Part shown: one piece after another, positions 1 through 41,964 of the stretch
Layout of the letters: each line of letters begins with the position of its first letter
How positions within the stretch are numbered: position 1 is the first letter of the stretch
IMG/VR virus record: IMGVR_UViG_3300034156_000013
Location: 1-41,964 of that record
DNA length: 41,964 nt
Direction: 5' to 3' (one strand)
Source of the DNA: a virus
Notes under the pieces: model-generated
The model's input: only the letters and a program-made list of their open reading frames with translations
Told to the model about the DNA's origin: nothing
Databases searched by the model: none
Program-made: the position numbers and the translations under genes

Positions 1-127
1 CGTGACGTTGCCTTTGCTATCTCCAAACTGGAGTCGGCCAAGGGCCTCGGTGCACCAGACAAGCCAGCCTTCGCGCTGTTCTTAGCTGATGCTGCTACCA
101 AGACTCCAGGCTATGCTGGCCCTATCC
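1..127. repeat. Exact terminal overlap of the contig (copy 1)
   Basis: Bases 1-127 are identical to bases 41838-41964, the last 127 bases. The repeat lies inside one open reading frame that reads through the join. This fits the leftover overlap of a de Bruijn graph assembly (127 is a common maximum k-mer) better than a biological terminal repeat. It shows that the sequence closes into a circle of 41,837 bp, or comes from concatemeric or terminally redundant DNA. Confidence 0.95.
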
Positions 128-372
128 TCCCTGCTACTCAGGCTGTCGTGGCCGATGGTGCTACCGTACCAGTCAAGAACTCGGCTGGCACCGCTGTACC
201 GGGTACTGCTGTCGCTACTGTGGCCGCTAACGTCGTCACCGCAGTCAAGCTCCCGGCCACTGTTGCCACTGTCGTCTCCGGCATCTCGTCCGTAGCGGCT
301 ACCGGCACTGGCACCAAGGTCACTTTCACAGTGGCTAACGGTGTCATCACTGGCATCGCGCTTAGTGCGTAA
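1..372 (+). CDS. Putative virion decoration/head-fibre-like protein, C-terminal part (5' end at 41781)
   Basis: This frame is open from base 1 to a TAA at 370-372. Its start lies at the other end of the window (ATG 41781), giving 142 residues once the 127-base overlap is merged. The C-terminal half is low in complexity and rich in Ala, Val, Thr and Gly. Short alternating stretches such as GTAVATVAANVVTAVKLPA suggest a repetitive beta structure, as in small phage head-fibre or decoration proteins. It lies between the large terminase and the endolysin. The function is inferred only from composition and position; another structural accessory protein is equally possible. Confidence 0.75.
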   Translation, partial: RDVAFAISKLESAKGLGAPDKPAFALFLADAATKTPGYAGPILPATQAVVADGATVPVKNSAGTAVPGTAVATVAANVVTAVKLPATVATVVSGISSVAATGTGTKVTFTVANGVITGIALSA

Positions 373-826
373 TAAGGCCCTCACTGGTAGCGCTCTTGCT
401 GCTGCTATCAGTGGGCTCTTTGCTCTAGAGGGTGTGGAATACTTCGCCTATAAGGACATCGCTGGTGTGCCTACGCTCTGCGCGGGCACTACCCTCGGCG
501 TCAAGATGGGTGACAAGGCCACTCCGCAGCAGTGTTGGGACATGACAGTCCGCGACTTTAAGAAACACGAGCTAGCTGTACTGGACTCTATCCACGTACC
601 GCTCAACGTTAACCAACAGACAGCACTCACGTTCTTCTGTTACAACATAGGCACCTACGGCTGTAAGGACTCTACTGCTTTCAAGCTGATCAACGCTGGA
701 GACTACAAGGCTGGCTGTCAAGCTATGGCCCTGTGGAACAAAGTGACGCTCAATGGCAAGAAGGTAGTGTCTAAGGGACTGAACAACCGGCGTGCTGCTG
801 AGGTACAACTATGCTTAAAGCCCTGA
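365..826 (+). CDS. Endolysin, T4/P21-type lysozyme with SAR-like N-terminus
   Basis: Muramidase that would cleave peptidoglycan at lysis. The glycosidase signature E-(8 residues)-D-(5 residues)-T is complete: E22, D31 and T37 counted from GTG 365, within EGVEYFAYKDIAGVPT. Residues 7-20 (TGSALAAAISGLFA) form a weakly hydrophobic Gly/Ala-rich segment, as in signal-arrest-release endolysins, which reach the membrane by Sec and are freed when it depolarises. Start choice is uncertain: GTG 365 overlaps the upstream TAA and suggests coupling, while GTG 341 is also in frame; neither has a clear Shine-Dalgarno. It precedes the spanin pair and overlaps the Rz start by 16 nt. The lysozyme call is firm; the SAR call is inferred. 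Confidence 0.9.
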   Translation: MRNKALTGSALAAAISGLFALEGVEYFAYKDIAGVPTLCAGTTLGVKMGDKATPQQCWDMTVRDFKKHELAVLDSIHVPLNVNQQTALTFFCYNIGTYGCKDSTAFKLINAGDYKAGCQAMALWNKVTLNGKKVVSKGLNNRRAAEVQLCLKP

Positions 827-1128
827 TCGCCATGGGCCTCGCTCTCGTTCTGGCCGTCTCTGCTGCGTTCTGGCAGGCGGACAGGGCCGGGGAGTACAAG
901 GCCAAGGCCCAAGAGGCTACCGACGCCCTGACGAGCTTACAGGAGCGTCAGAAGCGAATCCAATCCCAACTCACCAAGGTGCAATCCAACTATGCGACCT
1001 CTCAACTTCGGCTGGATCAAGCCCTGCGTGGCCGTCCCGCTGTTGCTACTCCTCCTGATGTGTACCGCGTCCTGTGCGAGCGCTCCCGCTGCGTCCCTGT
1101 GGACCCCGTGCGTACACCCGGAGATTGA
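811..1128 (+). CDS. Rz: Rz-like inner-membrane spanin (i-spanin)
   Basis: A 105-residue protein with one N-terminal membrane anchor (about residues 3-20, LKALIAMGLALVLAVSAAF), then a charged, coiled-coil-prone periplasmic region (residues 25-75, rich in Gln, Glu, Lys and Arg). This is the topology of Rz, which pairs with the outer-membrane lipoprotein Rz1 to fuse the two membranes in the last step of lysis. Its ATG overlaps the end of the endolysin gene. The Rz1 frame starts inside it in a different frame and runs past its end. Sequence similarity among spanins is low, so the call rests on topology and gene arrangement. Confidence 0.85.
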   Translation: MLKALIAMGLALVLAVSAAFWQADRAGEYKAKAQEATDALTSLQERQKRIQSQLTKVQSNYATSQLRLDQALRGRPAVATPPDVYRVLCERSRCVPVDPVRTPGD

Positions 1129-1213
1129 CCCATCGACCGACCAAGGCGTCTACAGGGCGCTCCTGAGCTATCAGCAAGAGGTTGATCGGTGTAACGCGGC
1201 GAATACTGAGTGA
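992..1213 (+). CDS. Rz1: Rz1-like outer-membrane lipoprotein spanin (o-spanin)
   Basis: A 73-residue ORF that begins inside Rz in another frame. The N-terminus has a hydrophobic signal (PCVAVPLLLLLLMCTAS) ending in a lipobox-like TASC at residues 25-28; the preceding MC is a less likely alternative. The mature part is short and Ala/Pro-containing, as expected of an o-spanin lipidated in the outer membrane that contacts Rz in the periplasm. The overlapping-frame arrangement is characteristic of Rz/Rz1 pairs. It is the last gene before the non-coding end region. Confidence 0.85.
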   Translation: MRPLNFGWIKPCVAVPLLLLLLMCTASCASAPAASLWTPCVHPEIDPSTDQGVYRALLSYQQEVDRCNAANTE

Positions 1214-1265
1214 GACCCTGAGCCAAGTCCTGAGCAGATGCTGAGGATTTGCCTGAGTGCCTGAC
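1206..1265. repeat. CTGAG short repeats at ~12-bp period
   Basis: CTGAG occurs at 1206, 1218, 1230, 1241 and 1253, followed by CTGAC at 1261, so the spacings are 12, 12, 11 and 12 bp. The array begins in the last codons of Rz1 and continues into non-coding DNA. The position matches the short repeats (SRR) that flank the terminal repeat in T7. A role in DNA maturation is inferred. Confidence 0.6.
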
Positions 1266-1465
1266 CTAAAAAATAATAGCTTGTGCGAGGAGGCCCCTCG
1301 GACTGATAATGAGCGAATCCCCCCTGCGGCCCGGTGGCTGAGCCGCCTGTAGGGAGGGTGGGTGACCAATCCAAGAGGGTCTCGGGTATTCCTTGATGAG
1401 AGGCGCTATGGTCGCATGATTCACGAGGACAATGCAAGCGAATTCCCACACAATATGAGCATTAG

Positions 1466-1495
1466 CTGAGAGGCCCTGAGAGCGCGTGAGAGCGA
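1466..1495. repeat. (C/G)TGAGAG short repeats at 10-bp period
   Basis: Three units, CTGAGAGGCC, CTGAGAGCGC and GTGAGAGCGA, start at 1466, 1476 and 1486. Together with the array at 1206-1265 they flank about 200 bp, an arrangement like the SRR-TR-SRL structure at a T7 concatemer junction. The functional reading is inferred. Confidence 0.45.
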
Positions 1496-1645
1496 CGGCG
1501 AGGGATTCCCTAGGCCAACGGGTGGGCAAGGCAGCGAGACAGCGTGAGGATAGGCGAGAGGAGACGACAACGGATAGGACAGAACAATAACGGGAGCAAA
1601 GGCGGGCGGCATCTGTCTTATGTCCGGCTTGTTTAGGGTTGGGAT

Positions 1646-1680
1646 TAATTGGGCACCTTATCTATAGAAACCATTTAATG
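1646..1680 (+). promoter_or_regulatory. Phage RNA polymerase promoter, left-end (phi-OL-like)
   Basis: It starts TAATTGGGCACCTTATCTAT and continues AGAAACCATTTAATG. It is identical over 35 bases to the copies at 22181 and 36942 and nearly so to those at 22458 and 25733. No gene follows directly. Its place between the last gene and the host promoters resembles phi-OL of T7, near the left genome end. It is the only phage-type promoter I found upstream of 22181, so it could also serve all early and replication genes once the phage polymerase is made. Confidence 0.85.
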
Positions 1681-1726
1681 CGGGTTGTAGGGCATTCCTC
1701 AATCTGTCTGTGGGAAGTAGAGAGAG

Positions 1727-1886
1727 ATAGATCCCGGATAGATAGAGAGGATAGAGAGGAGGATAGAGAGGCGAGAGTAGATAGAGAGAGGATAGAGAGT
1801 AGGACCATAGGAGATAGAGAGAGGAGACCAGCTATATAGAAGGAGAGGATAGGTATAGACAGATAGTAAATAGATAGAGATAGAGG
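1727..1886. repeat. GATAGA/GAGAGA purine-rich tract
   Basis: An imperfect array built from GATAGA and GAGAGGATAGAGAG units with almost no pyrimidines except T. It lies between the left-end phage promoter and the first host promoter. The open frames here on both strands are products of the repeat, not genes. The role is unknown; a left-end short-repeat (SRL-like) packaging or spacer function is possible. Confidence 0.7.
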
Positions 1887-1914
1887 TTGACAGTAGAGAG
1901 AATGAGAGTAGAGT
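1887..1914 (+). promoter_or_regulatory. Candidate sigma70 promoter 1
   Basis: TTGACA at 1887-1892, a 16-bp spacer, and TAGAGT at 1909-1914 (4 of 6 matches to TATAAT). It is the first and weakest of four candidates upstream of the early genes. Confidence 0.45.
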
Positions 1915-1979
1915 AGGCCACCTACAGAGCGACACCATAGCGACACGGTGAAGTGAGTAGGCAGTAGGTAACAAGGTTG

Positions 1980-2008
1980 TTGACAGCTACTGAGTAACAA
2001 GGCAAGAT
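1980..2008 (+). promoter_or_regulatory. Candidate sigma70 promoter 2
   Basis: TTGACA at 1980-1985, a 17-bp spacer, and CAAGAT at 2003-2008. The -35 is perfect and the -10 is poor. The spacer contains GCTACTGAGT, which recurs in promoter 4. Confidence 0.5.
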
Positions 2009-2131
2009 GACCACCAGTTCAACGCTACAGACTGACTAGCTAGCTCGACACACAGAGTAAGCTACCGGAAACTAGCTAAGCTAAGTAGCTACCTTGTAAG
2101 ACCGTCAGGCATAGGTAGCGAACAAAGCAGG

Positions 2132-2160
2132 TTGACAAGGTAACACGAACAACGTAACAT
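2132..2160 (+). promoter_or_regulatory. Candidate sigma70 promoter 3
   Basis: TTGACA at 2132-2137, a 17-bp spacer, and TAACAT at 2155-2160 (4 of 6). It shares the 10-mer GGTTGACAAG with promoter 4. A strong host promoter for early genes is expected here. Confidence 0.7.
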
Positions 2161-2251
2161 CCGCAGCACAGCAACACGATACACCGCTCCCGAATCTACA
2201 TAGTAGGGCGCACAGTGGTCATAGCTTAGATGCTCCCAGTAATCGGGCGGG

Positions 2252-2280
2252 TTGACAAGCAAACGCTACTGAGTTAAGAT
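2252..2280 (+). promoter_or_regulatory. Candidate sigma70 promoter 4
   Basis: TTGACA at 2252-2257, a 17-bp spacer, and TAAGAT at 2275-2280 (4 of 6). It is the last candidate before the early genes and would give a leader of about 500 nt before the first ATG at 2799. Confidence 0.7.
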
Positions 2281-2677
2281 GTGCAGCAGGTGAAGGGGTT
2301 GGGATAGGACTCAACGTCACCTACTAGATTCACCGCTCTTTAGTTGTACAAGGCTTGGCCTACCGACACTGGTAGCGTAAAGCCTAGGTAAGATCAGGAA
2401 GCTCACACTATCGCTGGACGGGGTACTGTAGGGTGGAGGACACTAGGTAGCTTAAGGGACAACAGGTAACTGCAACGCTGGATACTGCAACAGACCAGTC
2501 ATTGGTACATGAATAGTACTACGCTCTCAGCCCGCAGCCATATGCTGTAAGACGGGAAAGCGTGAGGGAAGGCGAGAGTCAACCCAAGGCAAGACGAACG
2601 ACTGACGTGTGTACCCTGACGATATGGGCAACGATAGGATTGGACCTATCAACGTGGCTAGGCGGACAGACGCTAGC

Positions 2678-2700
2678 AGGGACACACTTCGGTGGTCCCT
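2678..2700 (+). other. UUCG-tetraloop hairpin in the early leader
   Basis: AGGGAC, a bulged A, CAC, TTCG, GTG, GTCCCT: a 9-bp stem with one bulged base closed by a C(UUCG)G tetraloop. No T-run follows, so it is not a typical intrinsic terminator. It could be an mRNA processing or stability element 100 nt before the first gene. Confidence 0.6.
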
Positions 2701-2798
2701 AATGCACACTACACTGATGGCACTCTTGATTGAGGTACGAGTGGAAGGATAGGCCAACTGGCTCCGAGTGTGTATTAGAAACTACCGAGGGTAACATC

Positions 2799-3011
2799 AT
2801 GGCACTGCACAACGTAATCCGCCGTACCTTCACGCCGGGTAAGCAAGCTATCAAGGACTTGTGGAAATACGCTGACAAGTTCCTCCGCTCCACTGATGCA
2901 CGGACTAAACGTCTTGGCCTACAATGCAAGACACAGGCGCTGATCTTCACCGACCGGGCGGGCACTCCGCAGTACCTCACCCACTCACGACCTGAATATG
3001 GGCGCCGCTGA
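2799..3011 (+). CDS. Hypothetical early protein, 70 aa
   Basis: First gene after the host promoters. I use ATG 2799 because GAGGG lies 8 nt upstream; an in-frame TTG at 2730 would add 23 residues without a comparable site. The product is small and strongly basic (many Arg and Lys, start MALHNVIRRTF) with no membrane segment or motif that I recognise. It ends 2 nt before the next ATG. First-transcribed genes of T7-like phages often encode small inhibitors of host functions, but that is position only, not evidence of function. Confidence 0.75.
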   Translation: MALHNVIRRTFTPGKQAIKDLWKYADKFLRSTDARTKRLGLQCKTQALIFTDRAGTPQYLTHSRPEYGRR

Positions 3012-3013
3012 AA

Positions 3014-3430
3014 ATGACACCACTCGAACGTAAAGCACTGCGTAAGGTACGGTCCAAGGTCCGCAAGCACTCGGTTACTGTCGAGGGAGTCATCAGGCAC
3101 AGTGCAGCATCACCAATTGCAGTTGCTCACCGTCCACTGGACATTGACCATCTGTATCGTCAGGCCGTCAAGGATATGAGCATTCGTATCAAGCTCACTG
3201 ACATGTGGCACAAGGGCAACACTCAAGCGGGTAAGCGTCGTCGTCAGCTTAACGACTGGGAACTGGCGACTGAGCCACAAGGCCCGGTAGACGCATGGCA
3301 AGAAACGAGTAAGCACCTACCGAAGAACGGCGGACGCCGGGCGGTCGGTAAGTGTGACGTACAATTGGTTGCAAACAAAGCACAACTCAAGGCGCACGGC
3401 GCCAACTTCACTAAGGAATCACGCAAATGA
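3014..3430 (+). CDS. Hypothetical early protein, 138 aa
   Basis: Very basic, soluble-looking protein with a Lys/Arg-rich N-terminus (RKALRKVRSKVRKH, residues 6-19) and another basic stretch near residue 95. No domain recognised. The charge would suit nucleic acid binding, but this is speculation. It overlaps the next gene by ATGA, indicating translational coupling. Confidence 0.75.
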   Translation: MTPLERKALRKVRSKVRKHSVTVEGVIRHSAASPIAVAHRPLDIDHLYRQAVKDMSIRIKLTDMWHKGNTQAGKRRRQLNDWELATEPQGPVDAWQETSKHLPKNGGRRAVGKCDVQLVANKAQLKAHGANFTKESRK

Positions 3431-3960
3431 CTACCAACAAAACCGAAATCCCTACCCTGATCGTCGGCACTGATGCACTGCGTAAAGAGTTCACCCTGAT
3501 CGCCGCTGCCGGTAAGAAACTGGACACCCGTATCCAAGTGGCTGGCCTGTCGGTCATGGCACACATCGACACTCACGGCGACGTGACCGTAGCCACCTCG
3601 CTGGTCAACGAATTGTTCGGCGCACTGTCGAAGGGCCACCGCAAGGCAGCCATGGTGGAATGGCTGGTCAAGTACGGCAAAGTCAAGCTCAACGTGGACG
3701 AGGCTACCAAGAAGGTACAGCCCTTCCTGTATGACAAGGCCGCTACCACCAACCTGCAAGGTGCATGTGACGAGCCGTGGTTCGACTGCAAGCCTGAGAA
3801 ACTGGACGAAGACTTCGACTTCACGAAACTGCTGAATGCACTGATCGCCAAGGCCGCGAAGAAGGACCCGTCCAAGGTGCATGGCCTTGAGCTGCTGGCA
3901 CAGGTCAAGCAACTGGCTGAGGCACAGCCTGCTGCGCCCGCAGTGAAGCTGGCTGCGTAA
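3427..3960 (+). CDS. Hypothetical early protein, 177 aa
   Basis: Codon use is strongly G/C-ending, typical of the well-expressed genes here. The sequence looks globular and mixed alpha/beta, with a helical, Ala/Lys-rich C-terminal third (residues 135-177) ending in a Pro/Ala tail. No recognised motif. It is coupled to its neighbours on both sides (ATGA at 3427, TAATG at 3958-3962), so it belongs to the first early cluster. Confidence 0.85.
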   Translation: MTTNKTEIPTLIVGTDALRKEFTLIAAAGKKLDTRIQVAGLSVMAHIDTHGDVTVATSLVNELFGALSKGHRKAAMVEWLVKYGKVKLNVDEATKKVQPFLYDKAATTNLQGACDEPWFDCKPEKLDEDFDFTKLLNALIAKAAKKDPSKVHGLELLAQVKQLAEAQPAAPAVKLAA

Positions 3961-4133
3961 TGGCCGGGCCGGTTAAGCTGTACAAGGGCAAGGTTAATAA
4001 GGTGGGCAGTGTCACTGTCCGCTGGGATGCCGAGTATCAGGAATGGATTGTCCGCACTGCCCTAGGCTCTACCTACCACACGTCTGACGTAGATGATGCG
4101 TATGGCACTGCGGTAATGATGGATAAGGGATAG
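3960..4133 (+). CDS. Small hypothetical protein, 57 aa
   Basis: It starts within the TAATG junction with the upstream gene and ends at TAG 4131-4133. The product (MAGPVKLYKGKVNKVGSVTV...) alternates charged and hydrophobic residues with Trp at 22 and 29, as in a small beta-barrel fold. No function recognised. Support comes from the tight coupling, from the same TAATG junction used several times elsewhere in this genome, and from ending just before the inverted repeat that closes the cluster. Confidence 0.65.
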   Translation: MAGPVKLYKGKVNKVGSVTVRWDAEYQEWIVRTALGSTYHTSDVDDAYGTAVMMDKG

Positions 4134-4140
4134 CGTTTGT

Positions 4141-4183
4141 CATGTACACTAGGCATTCCGCCTATTAGAACCTAGTGTACATG
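4141..4183 (+). other. 13-bp perfect inverted repeat between early clusters
   Basis: CATGTACACTAGG (4141-4153) and CCTAGTGTACATG (4171-4183) are perfect inverted copies separated by 17 bases. It lies between a stop codon and the ribosome binding site of the next gene and is not followed by a T-run. It could be an RNase III-type processing hairpin or a two-fold DNA site for a regulator. Confidence 0.75.
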
Positions 4184-4219
4184 GCAGCTCTCTATCATAA
4201 CGTACTAGAGGAATACCAC

Positions 4220-4612
4220 ATGTCAGCAGCACTGAAACAATTAATGCTTGATCTTATCACTGGCACTAACGGTGTCCGGTCTCAGGTACTGCTTAGACAC
4301 CGCAGGCCAGAACGTGGGACTAAGGATGGCGGCGTGTGCCTATCCGTAGAGACGCATTGCCGAGAGGCCCGCGACCTGTTCCAAGAGGCGATTCGTGAGT
4401 GGCCTGCGGGTATTTCGGCGGGCTACCCTGTGAGGGCGCCTGCGTCTTTCGTGCATACCAATGACGACGCACTGTCTCGGGCTATCTGGGCCTATGACGC
4501 CCTCCCACATTGGGAAGGTGAGTACGGCGAGAGCCGTAAAGAAATGTGCCGGTGGGTCATCACTTGGCTTGATCAACGGGGCGAGCAGGTGCACGCCAAG
4601 CCGGTGCTGTGA
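4220..4612 (+). CDS. Hypothetical early protein, 130 aa
   Basis: ATG 4220 is chosen because AGAGGAA lies about 7 nt upstream; an upstream GTG/ATG (4175/4181) falls inside the inverted repeat. The product contains a central region with CREARDLFQEAIREW and a C-terminal Trp-rich helical part. I do not recognise a family. Its end overlaps the next ATG (TGATG). Confidence 0.75.
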   Translation: MSAALKQLMLDLITGTNGVRSQVLLRHRRPERGTKDGGVCLSVETHCREARDLFQEAIREWPAGISAGYPVRAPASFVHTNDDALSRAIWAYDALPHWEGEYGESRKEMCRWVITWLDQRGEQVHAKPVL

Positions 4613-4887
4613 TGAGACTTTTCGTGCAATGTGTGCTGCGCACTCCGACTCGCCGTTGGCTGCGCACTGTATGGGATACAGCTACCGTGCACCTCACAAG
4701 GGAACAGGCACGGGCAGAGATTGCCAAAGGTAATCAGGTGGAGGTGCGTAGCAGCTACCATACGGTGCAGCTAGTTAAAGTAGCGCATCCGAAGGTGCGT
4801 GTGCCCAGTGAGTGGGCGAGCGGAGTACCGTATACTGCTATCCGCTTCGACGACCGACAGCCACCGCAACCCACCGTGTGGCCGTAG
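4612..4887 (+). CDS. Hypothetical early protein, 91 aa
   Basis: It starts in the TGATG overlap at 4610-4614. The product is basic in its first 20 residues (RTPTRRWLR), with a short helix (LTREQARAEIAKG, residues 29-41) and a beta-rich rest ending in a Pro-rich tail. No known motif. It is followed by a conserved stem-loop leader. Confidence 0.7.
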   Translation: MRLFVQCVLRTPTRRWLRTVWDTATVHLTREQARAEIAKGNQVEVRSSYHTVQLVKVAHPKVRVPSEWASGVPYTAIRFDDRQPPQPTVWP

Positions 4888-4890
4888 GCC

Positions 4891-4926
4891 CTCCACTCTC
4901 GGCCCAATTATGGACGCCGCAATTTC
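4891..4926 (+). promoter_or_regulatory. Conserved leader stem-loop, copy A
   Basis: CTCCACTC is followed by a hairpin: CGGC-CCA, loop ATTA, TGG, bulged AC, GCCG (4900-4919), then CAATT. The same block recurs at 7930-7962 with the central pair changed on both sides (CCA/TGG to CTA/TAG). It lies between a stop and the next ribosome binding site, so an mRNA role (processing or translation control) is likely. Confidence 0.55.
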
Positions 4927-4954
4927 TCATGCACTTTGAACTGGAGCTATAGAC

Positions 4955-5170
4955 ATGAAACAAGCCACACGCAACTTCCTGAGCATCACCGCCGCACTCA
5001 CCGCAATCGTCGTCCTGAGCACCCTGCAAGGCTGCACGTTCAACGTGACCGTGAACAACGGGTCAACCTTCGCTGACGGCTCGTTCAACGCTGATACGAC
5101 CTCTCAGACGGCCAATCAGTACAATGAGGAGGCGGACATTATCCCAATCCTCGCGGAGCTGTATGAATGA
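4955..5170 (+). CDS. Small early lipoprotein, 71 aa
   Basis: The N-terminus is a lipoprotein signal: basic MKQATR, a hydrophobic core (about residues 9-22), and the lipobox LQGC with Cys27. The mature 45 residues are Asn/Thr-rich, then acidic. Lipidation and export to the cell envelope are predicted from the motif. Early phage lipoproteins are often involved in superinfection exclusion (known for several phages), but here that is only a hypothesis. GGAG precedes the ATG, and the stop overlaps the next start (ATGA). Confidence 0.75.
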   Translation: MKQATRNFLSITAALTAIVVLSTLQGCTFNVTVNNGSTFADGSFNADTTSQTANQYNEEADIIPILAELYE

Positions 5171-5370
5171 GCAAGCACCGTGCCATCGCCCAGCAAAAGA
5201 TGAAGCAAGCAAGAGAGCTGGCAGCCCAGTGTCTGTATCTGATGCGCCGGGCACCTGCTGAGTTCCATGCAATGCACCAAGTTGACTATCAGCGGGCACG
5301 TAATCGCTTCGCCGCCTATTGGCTGGCGTCTGATACCTGCCCACCTCGGACCTTCTTCCTCAAGGGATAA
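5167..5370 (+). CDS. Hypothetical early protein, 67 aa
   Basis: Basic, largely helical small protein (AIAQQKMKQARELAAQC, residues 6-22). It starts in the ATGA overlap with the lipoprotein gene and ends 3 nt before the next ATG. No motif recognised. Coupling to both neighbours supports it as a real gene. Confidence 0.7.
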   Translation: MSKHRAIAQQKMKQARELAAQCLYLMRRAPAEFHAMHQVDYQRARNRFAAYWLASDTCPPRTFFLKG

Positions 5371-5373
5371 CCA

Positions 5374-5619
5374 ATGCCTGCAATTAAATGCGTCAAGATT
5401 CACCTCCTACCCACCGCCCGTGACCGTGCCGCCCGCGCGCTGTTCCCTAACGGCGGTAAGGACTACCGTGACTTCACTGGTCCGGACTTCCAAGACGTGG
5501 CGGAGGCTATGCCGTACCCGGAGTGCATCCGCGTTGTGCTCAAAGATGGCAGCGAATACCTCTACCCGCTGCATCAGGTAGCCCGAGTAAAGATTTATAA
5601 GCGTGAGGTGGTAGCATGA
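5374..5619 (+). CDS. Hypothetical early protein, 81 aa
   Basis: Small beta-rich protein. The C-terminal half (IRVVLKDGSEYLYPLHQVARVKIY) looks like an SH3-like or PH-like mini-domain, but I cannot assign a family. It overlaps the next gene by ATGA. Confidence 0.75.
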   Translation: MPAIKCVKIHLLPTARDRAARALFPNGGKDYRDFTGPDFQDVAEAMPYPECIRVVLKDGSEYLYPLHQVARVKIYKREVVA

Positions 5620-5834
5620 GCCGCACCATCAAGAAAGAATTGCAAGCGTACTACGCTAAGCAGGGGTTGACCGGCAAGCATCTGCGCAAGGCATTGCAAT
5701 ACGACATGAAGGCTGTGCGGCGCGAAGGCAGACGCCCTTACCGAGTAACATCCCTCTGCCATGCATTCGACTGGATCGCCACGCCGCAAGGGGTGGACTA
5801 TTGGCACAACCGCTGGATGGGTAACGGCCAATAA
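5616..5834 (+). CDS. Hypothetical early protein, 72 aa
   Basis: Strongly basic protein (KKELQAYYAKQGLTGKHLRKA at the N-terminus), aromatic-rich toward the C-terminus (FDW, YWHNRW). The ATGA overlap with the upstream gene supports translation. No known family. It is followed by a 130-nt gap carrying a hairpin. Confidence 0.7.
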   Translation: MSRTIKKELQAYYAKQGLTGKHLRKALQYDMKAVRREGRRPYRVTSLCHAFDWIATPQGVDYWHNRWMGNGQ

Positions 5835-5910
5835 CATGCCGAACCACTACAGCAAAGCCGTTCGATGTTGACGGCACGTGGCCTCATGTGAGTGACCAGA
5901 CGATTGAGTC

Positions 5911-5938
5911 AGTAGGCCACCGGGCAACACGGCCTACT
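5911..5938 (+). other. Intercistronic hairpin
   Basis: AGTAGGCC (5911-5918) pairs with GGCCTACT (5931-5938) around a 12-nt loop, in the gap between two early gene clusters. There is no T-run. A processing or stability element is the simplest reading. Confidence 0.5.
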
Positions 5939-5964
5939 CGCTGAATCCACTGGAGGAATACACC

Positions 5965-6459
5965 ATGCCTCAAGTATTGGTGAAGGTAACACCGGATGCG
6001 TTCTACTACGCATTCAACCACAATGCCCGGCGTCGGGATCAGATCCGCGTAAGCCCGATCCTATCTGAGCAAGTAACACTGCGTTGTGCTCAAGAGTTCC
6101 ATCGGCTCAACCCGGTGAAGAAGTTGGGCACGCCGCCTGATCGCAAGGCACACCAAGCAAAGATTGATCGCTTCCATGACAAGCACTGTCACATTCGACT
6201 GGCTACTGACATGGACGGCGGAAACAAACTCGGCGGGTTCGTGGTGCTTAGCGGCGAGCTGATCGGCCTGCATCACGTTGAGCGTGGGCACGGTGATTGG
6301 CTCATGCGTGAGGCGGTCAGCTTGGGTGCTAATCGGCTGGACTGCTATGACATCCCGCACCTGATCAACCTGTACGAACGGCACGGCTTCCGCGAGATAC
6401 TGCGCGAGCCCAACACAACTAAAGGACAACCCGACGTTGTCTGGATGCGGAGAGACTGA
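5965..6459 (+). CDS. GNAT-like acetyltransferase-fold protein, 164 aa
   Basis: The segment ELIGLHHVERGHGDWLMREAV (about residues 97-117) resembles the acetyl-CoA binding motif A of GNAT enzymes (R/Q-x-x-G-x-G/A). LINLYERHGF (about residues 133-142) resembles motif B, in which a Tyr precedes the GF turn. Length is typical for a single-domain GNAT. The acceptor is unknown; phage acetyltransferases could modify host proteins or toxins, but nothing here says which. GGAGGAA precedes the ATG, and a hairpin lies in the leader. Confidence 0.7.
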   Translation: MPQVLVKVTPDAFYYAFNHNARRRDQIRVSPILSEQVTLRCAQEFHRLNPVKKLGTPPDRKAHQAKIDRFHDKHCHIRLATDMDGGNKLGGFVVLSGELIGLHHVERGHGDWLMREAVSLGANRLDCYDIPHLINLYERHGFREILREPNTTKGQPDVVWMRRD

Positions 6460-6460
6460 C

Positions 6461-6691
6461 ATGAAGCGCAAGCAAGTAGAAATCAAAGCCGGTATGCGTG
6501 TGCGCGTTAAGCGTGACGACGATCACGGCATTATGTTCGGCGCTGTCTGTTCTGTACACGGCACAAACTGGGCCGGTGAATGGCAGGTATCTGGCCCCGC
6601 CATCCGCGAGGGCTGGGGCTGGGCGAGTAAGCGCGGCGACACTATCACTCAATCTGTATCGGCTGACCTGCTGATCCCTGTTAAGGCGTAA
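6461..6691 (+). CDS. Hypothetical early protein, 76 aa
   Basis: ATG 6461 lies 1 nt after the upstream stop with GGAGAG before it; a longer GTG start at 6437 would sit inside the previous gene. The sequence (KAGMRVRVKRDDDHGIMFGAVC) reads as a small beta-barrel of KOW/SH3-like type. Function unknown. Confidence 0.7.
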   Translation: MKRKQVEIKAGMRVRVKRDDDHGIMFGAVCSVHGTNWAGEWQVSGPAIREGWGWASKRGDTITQSVSADLLIPVKA

Positions 6692-6693
6692 CC

Positions 6694-6924
6694 ATGCACT
6701 CTGTTCTAATGTACCTCGCGGCCCTCGTACTGTTCTACATGTGCGTAGTGCTGACCAATCTCGCCGGTCACTACGTCATGCAGTACGTGTGCCGTCGCAT
6801 CGGTCTGGTTGCAGACTACAGCACTGGCGTCCGTACCCTGTTTGGCGTTAGTCTGCTGATCACAGGCATTGCCGCCATAGCACATGCCTTGGCACACTTC
6901 TTCCTCTACCTCTTGACCCTGTAA
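6694..6924 (+). CDS. Small membrane protein, 76 aa
   Basis: Two hydrophobic segments (about residues 3-24 and 48-75) separated by a short basic loop around CRRIG predict two inner-membrane helices. It begins 2 nt after the upstream stop. No family recognised. Early two-helix proteins in podophages can affect superinfection or membrane energetics; that is speculation here. Confidence 0.7.
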   Translation: MHSVLMYLAALVLFYMCVVLTNLAGHYVMQYVCRRIGLVADYSTGVRTLFGVSLLITGIAAIAHALAHFFLYLLTL

Positions 6925-6932
6925 GGCACACC

Positions 6933-7127
6933 ATGATCCGCACTAATCGAGGAGGCTTCGTCGCAATGGGCGGCGAGCTGTCCCTAACCAACGGAGTCTG
7001 CCGCGAAGTGCGGGCTATGATTCTGTCGCGTGAAGCACAAGACAAACAACGCCGCAAGGCATACCGTAAGCCACGCACCGTCCGCCCCGGTGCCAAGGGC
7101 GACACCTTCAAGGAGTACAGGCCATGA
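6933..7127 (+). CDS. Hypothetical early protein, 64 aa
   Basis: Basic small protein with an Arg/Lys-rich C-terminal half (KQRRKAYRKPRTVRPGAK). AAGG lies upstream of ATG 6933; an internal ATG at 6966 is a possible alternative. It overlaps the next gene by ATGA. No motif recognised. Confidence 0.65.
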   Translation: MIRTNRGGFVAMGGELSLTNGVCREVRAMILSREAQDKQRRKAYRKPRTVRPGAKGDTFKEYRP

Positions 7128-7369
7128 GCCGCATCTTTCAGGTGGTAACACCCACCAACCCACGCAAGCCGCGCTTCAAGCTGCAACGCCGTAATATGGG
7201 CGATGAATACGACAAAGAACTGTACGGTAACAAGCAGTGGATCAACATCCGTAACTCGCCGGGCGGCCCCAAGGGCTGGACACTGACGTTCGACGAGGCG
7301 ACCCGCGAGTATTGGGACATCGCTATCCGCTACCCTAGAGAGACCTATCGCATCGTCGAGAAGCGTTAA
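7124..7369 (+). CDS. Hypothetical early protein, 81 aa
   Basis: Basic N-terminus (PTNPRKPRFKLQRRN), then an acidic/aromatic C-terminal half (FDEATREYWDIAIRYPRETY). Coupled upstream by ATGA and downstream by TAATG. No family recognised. Confidence 0.7.
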   Translation: MSRIFQVVTPTNPRKPRFKLQRRNMGDEYDKELYGNKQWINIRNSPGGPKGWTLTFDEATREYWDIAIRYPRETYRIVEKR

Positions 7370-7926
7370 TGACCGCTGACGAATACGAGATGGTCGAAAC
7401 ATTCACCGCACTGCTAGCAGCTGCAATCAAACCCAAAGGAACTGCCATGAAATTCTCCAACCTGACTGCAAACCATCGCTCTATCCTCGCCGCTCTGGTT
7501 AACGCTGGGCCGCAAACTACTGACCGACTGGCTCGCGTCATCGGCACTACTAGTGCACAAGTGGCCGCCAGCTCACTGTGCCAACTGCGCACCATCGGCC
7601 TGATCTACAGCCGCGAGAAGGGTGTCGACACCTATGCTACGTGGGTGGCGAATGACATCGGCTTGGCCGTGTTCAACAACCGCCCGGCTGATGTACCTGC
7701 ACCGGCTATCGAGCCGCAGTGCGCCAGCAATGATGTAGAGGCCGATTGGTTGCTCACTTGCTGTAGCTCTGCTGCGCTGCCGTACAGTTTCCGTGCCACC
7801 CGTACCCACGCTATGTGCAAGTTGCAGACCACTGCCACTAACAATCCGGGCGTTACCTATAACCTGTACCGCGTGATTGCTCAGGCAGCAATGCCGGTGC
7901 CGCAAGCGCAGATCACCCTGCTGTAA
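7369..7926 (+). CDS. Winged-helix (MarR-like) DNA-binding protein, 185 aa
   Basis: Residues 30-95 fit a winged helix-turn-helix: HRSILAALVNAGPQTTDRLA, a recognition-like helix TSAQVAASSLCQLRTIGLI, and a wing with YSREKGVDTYATW. It is therefore a plausible transcription regulator. The C-terminal half is Cys-containing and unassigned. Two starts are possible: ATG 7369 in a TAATG overlap, or ATG 7447 with AAAGGA 7 nt upstream, which begins just before the HTH (159 aa). A dual start is conceivable. Targets could include the inverted repeats of the early region; this is untested. Confidence 0.75.
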   Translation: MTADEYEMVETFTALLAAAIKPKGTAMKFSNLTANHRSILAALVNAGPQTTDRLARVIGTTSAQVAASSLCQLRTIGLIYSREKGVDTYATWVANDIGLAVFNNRPADVPAPAIEPQCASNDVEADWLLTCCSSAALPYSFRATRTHAMCKLQTTATNNPGVTYNLYRVIAQAAMPVPQAQITLL

Positions 7927-7929
7927 CCG

Positions 7930-7962
7930 CTCCACTCACGGCCTAAATTAGGCGCCGCAATT
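7930..7962 (+). promoter_or_regulatory. Conserved leader stem-loop, copy B
   Basis: CTCCACTC at 7930-7937 is followed by a hairpin: CGGC-CTA, loop AAT, TAG, bulged GC, GCCG (7939-7957), then CAATT. It is homologous to 4891-4926 with a compensatory change in the inner stem. It sits between a stop codon and the next strong ribosome binding site. Confidence 0.55.
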
Positions 7963-7999
7963 CCCGAAGCAACCTCAATTCAGAACTAGGAGATTCACC

Positions 8000-8275
8000 A
8001 TGGTAAAGTTGATCGTTAAACTGTTGGCTCTGGCTCACCTGCTGGCTCTGCGTGACGCCAAGCGACAGGCTGCGAAGCAGGTCAAGTACCGCGAAGCCAA
8101 GGCACAAGAAGCGCAAGACCTGCGCCTGAAACGCTTTGCTCTGGAGAAGCGCGCACAAGAGCTGCATGCACAGGCGTGTGATGCCAGTGCCCGTGCCGCA
8201 CTGGGCTGCAACGACATCAACGAAGCTGAGCGCAAGAGCCGCACGCTGGCCCAGCAACTGAGCAGCTTCCATTGA
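8000..8275 (+). CDS. Coiled-coil early protein, 91 aa
   Basis: A short hydrophobic N-terminus (MVKLIVKLLALAHLLAL) is followed by a long Ala/Lys/Glu/Arg/Gln helix (residues 18-60) with heptad character. The form resembles a membrane-anchored or amphipathic-tailed coiled coil; whether the first 17 residues insert into the membrane cannot be told. AGGAG lies before the ATG. The end overlaps a TTG start of the next frame. Confidence 0.75.
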   Translation: MVKLIVKLLALAHLLALRDAKRQAAKQVKYREAKAQEAQDLRLKRFALEKRAQELHAQACDASARAALGCNDINEAERKSRTLAQQLSSFH

Positions 8276-8484
8276 GTATCGGCATCGGTACTCGGTTCAC
8301 ACCGACACTCACCACGCGCAGCAAAGACGTTACCGTGGGTAAAGAGTACGCCATCGTAGGCAGGGATCGTGATGGCGATCTGTACTTCATCGACGATGTA
8401 GGCGAGCGCAACTTCGCTATGTGTGATGACGGTAACCTGCGAACTGCACGTGACCGCCCTGCTGGCTACACACTGCTGAACTAA
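8272..8484 (+). CDS. Hypothetical protein, 70 aa, TTG start
   Basis: The frame begins with TTG 8272 overlapping the TGA of the upstream gene (ATTGA); no ATG exists near the beginning. The product has a beta-rich core (VTVGKEYAIVGRDRDGDLYF, residues 20-39) like small KOW/SH3 folds. The non-ATG start and lack of a clear Shine-Dalgarno lower confidence, but codon use is normal for this genome. Confidence 0.6.
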   Translation: MSIGIGTRFTPTLTTRSKDVTVGKEYAIVGRDRDGDLYFIDDVGERNFAMCDDGNLRTARDRPAGYTLLN

Positions 8485-8494
8485 GCTAGTTCGT

Positions 8495-8522
8495 CATACG
8501 CATTGCTGAGGCAGTGCGTATG
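8495..8522 (+). other. Strong 12-bp intercistronic hairpin
   Basis: CATACGCATTGC, loop TGAG, GCAGTGCGTATG: 12 paired positions with one G-U pair and a 4-nt loop. There is no T-run downstream. It lies directly after a stop codon, 45 nt before the next ATG. An RNase III site or stabilising 3' end is plausible. Confidence 0.7.
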
Positions 8523-8566
8523 GCGGGCACCACTTATCCGCCCAACAACCCATTAGGAGTTTCACC

Positions 8567-8962
8567 ATGTCCAAGATCGAATCCGCTATCGCCACCCTGA
8601 AAACCCGCATCGCTGCCGACACCATCAAGCTCGCTGAGCTGGAGAAACAACTGGGCTCCGCTGCCTTGCTCGACGCCGTAGCCGCTGGCTTTACCGTCAG
8701 CTTCAAAGTGGGCCGCGCCGAGACCCGCCGCGAGGTTAGCGGTCTGGTCACTGGCCGTGGTCTGGTCAAAGATGTGGACAGCGTGCGTGTGGAAGTTGGC
8801 GAAGGCTTCGACAAAGAGCTGTTCACTATCAAGGTCTCCGACCTGCTGAGTGTAGCTGCGCCGGTGAGCCAGCCAAGCGAAGCCGCTGTATTGCTGGGCA
8901 CCGCTGCTGCTGGCGTATCCGAAGCGCCGGTTGATGAAGTCCTCGACGGTCTGGTGGGCTAA
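8567..8962 (+). CDS. Hypothetical protein, 131 aa, with LDGLV tail
   Basis: Residues 1-35 form a heptad-like helix (ESAIATLKTRIAADTIKLAE). A small beta domain follows (FKVGRAETRREVSGLVTGRG, VRVEVGEGFDKELFTIKV), then an Ala/Pro/Glu-rich linker and an acidic C-terminus ending VDEVLDGLVG. The last residues match the tail of the putative ssDNA-binding protein (14676-15542), which ends ALDGLV. It follows a strong hairpin and has AGGAG before the ATG. Role unknown; a partner-binding tail shared by replication proteins is a hypothesis. Confidence 0.8.
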   Translation: MSKIESAIATLKTRIAADTIKLAELEKQLGSAALLDAVAAGFTVSFKVGRAETRREVSGLVTGRGLVKDVDSVRVEVGEGFDKELFTIKVSDLLSVAAPVSQPSEAAVLLGTAAAGVSEAPVDEVLDGLVG

Positions 8963-9150
8963 TGAGCTACCGGGATAACGTGAACGAGGAGGTTCTACAG
9001 ATCCTCCACCGCAATCGCCACATCGAGCAGACGCTTGATTGGTATCACTTGCCGAAGCAGGCCAAGCTGCGCAAGCTGATTAAGTTCAGCGACCTGCCTA
9101 ATCAGGTGCTGGTAGCGCCGGGCCGCATCGGTCACTTCTTGCAACAGTGA
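8962..9150 (+). CDS. Hypothetical protein, 62 aa
   Basis: It begins in a TAATG junction. Small, His- and Leu-rich, helical-looking protein (VNEEVLQILHRNRHIEQTL). No family recognised. Coupling upstream and the membrane-protein gene 10 nt downstream support it. Confidence 0.65.
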   Translation: MSYRDNVNEEVLQILHRNRHIEQTLDWYHLPKQAKLRKLIKFSDLPNQVLVAPGRIGHFLQQ

Positions 9151-9160
9151 GTATCCAGCC

Positions 9161-9406
9161 ATGATGTACTTTGTGAGTGTACTTGTTAGTTTCTGTGCGG
9201 TAGCTATCAAAGGGTTTCAGCATAAGAACGTGGCGGGTATGCACTACCGCTTGACATTCTTCACATCGTACATCATGGCGGTGTTTGACGTTGCAGTGGT
9301 GGGCATCATAGTAAAAGGTGGCTGGTCTATTGCCCTCACGGCTGGGCTGGGTGCCAGTTGCGGTATGGTGTTTGCTATGTGGTTCCACGACAGAGTAATC
9401 AAATAG
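9161..9406 (+). CDS. Membrane protein, 81 aa
   Basis: Three hydrophobic stretches (about residues 2-16, 33-51 and 55-73) with a basic loop (KGFQHKNVAGMHYR) predict a multi-span inner-membrane protein. It sits between the early genes and primase. The function is unknown; topology alone does not distinguish a host-takeover membrane factor from a holin-like protein. Confidence 0.75.
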   Translation: MMYFVSVLVSFCAVAIKGFQHKNVAGMHYRLTFFTSYIMAVFDVAVVGIIVKGGWSIALTAGLGASCGMVFAMWFHDRVIK

Positions 9407-9418
9407 CGAGGTTATCCA

Positions 9419-10342
9419 GTGGAGATGCTTGACCCCTCAGAGTTCTTGGCGGAGGCGCAAGCGCTTGCGGTAGGTGAGAAACGCAAGCTCAGGCATCTCT
9501 GCGGAGACGCTTCACTCGTAGTATACAACAACGTTGACAGCTGGACGGCTTGGTGCTGGCGCTGTCACATGTCCGGCTTTGTGCCTAAGCCGCAGCCCAC
9601 TATGCAAGAGCGGCTAGAGCGACAGGCTCAGCAGCAGAGGATTGACAATGCGATTCGATCAGTTAAGCAACCATACCCCGCTGTCTATGACATTGCTGCA
9701 TGGCCGCCTGCTGCACGACTGTGGCTATACAAAGCTGGTCTCAATGCCGAGCTTATCAGGAAACTGGGGGCTTACTGGCATGTGGGATCGGCGCGGGTTG
9801 TCCTACCGATCACCGACCAGAACGGGCAGGTGGTCTTCTGGCAGGCCCGCAATGCAGAGTATCCCAAGGACGGTCGCCCCAAGTACATCAGCTCTAGCAC
9901 TCCGAGAGATACTGTTCATGCAGCGTTTCGGGGTGACGGAGCAGGTACTCCGGGAGAGCACACACCAGTTGTGGTCGAAGACATCCTCTCTGCTTTTAAA
10001 ATTGGAGCGGCGGGCGGCTTTGGATACGCCGTTATGGGAACGCAACTCGGTACTCATACCCTCGGGCTACTGGCAAGATCCTGCGGAGGCCGCTGCCTAC
10101 TATGGTTCGATCCTGACGGCGCAGGCAGGGAAGCCCTTGGTAACATTGGGGGACAGCTTCGACTGCTCGGCATTCAGCCAGTACCCATAATCACAGACAA
10201 AGACCCCAAGGCGTACAGCTTGCGGGAGATACGGGAGACGATCAGTGTTCGATCACACGCTACTACAGATTATGAAGGAGCGCCGACGGTTCTTTCAACT
10301 GCGCTCAATGCTGAACGAGAAGTCGATCAGCCCACACACTAG
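9419..10342 (+). CDS. DNA primase (TOPRIM), separate from helicase
   Basis: Makes RNA primers for lagging-strand synthesis. The N-terminus carries a CHC2-like zinc-binding region (HLCGD near residue 27, CWRCH near 48-52). The TOPRIM catalytic residues are present: E187 in VVVEDILSAFK, and D231/D233 in LLWFDPDGAGREA. At 307 residues it corresponds to the primase half of T7 gp4; the helicase half is the next gene, as in phiKMV-like phages. It starts at GTG 9419 with GAGG upstream (ATG 9425 is possible). Its last 98 nt overlap the helicase gene in another frame. Confidence 0.9.
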   Translation: MEMLDPSEFLAEAQALAVGEKRKLRHLCGDASLVVYNNVDSWTAWCWRCHMSGFVPKPQPTMQERLERQAQQQRIDNAIRSVKQPYPAVYDIAAWPPAARLWLYKAGLNAELIRKLGAYWHVGSARVVLPITDQNGQVVFWQARNAEYPKDGRPKYISSSTPRDTVHAAFRGDGAGTPGEHTPVVVEDILSAFKIGAAGGFGYAVMGTQLGTHTLGLLARSCGGRCLLWFDPDGAGREALGNIGGQLRLLGIQPVPIITDKDPKAYSLREIRETISVRSHATTDYEGAPTVLSTALNAEREVDQPTH

Positions 10343-11606
10343 CGCAGTGCTCGGAGCCTACGAGGGATTCTTCAAGGTCAATGAAGACTGCGAGACTCTG
10401 CCGTTCGGTGATGGCTTTGAGACTTGGTTCTTCTTGACCAAGGGCTCTAAGCTCAACGATGACGGCAAGGTTATTTGGGAGGCACTGTTCAAGCAGGCAG
10501 CCAAGGAGCCGAACGAGTACGCCAAGAGCACTATCATCAAGCAGATTTTGCAGGCCGACTTGGCTGTCAAGACCACTGAGGTGATGGATCGCTATCACCA
10601 GAACGAGGACATCGACCCAGCCTACGAGCTGAGCCAGCTGTACAATGCCTACACCATGAAGGTGGAAGGCTCAAGCAAGATGGCACAGTTCGTGGAGCTG
10701 GACGAGGACTTGTTCGCAGAGGATCAGCACAACGAGGGACTGATTCCACGGTGGCCTTGTCTCCAGATGTTCATGCGACCTTGGCGCGGTGGTGACTTCA
10801 TCATCTTTGCGGCTCGCCCGGACAGTGGCAAGACCTCAGCCATTGCAGACAACATCACCTACATGGCGCCACAGGTTGCCGCGTCTAACGCCGCTCGCTT
10901 CATCGAGTGGGAGGCAGACACCGACCCGGACAAGGGCGAGGCACCTAAGCCGAAGTGCATACTCTGGTTGAACAACGAGGGACCGGGCAAGCGTATCCTC
11001 AAGCGTGTGGTGCAGGCGGCGTTCGGTCTGCCCATGTCCGAGATTATCGTTAAGCAGAAAGCTGGCACGGTATGGGATGAGTACGAGGTAATCGTTGGCG
11101 GCGACCGACACATCATCAAGGTCAAGGACATCCACCTCTGGACTGCATCGCAAGTCGAGGAGCTGATCAAGCTGGCGAACCCTGCGCTGGTAGTGTACGA
11201 CATGATCGACAACGTGAGCTTCAACCACGGTGCAGGTAATGGCGGCACACGTACTGACCAGTTGCTGGAAGCAATGTATGCGTGGGGCCGGAACATGGCA
11301 GTAATCTATGATCACGTTGGGCTGGCTACCAGTCAGACTAGCGCGGATGCTGCCGAGAAGTCGTTCCCTCTGATGCACATGCTCAAGGATTCCAAGACGG
11401 GTAAGCAGGGTGCGTGTGATGCGATCATCATCATGGGCAACAAAGAGGAAGACCCGAACCAAGAAGCTACGCGCTGGATCGGTACGCCTAAAAACAAACT
11501 GAGCATTGAGGGCATGGGCAAGTCGCCGCGTGCGCCGATGATCTTCGACTACGCAATCTCTCGATTCATTGAAGGTGCCAAGCATGAACCAGATACCGAA
11601 GAATGA
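10245..11606 (+). CDS. Replicative DNA helicase, DnaB/gp4-type
   Basis: Hexameric 5'-3' helicase that would unwind the fork and work with the separate primase. RecA-fold motifs: Walker A AARPDSGKTS with K196, Walker B-like LVVYDMIDNV (about residues 313-322), and a late basic motif region near KNKLS. The 200-residue N-terminal part is helical and lacks the zinc and TOPRIM domains. GTG 10245 follows GGGAG at a suitable distance, giving a 98-nt overlap with primase; an internal ATG at residue 23 is possible. Confidence 0.9.
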   Translation: MFDHTLLQIMKERRRFFQLRSMLNEKSISPHTSAVLGAYEGFFKVNEDCETLPFGDGFETWFFLTKGSKLNDDGKVIWEALFKQAAKEPNEYAKSTIIKQILQADLAVKTTEVMDRYHQNEDIDPAYELSQLYNAYTMKVEGSSKMAQFVELDEDLFAEDQHNEGLIPRWPCLQMFMRPWRGGDFIIFAARPDSGKTSAIADNITYMAPQVAASNAARFIEWEADTDPDKGEAPKPKCILWLNNEGPGKRILKRVVQAAFGLPMSEIIVKQKAGTVWDEYEVIVGGDRHIIKVKDIHLWTASQVEELIKLANPALVVYDMIDNVSFNHGAGNGGTRTDQLLEAMYAWGRNMAVIYDHVGLATSQTSADAAEKSFPLMHMLKDSKTGKQGACDAIIIMGNKEEDPNQEATRWIGTPKNKLSIEGMGKSPRAPMIFDYAISRFIEGAKHEPDTEE

Positions 11607-12102
11607 GTGTCACGAGTGTGAGCAGCGGCTAAAGGCCGGGCCACACTATGACCGACTGCGCGGCACTGGCCGTACACGACATGCCCTGACGCTGTGCCTC
11701 ATTGCGGCGCAGGCGGGCATGCGGGTGTTGTACATCACGCACACTGACCAGTACGCCAAAGACCTGCGGCGCTTCTCTGCTGAGCTGCTAATTGAATCCG
11801 GCGTAGAGGTGAGTGAGGTAGTGACCATGGCTACGGCTAACCGCCTGTACTTCCAAGGCGGTGGCTGGCTGGACCTCCGTAGCTGGTCTGACGACCTGAG
11901 CTTTCGCGGACTCAAGGACACGCACCGCCCACAGATTACACGGGACGACCATCATGTCACGCACCTGCGACTCGACAAAGCCAAGCGCGAGCGAGAGTCC
12001 GCGGACCTTGCTACGATCAATCAGCTGTTGGCCGCCTATGGTCAGCGTGCCCAGCTTGTCATTCGTGAGGGCAAACACACCTACCAATTGCGAGGTCAGT
12101 GA
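11584..12102 (+). CDS. P-loop-like protein of unknown function, 172 aa
   Basis: ATG 11584 follows GAAGGTG; the upstream TTG 11569 is less likely. The segment LRGTGRTRHALTLCLIAAQ resembles a Walker A loop with Arg in place of the usual Lys. VLYITHTDQYAKDL, 20 residues later, resembles the strand and helix that follow. CHEC near residue 9 is a single CxxC pair. A degenerate or atypical NTPase tied to replication is suggested by the motifs and the location between helicase and polymerase. I cannot name a family. Confidence 0.75.
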   Translation: MNQIPKNECHECEQRLKAGPHYDRLRGTGRTRHALTLCLIAAQAGMRVLYITHTDQYAKDLRRFSAELLIESGVEVSEVVTMATANRLYFQGGGWLDLRSWSDDLSFRGLKDTHRPQITRDDHHVTHLRLDKAKRERESADLATINQLLAAYGQRAQLVIREGKHTYQLRGQ

Positions 12103-14453
12103 TGATGCAACTCAGCGGCTTTGTTACTCTCGATACTGAGACAACGATTAAGTCCGGGTTCAAACGCAAGGCCGATCCGTTCGACCCGCTGAACTGGGTA
12201 GTGTACCTCGGGCACAAGAAGAACGGCGACAAGCAGACAACCATGAAACGCTACGGCAGCAAGGCCGAGCAGATGGGTTGGCTGGGCAAGCTGATCATTG
12301 AGACCAAGCCAGCGTTCATCATTGGCATGAACCTCAAGTTCGACATCCTACACGGTATCGCTCAAGACCCATGGTCCTATGATGTGTACCGTCAGTGGAT
12401 CGTGGACGGCGGGCAACTGTGGGACATCCAGCTGGCAGAGTATCTGATTGAAGGCATGCTGCCCGAGAGCCAGATGCTAAGCCTCGACGAGATTGCTATC
12501 CGCTACGGTGGCACGCTCAAGGAGGGCGGCGATGTAATGAAAGAGATGTGGGCGGCGGGCATCTGCACGTCTGACATCTCCGAAGACATCGTGTACCCGT
12601 ACCTCGACGGCGACGTGGTGAACACTGAGAAGGCGTTCATCGGGCAGGCAGCTACGGCTCGCAAGTTCGGCCAGTCGCGCAGCATCCTGTTGAACATGGG
12701 TGCGCAGGTCTACATCATTGAGGCTGAGAAGAACGGTATCCATGCTGACAAGGCCCGTGGTCTGGTGCTGGCTGCTGAGCTGGAGCAGGAGATTAAAGGC
12801 TTGCAGGCTGAGCTGGATAAGTTCCTTCCCGAGTTCCCACCTGAGTTTGAGTGGAGCTGGACGAGTCGGCCTAAGTTGTCGGCTCTGATATTCGGTGGCT
12901 CAGTCAAGTACCAAAAGAGTGTGCATCAATGCGACGATATGGGCAACCTGCTGTACGCTCAAATGGATTCAGACCACTACGTCTTGACAGACGGCACAAC
13001 AACATCCCATGCACCGGGGACAGAGGGTGCGCCGGATGTGATGCAGTACGTCGTCATTGGATCGGGGAAGCAGGCGGGCAGCTACAAGACCAAGAAGGTC
13101 AAGTCCAACAACCCCGACAAGCCGAAGACCAAGCTGACGGACTTCTTCTTTGAGTTCAAGGGTTACACAACCCCGAGCAAGAAGTGGGAAGGCAAGACGC
13201 CCGGCGTGTACTCGACTGCGGCTGACGTGATTGAGGAGCTGGGCACCCGAGACATTCCATTCCTCAAGGCGATGGATCGACTGGCGAAAGCGGTCAAGGA
13301 CTTAGGCACCTACTTCATCACCGACTGTAACAAGTCGCCTGATGGCAAGAAGGGCATGCTGACTCTGGTGCGCGACAACGGCATCATACATCACCAGATC
13401 AACCAGACCTCGACAGTCACTGGTCGGTTCTCCGCGAGCAACCCGAACACGCAGAACTTACCGCGTGCCGGTGCGGGCAAGTCTGTCATCAAGACGGTAC
13501 TGACCTCGCGCTTCAAGGGTGGCAAGATCATTCAGTCTGACTTCTCGTCGCTGGAGATTTACATCCAAGCAATCCTGACTGGTGACAAGCAGCTGATCGC
13601 TGACTTGGTAGCCAAGCTGGACATGCACTGTAAGCGAGTGGCTGCGAAGTTCGGTATCAGCTACGAGGAAGCGTTCGACCTATGCAAGATTCAGGAGCTG
13701 CCCGAGTGGGACGAGCGCCGGACTAAGGCCAAGGAGTTCTCATTCCAACGTGCGTTCGGTGCAGGTGCTGCGGCGATTGCTGCCAAGACTGGCATGAGTG
13801 AGGAGGAGGTCAAGGAATTGATCGCCAACGAACTGTTGCAGTACCCGGAGATTGAGCCGTTCTTTGCTGGGCTGACCAGCCGTATCGAGTCGAGCAAGAA
13901 GAACGTGCGCAAGGTCATTCCGCACCCGGACTTCCCGGCCAAGATGATCGAGCTGCGCACTGGCTATGACCGTACACCAGATGGCAAGCTGTATGCTTGG
14001 ATCGAGCAGCCTGCACCGGAGTACGTTGTACGCCGAGGCGGCGGCTGGACCTCGTTCTCTCCACCGGAGATTAAGAACTATGAGGTACAGGGCGGCGGTG
14101 CTGAGTGGGCCAAGGCTGCAATGTGGATCGCTGTTAGGGAATACTACCGCCGGAAGAACTTCGGTGAGCTGGCATTCTTGATCGGCCAAGTGCACGACGC
14201 CTGCTACGGTGACTCGCATGAGTCGGTCTACGCCGAGGCAGCTGCGGTACTGCACTGCGCAATGGAAGCAGCCTCTCCATTCATGGAGGCTTACTTCAAC
14301 TGGCCGCAGCCGGTCTATGTACCAAGCGACACGACCGTAGGTGCCGACTGGAGCGGTCACGATAAGGTGCCTGACTTCGCAACAGTATGCGAACCAATCC
14401 GTGCAGACATGCATGCACGCTACATTCAACCCTACATCAAGAAGGCAGCTTAA
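12102..14453 (+). CDS. DNA polymerase, family A with 3'-5' exonuclease
   Basis: Replicative polymerase. Exonuclease motifs: LDTETT (D11, E13), GMNLKFD, and YLDGDVVNTEKAF. Polymerase motif A is SDFSSLEIY (D480), motif B is KAKEFSFQRAFGAG (about residues 542-555), and motif C is QVHDACYGD (H698, D699). Motif C has Ala700 where most family A enzymes have Glu (HDE). A long charged insertion (about residues 270-370, Lys- and Gly-rich) precedes the palm and may act as a processivity element, as the thioredoxin-binding loop does in T7. It starts in the GTGATG overlap with the upstream gene (ATG 12102 or 12105). Confidence 0.97.
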   Translation: MMQLSGFVTLDTETTIKSGFKRKADPFDPLNWVVYLGHKKNGDKQTTMKRYGSKAEQMGWLGKLIIETKPAFIIGMNLKFDILHGIAQDPWSYDVYRQWIVDGGQLWDIQLAEYLIEGMLPESQMLSLDEIAIRYGGTLKEGGDVMKEMWAAGICTSDISEDIVYPYLDGDVVNTEKAFIGQAATARKFGQSRSILLNMGAQVYIIEAEKNGIHADKARGLVLAAELEQEIKGLQAELDKFLPEFPPEFEWSWTSRPKLSALIFGGSVKYQKSVHQCDDMGNLLYAQMDSDHYVLTDGTTTSHAPGTEGAPDVMQYVVIGSGKQAGSYKTKKVKSNNPDKPKTKLTDFFFEFKGYTTPSKKWEGKTPGVYSTAADVIEELGTRDIPFLKAMDRLAKAVKDLGTYFITDCNKSPDGKKGMLTLVRDNGIIHHQINQTSTVTGRFSASNPNTQNLPRAGAGKSVIKTVLTSRFKGGKIIQSDFSSLEIYIQAILTGDKQLIADLVAKLDMHCKRVAAKFGISYEEAFDLCKIQELPEWDERRTKAKEFSFQRAFGAGAAAIAAKTGMSEEEVKELIANELLQYPEIEPFFAGLTSRIESSKKNVRKVIPHPDFPAKMIELRTGYDRTPDGKLYAWIEQPAPEYVVRRGGGWTSFSPPEIKNYEVQGGGAEWAKAAMWIAVREYYRRKNFGELAFLIGQVHDACYGDSHESVYAEAAAVLHCAMEAASPFMEAYFNWPQPVYVPSDTTVGADWSGHDKVPDFATVCEPIRADMHARYIQPYIKKAA

Positions 14454-14454
14454 T

Positions 14455-14679
14455 ATGGTTCACGACCTGTGGATACAACGCGATTGTAATCGCGGGCCGT
14501 GGCCGGTTATGCTAGACACTCACGAAGCAGCGAGTGACGGTGGGCATGTTCACATCGAGCGACAGTTCGTTGGCATGTACCACAGTCTAGACGCGGTGTC
14601 CGGCATCTATCTGCGTAGCTTGCGCAGCCGGGCACGTGTCAAAATAGAATCCCTAATAGCAATGGAGCAATACCAATGA
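14455..14679 (+). CDS. Hypothetical protein, 74 aa
   Basis: ATG 14455 lies 1 nt after the polymerase stop with AAGG upstream. His-, Asp- and Arg-containing soluble protein (MVHDLWIQRDCNRGPW). No family recognised. It overlaps the next gene by ATGA, consistent with membership in the replication operon. Confidence 0.7.
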   Translation: MVHDLWIQRDCNRGPWPVMLDTHEAASDGGHVHIERQFVGMYHSLDAVSGIYLRSLRSRARVKIESLIAMEQYQ

Positions 14680-15542
14680 CCTACGACATTAATGCACTGA
14701 TCGCACAAGCCGCCAAAGAATCCCTCGACATGAACGAGAAGTCCACTGGCGGTGGCGGTTCTACTCCCCCAGTAGCGGGCACCTGCTTGGCTACACTGAT
14801 CGGCGTAGTCGAGCTGGGCCGCCGCGTGAAGAAGGGCCACAAGGGTGCGCCGGACAAGAAGGTACGCAAGGCTCGCCTGACCTTTGAGCTGGCTGGCGGC
14901 ACTAACCCGCACACGCAGAACGAAGACAAGACTGCGACCTTCGCCAAGCGAGTCAACGTCAACGTCTGGTTGCCCGAGCCGGGCCGTCAGCCGCATGCGA
15001 AGTCGGCTGTGTTCAAGCTGATGTCCAAGCTGAACTATGCCAAGGACGATGCGATTCGCATCTTGGCGCAGTGCATCGGCAAGCACTACAAGGTAGTGGT
15101 GTCGGTCGAGGAGTTCACCAACGAGGCAGGCGAGCTGATCAAGTACGGCAGCTTGGGCGGTGCCGAGGAAGGCTTCCGCATCTCCCCGCCACAGAACGAT
15201 GTGGTTGGTGAAGACGGTATGCCGACTGGTCAAGTACGCCTGATCAATGCGCCGGAAGTAATCGGTGAGACCCGTGTGTTCCTGTGGGACTACGCTAACA
15301 AGGCCATGTGGGATGCGCTGTTCATTGAAGGCGAGTACGAGGCTGTCGAGGCAGCGGACGGCAAGCCAGCCAAGCCAGCCAAGTCGAAGAACATCATTCA
15401 GGAGGAGCTGATGCAGGCTCTGGATTGGGTGGGTTCCCCGATGCAGCAGATCCTCGCAGCTGGCGGTGAGCTGGCTACTGAGGAACTGGAGCAGGTGCGT
15501 GAGACTGGTGCAGCTGACTCGGCCCTCGACGGTCTGGTCTAA
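14676..15542 (+). CDS. Putative ssDNA-binding protein, 288 aa
   Basis: Its place between DNA polymerase and the gp6-like exonuclease is where phiKMV-like phages encode an ssDNA-binding-type protein. The sequence fits an OB-fold core: Gly-rich N-terminal linker (STGGGGSTPP), beta strands TCLATLIGVVELGRRV, many Lys/Arg and aromatic residues to about residue 225, then an Ala/Lys linker and an acidic C-terminal region ending AADSALDGLV. An acidic tail is a known feature of ssDNA-binding proteins that recruit partners. No catalytic motif seen. The family assignment is inference and needs a profile or structure search. Confidence 0.65.
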   Translation: MTYDINALIAQAAKESLDMNEKSTGGGGSTPPVAGTCLATLIGVVELGRRVKKGHKGAPDKKVRKARLTFELAGGTNPHTQNEDKTATFAKRVNVNVWLPEPGRQPHAKSAVFKLMSKLNYAKDDAIRILAQCIGKHYKVVVSVEEFTNEAGELIKYGSLGGAEEGFRISPPQNDVVGEDGMPTGQVRLINAPEVIGETRVFLWDYANKAMWDALFIEGEYEAVEAADGKPAKPAKSKNIIQEELMQALDWVGSPMQQILAAGGELATEELEQVRETGAADSALDGLV

Positions 15543-16513
15543 TGGATCTTGGGGCAGCGATTGCTGCGGCTGCGGCTGGCTCTGCCCCGTTCATCATCAA
15601 GAATCGTCCGTTCCTGCCAGATCGGACGGTCCTTATCGACGGTGACTATCTCGTCTACACCACTGCGGGAAACGACGAGACACCGATTGGTGATGCACGG
15701 CGCAGGCTGATGCAGAAGATCAGTGACTTCAAAGACATGTCCGGCTGCGAGCATGCGGTGCTACACCTCACCGCTACTGGTGGGCACAAGGGCTACCGCT
15801 ACTTGATAGCCAAGGAGGCACCGTACCAAGGCCAGCGAGAAGGTTCACGCAGACCCAAAAACTGGGCGCTGTTGCGAGACTTCGTTGAGTCGTACAAAGG
15901 CCCTGCCTTCAAGCAAAAGATTTGGGGCAGCCGCGAGGCAGATGACGGTATCAACTATCACCTGCTGGTGCTGCTGGCTATGGGCCGTGAGGCCACGGTG
16001 GCTATGAAGGACAAGGACAGCCAGATGTTCACGGGCTGCACTCACTTGGACTGGAACACCTACGAGCTGACGCAGGTTCCGCTGCACACCTACGAGATGG
16101 AGAACAGCGTGGGCCTGATCTATGGGCACAAGTGGTTCTGGCTCCAGATGCTGATGGGCGACGACGCGGATAAAATACCCGGCGTCAAGCTGATACGTAG
16201 CGGTGTGTCCGGTAAGCTGATCAAGTGCGGGCCGGGCCGGGCCAAGGATGTACTCTGCATGTCCACGGACAATGTTGATGCGCAGATGACCGTGGTCAAG
16301 TGCTACATCCAAAGCTATCAAGAGCGCTGGGCCGATGTGTTCGTTGAGCAGGCAGCACTGCTGTGGATGCGTGAAGACAAGGACGGTACTGTTCTAGACT
16401 TTATGAAGATCATGCAGCCAGATGGCTTTGGTTACTCAGAGATACGTGAAGCGGCACTGCGGCTCGATGCCCGTGTACGCAAGGAGGTAGAAGATGCAGC
16501 GGCTTACGGCTAG
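15542..16513 (+). CDS. 5'-3' exonuclease (T7 gp6-like, FEN/PIN fold)
   Basis: Would remove primers and degrade host DNA. Acidic metal-binding residues are in family positions: D33 in VLIDGDYLVY, E132/D134/D135 in SREADDGINYH, D154/D156-type residues in MKDKDSQMF, and MGDDADKIPG followed by the helix-hairpin-helix-like segment VKLIRSG. Length (323) is close to T7 gp6. It starts in the TAATG junction with the upstream gene. Its 3' end overlaps endonuclease VII by 20 nt. Confidence 0.92.
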   Translation: MDLGAAIAAAAAGSAPFIIKNRPFLPDRTVLIDGDYLVYTTAGNDETPIGDARRRLMQKISDFKDMSGCEHAVLHLTATGGHKGYRYLIAKEAPYQGQREGSRRPKNWALLRDFVESYKGPAFKQKIWGSREADDGINYHLLVLLAMGREATVAMKDKDSQMFTGCTHLDWNTYELTQVPLHTYEMENSVGLIYGHKWFWLQMLMGDDADKIPGVKLIRSGVSGKLIKCGPGRAKDVLCMSTDNVDAQMTVVKCYIQSYQERWADVFVEQAALLWMREDKDGTVLDFMKIMQPDGFGYSEIREAALRLDARVRKEVEDAAAYG

Positions 16514-16874
16514 CGGTATCGCACCATATCGCCAGCAGTTGCTGGCAAACAAACAAGGAGGCCGCTGTGCTCTCTGTAATCGCCGGCCTGCTGTCCCTTG
16601 CCTCGATCATTGTCATAGCACTGGCGTTGTTCGAGGGGTTCTGTGTCGGGGTTGTAATGCCCTGCTGGGCAAGATCGAGAACAACGCTCCGCGTAATGGT
16701 TTGCGCGGCTCGGACCTACACACGTACCTGATGAAAATCCCAGCTTACCTGATTGCTGGTGAGCGCGGTGGGTGCGGTATCTTACACAACACTTGGAAGA
16801 CTGAGGACGAGAAGCGCCTAGCGCGTAACGCCAAAGCAGTCAAGACAAGAGCAGCAAAGAAGGTGACTAAGTAA
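16494..16874 (+). CDS. Recombination endonuclease VII
   Basis: Resolves branched DNA before packaging. Zinc ligands C25, C28, C51 and C54 (CALC...CRGC), the catalytic LDHCH motif (D38, H39, H41) and N55 match T4 gp49-type His-Me finger nucleases. Length 126 is typical. The C-terminus is Lys-rich. It overlaps the exonuclease gene by 20 nt and joins the next gene by TAATG. Confidence 0.93.
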   Translation: MQRLTASGIAPYRQQLLANKQGGRCALCNRRPAVPCLDHCHSTGVVRGVLCRGCNALLGKIENNAPRNGLRGSDLHTYLMKIPAYLIAGERGGCGILHNTWKTEDEKRLARNAKAVKTRAAKKVTK

Positions 16875-17851
16875 TGCGCGGACATTTGAAGAACCTGTTC
16901 ACACTGGGCCAGCACCAAGACATCCTGTCACGGTCCAGCTGTAACGTGAAGGTAGCGCAGGAATACACGGAACGCGCTCCTCGCGGTATCACTATCAGTC
17001 GGCAGCTCGTCAAGTACTGGCGCACGCTGTACGCCGAAGACTCGTCGCCGGGCAAGGCTAACGCAGCTCTGAAAGGTGAGCGTAAGCTGCAATCACCGGA
17101 GCCACTGGGCAAGGGCGGTAAGTTCCGCTTCAACAACATCTACCGCGCCATCGTGGTAATGCCCGACTTGCATGCACCGTACCATCACAAGCATGCGCTG
17201 GCATTTATGCGAATGGTCAAGGAGCGATTCAAGCCTGACTTGGTAATCAACCTCGGTGACGAGGCTGACAAGCATGCTATGTCCTTTCACGACAGCGACC
17301 CTAACCTGCACTCAGCAGGCGACGAGCTGGAAGCCACTAAGCCGGTGCTAGCTGAGCTGCACAGTATCTTTCCACGGATGCTGCTGTGCGACAGTAACCA
17401 CGGTTCGATGCACTTCCGCAAGGCCAAGGCGCACGGTATGCCGGTACAGTATCTGCGGACCTACCGCGAGATTTTGCTGCCGGGCATCAAGTCTAATGGC
17501 TGGCAGTGGGCAGAGAGCTGGCGAGTACGCACACCGATGGGCGACGTGCTGTTCAAGCACCAGCCGTCCGGGCCTATCCTGACGGACGCCAGCCACAACC
17601 AGTGCAATCTGGTAGTGGGCCACCATCACGGTAAGTTCTCTATCGAGTACGGCGCATCATCGGCTCGCCTCTATTGGGGCGGGTTCTTCGGTTGCCTGAT
17701 CGACAAAGACAGCCTCGCGTTCGCTTACGGCAAGCACACCATGTACAAGCCGATCCTCGGCTGCGGTGTAATCATCAACGGCGTACCGACTCTGATCCCA
17801 ATGCTGCTGGATAGCAACGGTGACTGGGTGGGCCACTTGGGAGACAAGTAA
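16874..17851 (+). CDS. Calcineurin-like metallophosphoesterase, 325 aa
   Basis: The metallophosphoesterase motifs appear in order: D98-x-H100 (MPDLHAPYHH), GD129 with D132 (NLGDEADKH), a modified third motif (CDSNHGS in place of GNHD), and GHHHGK near the C-terminus. The first 90 residues resemble a helix-turn-helix (YTERAPRGITISRQLVKYW), suggesting DNA contact. Such proteins occur near the exonuclease in phiKMV-like phages; the substrate is not established. The start lies in a TAATG overlap. Confidence 0.88.
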   Translation: MRGHLKNLFTLGQHQDILSRSSCNVKVAQEYTERAPRGITISRQLVKYWRTLYAEDSSPGKANAALKGERKLQSPEPLGKGGKFRFNNIYRAIVVMPDLHAPYHHKHALAFMRMVKERFKPDLVINLGDEADKHAMSFHDSDPNLHSAGDELEATKPVLAELHSIFPRMLLCDSNHGSMHFRKAKAHGMPVQYLRTYREILLPGIKSNGWQWAESWRVRTPMGDVLFKHQPSGPILTDASHNQCNLVVGHHHGKFSIEYGASSARLYWGGFFGCLIDKDSLAFAYGKHTMYKPILGCGVIINGVPTLIPMLLDSNGDWVGHLGDK

Positions 17852-18381
17852 TGCCTAAAGGTATCTGTTTCAACAGCGGGTGCGGCTCTATCCTCGATAA
17901 CGTAGGCCCAATCACTACACGCTGCCCGAGCTGCGGCAGGACCAACGTGTCTGAGAATGCGGTAAGGCGGTGGGATGCGGCGATGCACCCCACTCCAGAC
18001 CCAAAAATGGCCGCCATTCCCGAGCAGTCACCAGTCAGCAAACCCACGGCTGACGCAAGCAAGGAGGGCCGCAAGATCGGCAAGGTTCGGATGGACCTTG
18101 TGATGCAAGACATGCCGCGAGCCATTGAAGGGCTGGCCCGTGTGATGACTTGGGCTCTTGAGGAGAAGGGCTACAAGGAGTCTGACTGGCTCACAGTGCC
18201 GGACGGCATTGGTAAGTACCATGGCGGGCTGCACCGACATGACAACAAGGAAATGCGCGGCCAGACCTTCGACGACGAGTCGAATCTGCACCACGCTTAC
18301 CACACTGCTTGGAACGCCATGGCGCGTCTTGAGCTTATCCTACGTGACGAGGAAGAACGTAATGCTGCGATCCCGATTTAA
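17851..18381 (+). CDS. Zinc-ribbon + dATP/dGTP diphosphohydrolase-like (DUF5664-type) protein
   Basis: Residues 6-28 form a short zinc ribbon (C6, C11, C25, C28; CPSCG). After a Pro/Ser linker, residues 100-165 match the phage DUF5664 / dATP-dGTP diphosphohydrolase N-terminal pattern: EKGYKESDW, a Lys-Tyr-His-Gly-Gly-Leu segment, RHDNKE, DDESNLHHAYHTAWNAMARL. This places Glu/Asp and His residues on helices as in all-alpha NTP pyrophosphatases. It would hydrolyse purine dNTPs to monophosphates, but the family call is from memory of the pattern. It overlaps the next gene by 20 nt. Confidence 0.7.
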   Translation: MPKGICFNSGCGSILDNVGPITTRCPSCGRTNVSENAVRRWDAAMHPTPDPKMAAIPEQSPVSKPTADASKEGRKIGKVRMDLVMQDMPRAIEGLARVMTWALEEKGYKESDWLTVPDGIGKYHGGLHRHDNKEMRGQTFDDESNLHHAYHTAWNAMARLELILRDEEERNAAIPI

Positions 18382-18559
18382 GCAACTGAGCAACGACATT
18401 CAGGCCGCACAAGACACCGGCAACCTTGCCGACCTTGAGCAGCTGGACTGCCACATTGCTGATGCACTGGCAAGCGGCGACATCAACTTGCCGGAGGCTG
18501 GTGAGCTGACGGCTGACTGCGAGATTGCTATCTCTGCGGTAGAGCGAGGCAACTACTGA
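18362..18559 (+). CDS. Hypothetical protein, 65 aa
   Basis: ATG 18362 follows GAGGAAG inside the end of the upstream gene. Acidic, helical protein (LADLEQLDCHIADALASGD) with features of a small all-alpha protein. No family. The stop overlaps the next ATG (TGATG). Confidence 0.7.
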   Translation: MLRSRFKQLSNDIQAAQDTGNLADLEQLDCHIADALASGDINLPEAGELTADCEIAISAVERGNY

Positions 18560-18774
18560 TGCTGACTCTCCGCGCTGGCTGGGAGTTGAACGATTGGGGG
18601 CACCGGGTATTCGTTACCCGCGTGCTGTTCGACGGTCGGCAAAGTGACGCGCCGATTGTTACTGTAGAGACCCGCGAGGATCTGAACGGTGGCAATGTGT
18701 CGGACGACAACATCGTTGCAGAACATCTTCGCGCCATTGCTCGTCAAATCCAACTCAAAGGTCAAGAGGGCTAA
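18559..18774 (+). CDS. Hypothetical protein, 71 aa
   Basis: Starts in a TGATG overlap. Beta-rich N-terminal half (HRVFVTRVLFDGRQSDAPIV) and helical C-terminus (EHLRAIARQIQLKG). No function recognised. It ends 3 nt before the ligase gene. Confidence 0.7.
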   Translation: MLTLRAGWELNDWGHRVFVTRVLFDGRQSDAPIVTVETREDLNGGNVSDDNIVAEHLRAIARQIQLKGQEG

Positions 18775-18777
18775 GCT

Positions 18778-19701
18778 ATGCTGCCGTCACGCAAGACACT
18801 GGTACACAAAGCGGTTGAGCCGCGCAATCTATCAGCTAAGGTGCTGGCGGCAGTAGAGGCCCGCACCGATGACTACTACGAGGTAAAGTATGATGGTTGT
18901 CACGTCATCATTGTTAAGGAATGCGGTGTTGTACGGGCGTACTCTCGGCAAGGCGAAGTTGTCTTGGCTGCGATGGATCATGTTATCCGCGACCTTGAAC
19001 GCATCCCGCACGACAACTTCGTGCTCTTTGCCGAAGCTTGGCACCCCGCGCTTCCTCACTCTGTCATCAATGGCACGTTCCGTCGGTCATACGTGGCTGA
19101 GGGAGCGGAGCTACTGGAAGCAGTCATCTTCGATTACGTGCCGCTTGCGGACTTCCACGAAGGCAAGTGTCCGGTTCGATTCAAGACGCGGCGAGATGCA
19201 GCAATTGGCATTGTTTACGCCGCGCAAGGGCTGTACGCATCTTTCGAGGAGAGTCCTCTGCGCACATCGTATGCGGCCGAAAGCACAGATAGTTGTGCGT
19301 TGTTTGTAGATGCATGCCGTAGCTACGGCGGTGTGGAGTTTGCCATTGACGGCTACATGCGCAAGTCGCGTGATGGTCTGTGGATTGCCGGTGCAGGCAA
19401 GGGCGGCGAGTCGGTTAAGATCAAGGATCACATGTCCATCGACGTGAAGATCCTCGCGGTGCAGGAGGGCAAGGGCAAGTTCACTGGCATGGTTGGTGCG
19501 CTGACTGTGCTGTGGGGCTTGAAGGAGCTGACCGTAGGCGGTGGCTGCCTGACCGATGTAGAGCGTAAGTTCTATTGGGACTTCCCGGAGAAAGCCGTAG
19601 GCCGTATCTGCGAGGTTCACGGGCTGGCAGAGTCCACCAACGGCCTGATACGGGAGCCGCGATTCCGCCGCTTCCGCGATGACAAGACAGAGGGCGAGTG
19701 A
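18778..19701 (+). CDS. ATP-dependent DNA ligase
   Basis: Joins nicks using ATP. Nucleotidyltransferase motifs are present: motif I KYDG with the adenylated K37, motif Ia-like SRQGEV, motif III FAEAW, motif IV EFAIDGYM, and motif V SVKIKD (Lys pair). A C-terminal OB-fold region ends in a basic tail. At 307 residues it is slightly shorter than T7 gp1.3. Its location just before the RNA polymerase, late in the replication block, differs from T7, where it is early. The stop overlaps a 26-codon ORF. Confidence 0.95.
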   Translation: MLPSRKTLVHKAVEPRNLSAKVLAAVEARTDDYYEVKYDGCHVIIVKECGVVRAYSRQGEVVLAAMDHVIRDLERIPHDNFVLFAEAWHPALPHSVINGTFRRSYVAEGAELLEAVIFDYVPLADFHEGKCPVRFKTRRDAAIGIVYAAQGLYASFEESPLRTSYAAESTDSCALFVDACRSYGGVEFAIDGYMRKSRDGLWIAGAGKGGESVKIKDHMSIDVKILAVQEGKGKFTGMVGALTVLWGLKELTVGGGCLTDVERKFYWDFPEKAVGRICEVHGLAESTNGLIREPRFRRFRDDKTEGE

Positions 19702-19781
19702 TGCACATTACTACTGATGACAATGACGGCAACGAAGTAGAGTGGACGTGGGGCACACCTCCACCAGCGGACGAGGACTGA
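19701..19781 (+). CDS. Small acidic peptide, 26 aa
   Basis: ATG 19701 overlaps the ligase stop (GTGATG) and the frame ends at TGA 19779-19781, 2 nt before the RNA polymerase ATG. The peptide MHITTDDNDGNEVEWTWG... is strongly acidic with two Trp. It fills the gap exactly, and its last codons carry the GAGGA that serves the polymerase. It may be a translated coupling peptide; function unknown. Confidence 0.45.
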   Translation: MHITTDDNDGNEVEWTWGTPPPADED

Positions 19782-19783
19782 GT

Positions 19784-22183
19784 ATGCAACAGGCTGCACT
19801 AGAACAGGACATGCTAGACGGCGGGCGCCGCAAGGTGCTTGCTTCATTCAAACGGAATGAGGAGGCAGGATCGGCACACAACAACCCGTATGCTGCCGCC
19901 GTGTATCGCCGGTTCGTGCAGCCGCTTGCTGACTCAATTGAGGCATACGCCAACGAGGTCAAGCGCGGTGTGGCGAGTGTGTCTAAGGCATACTTGCGAC
20001 CGCATGACCCAATGGCGGTGGCGTTCATCACGGTGCGAACACTGATGGACTCTACCCTCATGGCGATGGAGCATGCGCCGACACATGCGGCACACCAGAT
20101 CGGCCAGTCGATCTACGGCGAAACCCTACTGGCAAAATTTGAGTCCGTCGAACCGGCTCTGTACTACACGCTGGTGAATGACTTTGAACGCAGGCTCACT
20201 AAGAGCGAGCGTCACCGTATCACAGTGTTCAAGTTGCAGGCCGAGAAGAACGGCATTGACCTACCTGTGTGGTCGCACGCTGACAAGGTGGCATTAGGCA
20301 CCACACTGGTTTACCTTGCACGGGATGTCGGTTTGATCGACATCACCGAGGTGCGCAAGGGCAAGAAGACGACAAGGCAGTATCAGCTAACGGCGGAAGT
20401 CGGCGGCATGCTAGACCACATCAAGGGATTCGTTGCAGGGATTAGCCCGCTGGTTATGCCATGCGTTGTCCCGCCGGTCCCATGGTCTGACGCGAATACC
20501 GGCGGCTACCACACAGAGGGTATGCGCCGTGTGGCCCCCTGCTGCATCCGTGGGCGGTCGGCGGTCGATGACCTGACCGATGTACCCGAGATTCCGCTGC
20601 GCGCCCTGAACGTGCTACAGAGCCGCCCGTGGCGTATCAACACGGCGGTGCTCGACGCGGTGAAGGCCGTGGGCCAGCGGTTCGATGTGGGTGAGGTGCT
20701 GGCACAGGCTGAACTGCCGAAGCCCGCAAGCCCCGCGTGGCTGCTGGACGACACCAAGAAGGAGAACATGACACCGACCCAACTGGCGGAGTTCTCCCAA
20801 TGGAAGATGGAAATGCGCGAGTGGTACACCGAGAGCAAGAGCCGGGGTGTGCAGTGGGGCCGGTACTACGAGGCCCTGCGTATCGCGGAGCAGTTCAAAG
20901 GCGGGCCACTGTGGTTCGTGTACCAGTATGACTACCGAGGGCGGGCGTATGCGAACACACGGGGCGTTAGCCCGCAAGGTTCAGACCTCCAGAAAGCGCT
21001 GCTTATGGCTGATGCAGGAATCCCAATCGACAACGAGCGAGCCAAGTTCTGGTTCTACACAGCCGGAGCTAACAGGTTCGGCTTTGATAAGGCAACTCTA
21101 CAGGAGCGGTACGAATGGACAGTAGAACGAGAGCAGATGCTTATCGCGATTGGGACCGAGCCATTGCAGCACAGGCAGTGGACGGAGGCGGACAACCCGT
21201 TTCAGTTCCTAGCGTGGTGTTTCGAGTTCGCCCAGTACGTGAAGGCGCCGGAGAGCTTTGTTTCACGGCTGGCACTGGGACAGGACGGGAGCTGCAACGG
21301 GCTACAGCACTTCTCAGCGATGCTGCGCGACAGTGTGGGTGGACGAGCGACGAATTTGGTGCCTTCCAGCACACAGCAAGACATCTACAGGCTGGTAGCC
21401 GAGGAGACTACCGCACTCTTAGCGTCCAACACCTCACTGAATTGCGTTTTTACCGCGAAGTGGCGGAACCATGTTCTGAGCCGCGACCTAGTAAAACGCA
21501 GCGTTATGACTTTACCGTATGGTTCGACACGCTTTTCGTGTGCTGACTTTATATTCTCCGAGTACGTGAGCAAGCACAAGGCGCCTGAGTTTGACCAGAC
21601 GGACTACAAGGCCGCCTCAAGGGCGCTGAGCGTGTATGTGTGGGATGCAATCGGTAACGTGGTCGTCAAGGCGAGAGAGGCCATGGAGTGGCTGCAAGCG
21701 GCATCCGACGAGCTGATCGAGGCCGGGGTGGTGGAAATCAGCTGGCGGTCGCCGTCCGGGTTTATGACCCGGCAGACATACGACAAGGCCGAGTTCATCA
21801 AGGTCGAGACCCGGCTGGCGGGCGGCGTCCGCATACGGCCCACAATCGTCATACCGGGCGATGCGCCGTGCAAGCGGTCCCACCGTAACGGTATCGCTCC
21901 CAACTTCGTTCACAGCCACGACGCGGCCCACATGCACCTCCTGATCTGCGCGGCGGATGACGCTGGGCTGGGCCACTTGGCATTCATCCATGATGATTAT
22001 GGAACGACAGCCGATGGCACGGAAACGCTCCACAAGCTCATCAGAGCGACGTTCGTCGAGATGTACACCCGGTGCCAACCCCTTGAGGAGTTCGCAGCCA
22101 GAACAAGCGTCACAGCCCCTCTCCCGGAGTTAGGTGACTTAGACATCAACGTGGTAAATGATTCCACGTACTTCTTTGCCTAA
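19784..22183 (+). CDS. Single-subunit DNA-dependent RNA polymerase (T7-type)
   Basis: Transcribes the phage genome from the five promoters listed. Counterparts of the T7 catalytic residues are all present: D501 in GQDGSCNGLQHFSAMLRD, K571 and Y579 in KRSVMTLPYGS (same 8-residue spacing as T7), and D737 in FIHDDYGT. DYRGRAYA is the upstream conserved block. ATG 19784 follows GAGGA; the frame is open further upstream (ATG 19742) but that overlaps the small ORF. At 799 residues it is shorter than T7's 883. Its stop codon TAA is also the first triplet of a phage promoter. Placement next to the structural genes is phiKMV-like. Confidence 0.97.
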   Translation: MQQAALEQDMLDGGRRKVLASFKRNEEAGSAHNNPYAAAVYRRFVQPLADSIEAYANEVKRGVASVSKAYLRPHDPMAVAFITVRTLMDSTLMAMEHAPTHAAHQIGQSIYGETLLAKFESVEPALYYTLVNDFERRLTKSERHRITVFKLQAEKNGIDLPVWSHADKVALGTTLVYLARDVGLIDITEVRKGKKTTRQYQLTAEVGGMLDHIKGFVAGISPLVMPCVVPPVPWSDANTGGYHTEGMRRVAPCCIRGRSAVDDLTDVPEIPLRALNVLQSRPWRINTAVLDAVKAVGQRFDVGEVLAQAELPKPASPAWLLDDTKKENMTPTQLAEFSQWKMEMREWYTESKSRGVQWGRYYEALRIAEQFKGGPLWFVYQYDYRGRAYANTRGVSPQGSDLQKALLMADAGIPIDNERAKFWFYTAGANRFGFDKATLQERYEWTVEREQMLIAIGTEPLQHRQWTEADNPFQFLAWCFEFAQYVKAPESFVSRLALGQDGSCNGLQHFSAMLRDSVGGRATNLVPSSTQQDIYRLVAEETTALLASNTSLNCVFTAKWRNHVLSRDLVKRSVMTLPYGSTRFSCADFIFSEYVSKHKAPEFDQTDYKAASRALSVYVWDAIGNVVVKAREAMEWLQAASDELIEAGVVEISWRSPSGFMTRQTYDKAEFIKVETRLAGGVRIRPTIVIPGDAPCKRSHRNGIAPNFVHSHDAAHMHLLICAADDAGLGHLAFIHDDYGTTADGTETLHKLIRATFVEMYTRCQPLEEFAARTSVTAPLPELGDLDINVVNDSTYFFA

Positions 22184-22215
22184 TTGGGCACCTTATCTAT
22201 AGAAACCATTTAATG
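22181..22215 (+). promoter_or_regulatory. Phage RNA polymerase promoter
   Basis: Starts TAATTGGGCACCTTATCTAT, then AGAAACCATTTAATG. The first three bases are the RNA polymerase stop codon. It drives the 78-aa ORF and the head genes. By analogy to T7 (TATAG), transcription probably starts at the G of CTATAG, about 22202. Confidence 0.9.
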
Positions 22216-22223
22216 AGGTCTGT

Positions 22224-22460
22224 ATGAAACGTTACTTTCTTAATCTGTATCTGGCACTAATGAATAAGACTATGAAGTATGAGGTGGTAAATCATACTGT
22301 GAAAGTAGAGGTATTGAGTAACTCTGCTTACACACGACTCCAGCGGAAACTGGAGCAGCCGATCCTGTCGGGCTCAGATACTTCTCATAACGCTGCATAC
22401 AAGTTGGGCATCCAGCGCTCGTTGAGTGTGGTGCGTGACGAGTTCGCGGTATTGGATTAA
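22224..22460 (+). CDS. Hypothetical protein, 78 aa, between two phage promoters
   Basis: ATG 22224 follows GAGG. Small basic protein with a hydrophobic N-terminus (YFLNLYLALMN) and a mixed remainder. No family recognised. Its codon use is more A/T-ending than its neighbours, which may indicate recent acquisition. Its TAA overlaps the next promoter, so it forms a single-gene cassette bounded by two near-identical promoters. Confidence 0.75.
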   Translation: MKRYFLNLYLALMNKTMKYEVVNHTVKVEVLSNSAYTRLQRKLEQPILSGSDTSHNAAYKLGIQRSLSVVRDEFAVLD

Positions 22461-22492
22461 TTGGGCACCTTATCTAGAGGAACCGTTTTATG
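22458..22492 (+). promoter_or_regulatory. Variant phage promoter fused with a ribosome binding site
   Basis: Same core TAATTGGGCACCTTATCTA, but then GAGGAACCGTTTTATG in place of TAGAAACCATTTAATG. The changes create AGAGGAA 9 nt before ATG 22490, so the start region of the promoter doubles as a Shine-Dalgarno and start codon. Its first triplet is the stop codon of the 78-aa ORF. Confidence 0.85.
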
Positions 22493-22966
22493 TGGGCTGC
22501 AAGCTGGGTAAATGGTGAGTTCGTTCCCTGTATTTTCACGGAGCGAGCACAACGCTCTCTGGTCCTGCTGGAGCTGTTCAAGCTCCATGAGGGCTACAAG
22601 GCCACCGGATGGAAGCTGGTCGAGCCGCAGGAGGCACTGGAGGCCCTGATACCGTGCAATCTGTTCGTGTTTGTGGGTAGCATTCCGATGTGTATCTCTG
22701 CGAACAAGCCATGGTTCAGCGCTGAGCTGGTGCTGGCCGAAGAATTCGTCGGCGGTGGAATCGACACGGACACAGCAGCAGACATCCTGCGAGCTGCCTG
22801 CGAGATGCAGGGCGCAAACCGATTCGTCGTCGGCACACGAGCAGCCGCGAACATGCGGCATGCCGGACTGGCTAAGCTGTATCAGAAGTCGGGCCTGTCC
22901 GTATCAACGATTGAGCTGATGGGAGTAGTACATGGGAAGCAAGTCGATCCAAAAATTGGTCAGTAA
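22490..22966 (+). CDS. Putative acetyltransferase-fold protein, 158 aa
   Basis: Its ATG is the last triplet of the promoter element. The sequence looks alpha/beta: NLFVFVGSIPMCISANKP, then WFSAELVLAEEFVGGG, then an Ala-rich helical stretch and a final LAKLYQKSGLSVST that resembles the Y-x-K-x-GF turn of GNAT enzymes. Proteins of this kind occur upstream of the portal gene in other T7-like phages. Motif A of GNAT is not clear, so the fold call is tentative. It overlaps the next gene by 35 nt. Confidence 0.6.
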   Translation: MWAASWVNGEFVPCIFTERAQRSLVLLELFKLHEGYKATGWKLVEPQEALEALIPCNLFVFVGSIPMCISANKPWFSAELVLAEEFVGGGIDTDTAADILRAACEMQGANRFVVGTRAAANMRHAGLAKLYQKSGLSVSTIELMGVVHGKQVDPKIGQ

Positions 22967-23354
22967 ATTTGACCTCGGCCACCAGCTGGGCAAGAAAATG
23001 GGCCTACCCGATCCGTCCGGCGACCTGCTGTATGGTAGTGAGAAGGCTCTGAGCCCCGCTGAGCAGGCTGCCAAGCAAGGCCGTGAGATGGCTAAGCAAC
23101 AGGCGCAACAGGCCGAGCAGCAAATGCAGATGCAGATCAACGCGGCTAACCAAGCGGCGCTGCAATCGGCGCAGCAAATCCAAACGTCACAGGACCGCGA
23201 GGTAGTGACGGCGCAGGTGGCTGAAGCCGGTAAGCTGCAAACCGCTGCACCAACGGTTGAGCTGGCGGCTGACATCCAGCCTACACAGACAACCCGCAAG
23301 AAGTTCCGTGGGCAAGTCGGCGTAGCAGCTGGTGGCCCGAGCGTCCGGGTATGA
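22932..23354 (+). CDS. gp7.3-like virion/tail assembly protein, 140 aa
   Basis: Gln/Ala-rich protein: the middle (residues 45-85) is a long Gln-rich helix (KQQAQQAEQQMQMQINAANQ). The C-terminus is basic then Gly-rich (RKKFRGQVGVAAGGPSVRV), resembling the tail of T7 gp7.3, an ejected virion protein encoded just before the portal. Position matches. Low complexity makes homology uncertain. It overlaps the upstream gene by 35 nt and the portal by 4 nt (ATGA). Confidence 0.65.
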   Translation: MGSKSIQKLVSKFDLGHQLGKKMGLPDPSGDLLYGSEKALSPAEQAAKQGREMAKQQAQQAEQQMQMQINAANQAALQSAQQIQTSQDREVVTAQVAEAGKLQTAAPTVELAADIQPTQTTRKKFRGQVGVAAGGPSVRV

Positions 23355-24898
23355 TGGGCGAACGCCCTGACTTGGGCCGAGAAACTTGGGAGGCAATGAC
23401 CGCTGACCGGGGTACGATGCTAGCGCGTAAAGAGCGCTTGGCGGAAGTCACTATCCCCAGCACATTGCCGGACAAGGACTACAAGGTAACGAACGAGGCG
23501 CTGACTAACGGTAACAGTTCGTTGGGCGCACAAGGTGCCACTAACATCGTGAACAAGCTGATGCTAGCGATGTTCGCACCGGGTATCACCTTTATGAAGC
23601 TGGACATGGACCGCGCCGCTAAGGCCAAGTTCATGTCTACGTTGGGGCTGACTGATGATAGTCCGCTTACTGACGTGCTGGCCGAAGGTGAGAGAGAGTG
23701 TTTGCGTGTGCTTGAGCAATCAGGCAGTCGCCCAGCGCTCTACGAGGGCCTAGCCGCCTTGGTAGTAGTGGGCGATGTGCTCATGGACTTGAGCGACACC
23801 GACAGTATCTCCTTTATCAGCCTGCGAGATTACGCTGTAGAGCGCAATCGAAAGGGCACTGTACTGCGTATCTGCTTTCGAGAGAAGACGCGGGTTGACG
23901 ATCTTGAGGCAAAGGCGCAAGAGGAATACCTTCGGGCTGTCCCTACCGCTAAGCCTCGGGATAAGGTCACGGTCTATACGACTGTCAGGCTCGTTAAAGG
24001 GATGTACCGCTCCACTGTGTGTGTCGATGACGTTTGTCTGAGCGCCGCGCACAGTGGTAAGTGGAAGCCGGAGAACCTGCCGTGGCGTGCGCTGACTTGG
24101 CGCCTGCCTATCGGTCAGGATTACGGCGTATCGCTGGTAGAGGACTACGCTAACGACTTCGGTATCCATGATGAAGTGTCCGGCGCGATGGCTGACGGTG
24201 CTGTACTGGCCGCGCAGTTCCGCTGGGCGTGTAAACCGGGTGGCATTACTGACCCGGCTGTAGTGCAGGGTGGCCGCAATGGCTCTGTAGTGCCTGCTGA
24301 TCCAGATGACCTCAAGCTGATCTTCGCCAACATCGGCGCACAGCTCGGTACTATCCAGCAAATCGAGAACGTCTACGCCCAACGTATTGGCCGGGGCTTC
24401 CTGATGACATCTGCGGTAGTGCGCCAGAGTGAGCGAACGACTGCCGAGGAGGTGCGGATTGTCGCACTGGAGCTGGAGGGCTCGCTGGGTGGTGTGTACT
24501 CCCGTCAAGCAATCGACATGCAGGGGCCTATCAGCCGCTGGATGCTGCGCAAGGCGGACATCAAAGTACAGGGCACCAAGATTCAGCCGATGATCATCAC
24601 TGGTCTGGATGCGCTGAGCCGTAGTGCTGAGCTGGAACGACTGATGGGCTTCCTCACTGACGTGACACAGCTGTCCAGTATCCCACCAGAAACCCGCCGT
24701 ATGCTGAATGAAGAACCGATTATCTCCGACATGGCCGCTGGCCGAGGCGTGAATCGTACCAAGTACGTCGCCACCGTTGACGAGATTAACCGGCGCAATC
24801 AGGAAGCAGCAGCCTCACAGGCTAACGCGGCAGCAGTACAAACAGGCGTCGAAGCAGGCGCACAAGCACAAGTTAACCAACAAGGGGCACCACAATGA
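23351..24898 (+). CDS. Head-to-tail connector (portal) protein, gp8-like
   Basis: 515 residues, close to T7 gp8. It forms the dodecameric portal through which DNA is packaged and ejected. Supporting features: a globular alpha/beta body with conserved-looking blocks typical of podophage portals (GATNIVNKLMLAMFAPG, residues 57-73), a helical region after residue 340, and a Gln/Ala-rich C-terminal tail. It lies directly before scaffold and capsid. Either ATG 23351 or 23354 may be used. Confidence 0.92.
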   Translation: MMGERPDLGRETWEAMTADRGTMLARKERLAEVTIPSTLPDKDYKVTNEALTNGNSSLGAQGATNIVNKLMLAMFAPGITFMKLDMDRAAKAKFMSTLGLTDDSPLTDVLAEGERECLRVLEQSGSRPALYEGLAALVVVGDVLMDLSDTDSISFISLRDYAVERNRKGTVLRICFREKTRVDDLEAKAQEEYLRAVPTAKPRDKVTVYTTVRLVKGMYRSTVCVDDVCLSAAHSGKWKPENLPWRALTWRLPIGQDYGVSLVEDYANDFGIHDEVSGAMADGAVLAAQFRWACKPGGITDPAVVQGGRNGSVVPADPDDLKLIFANIGAQLGTIQQIENVYAQRIGRGFLMTSAVVRQSERTTAEEVRIVALELEGSLGGVYSRQAIDMQGPISRWMLRKADIKVQGTKIQPMIITGLDALSRSAELERLMGFLTDVTQLSSIPPETRRMLNEEPIISDMAAGRGVNRTKYVATVDEINRRNQEAAASQANAAAVQTGVEAGAQAQVNQQGAPQ

Positions 24899-25716
24899 TT
24901 AAGCGTTTCGGTATTAGCGGCATGGGTCTGTTCGGCATGCTGGCACTGGCAGCGGTCTGCGATGAAATGCAGAGCGACGGCGGCGAGGGCGCGGCGGCAT
25001 CCACCGTTGAGGCCGCACCAGCGGCAGCAGCGGCACCGGCCAAACCCGCAACCGTGGCTGTAGAGGCCCCAGCGGCCAAGCCTGAGCCCGCGCCGTCCAA
25101 GGATGACCCACTGGCTAAGGCGGGCTTTGCGCCTGCTGAGGGCGATCCGGGGCTTACCTATGCGATGACCTTCTTGGCGAACAACGGCTTTACCGCCGAT
25201 CACCCTGCCGTTGACGCAGCGTTTGCCGGTGACTTCTCGTTGCTCAAGGCCGAGCTTGCTACCAAGGCCCTTCCGGGCTGGGAGCAGGCGCTGGGGCTCG
25301 CTGAGCAGTCGTATGGCCGTCACGTAGAGCAAGGCAAGGCAACCCAAGAGGCCGTGGGCAAAGTCGTCACAGACTTCGCCGCAGAGGCCGGTGTGGACTG
25401 GGAAGCGGCTGTAGCTCATGTGGGTGCCTCGGCGTCCGCTCAAGAAAAGACCGCGATCAATGGCCTGTTGGCCGACCCGGCGACGGCGCGCATTGCCGCG
25501 ATGTTCATCACCAGCACTTACGCTAACGCAGATGGAGTGGAAGTAATGCCACAGGCTCAAGCAACGAATGGCAACACCACCGTGACCAACACCGCCGCTG
25601 GCCCGCTGACCCGTCAGCAGTACACCAAAGCGATGGGCGAGCTGCGCAAGCAGATCGGTGACGGCTACGTCGAGAGCCCGCAGGCACAGGCACTGTATGC
25701 TCGTTTGCAGCGCTGA
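24895..25716 (+). CDS. Capsid assembly scaffolding protein, gp9-like
   Basis: Between portal and capsid. Ala/Pro/Glu-rich low-complexity region (residues 35-78), then an acidic helical body and a C-terminal helix-turn-helix-like end (LTRQQYTKAMGELRKQIGD, QAQALYARLQR) of the type that contacts the capsid protein. Unusually, the first 25 residues (KRFGISGMGLFGMLALAAVC) are hydrophobic. It has AGGGG before the ATG and an ATGA overlap with portal. It is followed by a phage promoter. Confidence 0.85.
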   Translation: MIKRFGISGMGLFGMLALAAVCDEMQSDGGEGAAASTVEAAPAAAAAPAKPATVAVEAPAAKPEPAPSKDDPLAKAGFAPAEGDPGLTYAMTFLANNGFTADHPAVDAAFAGDFSLLKAELATKALPGWEQALGLAEQSYGRHVEQGKATQEAVGKVVTDFAAEAGVDWEAAVAHVGASASAQEKTAINGLLADPATARIAAMFITSTYANADGVEVMPQAQATNGNTTVTNTAAGPLTRQQYTKAMGELRKQIGDGYVESPQAQALYARLQR

Positions 25717-25732
25717 TCTTCGGCCCGATATT

Positions 25733-25767
25733 TAATTGGGCACCTTATCTATAGAAACCAATTTCCG
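25733..25767 (+). promoter_or_regulatory. Phage RNA polymerase promoter for the capsid gene
   Basis: TAATTGGGCACCTTATCTAT, then AGAAACCAATTTCCG. It is identical to the others through AGAAACCA and diverges after that. It lies 16 nt after the scaffold stop and 70 nt before the capsid ATG, like phi10 of T7. Confidence 0.9.
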
Positions 25768-25782
25768 GGCGCTCCAGCCCGG
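25765..25782 (+). other. 5' stem-loop on the capsid transcript
   Basis: CCGGGC, loop GCTCCA, GCCCGG, starting about 11 nt downstream of the expected transcription start. T7 gene 10 mRNA also has a 5' stem-loop that stabilises the message, which is the likely role here. Confidence 0.65.
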
Positions 25783-25802
25783 TCATACCAAGGAGCTACA
25801 CA

Positions 25803-26789
25803 ATGTCTCGTGATACTTTTAACGTAACTCGCCCGAACTCCAAACTGGGCGGCGCTGATAAGTTTGAATTGGTGCTGGAGGAATTCGCCGGTATCGTCGA
25901 GGAGTCGATGGTTACTCGTTCCGTCACCGAAGGCTGGATCGAGATGCGCACCGTCAAGGGCACCGCGACCGTCACCAAGGACGCAATCGGTGAATCGACC
26001 CTGCAAGTGCTGGTGCCCGGCGTAACGCCGAACGGCACTGAGAACCAGTTCTCCGATAACTCGGTTACTGTGAAGACCGTGGTACTGGCCCGCTCGACTC
26101 TGCCGCTGCTGGATGTGTTCCAGACTAAGTACGATGTTCGCAAGAAGATCGGTAACGAGCACGGCAAGAAAATGGCGAAGTTCAAAGACGCCTGCTTGCT
26201 GGTGCAGATGACCAAGGCCGGTCTCGCCGCTACTTCCAAGTACGGCGCACTGCCGGGCCACTTCGGCGGTACTCAGATCACTCTGAGCGCTGCTGGCGAC
26301 GAGAACGATCCAGCCAAGCTGTACAAGGCGATCAACCGTCTGTGCGCTGGCATGGAAGAGAAGGACGTTATCCCACAGGAAGACGGCCACGCTCTGTTCT
26401 GCCGCCCTTCGGTTTACTACAGCCTGTTTGAAGCTGAGCAGATTGTTAACGGTGACTACATCACCTCCGAAGGCAACAGCATCAGCGGTGTACCGGTCCT
26501 GAAAGCACTGGGCGTTCCGATCATCAAGTCGAACAACATGCCGCACACCAACACCGTTACCACTCCAGACGACACCGTTACCCTGATGGGCGGCGACTAC
26601 GCTGGCGACTTCTCGAAAGTCCTGATGGTACTGGCCTCTCCGGCTGCACTGTTGGCTGGTGAGACTATCAGCCTGACCACCGATGTGTTCTACGACAAGG
26701 TTTCTAAGTCGTGGTACGTCGATGCTCACATGGCGTTCGCTGCAACTACCGACCGTCACGAACACGCCGGTGTAATTCTGGCTAAGTAA
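25803..26789 (+). CDS. Major capsid protein, gp10-like
   Basis: Forms the icosahedral head (HK97 fold in this phage group). 328 residues, similar to T7 gp10A (345). Codon use is the most uniformly C-ending in the window, as for a very highly expressed gene. It has its own promoter, 5' stem-loop, an AAGGAG ribosome site and a terminator just downstream. The C-terminal region (ETISLTTDVFYDKVSKSWYVDAHMAF) is typical of podophage capsids. No gp10B-type frameshift extension is seen before the terminator. Confidence 0.95.
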   Translation: MSRDTFNVTRPNSKLGGADKFELVLEEFAGIVEESMVTRSVTEGWIEMRTVKGTATVTKDAIGESTLQVLVPGVTPNGTENQFSDNSVTVKTVVLARSTLPLLDVFQTKYDVRKKIGNEHGKKMAKFKDACLLVQMTKAGLAATSKYGALPGHFGGTQITLSAAGDENDPAKLYKAINRLCAGMEEKDVIPQEDGHALFCRPSVYYSLFEAEQIVNGDYITSEGNSISGVPVLKALGVPIIKSNNMPHTNTVTTPDDTVTLMGGDYAGDFSKVLMVLASPAALLAGETISLTTDVFYDKVSKSWYVDAHMAFAATTDRHEHAGVILAK

Positions 26790-26797
26790 TACCACTT

Positions 26798-26829
26798 CCC
26801 CGAGGGCTTCATGCCTTCGGGGATTTTTT
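26798..26829 (+). terminator. Intrinsic terminator after the capsid gene
   Basis: Stem CCCCGAGGGC / GCCTTCGGGG (10 bp with one G-U pair), loop TTCAT, then A and six T. It corresponds to T-phi of T7, after gene 10, which lets capsid mRNA exceed downstream mRNA. It is the only classical stem plus T-run I found in the window. Confidence 0.93.
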
Positions 26830-26845
26830 GGTCGCGGAGGCGCCT

Positions 26846-27430
26846 ATGCTAATTACAAAGCTGACAGTCGTGAATGCCTGTCTTGCTTCGATGGGTGAGG
26901 AGCCCATCAACTCGCTGGCTGCCGAGAACGCTTTCATCAACTCGGCAAAGTTTGCCCTTGAGCAGAGCACGCTCAACGAACAGTCGATTGGCTGGTACTA
27001 CAACACCGAACGTCTCCAGCTATTGCCGGACACCGAGGGCAAGTATGTAGTGCCATCTGACATCATCGACCTGAACATCAATCACTCGCCCGGCTGGCTT
27101 ACTGTGCGTAAGTCGCGGCTCTACAACACGGACTGTGCCGACTACATTACTGGCACGGCGCCGTTCGCAGCGAACGTCATTCGCCTGCTGGACTTTGAGG
27201 ACTTGCCGCTTATGGCGCAGCGCCTCGTCAAAGCGGCGTCTGTCATCTTCTTCCAGCAGTCCTATGATGGTGACGAGCTAAAGATCAGGGAGGCGCAGAT
27301 GGAATACTCCGCAGCTTACACTGCCCTGCGCACACAGCACATCAAAGCTGTAGGGGCTAACTTCGGTACGTCCGCTATCCGTGCGGGCCACATGCTCGGA
27401 GGCGGTCTGCGCTTGCCGGTTCCACGATGA
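26846..27430 (+). CDS. Tail tubular protein A, gp11-like
   Basis: 194 residues, the same size as T7 gp11. It forms the ring between portal and nozzle. ATG 26846 is chosen since GCGGAGG lies upstream; the longer frame (26828) would start inside the terminator T-run. Typical family pattern: N-terminal LTVVNACLASMGEEPINSL and a central AKRLVKAAS-like helix (AQRLVKAASVIFFQ). It overlaps the next gene by ATGA. Confidence 0.92.
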   Translation: MLITKLTVVNACLASMGEEPINSLAAENAFINSAKFALEQSTLNEQSIGWYYNTERLQLLPDTEGKYVVPSDIIDLNINHSPGWLTVRKSRLYNTDCADYITGTAPFAANVIRLLDFEDLPLMAQRLVKAASVIFFQQSYDGDELKIREAQMEYSAAYTALRTQHIKAVGANFGTSAIRAGHMLGGGLRLPVPR

Positions 27431-29919
27431 AGACCAGTGACAGCTATGACTCACTGATCAAGGGCGTGAGCCAGCAGGTGCCGCATGATCGGCTGATCGG
27501 CCAGCACTGGGAACAAGAGAACCTTATCTCTGACCCGGTACGTGGGCTGTCCCGCCGTCACGGCTCCCAGCTACAGGACCGCGTTGCACTCACACACGCC
27601 ATTGGGCCAAACGAACTGCGCGATGCGTCTAACCGCGCTGAGCAGACTCTGTTCATTGACGGTACTGAGTACAGCGTAATGTTCCCCAAGACAGCAACGA
27701 ACAGCCTGCTGAATCCGCTGATCGTCTGTAACAAGAACACTCGCAAGTTCATGCCCGTCGTCTATGCTGACGCGAATGCACGCACTGAGCTGACTGGCGG
27801 CATCACCTCGGTGGTGGCTGCGGGCAAGTTCGTGTTGGTCAGCTCGGCGGTAATCCCTACCACCTACAGCACCAGCAACCCGTGGAACCTATCTCGCAAG
27901 CAGTCAGTTATTTGGCTGCGCGGTGGAGCGAATAGCCGGACATTCTCCGTCACCATTGACGCGAGCACCGGCCCTGCCACGTTCTCCTACACCACCATGC
28001 CAGCGTATTACGAGGGCGTGCTGGATACGTCTGACATCGACCCGCTATTGCCCGGCCCTGAGCCGCGCCAGCCGGACCCACTGTATAGCAAAAAGGTGAA
28101 CGACCGGGTTAACGCGTACAACACTGCGGTGAACCAGCACTTGGCCGCTGTGGCTAAGGACATCACCCCGGCGAACATCGCACTGAAACTGACTGAGAAA
28201 ATCCTCGCAGCGGGCATCACTGTAGGCTGCATTGACTCCTACATCTTGATCGACCACGACCTGCAAAGTATCTCGGCTAGCGACGGAGGCAATGGCGACT
28301 TCATCCGCGTGGTGGCTAAGGACATCGTTGCACCGGAGGAGACTACGCCAAAGCACTATGCTGGCAAGGTAGTCCGCGTTACGCCACGGCAAGCCAACTC
28401 GCTGCCCTACTACCTCAAGGCGGTAAGCACTGACGGTGTGGGCGGGTTCGGCTCTGTTATCTGGCGGGAGACTGCTGGTATCGAAGTCAAGCCTCTGCGT
28501 GTGTTCTCCATCGGGATGTTCCACGGCGGCGCACTGGTTATGGCCTCCTCGGCCCTGACCTTGCAAGCGGCTACAGGCATACTAGTGCCGGACTTTAGCG
28601 TATCGTCTGCGGGCGATCTGGAGTCTGCACCGCTGCCCGAGTGGATGGGGCGGATCATCACGCATATGCAGATGTTCCAAGATAGGCTGATGCTGGTGGC
28701 TGGCTCGACAGTGTTCCTGTCTAAGTCCGGCGACTACTTCAACTTCTTCCGCAAGTCGATTCTGACTCTGGCGGATGACGACCCTATCGAGGTATTCGCA
28801 CAGGGTACTGAGGACGACATCATTACCAGCGGTGTGCAGAACGACCGCAACGTAATCCTCTGCGGCCAGCGCTACCAGTATCTGGTGCCGGGCAAGGAGG
28901 CGATGACGCCGCGTAACCCGTATGTCGGTGTCATGTCAGCGTATGAGGGTGCAAACCTTGCACAGCATGCGGTGGCTGGTGGCCTGCTGTTCTTCTGTCA
29001 GCGCCGTGAGAAGCGCCTGACGTTGCAGCAGATGAGCCCCGGCGCAGTGGTTGACCGGCTGGAGGCATACGATGTATCCAGCCAGCTTGACGGCTACCTC
29101 ACTGGCACACCAGCTCAGATCGTCGCACTGACGGCACCGGGCGTTGTGTTTGTGCGTACCGCCGAGCAGCCGAATGCGTTCTACGTCTACAGCTTCCTTG
29201 ATACTGCGGACAACAGCAACCGCCTGTTCGATAGCTGGTCTCGCTGGTCATTCGATAGCTCGCTGGGTACACTGGCCGGGCTTACCTCGGATGACAGCGG
29301 CCTGTTAGCAGTGACCCTGCGAAACTCCCCAGCTGGGCCTATGATGGTGATGGATCGCTTCACTCGTGAGACTGGCGAGAGCGCATACCCATTCCTCGAC
29401 AGCCTGACGCCGTATGCACTGGATGCACGGACGCCGCAGACATTCTCTGTAGCTTACGACAACACCAGTGACCGGCACTTGCTCGGTGGCACCTTGCAGG
29501 AAGCGCCAGCGCTGAACCTCAAGTGGCCTACCGACATGGCGTCTCTGTACATGGGAGCGGTCTACGACTCTTATGTCGATCTGACCTCGCCATATGTGCG
29601 TGACAAGGATGGCAAGCTTATCCTCGACGCCCGACTCACCATCACTAAGCTCACGGTCTCCATGACCAACAGTGCAGCTATGACGGCGGAGATGCGGGAC
29701 GAGAAGACCAAGCTATGGCGCACCATTGAATCGTGGGTACATCGAGCGCTGGGTACTTGGCAACTCAGCGTACAGGAAGTGGCTACTGAGGCAGTCGTCT
29801 CGGTGCCAGTGATGAAGGAGAACAAACAATATCGAATGCGGCTACGGTCGCGCAACTGGCTTCCACTGACCCTCTCTGTTGTGGAGTGGGCTGGACAGAA
29901 GTTCACCAACCGGAGGTAA
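27427..29919 (+). CDS. Tail tubular protein B (nozzle), gp12-like
   Basis: 830 residues, close to T7 gp12 (794). The hexameric nozzle of the short tail. The N-terminus (SYDSLIKGVSQQVPHDRLIGQ) matches the well-conserved start of gp12 proteins (KGVSQQ). The rest is beta-rich with GDYFNFFRKS and a C-terminal ending WAGQKFTNRR. Coupled to gp11 by ATGA and followed closely by the internal virion genes. Confidence 0.93.
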   Translation: MKTSDSYDSLIKGVSQQVPHDRLIGQHWEQENLISDPVRGLSRRHGSQLQDRVALTHAIGPNELRDASNRAEQTLFIDGTEYSVMFPKTATNSLLNPLIVCNKNTRKFMPVVYADANARTELTGGITSVVAAGKFVLVSSAVIPTTYSTSNPWNLSRKQSVIWLRGGANSRTFSVTIDASTGPATFSYTTMPAYYEGVLDTSDIDPLLPGPEPRQPDPLYSKKVNDRVNAYNTAVNQHLAAVAKDITPANIALKLTEKILAAGITVGCIDSYILIDHDLQSISASDGGNGDFIRVVAKDIVAPEETTPKHYAGKVVRVTPRQANSLPYYLKAVSTDGVGGFGSVIWRETAGIEVKPLRVFSIGMFHGGALVMASSALTLQAATGILVPDFSVSSAGDLESAPLPEWMGRIITHMQMFQDRLMLVAGSTVFLSKSGDYFNFFRKSILTLADDDPIEVFAQGTEDDIITSGVQNDRNVILCGQRYQYLVPGKEAMTPRNPYVGVMSAYEGANLAQHAVAGGLLFFCQRREKRLTLQQMSPGAVVDRLEAYDVSSQLDGYLTGTPAQIVALTAPGVVFVRTAEQPNAFYVYSFLDTADNSNRLFDSWSRWSFDSSLGTLAGLTSDDSGLLAVTLRNSPAGPMMVMDRFTRETGESAYPFLDSLTPYALDARTPQTFSVAYDNTSDRHLLGGTLQEAPALNLKWPTDMASLYMGAVYDSYVDLTSPYVRDKDGKLILDARLTITKLTVSMTNSAAMTAEMRDEKTKLWRTIESWVHRALGTWQLSVQEVATEAVVSVPVMKENKQYRMRLRSRNWLPLTLSVVEWAGQKFTNRR

Positions 29920-29922
29920 CGT

Positions 29923-30678
29923 ATGATTCCTCTGTTAATCATGGCGGGGATGCAGGCAGCTGGCGGACTTGAGAAAGGGCGCATTGCGAAGGATCAGGCC
30001 AAGACGGACAAGATCACGGCGAAGTCAAACACCCGTGTTCAGAACCAGAAGATTCAGGCCGACAACACACTGGCGGCGGCGCGGGGCTCCCTCGCTCGCT
30101 ACCAGCAAGCGCGCAACAACAAGTACAAGCTAGAGGCCGGTGCAAACGCCGTCGAGTCGCAAACCGTTAACCTGCTGCGAGCCATCGACACCTCGGTGTC
30201 GGGTGGCTTGGAAGCACGGATCGCGGCCAGTGAGGAAGCCGGGGCGCTGATCGCAAGAGCAGGCGCTGCCGGTGTAGGCGGCAACTCGATCACGGCTATC
30301 GAGAACACCAACCGAGTGCGGCAAGAGCGAGTCCAGCAGATGCGGGATAAACAGCTCAGCACCACTCAGTATGACGTAGGGCGGAACATCGAACAGACTA
30401 TCCACTCTACGATCCTTGGGCTGGATGACATTCAGTTCAACGACAACATCAACTACATGCAGGCGCAAGAGCCGTACATCAAGGAACCGAGCTGGCTACA
30501 AATCGGCGCGGAAGCAGGGATGCAGTTTGCTCAGACTTACAACAGTATGGGCGGCTTCCAAGGATTGGGCGGTAAAATCAGCGGCTGGTTCGGTAGTAGT
30601 CCTTCCGGTTCTGAGACAGGTGGCTATTCGCCGCAGGTGCTCGGTAAGTGGAACGGCCCATCAACTCAACTCAAATAG
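29923..30678 (+). CDS. Internal virion protein, gp14-like
   Basis: 251 residues with GGAGG before the ATG. Gly/Ala-rich hydrophobic N-terminus (IPLLIMAGMQAAGGLEKG), then a long Ala/Gln-rich helical region, as in gp14, which is ejected into the outer membrane during infection. Position right after gp12 and before two large internal proteins matches T7 gene order (14-15-16). Confidence 0.85.
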   Translation: MIPLLIMAGMQAAGGLEKGRIAKDQAKTDKITAKSNTRVQNQKIQADNTLAAARGSLARYQQARNNKYKLEAGANAVESQTVNLLRAIDTSVSGGLEARIAASEEAGALIARAGAAGVGGNSITAIENTNRVRQERVQQMRDKQLSTTQYDVGRNIEQTIHSTILGLDDIQFNDNINYMQAQEPYIKEPSWLQIGAEAGMQFAQTYNSMGGFQGLGGKISGWFGSSPSGSETGGYSPQVLGKWNGPSTQLK

Positions 30679-30686
30679 GAGGCCAC

Positions 30687-32960
30687 ATGGCCCAAACCGA
30701 TCTAACAGGCGCGGGCTATTCGGTTCAGCCCGCTCAGAGCCCTCAGCAGCAAAACGTCTCGACTCAGTTGGGGCAGATGGGCATGCAGGGCGGGCAGACC
30801 AATCTGGCGCAGACGCAACAACGGGTAGAGCTAGATACGTCCACCTCTGACCTGCTGATGAAGCTGGGGTCCAAGATTCTTGAGCCGCAGATTCAGAAGG
30901 TGCAGACACAGAAGTTCTTGGAAGGGGCGCAGCGCGTAGCGCAAGGCGAAGCCCTCAAGGACATCGTGGACGAAGACCCGTGGTACACACAGATTTTCGG
31001 CCCATCCAGTTCAACGCAAGGTGCCCGAGCAGTGGCGCAGATGAAGGGCGTGGACGACTACATCACTGATGTGGCGAACGACATGCCCAACCTGCAAAAG
31101 CTGGACAGCAAAGAGTTCGGTAAGCAGATCACCGGCAAGATGCAGGACTTCCTGACTGGTGACTCAGTGGCAGACGCCGCGATCCAGCTCAAGATGGTGG
31201 AGTCCACAGGCACGCTGTTCAAGGCTCACACCAAGGCACACTACAAATACACGCAAGACACCATGCAGTCTAACGTGGTTGGCTACATGCAGTCGGGTGC
31301 CAAGAAGCTACAGAGCTTGGCCGGTAGCCTATTGGATGGCACCATGTCTAAGACTGACTTTGATCAGACCAAGGCCGACTTCGTTGGTAACTTGGTGCCA
31401 CTAGAAGGTCAGAGCCCTGCATCCTACTGGGGCGCTATCGAGTCGTCTACCATTGACGCACTGGCCTCGGGCAATCACCATGCCGCAAACGCTGTATTCG
31501 AGAGCGGCATCTTTGACCATGCGCCTGCTGACACTCGCAAGAAGCTGATGGATGCACGGTGGAAGTACGAGAAGCAGACTCAGGAGACCGCAGGGTTCTA
31601 CGAGTTTGGGCCGGAGATTGGCGTACTGAAAGGTAAGGCTGCGGCGGGGCTGCTGTCGGGTAATGAGCTGATGGCCGGTGTGGATAACGTCAACGCCAAG
31701 TACGCCCTCAAGTACGGCATTGATCGTCCACTGTTCCAGCGTAAAGAGATGGAGGCTATGCTGTCCGGCAATATCAAGGCCATTGCACAGCGTGGGGAGC
31801 AAGACCAGCGGGACTTGGCTCGGGAGAACCGGCAGGATCAGCGCGAGGTTGCTAAGGAGACTGTCAAGGCGAACACGGCAGTGCGTGCACAAGAGCAGTT
31901 GACCACTCTTATTCTGGCAGGTGCAGGCGACATGGCCCGCGCTGCTGGGTTCAAGCAGCCTGAGATTGACAACGCGGTGTTTACCGGGGCGACAGTCATC
32001 CAGCAGAACGGCGGCAACGTCGGTGAGTTCCTTGTGCGACAGTACAACGGTGGCAACCACGTCAACCCGCTCTACAAGAACCAGATGGAGGCCGGGCTGC
32101 GAGCGAGTAAGATGGAGGGCCACAGCGGCCAGTCGTTCACTCAAAGCTACGGGCTGTATAAGCAGATCGCTGAGCAGCCGGGCGGTAAGGGTGCCGCGCT
32201 AGCGTACCTCGGTGATGATGGTATCAAGATGATGAACTACGACCAGTTCGTTACCACTGGCAAGATGGTGCCAGAGGTTGCGTACCAGTTGGCGTTCGGT
32301 CAGCAGATCGACTCTACTCGCAAGTCCACGGACAAGGCCGTAGCCACCGCGATTGACAAGGTGGTAGACAAGGCCGAGCCCGGTACATGGGGCAAGATGC
32401 TGGGCACCATGGCGCTAACCGAGCAGTCCAAGAGCGTGCTTACCACTGCGGTTCGCAGCACTTATGACAAGCTGGTCAGCAACACGGGCATGGATGACGT
32501 GAACGCTATGCAGACTGCACTCAACGTGGCTAAGGCCGGGTTGGATGTGGTAGGCCCATACGTGATTCCGAAGGCTCCAGAAGATCGGTCTATGGCCGTG
32601 ATGCTCGGCACCGACGAGAAGACAGCGGGCAAGGTGTTTACTGACTACCTGAACACCGAGGCGCGCAAGCTGGGTATCACCGAGAACCTGCAAGGCACAT
32701 TCTCCGACAACGGCGGTGCGAACTTCGCAAAGGACTTGGTAACAGCAGGCTCTGCGGTAGCCATCAAGCGGTCGGTTGCACGCTCGTGGGATCGCACCTT
32801 TGGTACTGAGCCTAGCGTGTTCATCCAACGGCTGCCGGATAAGGAAGATCAAGGCATCTATGCAGTAACAATCACCGGCAAGGACGGCCAGATGCACAGC
32901 ATTCCAGTGCTGTCGAAGGACGTGCGAGCGTTCTACGAGAAAGGCAAGGACTTCAAGTAA
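30687..32960 (+). CDS. Internal virion protein, gp15-like
   Basis: ATG 30687 follows TAGGAGG; an upstream GTG (30648) in the same frame lies within the previous gene. 757 residues, near T7 gp15 (747). Gln/Gly-rich N-terminus, then a helical body with a charged region (RGEQDQRDLARENRQDQREV, about residue 370). No catalytic motif (no SLT or lysozyme signature) seen. It would be ejected and help form the trans-periplasmic channel. A hairpin follows the stop. Confidence 0.88.
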   Translation: MAQTDLTGAGYSVQPAQSPQQQNVSTQLGQMGMQGGQTNLAQTQQRVELDTSTSDLLMKLGSKILEPQIQKVQTQKFLEGAQRVAQGEALKDIVDEDPWYTQIFGPSSSTQGARAVAQMKGVDDYITDVANDMPNLQKLDSKEFGKQITGKMQDFLTGDSVADAAIQLKMVESTGTLFKAHTKAHYKYTQDTMQSNVVGYMQSGAKKLQSLAGSLLDGTMSKTDFDQTKADFVGNLVPLEGQSPASYWGAIESSTIDALASGNHHAANAVFESGIFDHAPADTRKKLMDARWKYEKQTQETAGFYEFGPEIGVLKGKAAAGLLSGNELMAGVDNVNAKYALKYGIDRPLFQRKEMEAMLSGNIKAIAQRGEQDQRDLARENRQDQREVAKETVKANTAVRAQEQLTTLILAGAGDMARAAGFKQPEIDNAVFTGATVIQQNGGNVGEFLVRQYNGGNHVNPLYKNQMEAGLRASKMEGHSGQSFTQSYGLYKQIAEQPGGKGAALAYLGDDGIKMMNYDQFVTTGKMVPEVAYQLAFGQQIDSTRKSTDKAVATAIDKVVDKAEPGTWGKMLGTMALTEQSKSVLTTAVRSTYDKLVSNTGMDDVNAMQTALNVAKAGLDVVGPYVIPKAPEDRSMAVMLGTDEKTAGKVFTDYLNTEARKLGITENLQGTFSDNGGANFAKDLVTAGSAVAIKRSVARSWDRTFGTEPSVFIQRLPDKEDQGIYAVTITGKDGQMHSIPVLSKDVRAFYEKGKDFK

Positions 32961-32965
32961 GCTGG

Positions 32966-32995
32966 GTATAGGGCATCTGCGGGTGCCCTATGCCG
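32966..32995 (+). other. Intercistronic hairpin after gp15-like gene
   Basis: GGTATAGGGCA pairs with TGCCCTATGCC (11 bp, one G-U) around an 8-nt loop. It is not followed by T residues. It may be a processing site or 3'-stabiliser between the two largest internal virion genes. Confidence 0.6.
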
Positions 32996-33023
32996 AGACT
33001 ACACTCAACGAGAGGAATAACAG

Positions 33024-36000
33024 ATGGACAACATGGATACACGCCCGGCTGATATTCGGGCACAGGTAGAGCAGCAAAAGACGGATCGCCAAGTAGGCCG
33101 CATCCTCGATAAGCCTGCGCCAACTCCAACCGAGAAGGTAGCAGTCAACAACGCAGTAACCGCGACCATGTTTGCCGCGCAGCTCACTGGCGCCCCTGAG
33201 CGGGATGCGGCAGCTGCCGGTGTGGCAGTGCGTGCGGCAGGTATCGCAGCACCAGAGGAGAGCGTGAACGCGCTCACAGCCGCCTTGCCGGGTAACTCCC
33301 AGCTGGTAGATGTGGCCGCTGGCTTGAACAAGTCGCTGAGCCAGTTGGACGAGAAAGCCGCGAAGGCGCAGGTGACAGGGTTTGGCGATCAGTTGGCCGC
33401 AGGGTTCTCTGAGATGACCGCCATCCCGGCCCTGCTGCGCCGTCTGGAGCGCCCTACCGTCACGGCTGACCCTACCTTCGACTACATGTCGATCAGGGAC
33501 AAGGCCGAGGCTAACCGCCCCGAGGAGGACCGTAAGTGGCTGCGCGAGAGCGAGTCAGAAGCGGACCTGAACCAGCGCATTCTGGAGCTGAAAGCCAAGG
33601 ACGAACGACTGGCTACCCTCGGCGCACACGGCACCACAATGGCCGTGGCTGCTGGCCTTACTGGTGGCTTCGTTGACCCGGTTGGCTGGGTTGCTACACT
33701 GGGCGTAGGTAAGGTTGCGCAGATGGCCGGTATCGGCGCCCGTGTGGCTATGCTGGAGGGCCAGCTGGGCAAGTCTGTGGCGTATGGCGCACTTGAGGGT
33801 GCTGCCGGTAACGTGCTGACTGAGGCCGCACTGGACGCCGCTGGCGGGCACGTGACCTTCTCCGACTACGTTACTGCCGCTGGCATGGGCACTGTGTTCG
33901 GCCAGATGCACTTGCTGTCGGGTCGCCCGAAGACTGAGCAGGCCGCACCGGATAGTCCGGCACCGCGACGCACCGACATGGAGACGGGCGCAGACTACAC
34001 ACTTAAAGACGGTACACCGGTAGTTGCCACGCGTACGCAGAACGAGTACGGTGAGATTGACATTACACTGCATACGCCAGACGGTGTGAAAGTAGGTGAA
34101 GTCAATGGATCGGCGGCCGAACACGGGGTTAACTTCCCACAGCCGCATGTAGAGGAGGGCTACCGCCGTCGAGGTGCGAACACCCTGATGTACGACCTGC
34201 TGGACGAGACTGGCGGGTATACAGGTACTCGGGACAACACCGCCTCGGCACGCACTAGCGATGGCATTGCTTTCTGGAACACGTATGAGAAGGGGCAGTC
34301 CAAAGCGTGGCGGGACGGCACCCCTGTGGGGCCGCGTACTCCAAAGGAGGCTGCGGAGGACATCAACGCCAAGGCAGCACAGCAGAACATGGATCTGTAC
34401 ACACAGGCGCAAGCCCGTGCAGGTGCTGACGCTACGCCGGAAGACATCCGGGTAGAGGCAGACAACATCATGCGTGAGCAAGCTGACTCAGTCAACCGGA
34501 TCGCGTTCTCCGAGGTTCCCGAGCAGGACCGCATGATGCCGCTGTTCGATCTGGAGGTCCGTGAGGACGGCACTGTACCTTCGCTGGACGAGGTGATGCA
34601 GACGCCCGAGGTGCGTACCAAGGTGAGCGACCGCTGGGGCATCAACATGCACACGGTAGAGGACGGCACAGAGCGCAAGATGATGGCAGAGACGGCAGCA
34701 CGTGCCGAGGGCTGGGATCGAGCGAACCCGGTTGACCCGGAACGCATCAACTCCATCCTTGCACGGACCCCATGGCTGGCATCTAGCGGCCTGCTGCTGG
34801 CTAAGAGCGAGAACCCGGTAGCGCGTATGATCGCAGGCGTACTGCTTGAATCGTCTACTGGTGCAACAGGACGCCGCCGTACAGCGGCAATCACTAAGAC
34901 AATGCGGGAGCGTGTGTACCTTGAAGACTTGGTTGGCTATGAAGAATCTTACAAGCAATGGCGAAAGCAAAATGGTGGTTCGGGCTACCGTGATGTTATT
35001 GGCAGTGACCACCGTTCTCGTTTCGATAGACTGGTTGCGGCTGACCGCGAAAATCGACGACTTGGCGTTGCAGGCTCTAATGATGTCAGTGTTCGTAGAG
35101 CTGGTGACCATCTCGATTCTGGCTACGACCGCATGCGTCGTGATCAACAGACCGTGGGAACCATTGGCGCGGCGCGCTTGGGTGATACTTCTGTTGGGTA
35201 TGCACACCGTTCTCTTTCTGCATCATGGGTGATGAATGCTAAGCCCCAAGAAATTGAAGCGCTTAGCAGGAAGCTCGCGGAGCAGCTGTCAGTTGGATGG
35301 GATGACGTGCAGTTCGCTCGCCAGATTGCAACTCGCTACGTGGAAAGAGCCCGTAGCTCGGCCTTCGGTAGTGCTGCTGTACCAGCCAACCTTGCATCGC
35401 CAGAAGCTGCTAGTGTCCTCCGGGATGTCCTGCGCAGTCTGTCTGTCGGAGAGCAGGAAATTGAGCGCGCAATGGGCCGCTTTAGTCGCGGTGGGGCTAG
35501 TCACACAAAGAAACGTCTCGACCTCGATCTATCAGAGAACGTCGAGCTACCAGATGGCTCTAGCTTCCCAATGATGAACGCCTTTGAGACTGACCAAGCC
35601 AGCATGTACATGCAGTATGCTCGCCGGGTATCCGGTGACGTGGCACTGACTCAGTACGGCGTGATGGGCGATCAGGGTATGAAGGTGTTGCGCAAGACTA
35701 TGGAGTTCGGGCCTAACGGCAAGAAAGCCACAGCCGACGAGATGCGCGCCTTTGACCAGATCGCAGCCGAGTTCTATGGCCGTCCACTGGATGGTACGGG
35801 TAACAAGTACCTCGGCAACCTGCGTATGCTGACCGCCGCTAGCCGCCTAGGTGGTATGGCGTTCACTCAGTTCGCAGAGATTGCTAACAGCGTGTCCCTG
35901 CTCGGTGTCAACGGTGCATTGAAGCAGGTAGCTGCATTGCCTCGCCTCATTGCTGACGTGCATGCTGGGCGCCCTAGCGAACTGCTCAAGTCTATCGAGC

Positions 36001-36944
36001 AGATCGGCGGGCCGCTGGGCCAAGACAGCCGGGTAGTGTTCCCGTTCCAAGAGCCGGGCGACGTCAAGGTCTATGGCCGTGATTCGCTCAATGCCTTCGA
36101 CCGTATGGTACGGGCTGGCTCTAACGCGCTGCCATGGCTGTCCGGCTGGCACCACATGCACGCTGCACAGGTGCGTGGGATCAGCGAGCAGATCGTACAC
36201 AAGGCGTTCCGCTACATCAACCAAGGTGAGGAGAGCAGCGCACTGGTATCCATGGGCATTGGCCCGGACTTGGTTAGCCGCTTGCGTGCTGACATGCCAA
36301 ACATCGCTACATTCAACCCTGATGGCACGCTGGCCTCGCTGAACCTGACGAAAGCCACCGACCACGGCGCAGCAGCTGAGCTGGTGCAGGCGATTCACCG
36401 TGGCGGCAAGCAGATCGTACAGGGCACCTACATCGGAGAGACTGGCCGATGGGCGCACAGCGATCTGATGCGTATGCTGGTACAGTTCCGCTCATTCTCC
36501 ATCGTTGCTATGGAAAAGCAGTGGACTCGCCAGCGTGTGGACGAAGGCACCGCTAAGGCATTCGGCATCCTCATGGGCCAGATGGCATTCGCTCTGCCAA
36601 TCCACCTCAGCCGTGTAGCAATCAACGGCGCAACCCGCGAAGACAAGGAGCAATACTTCGAGACTCAGCTGCAACCGGCTATGCTGGCCCGCGCTGTGCT
36701 GAACTACACGTCAATCTCCGGCCTGTCCGGCGACGTGTTGGATGCAGGCTTCGCTGTTATGGGCGGCGAGGCTAGTGGCGTGCGTTCCGGTAGCAGCTCT
36801 GCGTTGGGTAACATCCCGGCACTTGGCTACATCGAGTCCGGCGCCAAGGTCATCAAGGAGAAGGACGCACGGGAAGCTATCCGTATGCTGCCCGGTGGCA
36901 ATCTGCCCTTCATCACACCGGTGCTCAATCACCTTACGGATTAA
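33024..36944 (+). CDS. Large internal virion protein, gp16-like, 1306 aa
   Basis: Size and position match T7 gp16 (1318 aa), the ejected protein that helps pull DNA into the cell. Ala-rich N-terminal region, a hydrophobic Gly-rich stretch (about residues 205-300, GTTMAVAAGLTGGFVDPVGW), then an unusual segment (about 319-435) with HVEEGYRRRGANTLMYDLL resembling GNAT motif A, and a long helical C-terminal half. I see no transglycosylase motif at the N-terminus, unlike T7. Between about 34880 and 35570 codon use shifts to T- and A-ending codons. An out-of-frame ORF is nested at 34939-35232. The stop TAA overlaps the next phage promoter. Confidence 0.92.
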   Translation: MDNMDTRPADIRAQVEQQKTDRQVGRILDKPAPTPTEKVAVNNAVTATMFAAQLTGAPERDAAAAGVAVRAAGIAAPEESVNALTAALPGNSQLVDVAAGLNKSLSQLDEKAAKAQVTGFGDQLAAGFSEMTAIPALLRRLERPTVTADPTFDYMSIRDKAEANRPEEDRKWLRESESEADLNQRILELKAKDERLATLGAHGTTMAVAAGLTGGFVDPVGWVATLGVGKVAQMAGIGARVAMLEGQLGKSVAYGALEGAAGNVLTEAALDAAGGHVTFSDYVTAAGMGTVFGQMHLLSGRPKTEQAAPDSPAPRRTDMETGADYTLKDGTPVVATRTQNEYGEIDITLHTPDGVKVGEVNGSAAEHGVNFPQPHVEEGYRRRGANTLMYDLLDETGGYTGTRDNTASARTSDGIAFWNTYEKGQSKAWRDGTPVGPRTPKEAAEDINAKAAQQNMDLYTQAQARAGADATPEDIRVEADNIMREQADSVNRIAFSEVPEQDRMMPLFDLEVREDGTVPSLDEVMQTPEVRTKVSDRWGINMHTVEDGTERKMMAETAARAEGWDRANPVDPERINSILARTPWLASSGLLLAKSENPVARMIAGVLLESSTGATGRRRTAAITKTMRERVYLEDLVGYEESYKQWRKQNGGSGYRDVIGSDHRSRFDRLVAADRENRRLGVAGSNDVSVRRAGDHLDSGYDRMRRDQQTVGTIGAARLGDTSVGYAHRSLSASWVMNAKPQEIEALSRKLAEQLSVGWDDVQFARQIATRYVERARSSAFGSAAVPANLASPEAASVLRDVLRSLSVGEQEIERAMGRFSRGGASHTKKRLDLDLSENVELPDGSSFPMMNAFETDQASMYMQYARRVSGDVALTQYGVMGDQGMKVLRKTMEFGPNGKKATADEMRAFDQIAAEFYGRPLDGTGNKYLGNLRMLTAASRLGGMAFTQFAEIANSVSLLGVNGALKQVAALPRLIADVHAGRPSELLKSIEQIGGPLGQDSRVVFPFQEPGDVKVYGRDSLNAFDRMVRAGSNALPWLSGWHHMHAAQVRGISEQIVHKAFRYINQGEESSALVSMGIGPDLVSRLRADMPNIATFNPDGTLASLNLTKATDHGAAAELVQAIHRGGKQIVQGTYIGETGRWAHSDLMRMLVQFRSFSIVAMEKQWTRQRVDEGTAKAFGILMGQMAFALPIHLSRVAINGATREDKEQYFETQLQPAMLARAVLNYTSISGLSGDVLDAGFAVMGGEASGVRSGSSSALGNIPALGYIESGAKVIKEKDAREAIRMLPGGNLPFITPVLNHLTD
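34939..35232 (+). CDS. Candidate nested membrane (holin-like) protein, 97 aa
   Basis: It lies wholly inside the gp16-like gene, in the frame shifted by +1. Three clean hydrophobic segments (about residues 14-30, 42-69 and 80-94) are separated by charged turns (RLTAKIDD; NRPWEPLARR), a class I holin-like topology. Alternative starts are ATG 34972 and ATG 34993. No good Shine-Dalgarno precedes any of them, which is the main argument against. The enclosing frame here favours T in third positions, which is exactly what makes the nested frame hydrophobic: this may reflect selection on the nested gene or a mosaic segment with chance effects. A 57-aa holin candidate exists elsewhere (39520), so this could be a second holin, an antiholin or an exclusion protein. 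Confidence 0.4.
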   Translation: MKNLTSNGESKMVVRATVMLLAVTTVLVSIDWLRLTAKIDDLALQALMMSVFVELVTISILATTACVVINRPWEPLARRAWVILLLGMHTVLFLHHG

Positions 36945-36976
36945 TTGGGCACCTTATCTATAGAAACCATTTAATG
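36942..36976 (+). promoter_or_regulatory. Phage RNA polymerase promoter for tail fibre, packaging and lysis genes
   Basis: TAATTGGGCACCTTATCTAT, then AGAAACCATTTAATG. The first triplet is the stop codon of the gp16-like gene. It is identical over 35 bases to the copies at 1646 and 22181. It is the last phage promoter before the genome end region. Confidence 0.9.
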
Positions 36977-36991
36977 GGGCCTGTAGGCCCC
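36976..36991 (+). other. 5' stem-loop downstream of the tail-fibre promoter
   Basis: GGGGCC, loop TGTA, GGCCCC, placed about 13 nt after the expected transcription start. It parallels the stem-loop after the capsid promoter (25765-25782), though the sequences differ. Probably a transcript-stabilising 5' hairpin. Confidence 0.6.
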
Positions 36992-37005
36992 TATAAGGAT
37001 TACAC

Positions 37006-39507
37006 ATGGCTTACCTCGCTACTAACATCTATGACGCAGACGGCGTGCGCACCGAGTGGGACTTCTCATTCGCTGGCGTTTCCCCCGACCGCGTGTCCGG
37101 TACTACTCCATACCTCTATCCAGAGGATGTGAAGGTGCAGGAACTGTACCGTGATGCCGAGGGCAACCCGAAGATGGTACAGCGCAGCGCCACCGTTATC
37201 GCACCGACGCGCATCCGCGTGAACGGCGCGCCAATCGTGTGGGGCAATCAGGTTAAGATTTACCGTGACACCGAGGTACGCTTCCCGCTGGTTGACTACC
37301 GCGACGGTCAGAACGTCAGCGAGCTTGATCTGGACCTGTCCGCACGCCAAGCTGTGTTCATTGCACAGGAAGCCCGTGACGCCACTCAGAACATGAACGT
37401 GGACGAGACAGGTGCCTTCAATGCTGGCGGTCGCCCTATCACTAACGTGGCAGATGGCGTTGCAGACAAGGATGCAGTAACCGTTCGCCAGCTCCAGCAC
37501 GCTGTTCGTGCCCCGGTTGGTGAGGGTGGCCTGCAATCGCTGCCATTCTCAGCACAGCGCGCTAACAAACTGCTGAGCTTCGACTCCGCAGGCCAGCCTG
37601 TTGTGGTTGCGGCGGCTAGCGGTTCGGCTACTGAGCTTGCCCTGAGCCTCGCGGACTTCTCCAGCGGCCTCAAGGGTGCTGGTCAGATTGGCTATGCGGC
37701 TAACCTCGGCTACCCGGCTAACACTGTGGGAGCCAAGCTGAACACCCTGACCTCCGCTGTGTCTGCCGCTACTGGCGATGGCTCGGCTAAGCAGGTGCGC
37801 AGCTACTTGGAAGCAAGCTCTGTCGGCAACCTCGGTAACTTGGCTGTCTACAACCAAGCGCTGAACTCCGGCGTAGTCCGTATCGCATTCGTCGGTGACT
37901 CGATCATCGAAGGCTTTTATGACGGCGTGTACGAGAACAGCACCGCGTCCACCATCATGCGAATCCTGCGTCAGCAGAACCCCGGCGTCAAGTTCGTCTT
38001 CGGCAACTTCTCGTTGGCTGGTCGCGCCTCGACGCACTACGGCCTCGACACCTATGTCGGCCAAGCTGTGGAGGACATCACCACTGGCTTCAAACGCCCA
38101 GCTGGCGCAGACGACACCGCACTGTGGCCGGGTGGCTCGGTAGTGGGTAAGTCTTGGATGAACACCGTCCGCGACTTTACACCAGACTTAGTGTTCCTGA
38201 TGTTCGGTGCTAACGACCTGTCCGGCAACAGCGGGTACAACGTCGAGATTCTGCGCCGTATCATCGCCGCACAGAACCTGTGGGCCAAGAAGCCATCGGT
38301 TGCTGTAGCTGCTGCTGCCCTGCCTACCACTGCGATCTATCAAGAGCCAGTGCAAATCTCGGCTAACGGCGTGCGCGGCTTTGCCCGTGAGAACAACATC
38401 ACCCTGATTGACACCAACCGCCTGTACCTGCAAGCGACTCGTGGTGTGGACATCGACAACCCGATCTTCCTGCGCAAGCACAACTTCACTCAGTGGAGTA
38501 CCGAGTGGAGCAAGTTCCCGGCTGACGGCCTGTCCGCTACTCCCGACGCCCTTGTGGTTGTTGGCGAGGGTATGGCAATGCGTCCGGGTCTGATCTGCGA
38601 AGACATCAAGATCAGCGCCACGTTCAACCGTGCCAACATCGCCGCACAGTCGTCGGGTATCTACTACCGCTCGCTGGGCACTGGCCTGACTCAGTACACT
38701 GCCATGCTCACACCGGGCGGCGTAGTGCTCTACTGGGGCAGCACCCCAATTGCCAGCTACACCTATGCCTTTACCGGCGGTGTTGATTACGAGCTGACTG
38801 TCGTGAACCGTGGCTGCCGTCACATCGTTCTGCTCAATGGCCGCGAGGTCATCAACCAGTTCGACTACAACAACGTGCTGCGTGGCTCCATCGGCGTGTT
38901 CATGCAAGGTGGTTATGGCGTCATCAGCAATCTGCGTGTCTATCCGGGGAACTCGTTCACCGCTGGCCGCACTGAGCTGACTGCGCTGGACACCTACGGC
39001 CCGGACGACTTCAACACGAACGAGAACAGCCTCGGCGGTAACGGTATCAACCACCCGACCAAACTGGCTACCTCGATCATTTGGGCGGCGGGCTTCCGTG
39101 AGTTCCTGCGACACACCAACGATGTTGCCCGTGGCTTGCTGTCGGCTACCATCGGCGGGCGCGCTACAAGCACCTACAACTTCGCAGTTGCTGGAGCTGA
39201 GGCTACCGTCACCACGTCGATCAATGGCATTCGCGGCAACGACACTGGGCTGCTTATCTCGGGCACCAGTGCTCTCGCCACCGCCTCGGACGTGCGCTAC
39301 GTTGTAGTAACCACTCCCGGCACCACTACCCGTGTGCAGGCTCTCCTGACCACTGGCGGTGTTGACACCTCGTTCTGCGAGGTTGACGTACCGCTGCCAC
39401 CGGGCCGCTGGTGTGTACATGCACAAGTTCACTGTTCCAAATCCGCTGCGGGCGTAGTCCGCAACACCCTCTCCCTCACCGCTACCAAGAGCGTACCACT
39501 TAACTAA
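37006..39507 (+). CDS. Tail fibre/spike with SGNH-hydrolase domain and inserted lectin-like module
   Basis: 833 residues. Residues 1-150 are the T7 gp17-type virion attachment domain (start MAYLATNIYDADGVRTEWDF). Residues about 290-500 and 660-710 form an SGNH/GDSL esterase: FVGDSIIEG with S299, MFGANDLSG with N403, and NGINHP with H683; a canonical Asp three residues before the His is not evident. Between the blocks, about residues 520-655 form a beta-sandwich-like insertion (YELTVVNRGCRHIVLLNGRE, GSIGVFMQGGYGVISNLRV), like LamG/carbohydrate-binding modules. The C-terminal 110 residues are Thr-rich beta. Likely binds and deacetylates surface polysaccharide. It has its own promoter and 5' hairpin. 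Confidence 0.9.
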   Translation: MAYLATNIYDADGVRTEWDFSFAGVSPDRVSGTTPYLYPEDVKVQELYRDAEGNPKMVQRSATVIAPTRIRVNGAPIVWGNQVKIYRDTEVRFPLVDYRDGQNVSELDLDLSARQAVFIAQEARDATQNMNVDETGAFNAGGRPITNVADGVADKDAVTVRQLQHAVRAPVGEGGLQSLPFSAQRANKLLSFDSAGQPVVVAAASGSATELALSLADFSSGLKGAGQIGYAANLGYPANTVGAKLNTLTSAVSAATGDGSAKQVRSYLEASSVGNLGNLAVYNQALNSGVVRIAFVGDSIIEGFYDGVYENSTASTIMRILRQQNPGVKFVFGNFSLAGRASTHYGLDTYVGQAVEDITTGFKRPAGADDTALWPGGSVVGKSWMNTVRDFTPDLVFLMFGANDLSGNSGYNVEILRRIIAAQNLWAKKPSVAVAAAALPTTAIYQEPVQISANGVRGFARENNITLIDTNRLYLQATRGVDIDNPIFLRKHNFTQWSTEWSKFPADGLSATPDALVVVGEGMAMRPGLICEDIKISATFNRANIAAQSSGIYYRSLGTGLTQYTAMLTPGGVVLYWGSTPIASYTYAFTGGVDYELTVVNRGCRHIVLLNGREVINQFDYNNVLRGSIGVFMQGGYGVISNLRVYPGNSFTAGRTELTALDTYGPDDFNTNENSLGGNGINHPTKLATSIIWAAGFREFLRHTNDVARGLLSATIGGRATSTYNFAVAGAEATVTTSINGIRGNDTGLLISGTSALATASDVRYVVVTTPGTTTRVQALLTTGGVDTSFCEVDVPLPPGRWCVHAQVHCSKSAAGVVRNTLSLTATKSVPLN

Positions 39508-39519
39508 GGAGTAACACTG

Positions 39520-39693
39520 ATGGATAAGTCCACCAACTTGCAGACTGCTATGGTAGCTCTGCAAGCGTGGGCTGTTGGGCTGTCAAGCTGGTTCATCTCC
39601 GCACTGCCAACGGTAGTGCTGGTGATGTCCGCTACATTGACCGGCTTACAGCTCTACGTTTTCATGCGTGACAAACTTACTAAAAAGGATTAA
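39520..39693 (+). CDS. Holin candidate (T7 gp17.5-like), 57 aa
   Basis: MDKSTNLQTAMVALQAWAVG..., with one strongly hydrophobic region (about residues 13-48, interrupted by Ser/Thr) and a basic tail (MRDKLTKKD). AAGGAG lies upstream of ATG 39520. Size, position between tail fibre and small terminase, and the charged C-terminus match gp17.5 of T7, the class II holin. It could form one or two membrane helices. With a SAR-like endolysin elsewhere, it might act as a pinholin; this is inferred. Confidence 0.75.
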   Translation: MDKSTNLQTAMVALQAWAVGLSSWFISALPTVVLVMSATLTGLQLYVFMRDKLTKKD

Positions 39694-39696
39694 GCT

Positions 39697-40005
39697 ATGG
39701 CTGCCTCTGAGAAGATGATGGGCCAGCTCCATGAGATGTTTGCACAGTACCTCATGGACTGTATGACCCGCAAGGGCACCGACGAGGACGGTAACTCGTA
39801 TCCGATCCCGATGACTGCGGCTGAGGCTGCGGTACTGCGGGCATTCCTCAAGGACAACAACATTCAAGCAGACCCCGACGCGAGTACAGACCTCAAGGTT
39901 CTGGACAGCGCTATGCGCCGCGCAACTATGGGCGTCGTCTCCACTGAGGAGATGGACGCACTGATGCGGGACTTCGAAAACTTCACTGGCGGTAACATGC
40001 AATGA
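39697..40005 (+). CDS. Small terminase subunit, gp18-like
   Basis: 102 residues, near T7 gp18 (89), immediately before and overlapping (ATGA) the large terminase. Helical sequence with MTAAEAAVLRAFLKDNNIQADP (about residues 39-60), a segment typical of small terminases of this group, and an acidic C-terminal part (MDALMRDFENF). It recognises phage DNA and regulates packaging. AAGGA precedes the ATG. Confidence 0.88.
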   Translation: MAASEKMMGQLHEMFAQYLMDCMTRKGTDEDGNSYPIPMTAAEAAVLRAFLKDNNIQADPDASTDLKVLDSAMRRATMGVVSTEEMDALMRDFENFTGGNMQ

Positions 40006-41768
40006 GTGACGTGGTAGTAACAGCAGCTGAGAAACAACTGCTGTTCCTCCAGAAGATGTTCCCTACGTTCGACCGCTTTCTGATAGTGATGATGACCGCT
40101 CTCGGTTACTCCACTACTCAGTTGCAGTTGGACATCGGGCGCTATCTGGAGAACGGCCCCAAGGACTTAATGATTCAGGCCCAACGGGGTCAAGCTAAGT
40201 CCACCATTACAGCTCTGTTCGCTATCTGGTACTTGATCCACCATCCGAAAGGCTCGGTGCTGATCGTGTCTGCCGGTGGCAAACAGGCTAACGAGATTAG
40301 TACTCTGATCGTCAAGACGATTATGAACGTGGACATCCTGACGTGCTTGCGGCCTAATCAGGCGCGCAATGACCGTCAGTCGGTGGAAGCATTCGACATC
40401 AACTTCGACCTGCGTGGAGTACAGAAGTCCCCGTCCGTTGCGTGTACCGGTATCACTGGTAACTTGCAAGGTAAGCGCGCAACCCTGCTTATCGCGGATG
40501 ACGTGGAGTCAATGAAGAATGGTCGCACGGCCATGATGCGTGAGCTGCTGATGCAGAACTGCCGGGACTTCGCGTCTATCGTGCAGGACGCTGCGGGCCG
40601 TATCGTGTACCTCGGTACACCGCAGACCGACAGCTCGATCTACAACCAGCTGAGTGCCATGGGCTTCGCCCTGCGCATCTGGCCGGGCCGCTACCCTACC
40701 GACGAGCAGCTGGGCCACTATGGCGCATGCCTCGCCCCGTCGCTTATGGAGGCGTTGATCGAAGACCCGTCCCTACAGACGGGCGGCGGCTTGGACGGCC
40801 TACAGGGCCAGCCTACGGACGCTCAGCTCATGCCAGAGGAGTCCCTACAAGCCAAGGAGATGAAGCAAGGCCCTGCCTTCTTCCAGCTCCAGCACATGCT
40901 GTCCACCAAGCTCGCTGACGCCCTGCGTTACCCGCTCAAGCTGGTCAACATGGTGGTGATGCGACTGGGTGATTTGCTCCCGGTCTCTGTCGTCCGTGGT
41001 ATGTCTCACGACTACATCAAGGACTATCAGGTAGGGTCGCTCAAGGTACAGCTCAGCGCGCCCCAGTACGTCTCTCAGGACGTTGTGAAGCCGACCTTCC
41101 GCCACATGCGGATTGACCCGGCTGGTGGTGGTAAGAACGGTGACGAAACGGCCTATGCAGTGAGCGAACAGCTCAACGGTACAGTGTACCTGCGTGCGGC
41201 TGGCGGCGTTCCCGGTGGCTTTGAGGACAAGGACTTGACCCGGCTGGCGCAGATCGTGGCCCGTTGGGCGCCTGACGTGCTGGACATTGAGAAGAACTTC
41301 GGCTTCGGTGCCTTCACCAAAGTGTTTATGCCGTATCTCGATAAGGCTGGCTGGAAGGGCGGCATCAACGAGACCTTTGAGTCCACTAACAAAGAGCTGC
41401 GTATCATCGACACCCTTGAGCCTATGCTCGGTCGCGGTTCGCTCGTTATCGACGAGACCATCGTACTCGATGACTGGGATAGCACTCAAGCTCACCCGAT
41501 GGACAAGCGTCAGGGGTACTCCCTGCTGCAACAGATCGCCAAGATCACAAGGGACTCAGGTTGCCTTGTGCATGACGATAGACTCGATGCGGTCGCCGGT
41601 ACATGCGGCTACTGGATCGGGCAGATGAACCAAGACTCGACTCGTAGAGAGGCCGAGGCACGGGCTGCTATCCTCGCTGAGAAGATGGCTGACCCATTCA
41701 ACTACAGACGGTATGACCGCCCCGGCGCCCAATCCAGTGGCCTCGGCTCGGTAATCCGTAGACGCTAA
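40002..41768 (+). CDS. Large terminase subunit (packaging ATPase/nuclease), gp19-like
   Basis: 588 residues, like T7 gp19 (586). Walker A variant IQAQRGQAKST with K66; Walker B LLIADDVESM (about residues 163-172), where the DD supplies the catalytic acid region; and coupling motif VYLGTPQTDSS. Nuclease acidic residues: RIDPAGGGKNGDET, LDIEKNFG and HDDRLDAVAG near the C-terminus. It cuts concatemers and drives DNA into the head. Coupled to small terminase by ATGA. Confidence 0.96.
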   Translation: MSDVVVTAAEKQLLFLQKMFPTFDRFLIVMMTALGYSTTQLQLDIGRYLENGPKDLMIQAQRGQAKSTITALFAIWYLIHHPKGSVLIVSAGGKQANEISTLIVKTIMNVDILTCLRPNQARNDRQSVEAFDINFDLRGVQKSPSVACTGITGNLQGKRATLLIADDVESMKNGRTAMMRELLMQNCRDFASIVQDAAGRIVYLGTPQTDSSIYNQLSAMGFALRIWPGRYPTDEQLGHYGACLAPSLMEALIEDPSLQTGGGLDGLQGQPTDAQLMPEESLQAKEMKQGPAFFQLQHMLSTKLADALRYPLKLVNMVVMRLGDLLPVSVVRGMSHDYIKDYQVGSLKVQLSAPQYVSQDVVKPTFRHMRIDPAGGGKNGDETAYAVSEQLNGTVYLRAAGGVPGGFEDKDLTRLAQIVARWAPDVLDIEKNFGFGAFTKVFMPYLDKAGWKGGINETFESTNKELRIIDTLEPMLGRGSLVIDETIVLDDWDSTQAHPMDKRQGYSLLQQIAKITRDSGCLVHDDRLDAVAGTCGYWIGQMNQDSTRREAEARAAILAEKMADPFNYRRYDRPGAQSSGLGSVIRRR

Positions 41769-41780
41769 AGGAGATACACC

Positions 41781-41964
41781 ATGCAAGCTTCCGATCTGCT
41801 CTATCCCGGCTACACCGGTCCTAACGAACGCATTCGCCGTGACGTTGCCTTTGCTATCTCCAAACTGGAGTCGGCCAAGGGCCTCGGTGCACCAGACAAG
41901 CCAGCCTTCGCGCTGTTCTTAGCTGATGCTGCTACCAAGACTCCAGGCTATGCTGGCCCTATCC
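41781..41964 (+). CDS. Putative head-fibre/decoration-like protein, N-terminal part (continues at 1-372)
   Basis: ATG 41781 with AAGGAG 9 nt upstream. The window ends after 61 codons. The frame continues at base 1: codon 20 here (41838) equals the first codon at position 1. The N-terminus MQASDLLYPGYTGPNERIRR and the helix IRRDVAFAISKLESAKGLG suggest a folded or coiled-coil head, followed by the Ala/Val/Thr-rich beta-like tail described for 1-372. Function inferred only from composition and position after the terminase. Confidence 0.75.
   Translation, partial: MQASDLLYPGYTGPNERIRRDVAFAISKLESAKGLGAPDKPAFALFLADAATKTPGYAGPI
41838..41964. repeat. Exact terminal overlap of the contig (copy 2)
   Basis: This is the second copy of the 127-base overlap and is identical to positions 1-127. 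Joining the copies restores a 142-residue reading frame that starts at 41781 and ends at 372. Confidence 0.95.

Follow-up and report, generated by a model that had tools for sequence, protein, structure and literature searches.

A candidate membrane protein gene overprinted within the gp16-like virion gene of a T7-like podovirus

A stretch in the middle of the gp16-like internal virion protein gene of a T7-like phage is, judging from its sequence, probably an overprinted protein-coding gene for a small membrane protein. The window, i.e. the whole stretch of DNA analysed, comprises the 41,964 bases of a virus record and has the gene content of a T7-like podovirus; among named phages it is closest to Pseudomonas phage VSW-3 (Napahaivirus). 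The relatives compared were VSW-3 and five IMG/VR contigs (L005, L006, L009, L010 and L046); L046 is a fragment, and the L005 and L009 contigs are incomplete genomes. The whole gp16 gene is present in six phages, namely the window, VSW-3, L005, L006, L009 and L010, and the gp16 of the other five is 67-75% identical to that of the window at the amino-acid level. Luutsna-1 and Providencia phage PSTNGR1 (45-49% identity) were used as outgroups. The region is colinear in every relative, which rules out an insertion into gp16, and synonymous identity between pairs of gp16 genes fluctuates along the gene as in a recombining mosaic. The features at the middle site of gp16 in the window are as follows.

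33024..36944, + strand: gp16-like internal virion protein gene, the enclosing frame, 1306 aa (phrog_342, E 3.4e-207; colinear with VSW-3 gp26)
34905..34910, + strand: Shine-Dalgarno-like CGGGAG, 10 nt before TTG 34921 (duplex -10.3 kcal/mol, reached at 0.2% of random positions; p 0.055 against the synonymous null)
34921..35232, + strand: nested +1-frame ORF from the proposed start TTG 34921, 103 aa (start position the same in VSW-3 and L009)
34939..35232, + strand: shorter form of the nested ORF from ATG 34939, as first annotated, 97 aa (ATG common to L005 and L006, with GGAGG upstream there and none in the window)
34968..35159, + strand: core of the third-position patch (rich in T, poor in purines), gp16 residues 649-712 (fourfold sites, five carriers pooled)
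34972..35022, + strand: hydrophobic segment 1, residues 18-34 of the 103-aa product (17-residue window scan)
35095..35145, + strand: hydrophobic segment 2, residues 59-75 (same scan)
35176..35226, + strand: hydrophobic segment 3, residues 86-102; weaker than the other two and missing in VSW-3 and L005 (same scan)

Translation of the ORF confirmed the first-pass annotation of 34939-35232 as an open +1 frame of 97 aa with a hydrophobic pattern. The frame stays open upstream of 34939, and the in-frame TTG at 34921 lengthens the product to 103 residues. Segments were called with a 17-residue window and a cut-off of 1.3, or more strictly with 19 residues and 1.6; the 103-aa form has three segments by the first call, two of which pass the second. 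At the middle site the +1 frame is open over 71-103 codons in five of the six clade members (the window, VSW-3, L005, L006 and L009). The three-helix topology of a class I holin, which had been proposed for the product, is not conserved: three segments are found in the window, L009 and L006, only two in VSW-3, where the ORF terminates early after segment 2, and in L005, and the frame of L010 contains four stops. The nested products of the relatives are 29-43% identical to that of the window. At both gp16 sites described here the products are short and have two or three hydrophobic segments behind a basic N-terminus.

The gp16 codons over the nested ORF had been described as rich in T at the third position, and the counts bear this out: third-position T is 0.44 at residues 640-737, rising to 0.52 in the core, whereas elsewhere it is 0.19. 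When genes were scanned across the genome, the highest value over 50 codons was 0.56 in the window, at the nested site (runner-up 0.46), and 0.60 in VSW-3, at the same site (runner-up 0.42). Third-position T at residues 656-705 is 0.46-0.58 in the window, VSW-3, L005, L006 and L009 (rest of the gene, 0.16-0.22) and only 0.14-0.16 in L010 and the outgroups. In a gene-by-gene scan the strongest T-over-C window always fell within gp16 (six of six genomes); five genomes have it at the middle site, and L010 has it at the C-terminal site. At the fourfold sites of the middle site, with codon family controlled and the five carriers pooled, T is 2.00 times its expectation (z +7.5), G 0.61 times (z -3.4), A 0.60 times (z -2.4) and C 0.81 times (z -2.0); L009 is the weakest carrier at these sites taken alone (T 1.29 times, z +1.1). 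The corresponding factors at the C-terminal site are T 2.52, G 0.37, A 0.52 and C 0.87. The third position of a gp16 codon is the second position of a codon in the +1 frame, where T specifies Phe, Leu, Ile, Met or Val, and a rise in T with a fall in purines therefore matches the needs of a membrane protein at its second codon positions. The doubling of T and the depletion of purines at fourfold sites suggest that codon choice in gp16 is constrained by a second frame; another cause of the preference for T is less likely.

Were there no nested gene, something else, e.g. local mutation bias or slow translation aiding folding, would have to favour T-ending codons, leaving the open hydrophobic +1 frame as a by-product. 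We regard this as unlikely. It is favoured by the T-rich segment extending beyond the nested stop in the window, L006 and L009, for which the coding reading does not account; in VSW-3 the nested stop at gp16 residue 704 lies close to the end of the T-rich segment (706). However, an AT bias would raise A, yet A falls, and a C-to-T bias should not touch purines, yet G and A both fall, such that neither bias predicts the loss of both purines. RNA structure and Rfam searches gave no signal, and comparable T patches are missing from the outgroup and distant gp16 genes, both of which argue against T-ending codons being favoured in this way. Directly after the nested stop, where the T-rich codon use continues, the window has a 112-aa +1 ORF (35236-35574) in which the ORF scan found no hydrophobic segment. 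A milder T-rich stretch (z 2.7-4.2), with no hydrophobic +1 frame, is also present in the DNA ligase gene of several relatives (VSW-3, i.e. L008, near 10653; homologues in L006, L009 and L010).

Synonymous variation in gp16 had been predicted to be reduced over the nested ORF, and no such reduction was seen. Third-base identity in the patch, measured at codons with conserved amino acids, is 0.30-0.53, no higher than elsewhere, and lies near the expectation for independent draws, i.e. the synonymous sites are saturated. Saturation makes the test of reduced synonymous change uninformative or mildly negative, and to that extent it favours the absence of a nested gene. Saturation also implies that the T-richness of the patch must be upheld in each lineage and not simply inherited. 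The proposal of an overprinted membrane protein gene is supported in part: five of the six phages keep an open, hydrophobic frame and T-rich codons despite saturation, but the expected drop of synonymous change is missing. Synonymous resampling of the gp16 gene of the window at its own codon usage gave two segments in 2.5% of trials and a mean hydropathy as high in 0.05%; for the five carriers, resampled at the codon usage of the gene, p for mean hydropathy was 0.0105 or less. Shuffling codons within the patch yielded mostly open and equally hydrophobic frames, as would be expected if the open frame were a by-product. The hydrophobic pattern is thus carried by the T-rich codons and is not independent evidence. 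The independent evidence is the start signals, the co-occurrence of patch and ORF, and the rarity of such ORFs elsewhere.

A second nested ORF is found near the gp16 C-terminus of VSW-3, L006, L009 and L010; it is likewise in the +1 frame and encodes 68-69 aa, of which the N-terminus is basic and two segments are hydrophobic. In VSW-3 (NC_041885.1) the nested ORFs start at 25969 and 27697 and would encode products of 71 aa and 68 aa. L046, which was reached solely via its gp16 C-terminal protein sequence, serves as an out-of-sample carrier and has an ORF of 68 aa at the identical place, with GAGAGG upstream of ATG.

VSW-3 (L008):27697-27903, L009:9281-9487, L010:9338-9544 and L006:9569-9778: C-terminal nested +1-frame ORFs
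L046, near the end of gene 3-881: C-terminal nested +1-frame ORF
36624..36851, + strand of the window: place of the second nested ORF of the relatives, gp16 residues 1201-1276 (T patch and start codon absent)

Both the window and L005 are without the T patch and the start codon at this site. T patch and ORF co-occur at both gp16 sites, and at the C-terminal site the patch and the start-bearing ORF are gained or lost jointly. Each of the six phages with a whole gp16 gene has one or both nested ORFs. The C-terminal ORF of the relatives is in several respects better supported than the ORF of the window, and this second site strengthens the overprinting reading.

The start signals differ between the two sites and among the phages. 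The earlier statement that there is no clear Shine-Dalgarno site is correct for ATG 34939 but not for the in-frame TTG 34921, since CGGGAG lies 10 nt upstream of this TTG in the window, VSW-3 and L009. Its duplex energy of -10.3 kcal/mol compares with a median of -6.0 for annotated VSW-3 genes. In L005 and L006, GGAGG (duplex -9.3) is found 12 nt before an ATG at the start first annotated, and the position of the start at the middle site thus differs among relatives (TTG in three, ATG in two). Against the synonymous null, the start regions of the five middle-site carriers have p values of 0.055, 0.057, 0.067, 0.26 and 0.40. The start signals at the site in the window would thus lend the ORF moderate support. 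At the C-terminal site the signals are AAGGAG then ATG in VSW-3, GGAGGG then ATG in L009, GGGAGAGAG then GTG in L010 and AAGGGAAG then GTG in L006, with p values of 0.077 (VSW-3), 0.002 (L009), 0.014 (L010) and 0.124 (L006). These start codons with their Shine-Dalgarno-like sites track the patch, which is a further argument against codon preference without a nested gene. A start codon with a Shine-Dalgarno-like site occurs in nine of nine ORFs of the long genes, the weakest being the C-terminal one of L006. Where an Arg codon forms the C-terminal Shine-Dalgarno-like site, which is the case in four carriers, it is always the rare AGR, and the corresponding codon of non-carriers and outgroups is CGN; AGR makes up 3-6% of Arg codons in the complete gp16 genes and 4 of 20 in the L046 fragment.

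The +1 frame might also be reached by ribosomal frameshifting, which would join the N-terminal part of gp16 to a hydrophobic tail. The differing start codons of carriers at the middle site speak for this, but a +1-frame stop lies just upstream of the ORF in L005 and L006 and stops closely precede the C-terminal ORF of VSW-3, so that any frameshift would be confined to a few codons. A known +1 slippery motif was not seen there by inspection, and frameshifting is considered very improbable. Under the overprinting reading, ribosomes would instead start internally on the gp16 mRNA, at TTG 34921 in the window, and produce a protein of 103 aa, basic at its N-terminus, which would insert into the host inner membrane. 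Five relatives would make a second protein of like kind (68-69 aa, two segments) from near the gp16 C-terminus. Whether the clade repeatedly gains and loses small +1-frame membrane genes at two places in gp16, with each phage keeping at least one and gp16 acting as a source of lysis or exclusion proteins much as rep does in leviviruses, is in our judgement evenly balanced.

The function of such a protein has to be considered together with the other lysis genes of the window.

341-826: endolysin (PF00959)
811-1128: Rz
992-1213: Rz1
9161-9406: holin-like ORF, 81 aa, three hydrophobic segments (phrog_7045)
39520-39693: 57-aa ORF at the T7-like holin position, one hydrophobic segment (kept in four relatives)

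The ORF at 9161-9406 belongs to the early/replication region and has no tblastn match in the fetched relatives. The one at 39520-39693, without a family match, immediately precedes the small terminase gene, a position at which a holin is annotated in related phages. With endolysin, Rz, Rz1 and other holin candidates present, the nested proteins are not needed as a sole holin. They may be holins or antiholins. If the gene is real, its product may tentatively be viewed as an antiholin or auxiliary holin that acts at the membrane to modulate lysis timing; superinfection exclusion is a second guess, only slightly less favoured. The nested genes could be real and yet serve superinfection exclusion or another envelope function and not lysis, which is somewhat unlikely. 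The separate full lysis set (endolysin, Rz, Rz1, the phrog_7045 holin-like ORF and the one-segment ORF at the T7-like holin position) and the overlapping genes with exclusion activity in a Pseudomonas phage (PMC9936078) would fit such a role, but fast sequence drift with kept hydrophobicity suits lysis proteins too.

The existence of overprinted membrane genes is accepted for very small phages, whose genomes have little room. Gene E of phiX174, overprinted out of frame on the structural-assembly gene D, encodes a membrane protein of approximately 90 aa. It resembles the nested ORF as a small membrane protein overprinted in a structural gene; however, phiX174 is a ssDNA phage with E as its sole lysis protein, and the likeness is one of architecture. 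Class I holins such as lambda S are about 100 aa long with at most three segments, as in the window, L006 and L009, whereas VSW-3 and L005 have two segments, there is no holin-family match and the nested ORF does not adjoin the endolysin. Leviviruses offer the nearest precedent with their embedded lysis genes. These single-gene lysis (sgl) genes encode small proteins with a membrane segment, sit within the largest genes, for the most part in the +1 frame of rep, sometimes number two per genome, and are recognised by a Shine-Dalgarno site and a transmembrane segment (PMC7693330). The gp16-nested ORFs are alike in their +1 embedding, Shine-Dalgarno-like site and membrane segment, the features by which sgl genes are recognised (PMC7693330). 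Leviviruses differ in having three to four genes on ssRNA and an embedded gene that is the lysis gene, whereas the phage studied here has approximately 42 kb of dsDNA with its own endolysin and spanins, and any part of its nested ORF in lysis is hypothetical. The olg1 and olg2 genes of Pseudomonas phage Fc02, for which exclusion activity was demonstrated, are likewise small overlapping genes of a Pseudomonas phage but lie in the regulatory region of a temperate phage (PMC9936078). If the overprinting reading is true, new membrane genes would arise within the structural genes of ordinary 40-kb T7-like phages, vary in presence and absence, and be overlooked by annotation. The third-position signature (T up, purines down) can be used despite saturated synonymous sites and may offer a scanning tool.

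Searches with the nested product in phage records and in a product-based scan of viral contigs found no match, two scans of bacterial genomes found no relative, and the nested products have no credible match in Pfam or PHROG, holin families included; a weak match to phrog_2203 (E 0.007) was not believed. AlphaFold2 models of the nested products contain long helices only (pTM 0.31-0.32). The VSW-3 record annotates no nested genes, and no report of nested genes in Autographiviridae or T7-like phages was found in open-licence papers. These genomes contain, across 55,681 host codons, eight sense-frame (+1/+2) shadow ORFs with at least two hydrophobic segments, and all eight fall at the two gp16 sites. 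Among 33 more distant gp16 genes, the last few genes being left out, only L041 and L064 have a two-segment shadow ORF. A third candidate, inside the endonuclease VII-like gene (16494-16874), was rejected, being broken by stops or non-hydrophobic in VSW-3, L010 and L005. In the window it is a 54-aa +1 ORF (16567-16731) whose single hydrophobic segment is strong; there, too, third-position T is raised, and L006 has a similar stretch.

Follow-up and report, generated by a model that had tools for sequence, protein, structure and literature searches.

A T7-type tail fibre with a predicted lectin-like beta-sandwich inserted into its SGNH esterase domain, a probable polysaccharide O-deacetylase

A tail fibre gene on a virus contig raises the question of how an SGNH esterase could work when its serine and histidine blocks lie 384 residues apart (S299 to H683) and its His block lacks the usual Asp. 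The window analysed here is the whole 41,964-base contig (IMGVR_UViG_3300034156_000013), in which eight ORFs were tested and the gene order was of the T7-like podovirus type: RNA polymerase, two tail proteins, three internal virion proteins, the fibre gene, and the small and large terminase subunits, with the internal virion protein genes upstream of the fibre gene and the terminase genes downstream as in T7-like phages. The top-scoring named phage for the window end was Pseudomonas phage VSW-3 (72.4% DNA identity over 56% of positions 36500–41964), a likeness that makes Pseudomonas the putative host. The VSW-3 fibre is 58.6% identical to the window fibre over aa ~3–163 only and carries a pectate-lyase-like domain (PF12708) past this region; since only the N-terminus is shared and the VSW-3 tip is pectate-lyase-like, the fibre tips of the two viruses differ, as is common among fibres. 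A small ORF (39520–39693, + strand), coding for 57 residues that include a hydrophobic stretch, lies between the fibre gene and the gene for the small terminase subunit, which is the usual holin position in T7-like phages.

The fibre ORF (37006–39507) is open throughout and encodes 833 aa that make up a tail fibre of the T7 type, with a gp17-like N-terminus, a stalk and a split SGNH esterase; all features given below are on the + strand of the window. The T7 gp17-like N-terminal domain (aa 1–166; 37006–37503) was assigned from PF03906 (aa 58–166, E 3.5e-19, 69.5 bits against a cut-off of 25.2) and from the identity to VSW-3, and presumably mediates virion attachment. It is followed by a putative stalk or linker (aa 167–280; 37504–37845) that reaches to the start of the modelled SGNH part and has a PF05662 (YadA_stalk) match directly ahead of it at aa 145–167. 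The first half of the SGNH esterase with blocks I–III (aa 281–484; 37846–38457) was assigned from PF00657, an AlphaFold2 model and a structural match to the mannan acetylesterase RiCE17. PF00657 (Lipase_GDSL) passed its curated cut-off of 23.6 bits with a score of 29.8 and PF13472 was narrowly below its cut-off (30.6 against 32.9 bits); the matches end at residues 515 and 476, and thus both stop short of H683. Block I is GDS (aa 297–299; 37894–37902) with S299 as the likely nucleophile, and the profile of alignment A5 (positions 13–184 aligned with Axe2 9–177) is compatible with an equivalence of S299 and Axe2 S15 if the stretch is assumed to be gapless. The block II glycine, G339 (38020–38022), is a candidate oxyanion-hole residue in a conserved column, invariant or almost invariant in alignments A1–A3; in A5 it is G in 27/32 rows (A in three, S in one, a gap in one). 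Block III is GAND (aa 401–404; 38206–38217), whose N403, the other candidate for the oxyanion hole, is present in 32/32 A5 rows. The second half of the esterase (aa 652–708; 38959–39129) contains block V and the last helix, which follows block V at model residues 406–428; block V is GGNGINHP (aa 677–684; 39034–39057), with H683 as the putative catalytic His and N682 at −1. S299, N403 and H683 are found exactly at the residues that had been named in the sequence-only reading of this locus. The C-terminal domain (aa 709–833; 39130–39504) is mostly strand in a low-confidence model and may form a trimer tip or a receptor contact; blastp alignments of the window fibre to L037, L008 and L050 continue through it.

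For structure prediction, aa 281–712 were modelled with AlphaFold2 from the 32 related sequences of A5, which gave a pLDDT of 92.0 and a pTM of 0.89, with every residue at 50 or above. An earlier model from 17 rows was of low confidence (pLDDT 53.3, pTM 0.47); its Foldseek matches included SGNH esterases, and conclusions were drawn without it. The best PDB matches listed by Foldseek for the 32-row model were CBM66 (4b1m, E 1.5e-10) and RiCE17 (E 6.8e-10); the Foldseek alignment to RiCE17 spans both domains with an rmsd of 20.6, and the domains were separated by VIA-align alone. In VIA-align the alpha/beta/alpha SGNH fold predicted for the window fibre was matched by model residues 1–432 on residues 19–220 of RiCE17 chain 6hfz_C (Z 20.2, rmsd 2.5, 197 aligned) and by model residues 3–431 on Axe2 (4jj4; Z 19.0, rmsd 3.3, 194 aligned), and the model ranges on SGNH chains extended to 421–432. 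PDB profile matches to the SGNH domain were 6hfz (E 7e-9) and 7ddy (E 2.4e-8). According to the model, the two flanks of the insert form one continuous SGNH domain; because both halves superpose on one such domain, as read from the first and last aligned residues of the VIA-align matches, S299 and H683 would lie in one site.

The segment between the halves (aa 485–651; 38458–38958) was assigned as an inserted lectin-like or CBM66-like beta-sandwich from its fold match, the insert profile and an insert-less homologue. The model shows eleven strands in it from position 222 to position 372, each at least three residues long, and structural matches to it cover model residues 205–371, those to CBM66 212–370. 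The closest VIA-align match was the CBM66 4azz (model 212–370, Z 20.9, rmsd 2.1, 150 aligned), and the next ones listed were galactocerebrosidase (Z 19.2), ERGIC-53 (17.7) and legume lectins (16.3–16.5). Without recourse to the model, CBM66 was also found among PDB sequences by a profile built from 11 inserts (E 4.4e-7), and PF06439 matched 7 of these 11 sequences (best E 2.5e-4), the window insert not being among them; searched alone against Pfam, the window insert had no match at E 1. For the Possum branch, a profile built from 12 inserts gave no PDB match better than E 0.11, so the sequence-level likeness to CBM66 is limited to the branch near the window. The sandwich match lists also contain glucanases, SPRY domains, clostridial neurotoxin binding parts and other unrelated jelly-rolls, and the likeness of the insert to SPRY, neurotoxin and other jelly-rolls is at the level of the fold only. 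The insert is thus predicted to be a lectin-like beta-sandwich, closest to CBM66 and then to lectins, with putative sugar binding. The sandwich proposed for the middle segment was borne out by the AlphaFold2 model with its Foldseek and VIA-align matches, whereas the edges first suggested, 520–655, have to be moved to about 485–651 on the evidence of model strands and structural matches.

The insert could also be a structural piece, lid-like, that closes the active-site cleft or aids trimerisation, and not a CBM, a reading that we regard as possible and somewhat doubtful. The sandwich fold is widespread and for this reason no proof of sugar binding, and in CE20 an inserted beta-sandwich is described as helping to form the cleft and to hold water near the His (PMC12313940). 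Against a mere lid stands that the top match of the insert, by sequence profile as well as by fold, is a true CBM. The insert was also less conserved than the core in 7/7 close rows (L037: 34% against 52%; L044: 25% against 27%), which fits a receptor-contact surface and equally fits a mere lack of constraint.

The position of the insert is marked by a homologue without it, an SGNH enzyme encoded at L050:8813–9682 (− strand), which has 21 residues at the insert site, keeps GGNGINHP and matches the full PF13472 profile (1–178 of 178, E 1.6e-17). Its first residues resemble a signal sequence and end in LAAC, which we take to be a lipobox of the lipoprotein type. The core of this enzyme is 29.2% identical to that of a split SGNH tail fibre on the same contig (L050:4978–7344, + strand) and 35.2% identical to that of the window fibre, and phmmer gave no PDB match to it at E 0.01. 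Its gene is flanked on one side by an endolysin-like M15 peptidase gene together with two small ORFs and on the other by the gene for a phage integrase. Such a location is a usual one for lysogenic-conversion genes; by removing the acetyl groups of the receptor on the lysogen, the enzyme might keep related phages out.

Searches with exact peptides confirmed no close relative of the C-terminal part in viral contigs or genome contigs, and this part had no match in plasmids. Entry into the family was gained by tblastn of the C-terminal part, which matched four phage records only (E 0.2–0.4); these represent two proteins, one of Kayfunavirus BDX03P1 and one of Escherichia phage anhysbys, both having the block order of the window fibre and GGNG[LI]NHP. 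When the anhysbys protein was used as query in turn, gp66 of Pectobacterium phage Possum was matched (E 3e-21). Viral contigs were then scanned for further members by means of alignments, individual proteins and the motif; two loci of the last scan (L078, L080) were rejected as chance matches. Six-frame ORFs of at least 150 aa in 77 loci were searched with an HMM and contained duplicates were removed, which left a non-redundant set of 48 ORFs that carry the block V motif, including the named phages and one insert-less enzyme. The Ser was called in 43 of these 48, with a spacing to the His of 348–417 residues in 39 and of 213 in the minus-strand ORF of L050; it was mis-called in three (L039, L044 and L048), which also span the insert when read by eye, L039 having SDS in place of GDS, and was not called in five. 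In A5, where row L048 was trimmed too short and is without its true GDS, the insert measures 137–186 aa in 31 of 32 rows and 21 aa in one; in alignment A3, 16/17 rows match PF13472 at E 0.1. The closest relative found is L037 (L037:1293–3560, − strand; 43% identity over 554 residues), whose block I reads ADS in place of GDS. The split layout is thus that of a recurrent phage family and not peculiar to the window fibre. A search of open-access papers found no name or description for such a family.

Among 398 genomes of the phylum of G003, four had a match at E 1e-10: G003 itself, G274 with most of the model covered, and two others with partial matches. The SGNH-core branch length between L026, a MAG labelled Alphaproteobacteria, and the virus contig L058 is practically zero, and the L026 contig is therefore probably prophage or phage DNA. 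Split SGNH genes occur in adjacent tandem pairs in three contigs (L008: 3434–5641 and 5645–7195; L012: 997–3396 and 3530–5455; L028: 3164–5545 and 5636–7579), which suggests duplicated or paired receptor-binding fibres.

Activity has been described for one member of this family. Treatment of the host O-polysaccharide with a Possum gp66 fragment lacking aa 1–196 removed the 2-O-acetyl group as followed by NMR, the O-acetyl signals disappearing with a shift as expected for de-O-acetylated rhamnose, and this fragment was trimeric and bound the polysaccharide (PMC9569702). The window model matched the predicted folds of Possum gp66 (E 1.1e-25, TMq 0.64) and the anhysbys protein (E 1.7e-25, TMq 0.66) over both domains, and the remaining predicted viral proteins among the best 50 listed reached a TMq of at most 0.33. 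Possum gp66 and the window fibre are homologous in the SGNH domain and the insert and share the GGNGINHP block, whereas they are only 22.5% identical and differ in host and in the N-terminal part, which in the N4-like phage Possum involves an adapter protein. The main text of the Possum paper does not contain the terms inserted, CBM, lectin, carbohydrate-binding or sandwich (PMC9569702).

Parts of the architecture have precedents. SGNH tail fibres are described in Pectobacterium phage Q19 (PMC7693777) and in Klebsiella prophages, with esterase activity demonstrated for two of the latter (PMC13123978), and CBMs inserted into SGNH enzymes are already known (PMC9487903, PMC12313940). RiCE17/CEX (6hfz, 6hh9), the top SGNH chain by VIA-align and profile with Z scores within 1 counted as tied, also combines SGNH and CBM, but its CBM35 is appended C-terminally whereas the window module is inserted (PMC9487903). 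G7C gp63.1 (4qnl; Z 16.6, 197 aligned) has the SGNH fold in an O-antigen-deacetylating phage receptor-binding protein, but its aligned range of 240 residues (256–495) is too short for the 167-residue insert of the window fibre. The CBM66 of Bacillus subtilis levanase (4azz, 4b1m) resembles the insert in fold and profile at 17% identity and belongs to a levanase, whereas the window insert belongs to an esterase. NmApe1, compared from its description, is a cellular SGNH esterase with an inserted CBM like the window fibre (PMC9487903). In the Dit proteins of streptococcal phages a CBM is likewise inserted in an adhesion-device domain, but that domain has a galectin fold and is not an enzyme as in the window fibre (PMC9437275). 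CE20 enzymes with an ancillary domain (Fl8CE20_II, PpCE20_II) carry a beta-sandwich between the SGNH Ser and His blocks, with a His that makes no direct Asp contact; by description, their insert is GH2-like with the motif DxH, whereas that of the window fibre is CBM66/lectin-like with N-x-x-N-H, and they are bacterial enzymes with two further flanking beta-sandwiches, whereas the window protein is a tail fibre (PMC12313940). The CE20 structures 9H4U and 9EGA were not among the 50 matches listed, which says nothing either way on likeness to CE20.

The window fibre is thus likely to be a T7-like podovirus tail fibre that doubles as a polysaccharide O-deacetylase, with a CBM66/lectin-like sandwich inserted before the His block. 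The computation gives the domain order, predicted folds, insert position, family and Asp-less His block; activity, substrate, sugar binding and the support of the His are inferred as follows. The gp17-like N-terminus would anchor the fibre to the tail, and the SGNH esterase near the tip would strip O-acetyl groups from the host surface polysaccharide and leave the chain uncut. Catalysis would be by S299 and H683 with an oxyanion hole of G339 and N403, following SGNH chemistry (PMC9487903). Since the insert lies between block III and the His block, it is expected beside the active site, where it may hold or position the sugar. Like the His of CE2 and CE20 enzymes, H683 probably owes its orientation to a backbone carbonyl, a water molecule, the invariant Asn next to it or an Asp of the linker. 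The O-deacetylase activity is proposed from the homology to Possum gp66; against it count the low identity between the two and the possibility that fibres of this kind switch substrates quickly.

The lack of an Asp at −3 to the His, noted in the sequence-only reading, is confirmed: this position is G680 in the window fibre, and in block V of A5 the position is G in 27 rows, A in four, N in one and Asp in none, with H and N kept in 32/32. As 20 of the 32 rows are on contigs retrieved by a pattern requiring the block V motif, these rows are not countable as evidence for its conservation; in the eight proteins found by other routes (BDX03P1, anhysbys and Possum by tblastn, two L008 ORFs, L009, L010 and L028) the Asn before the His was present in 8/8 and Asp at −3 in 0/8, and block V of L009, L010 and L028 lies outside the search pattern used. 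The Asp is usual in SGNH block V and not universal, as active CE2 enzymes have Ser-His dyads without Asp that are supported by main-chain carbonyls (PMC9487903), and in CE20 the inserted beta-sandwich helps to hold a water between the His and an Asp/Asn (PMC12313940). The modified triad of the sequence-only reading therefore stands as an Asp-less His block, and with CE2 and CE20 as precedents it is a family trait and not an unprecedented one.

Candidate supports of the His in the window family are N682 (32/32), D469 (32/32), D482 (30/32) and a carbonyl of the insert. An ordinary triad in space, with the catalytic acid supplied from elsewhere, e.g. the linker residues D469 or D482, is unlikely: both columns are Asp in the proportions just given and D482 sits at the insert entry, but at the D482 position L068 has Val and the insert-less homologue shows a gap. 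It is likewise a tentative and rather improbable idea that the inserted lectin completes the active site, with a carbonyl or bound water against H683 replacing the Asp as in CE20, so that the esterase would be assembled only when sugar-bound. A catalytically dead SGNH fold turned sugar-binding receptor domain, with the loss of the Asp as decay, would agree with Asp at −3 in 0/32 rows and with the ADS of L037, but is very improbable, as the Asn and His are retained in 32/32 A5 rows even where identity to the window fibre falls to 16%, Possum gp66 is active although it has this very His block (PMC9569702), Asp-less CE2 SGNH enzymes are active (PMC9487903) and the CE20 Asp/Asn acts via water alone (PMC12313940).

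Each element of the O-deacetylase fibre preferred here has a precedent (SGNH fibres, a CBM in an SGNH enzyme, Asp-less sites), and the combination as a phage family was not found described in the open-access papers searched. The GGNGxNHP motif provides a handle for finding further members, and a proven deacetylase and an insert-less homologue within the family make the role of the insert, whether in binding, in catalysis or in both, directly testable. If the insert does complete the active site, receptor binding and receptor modification would be mechanically coupled across a large phage family.
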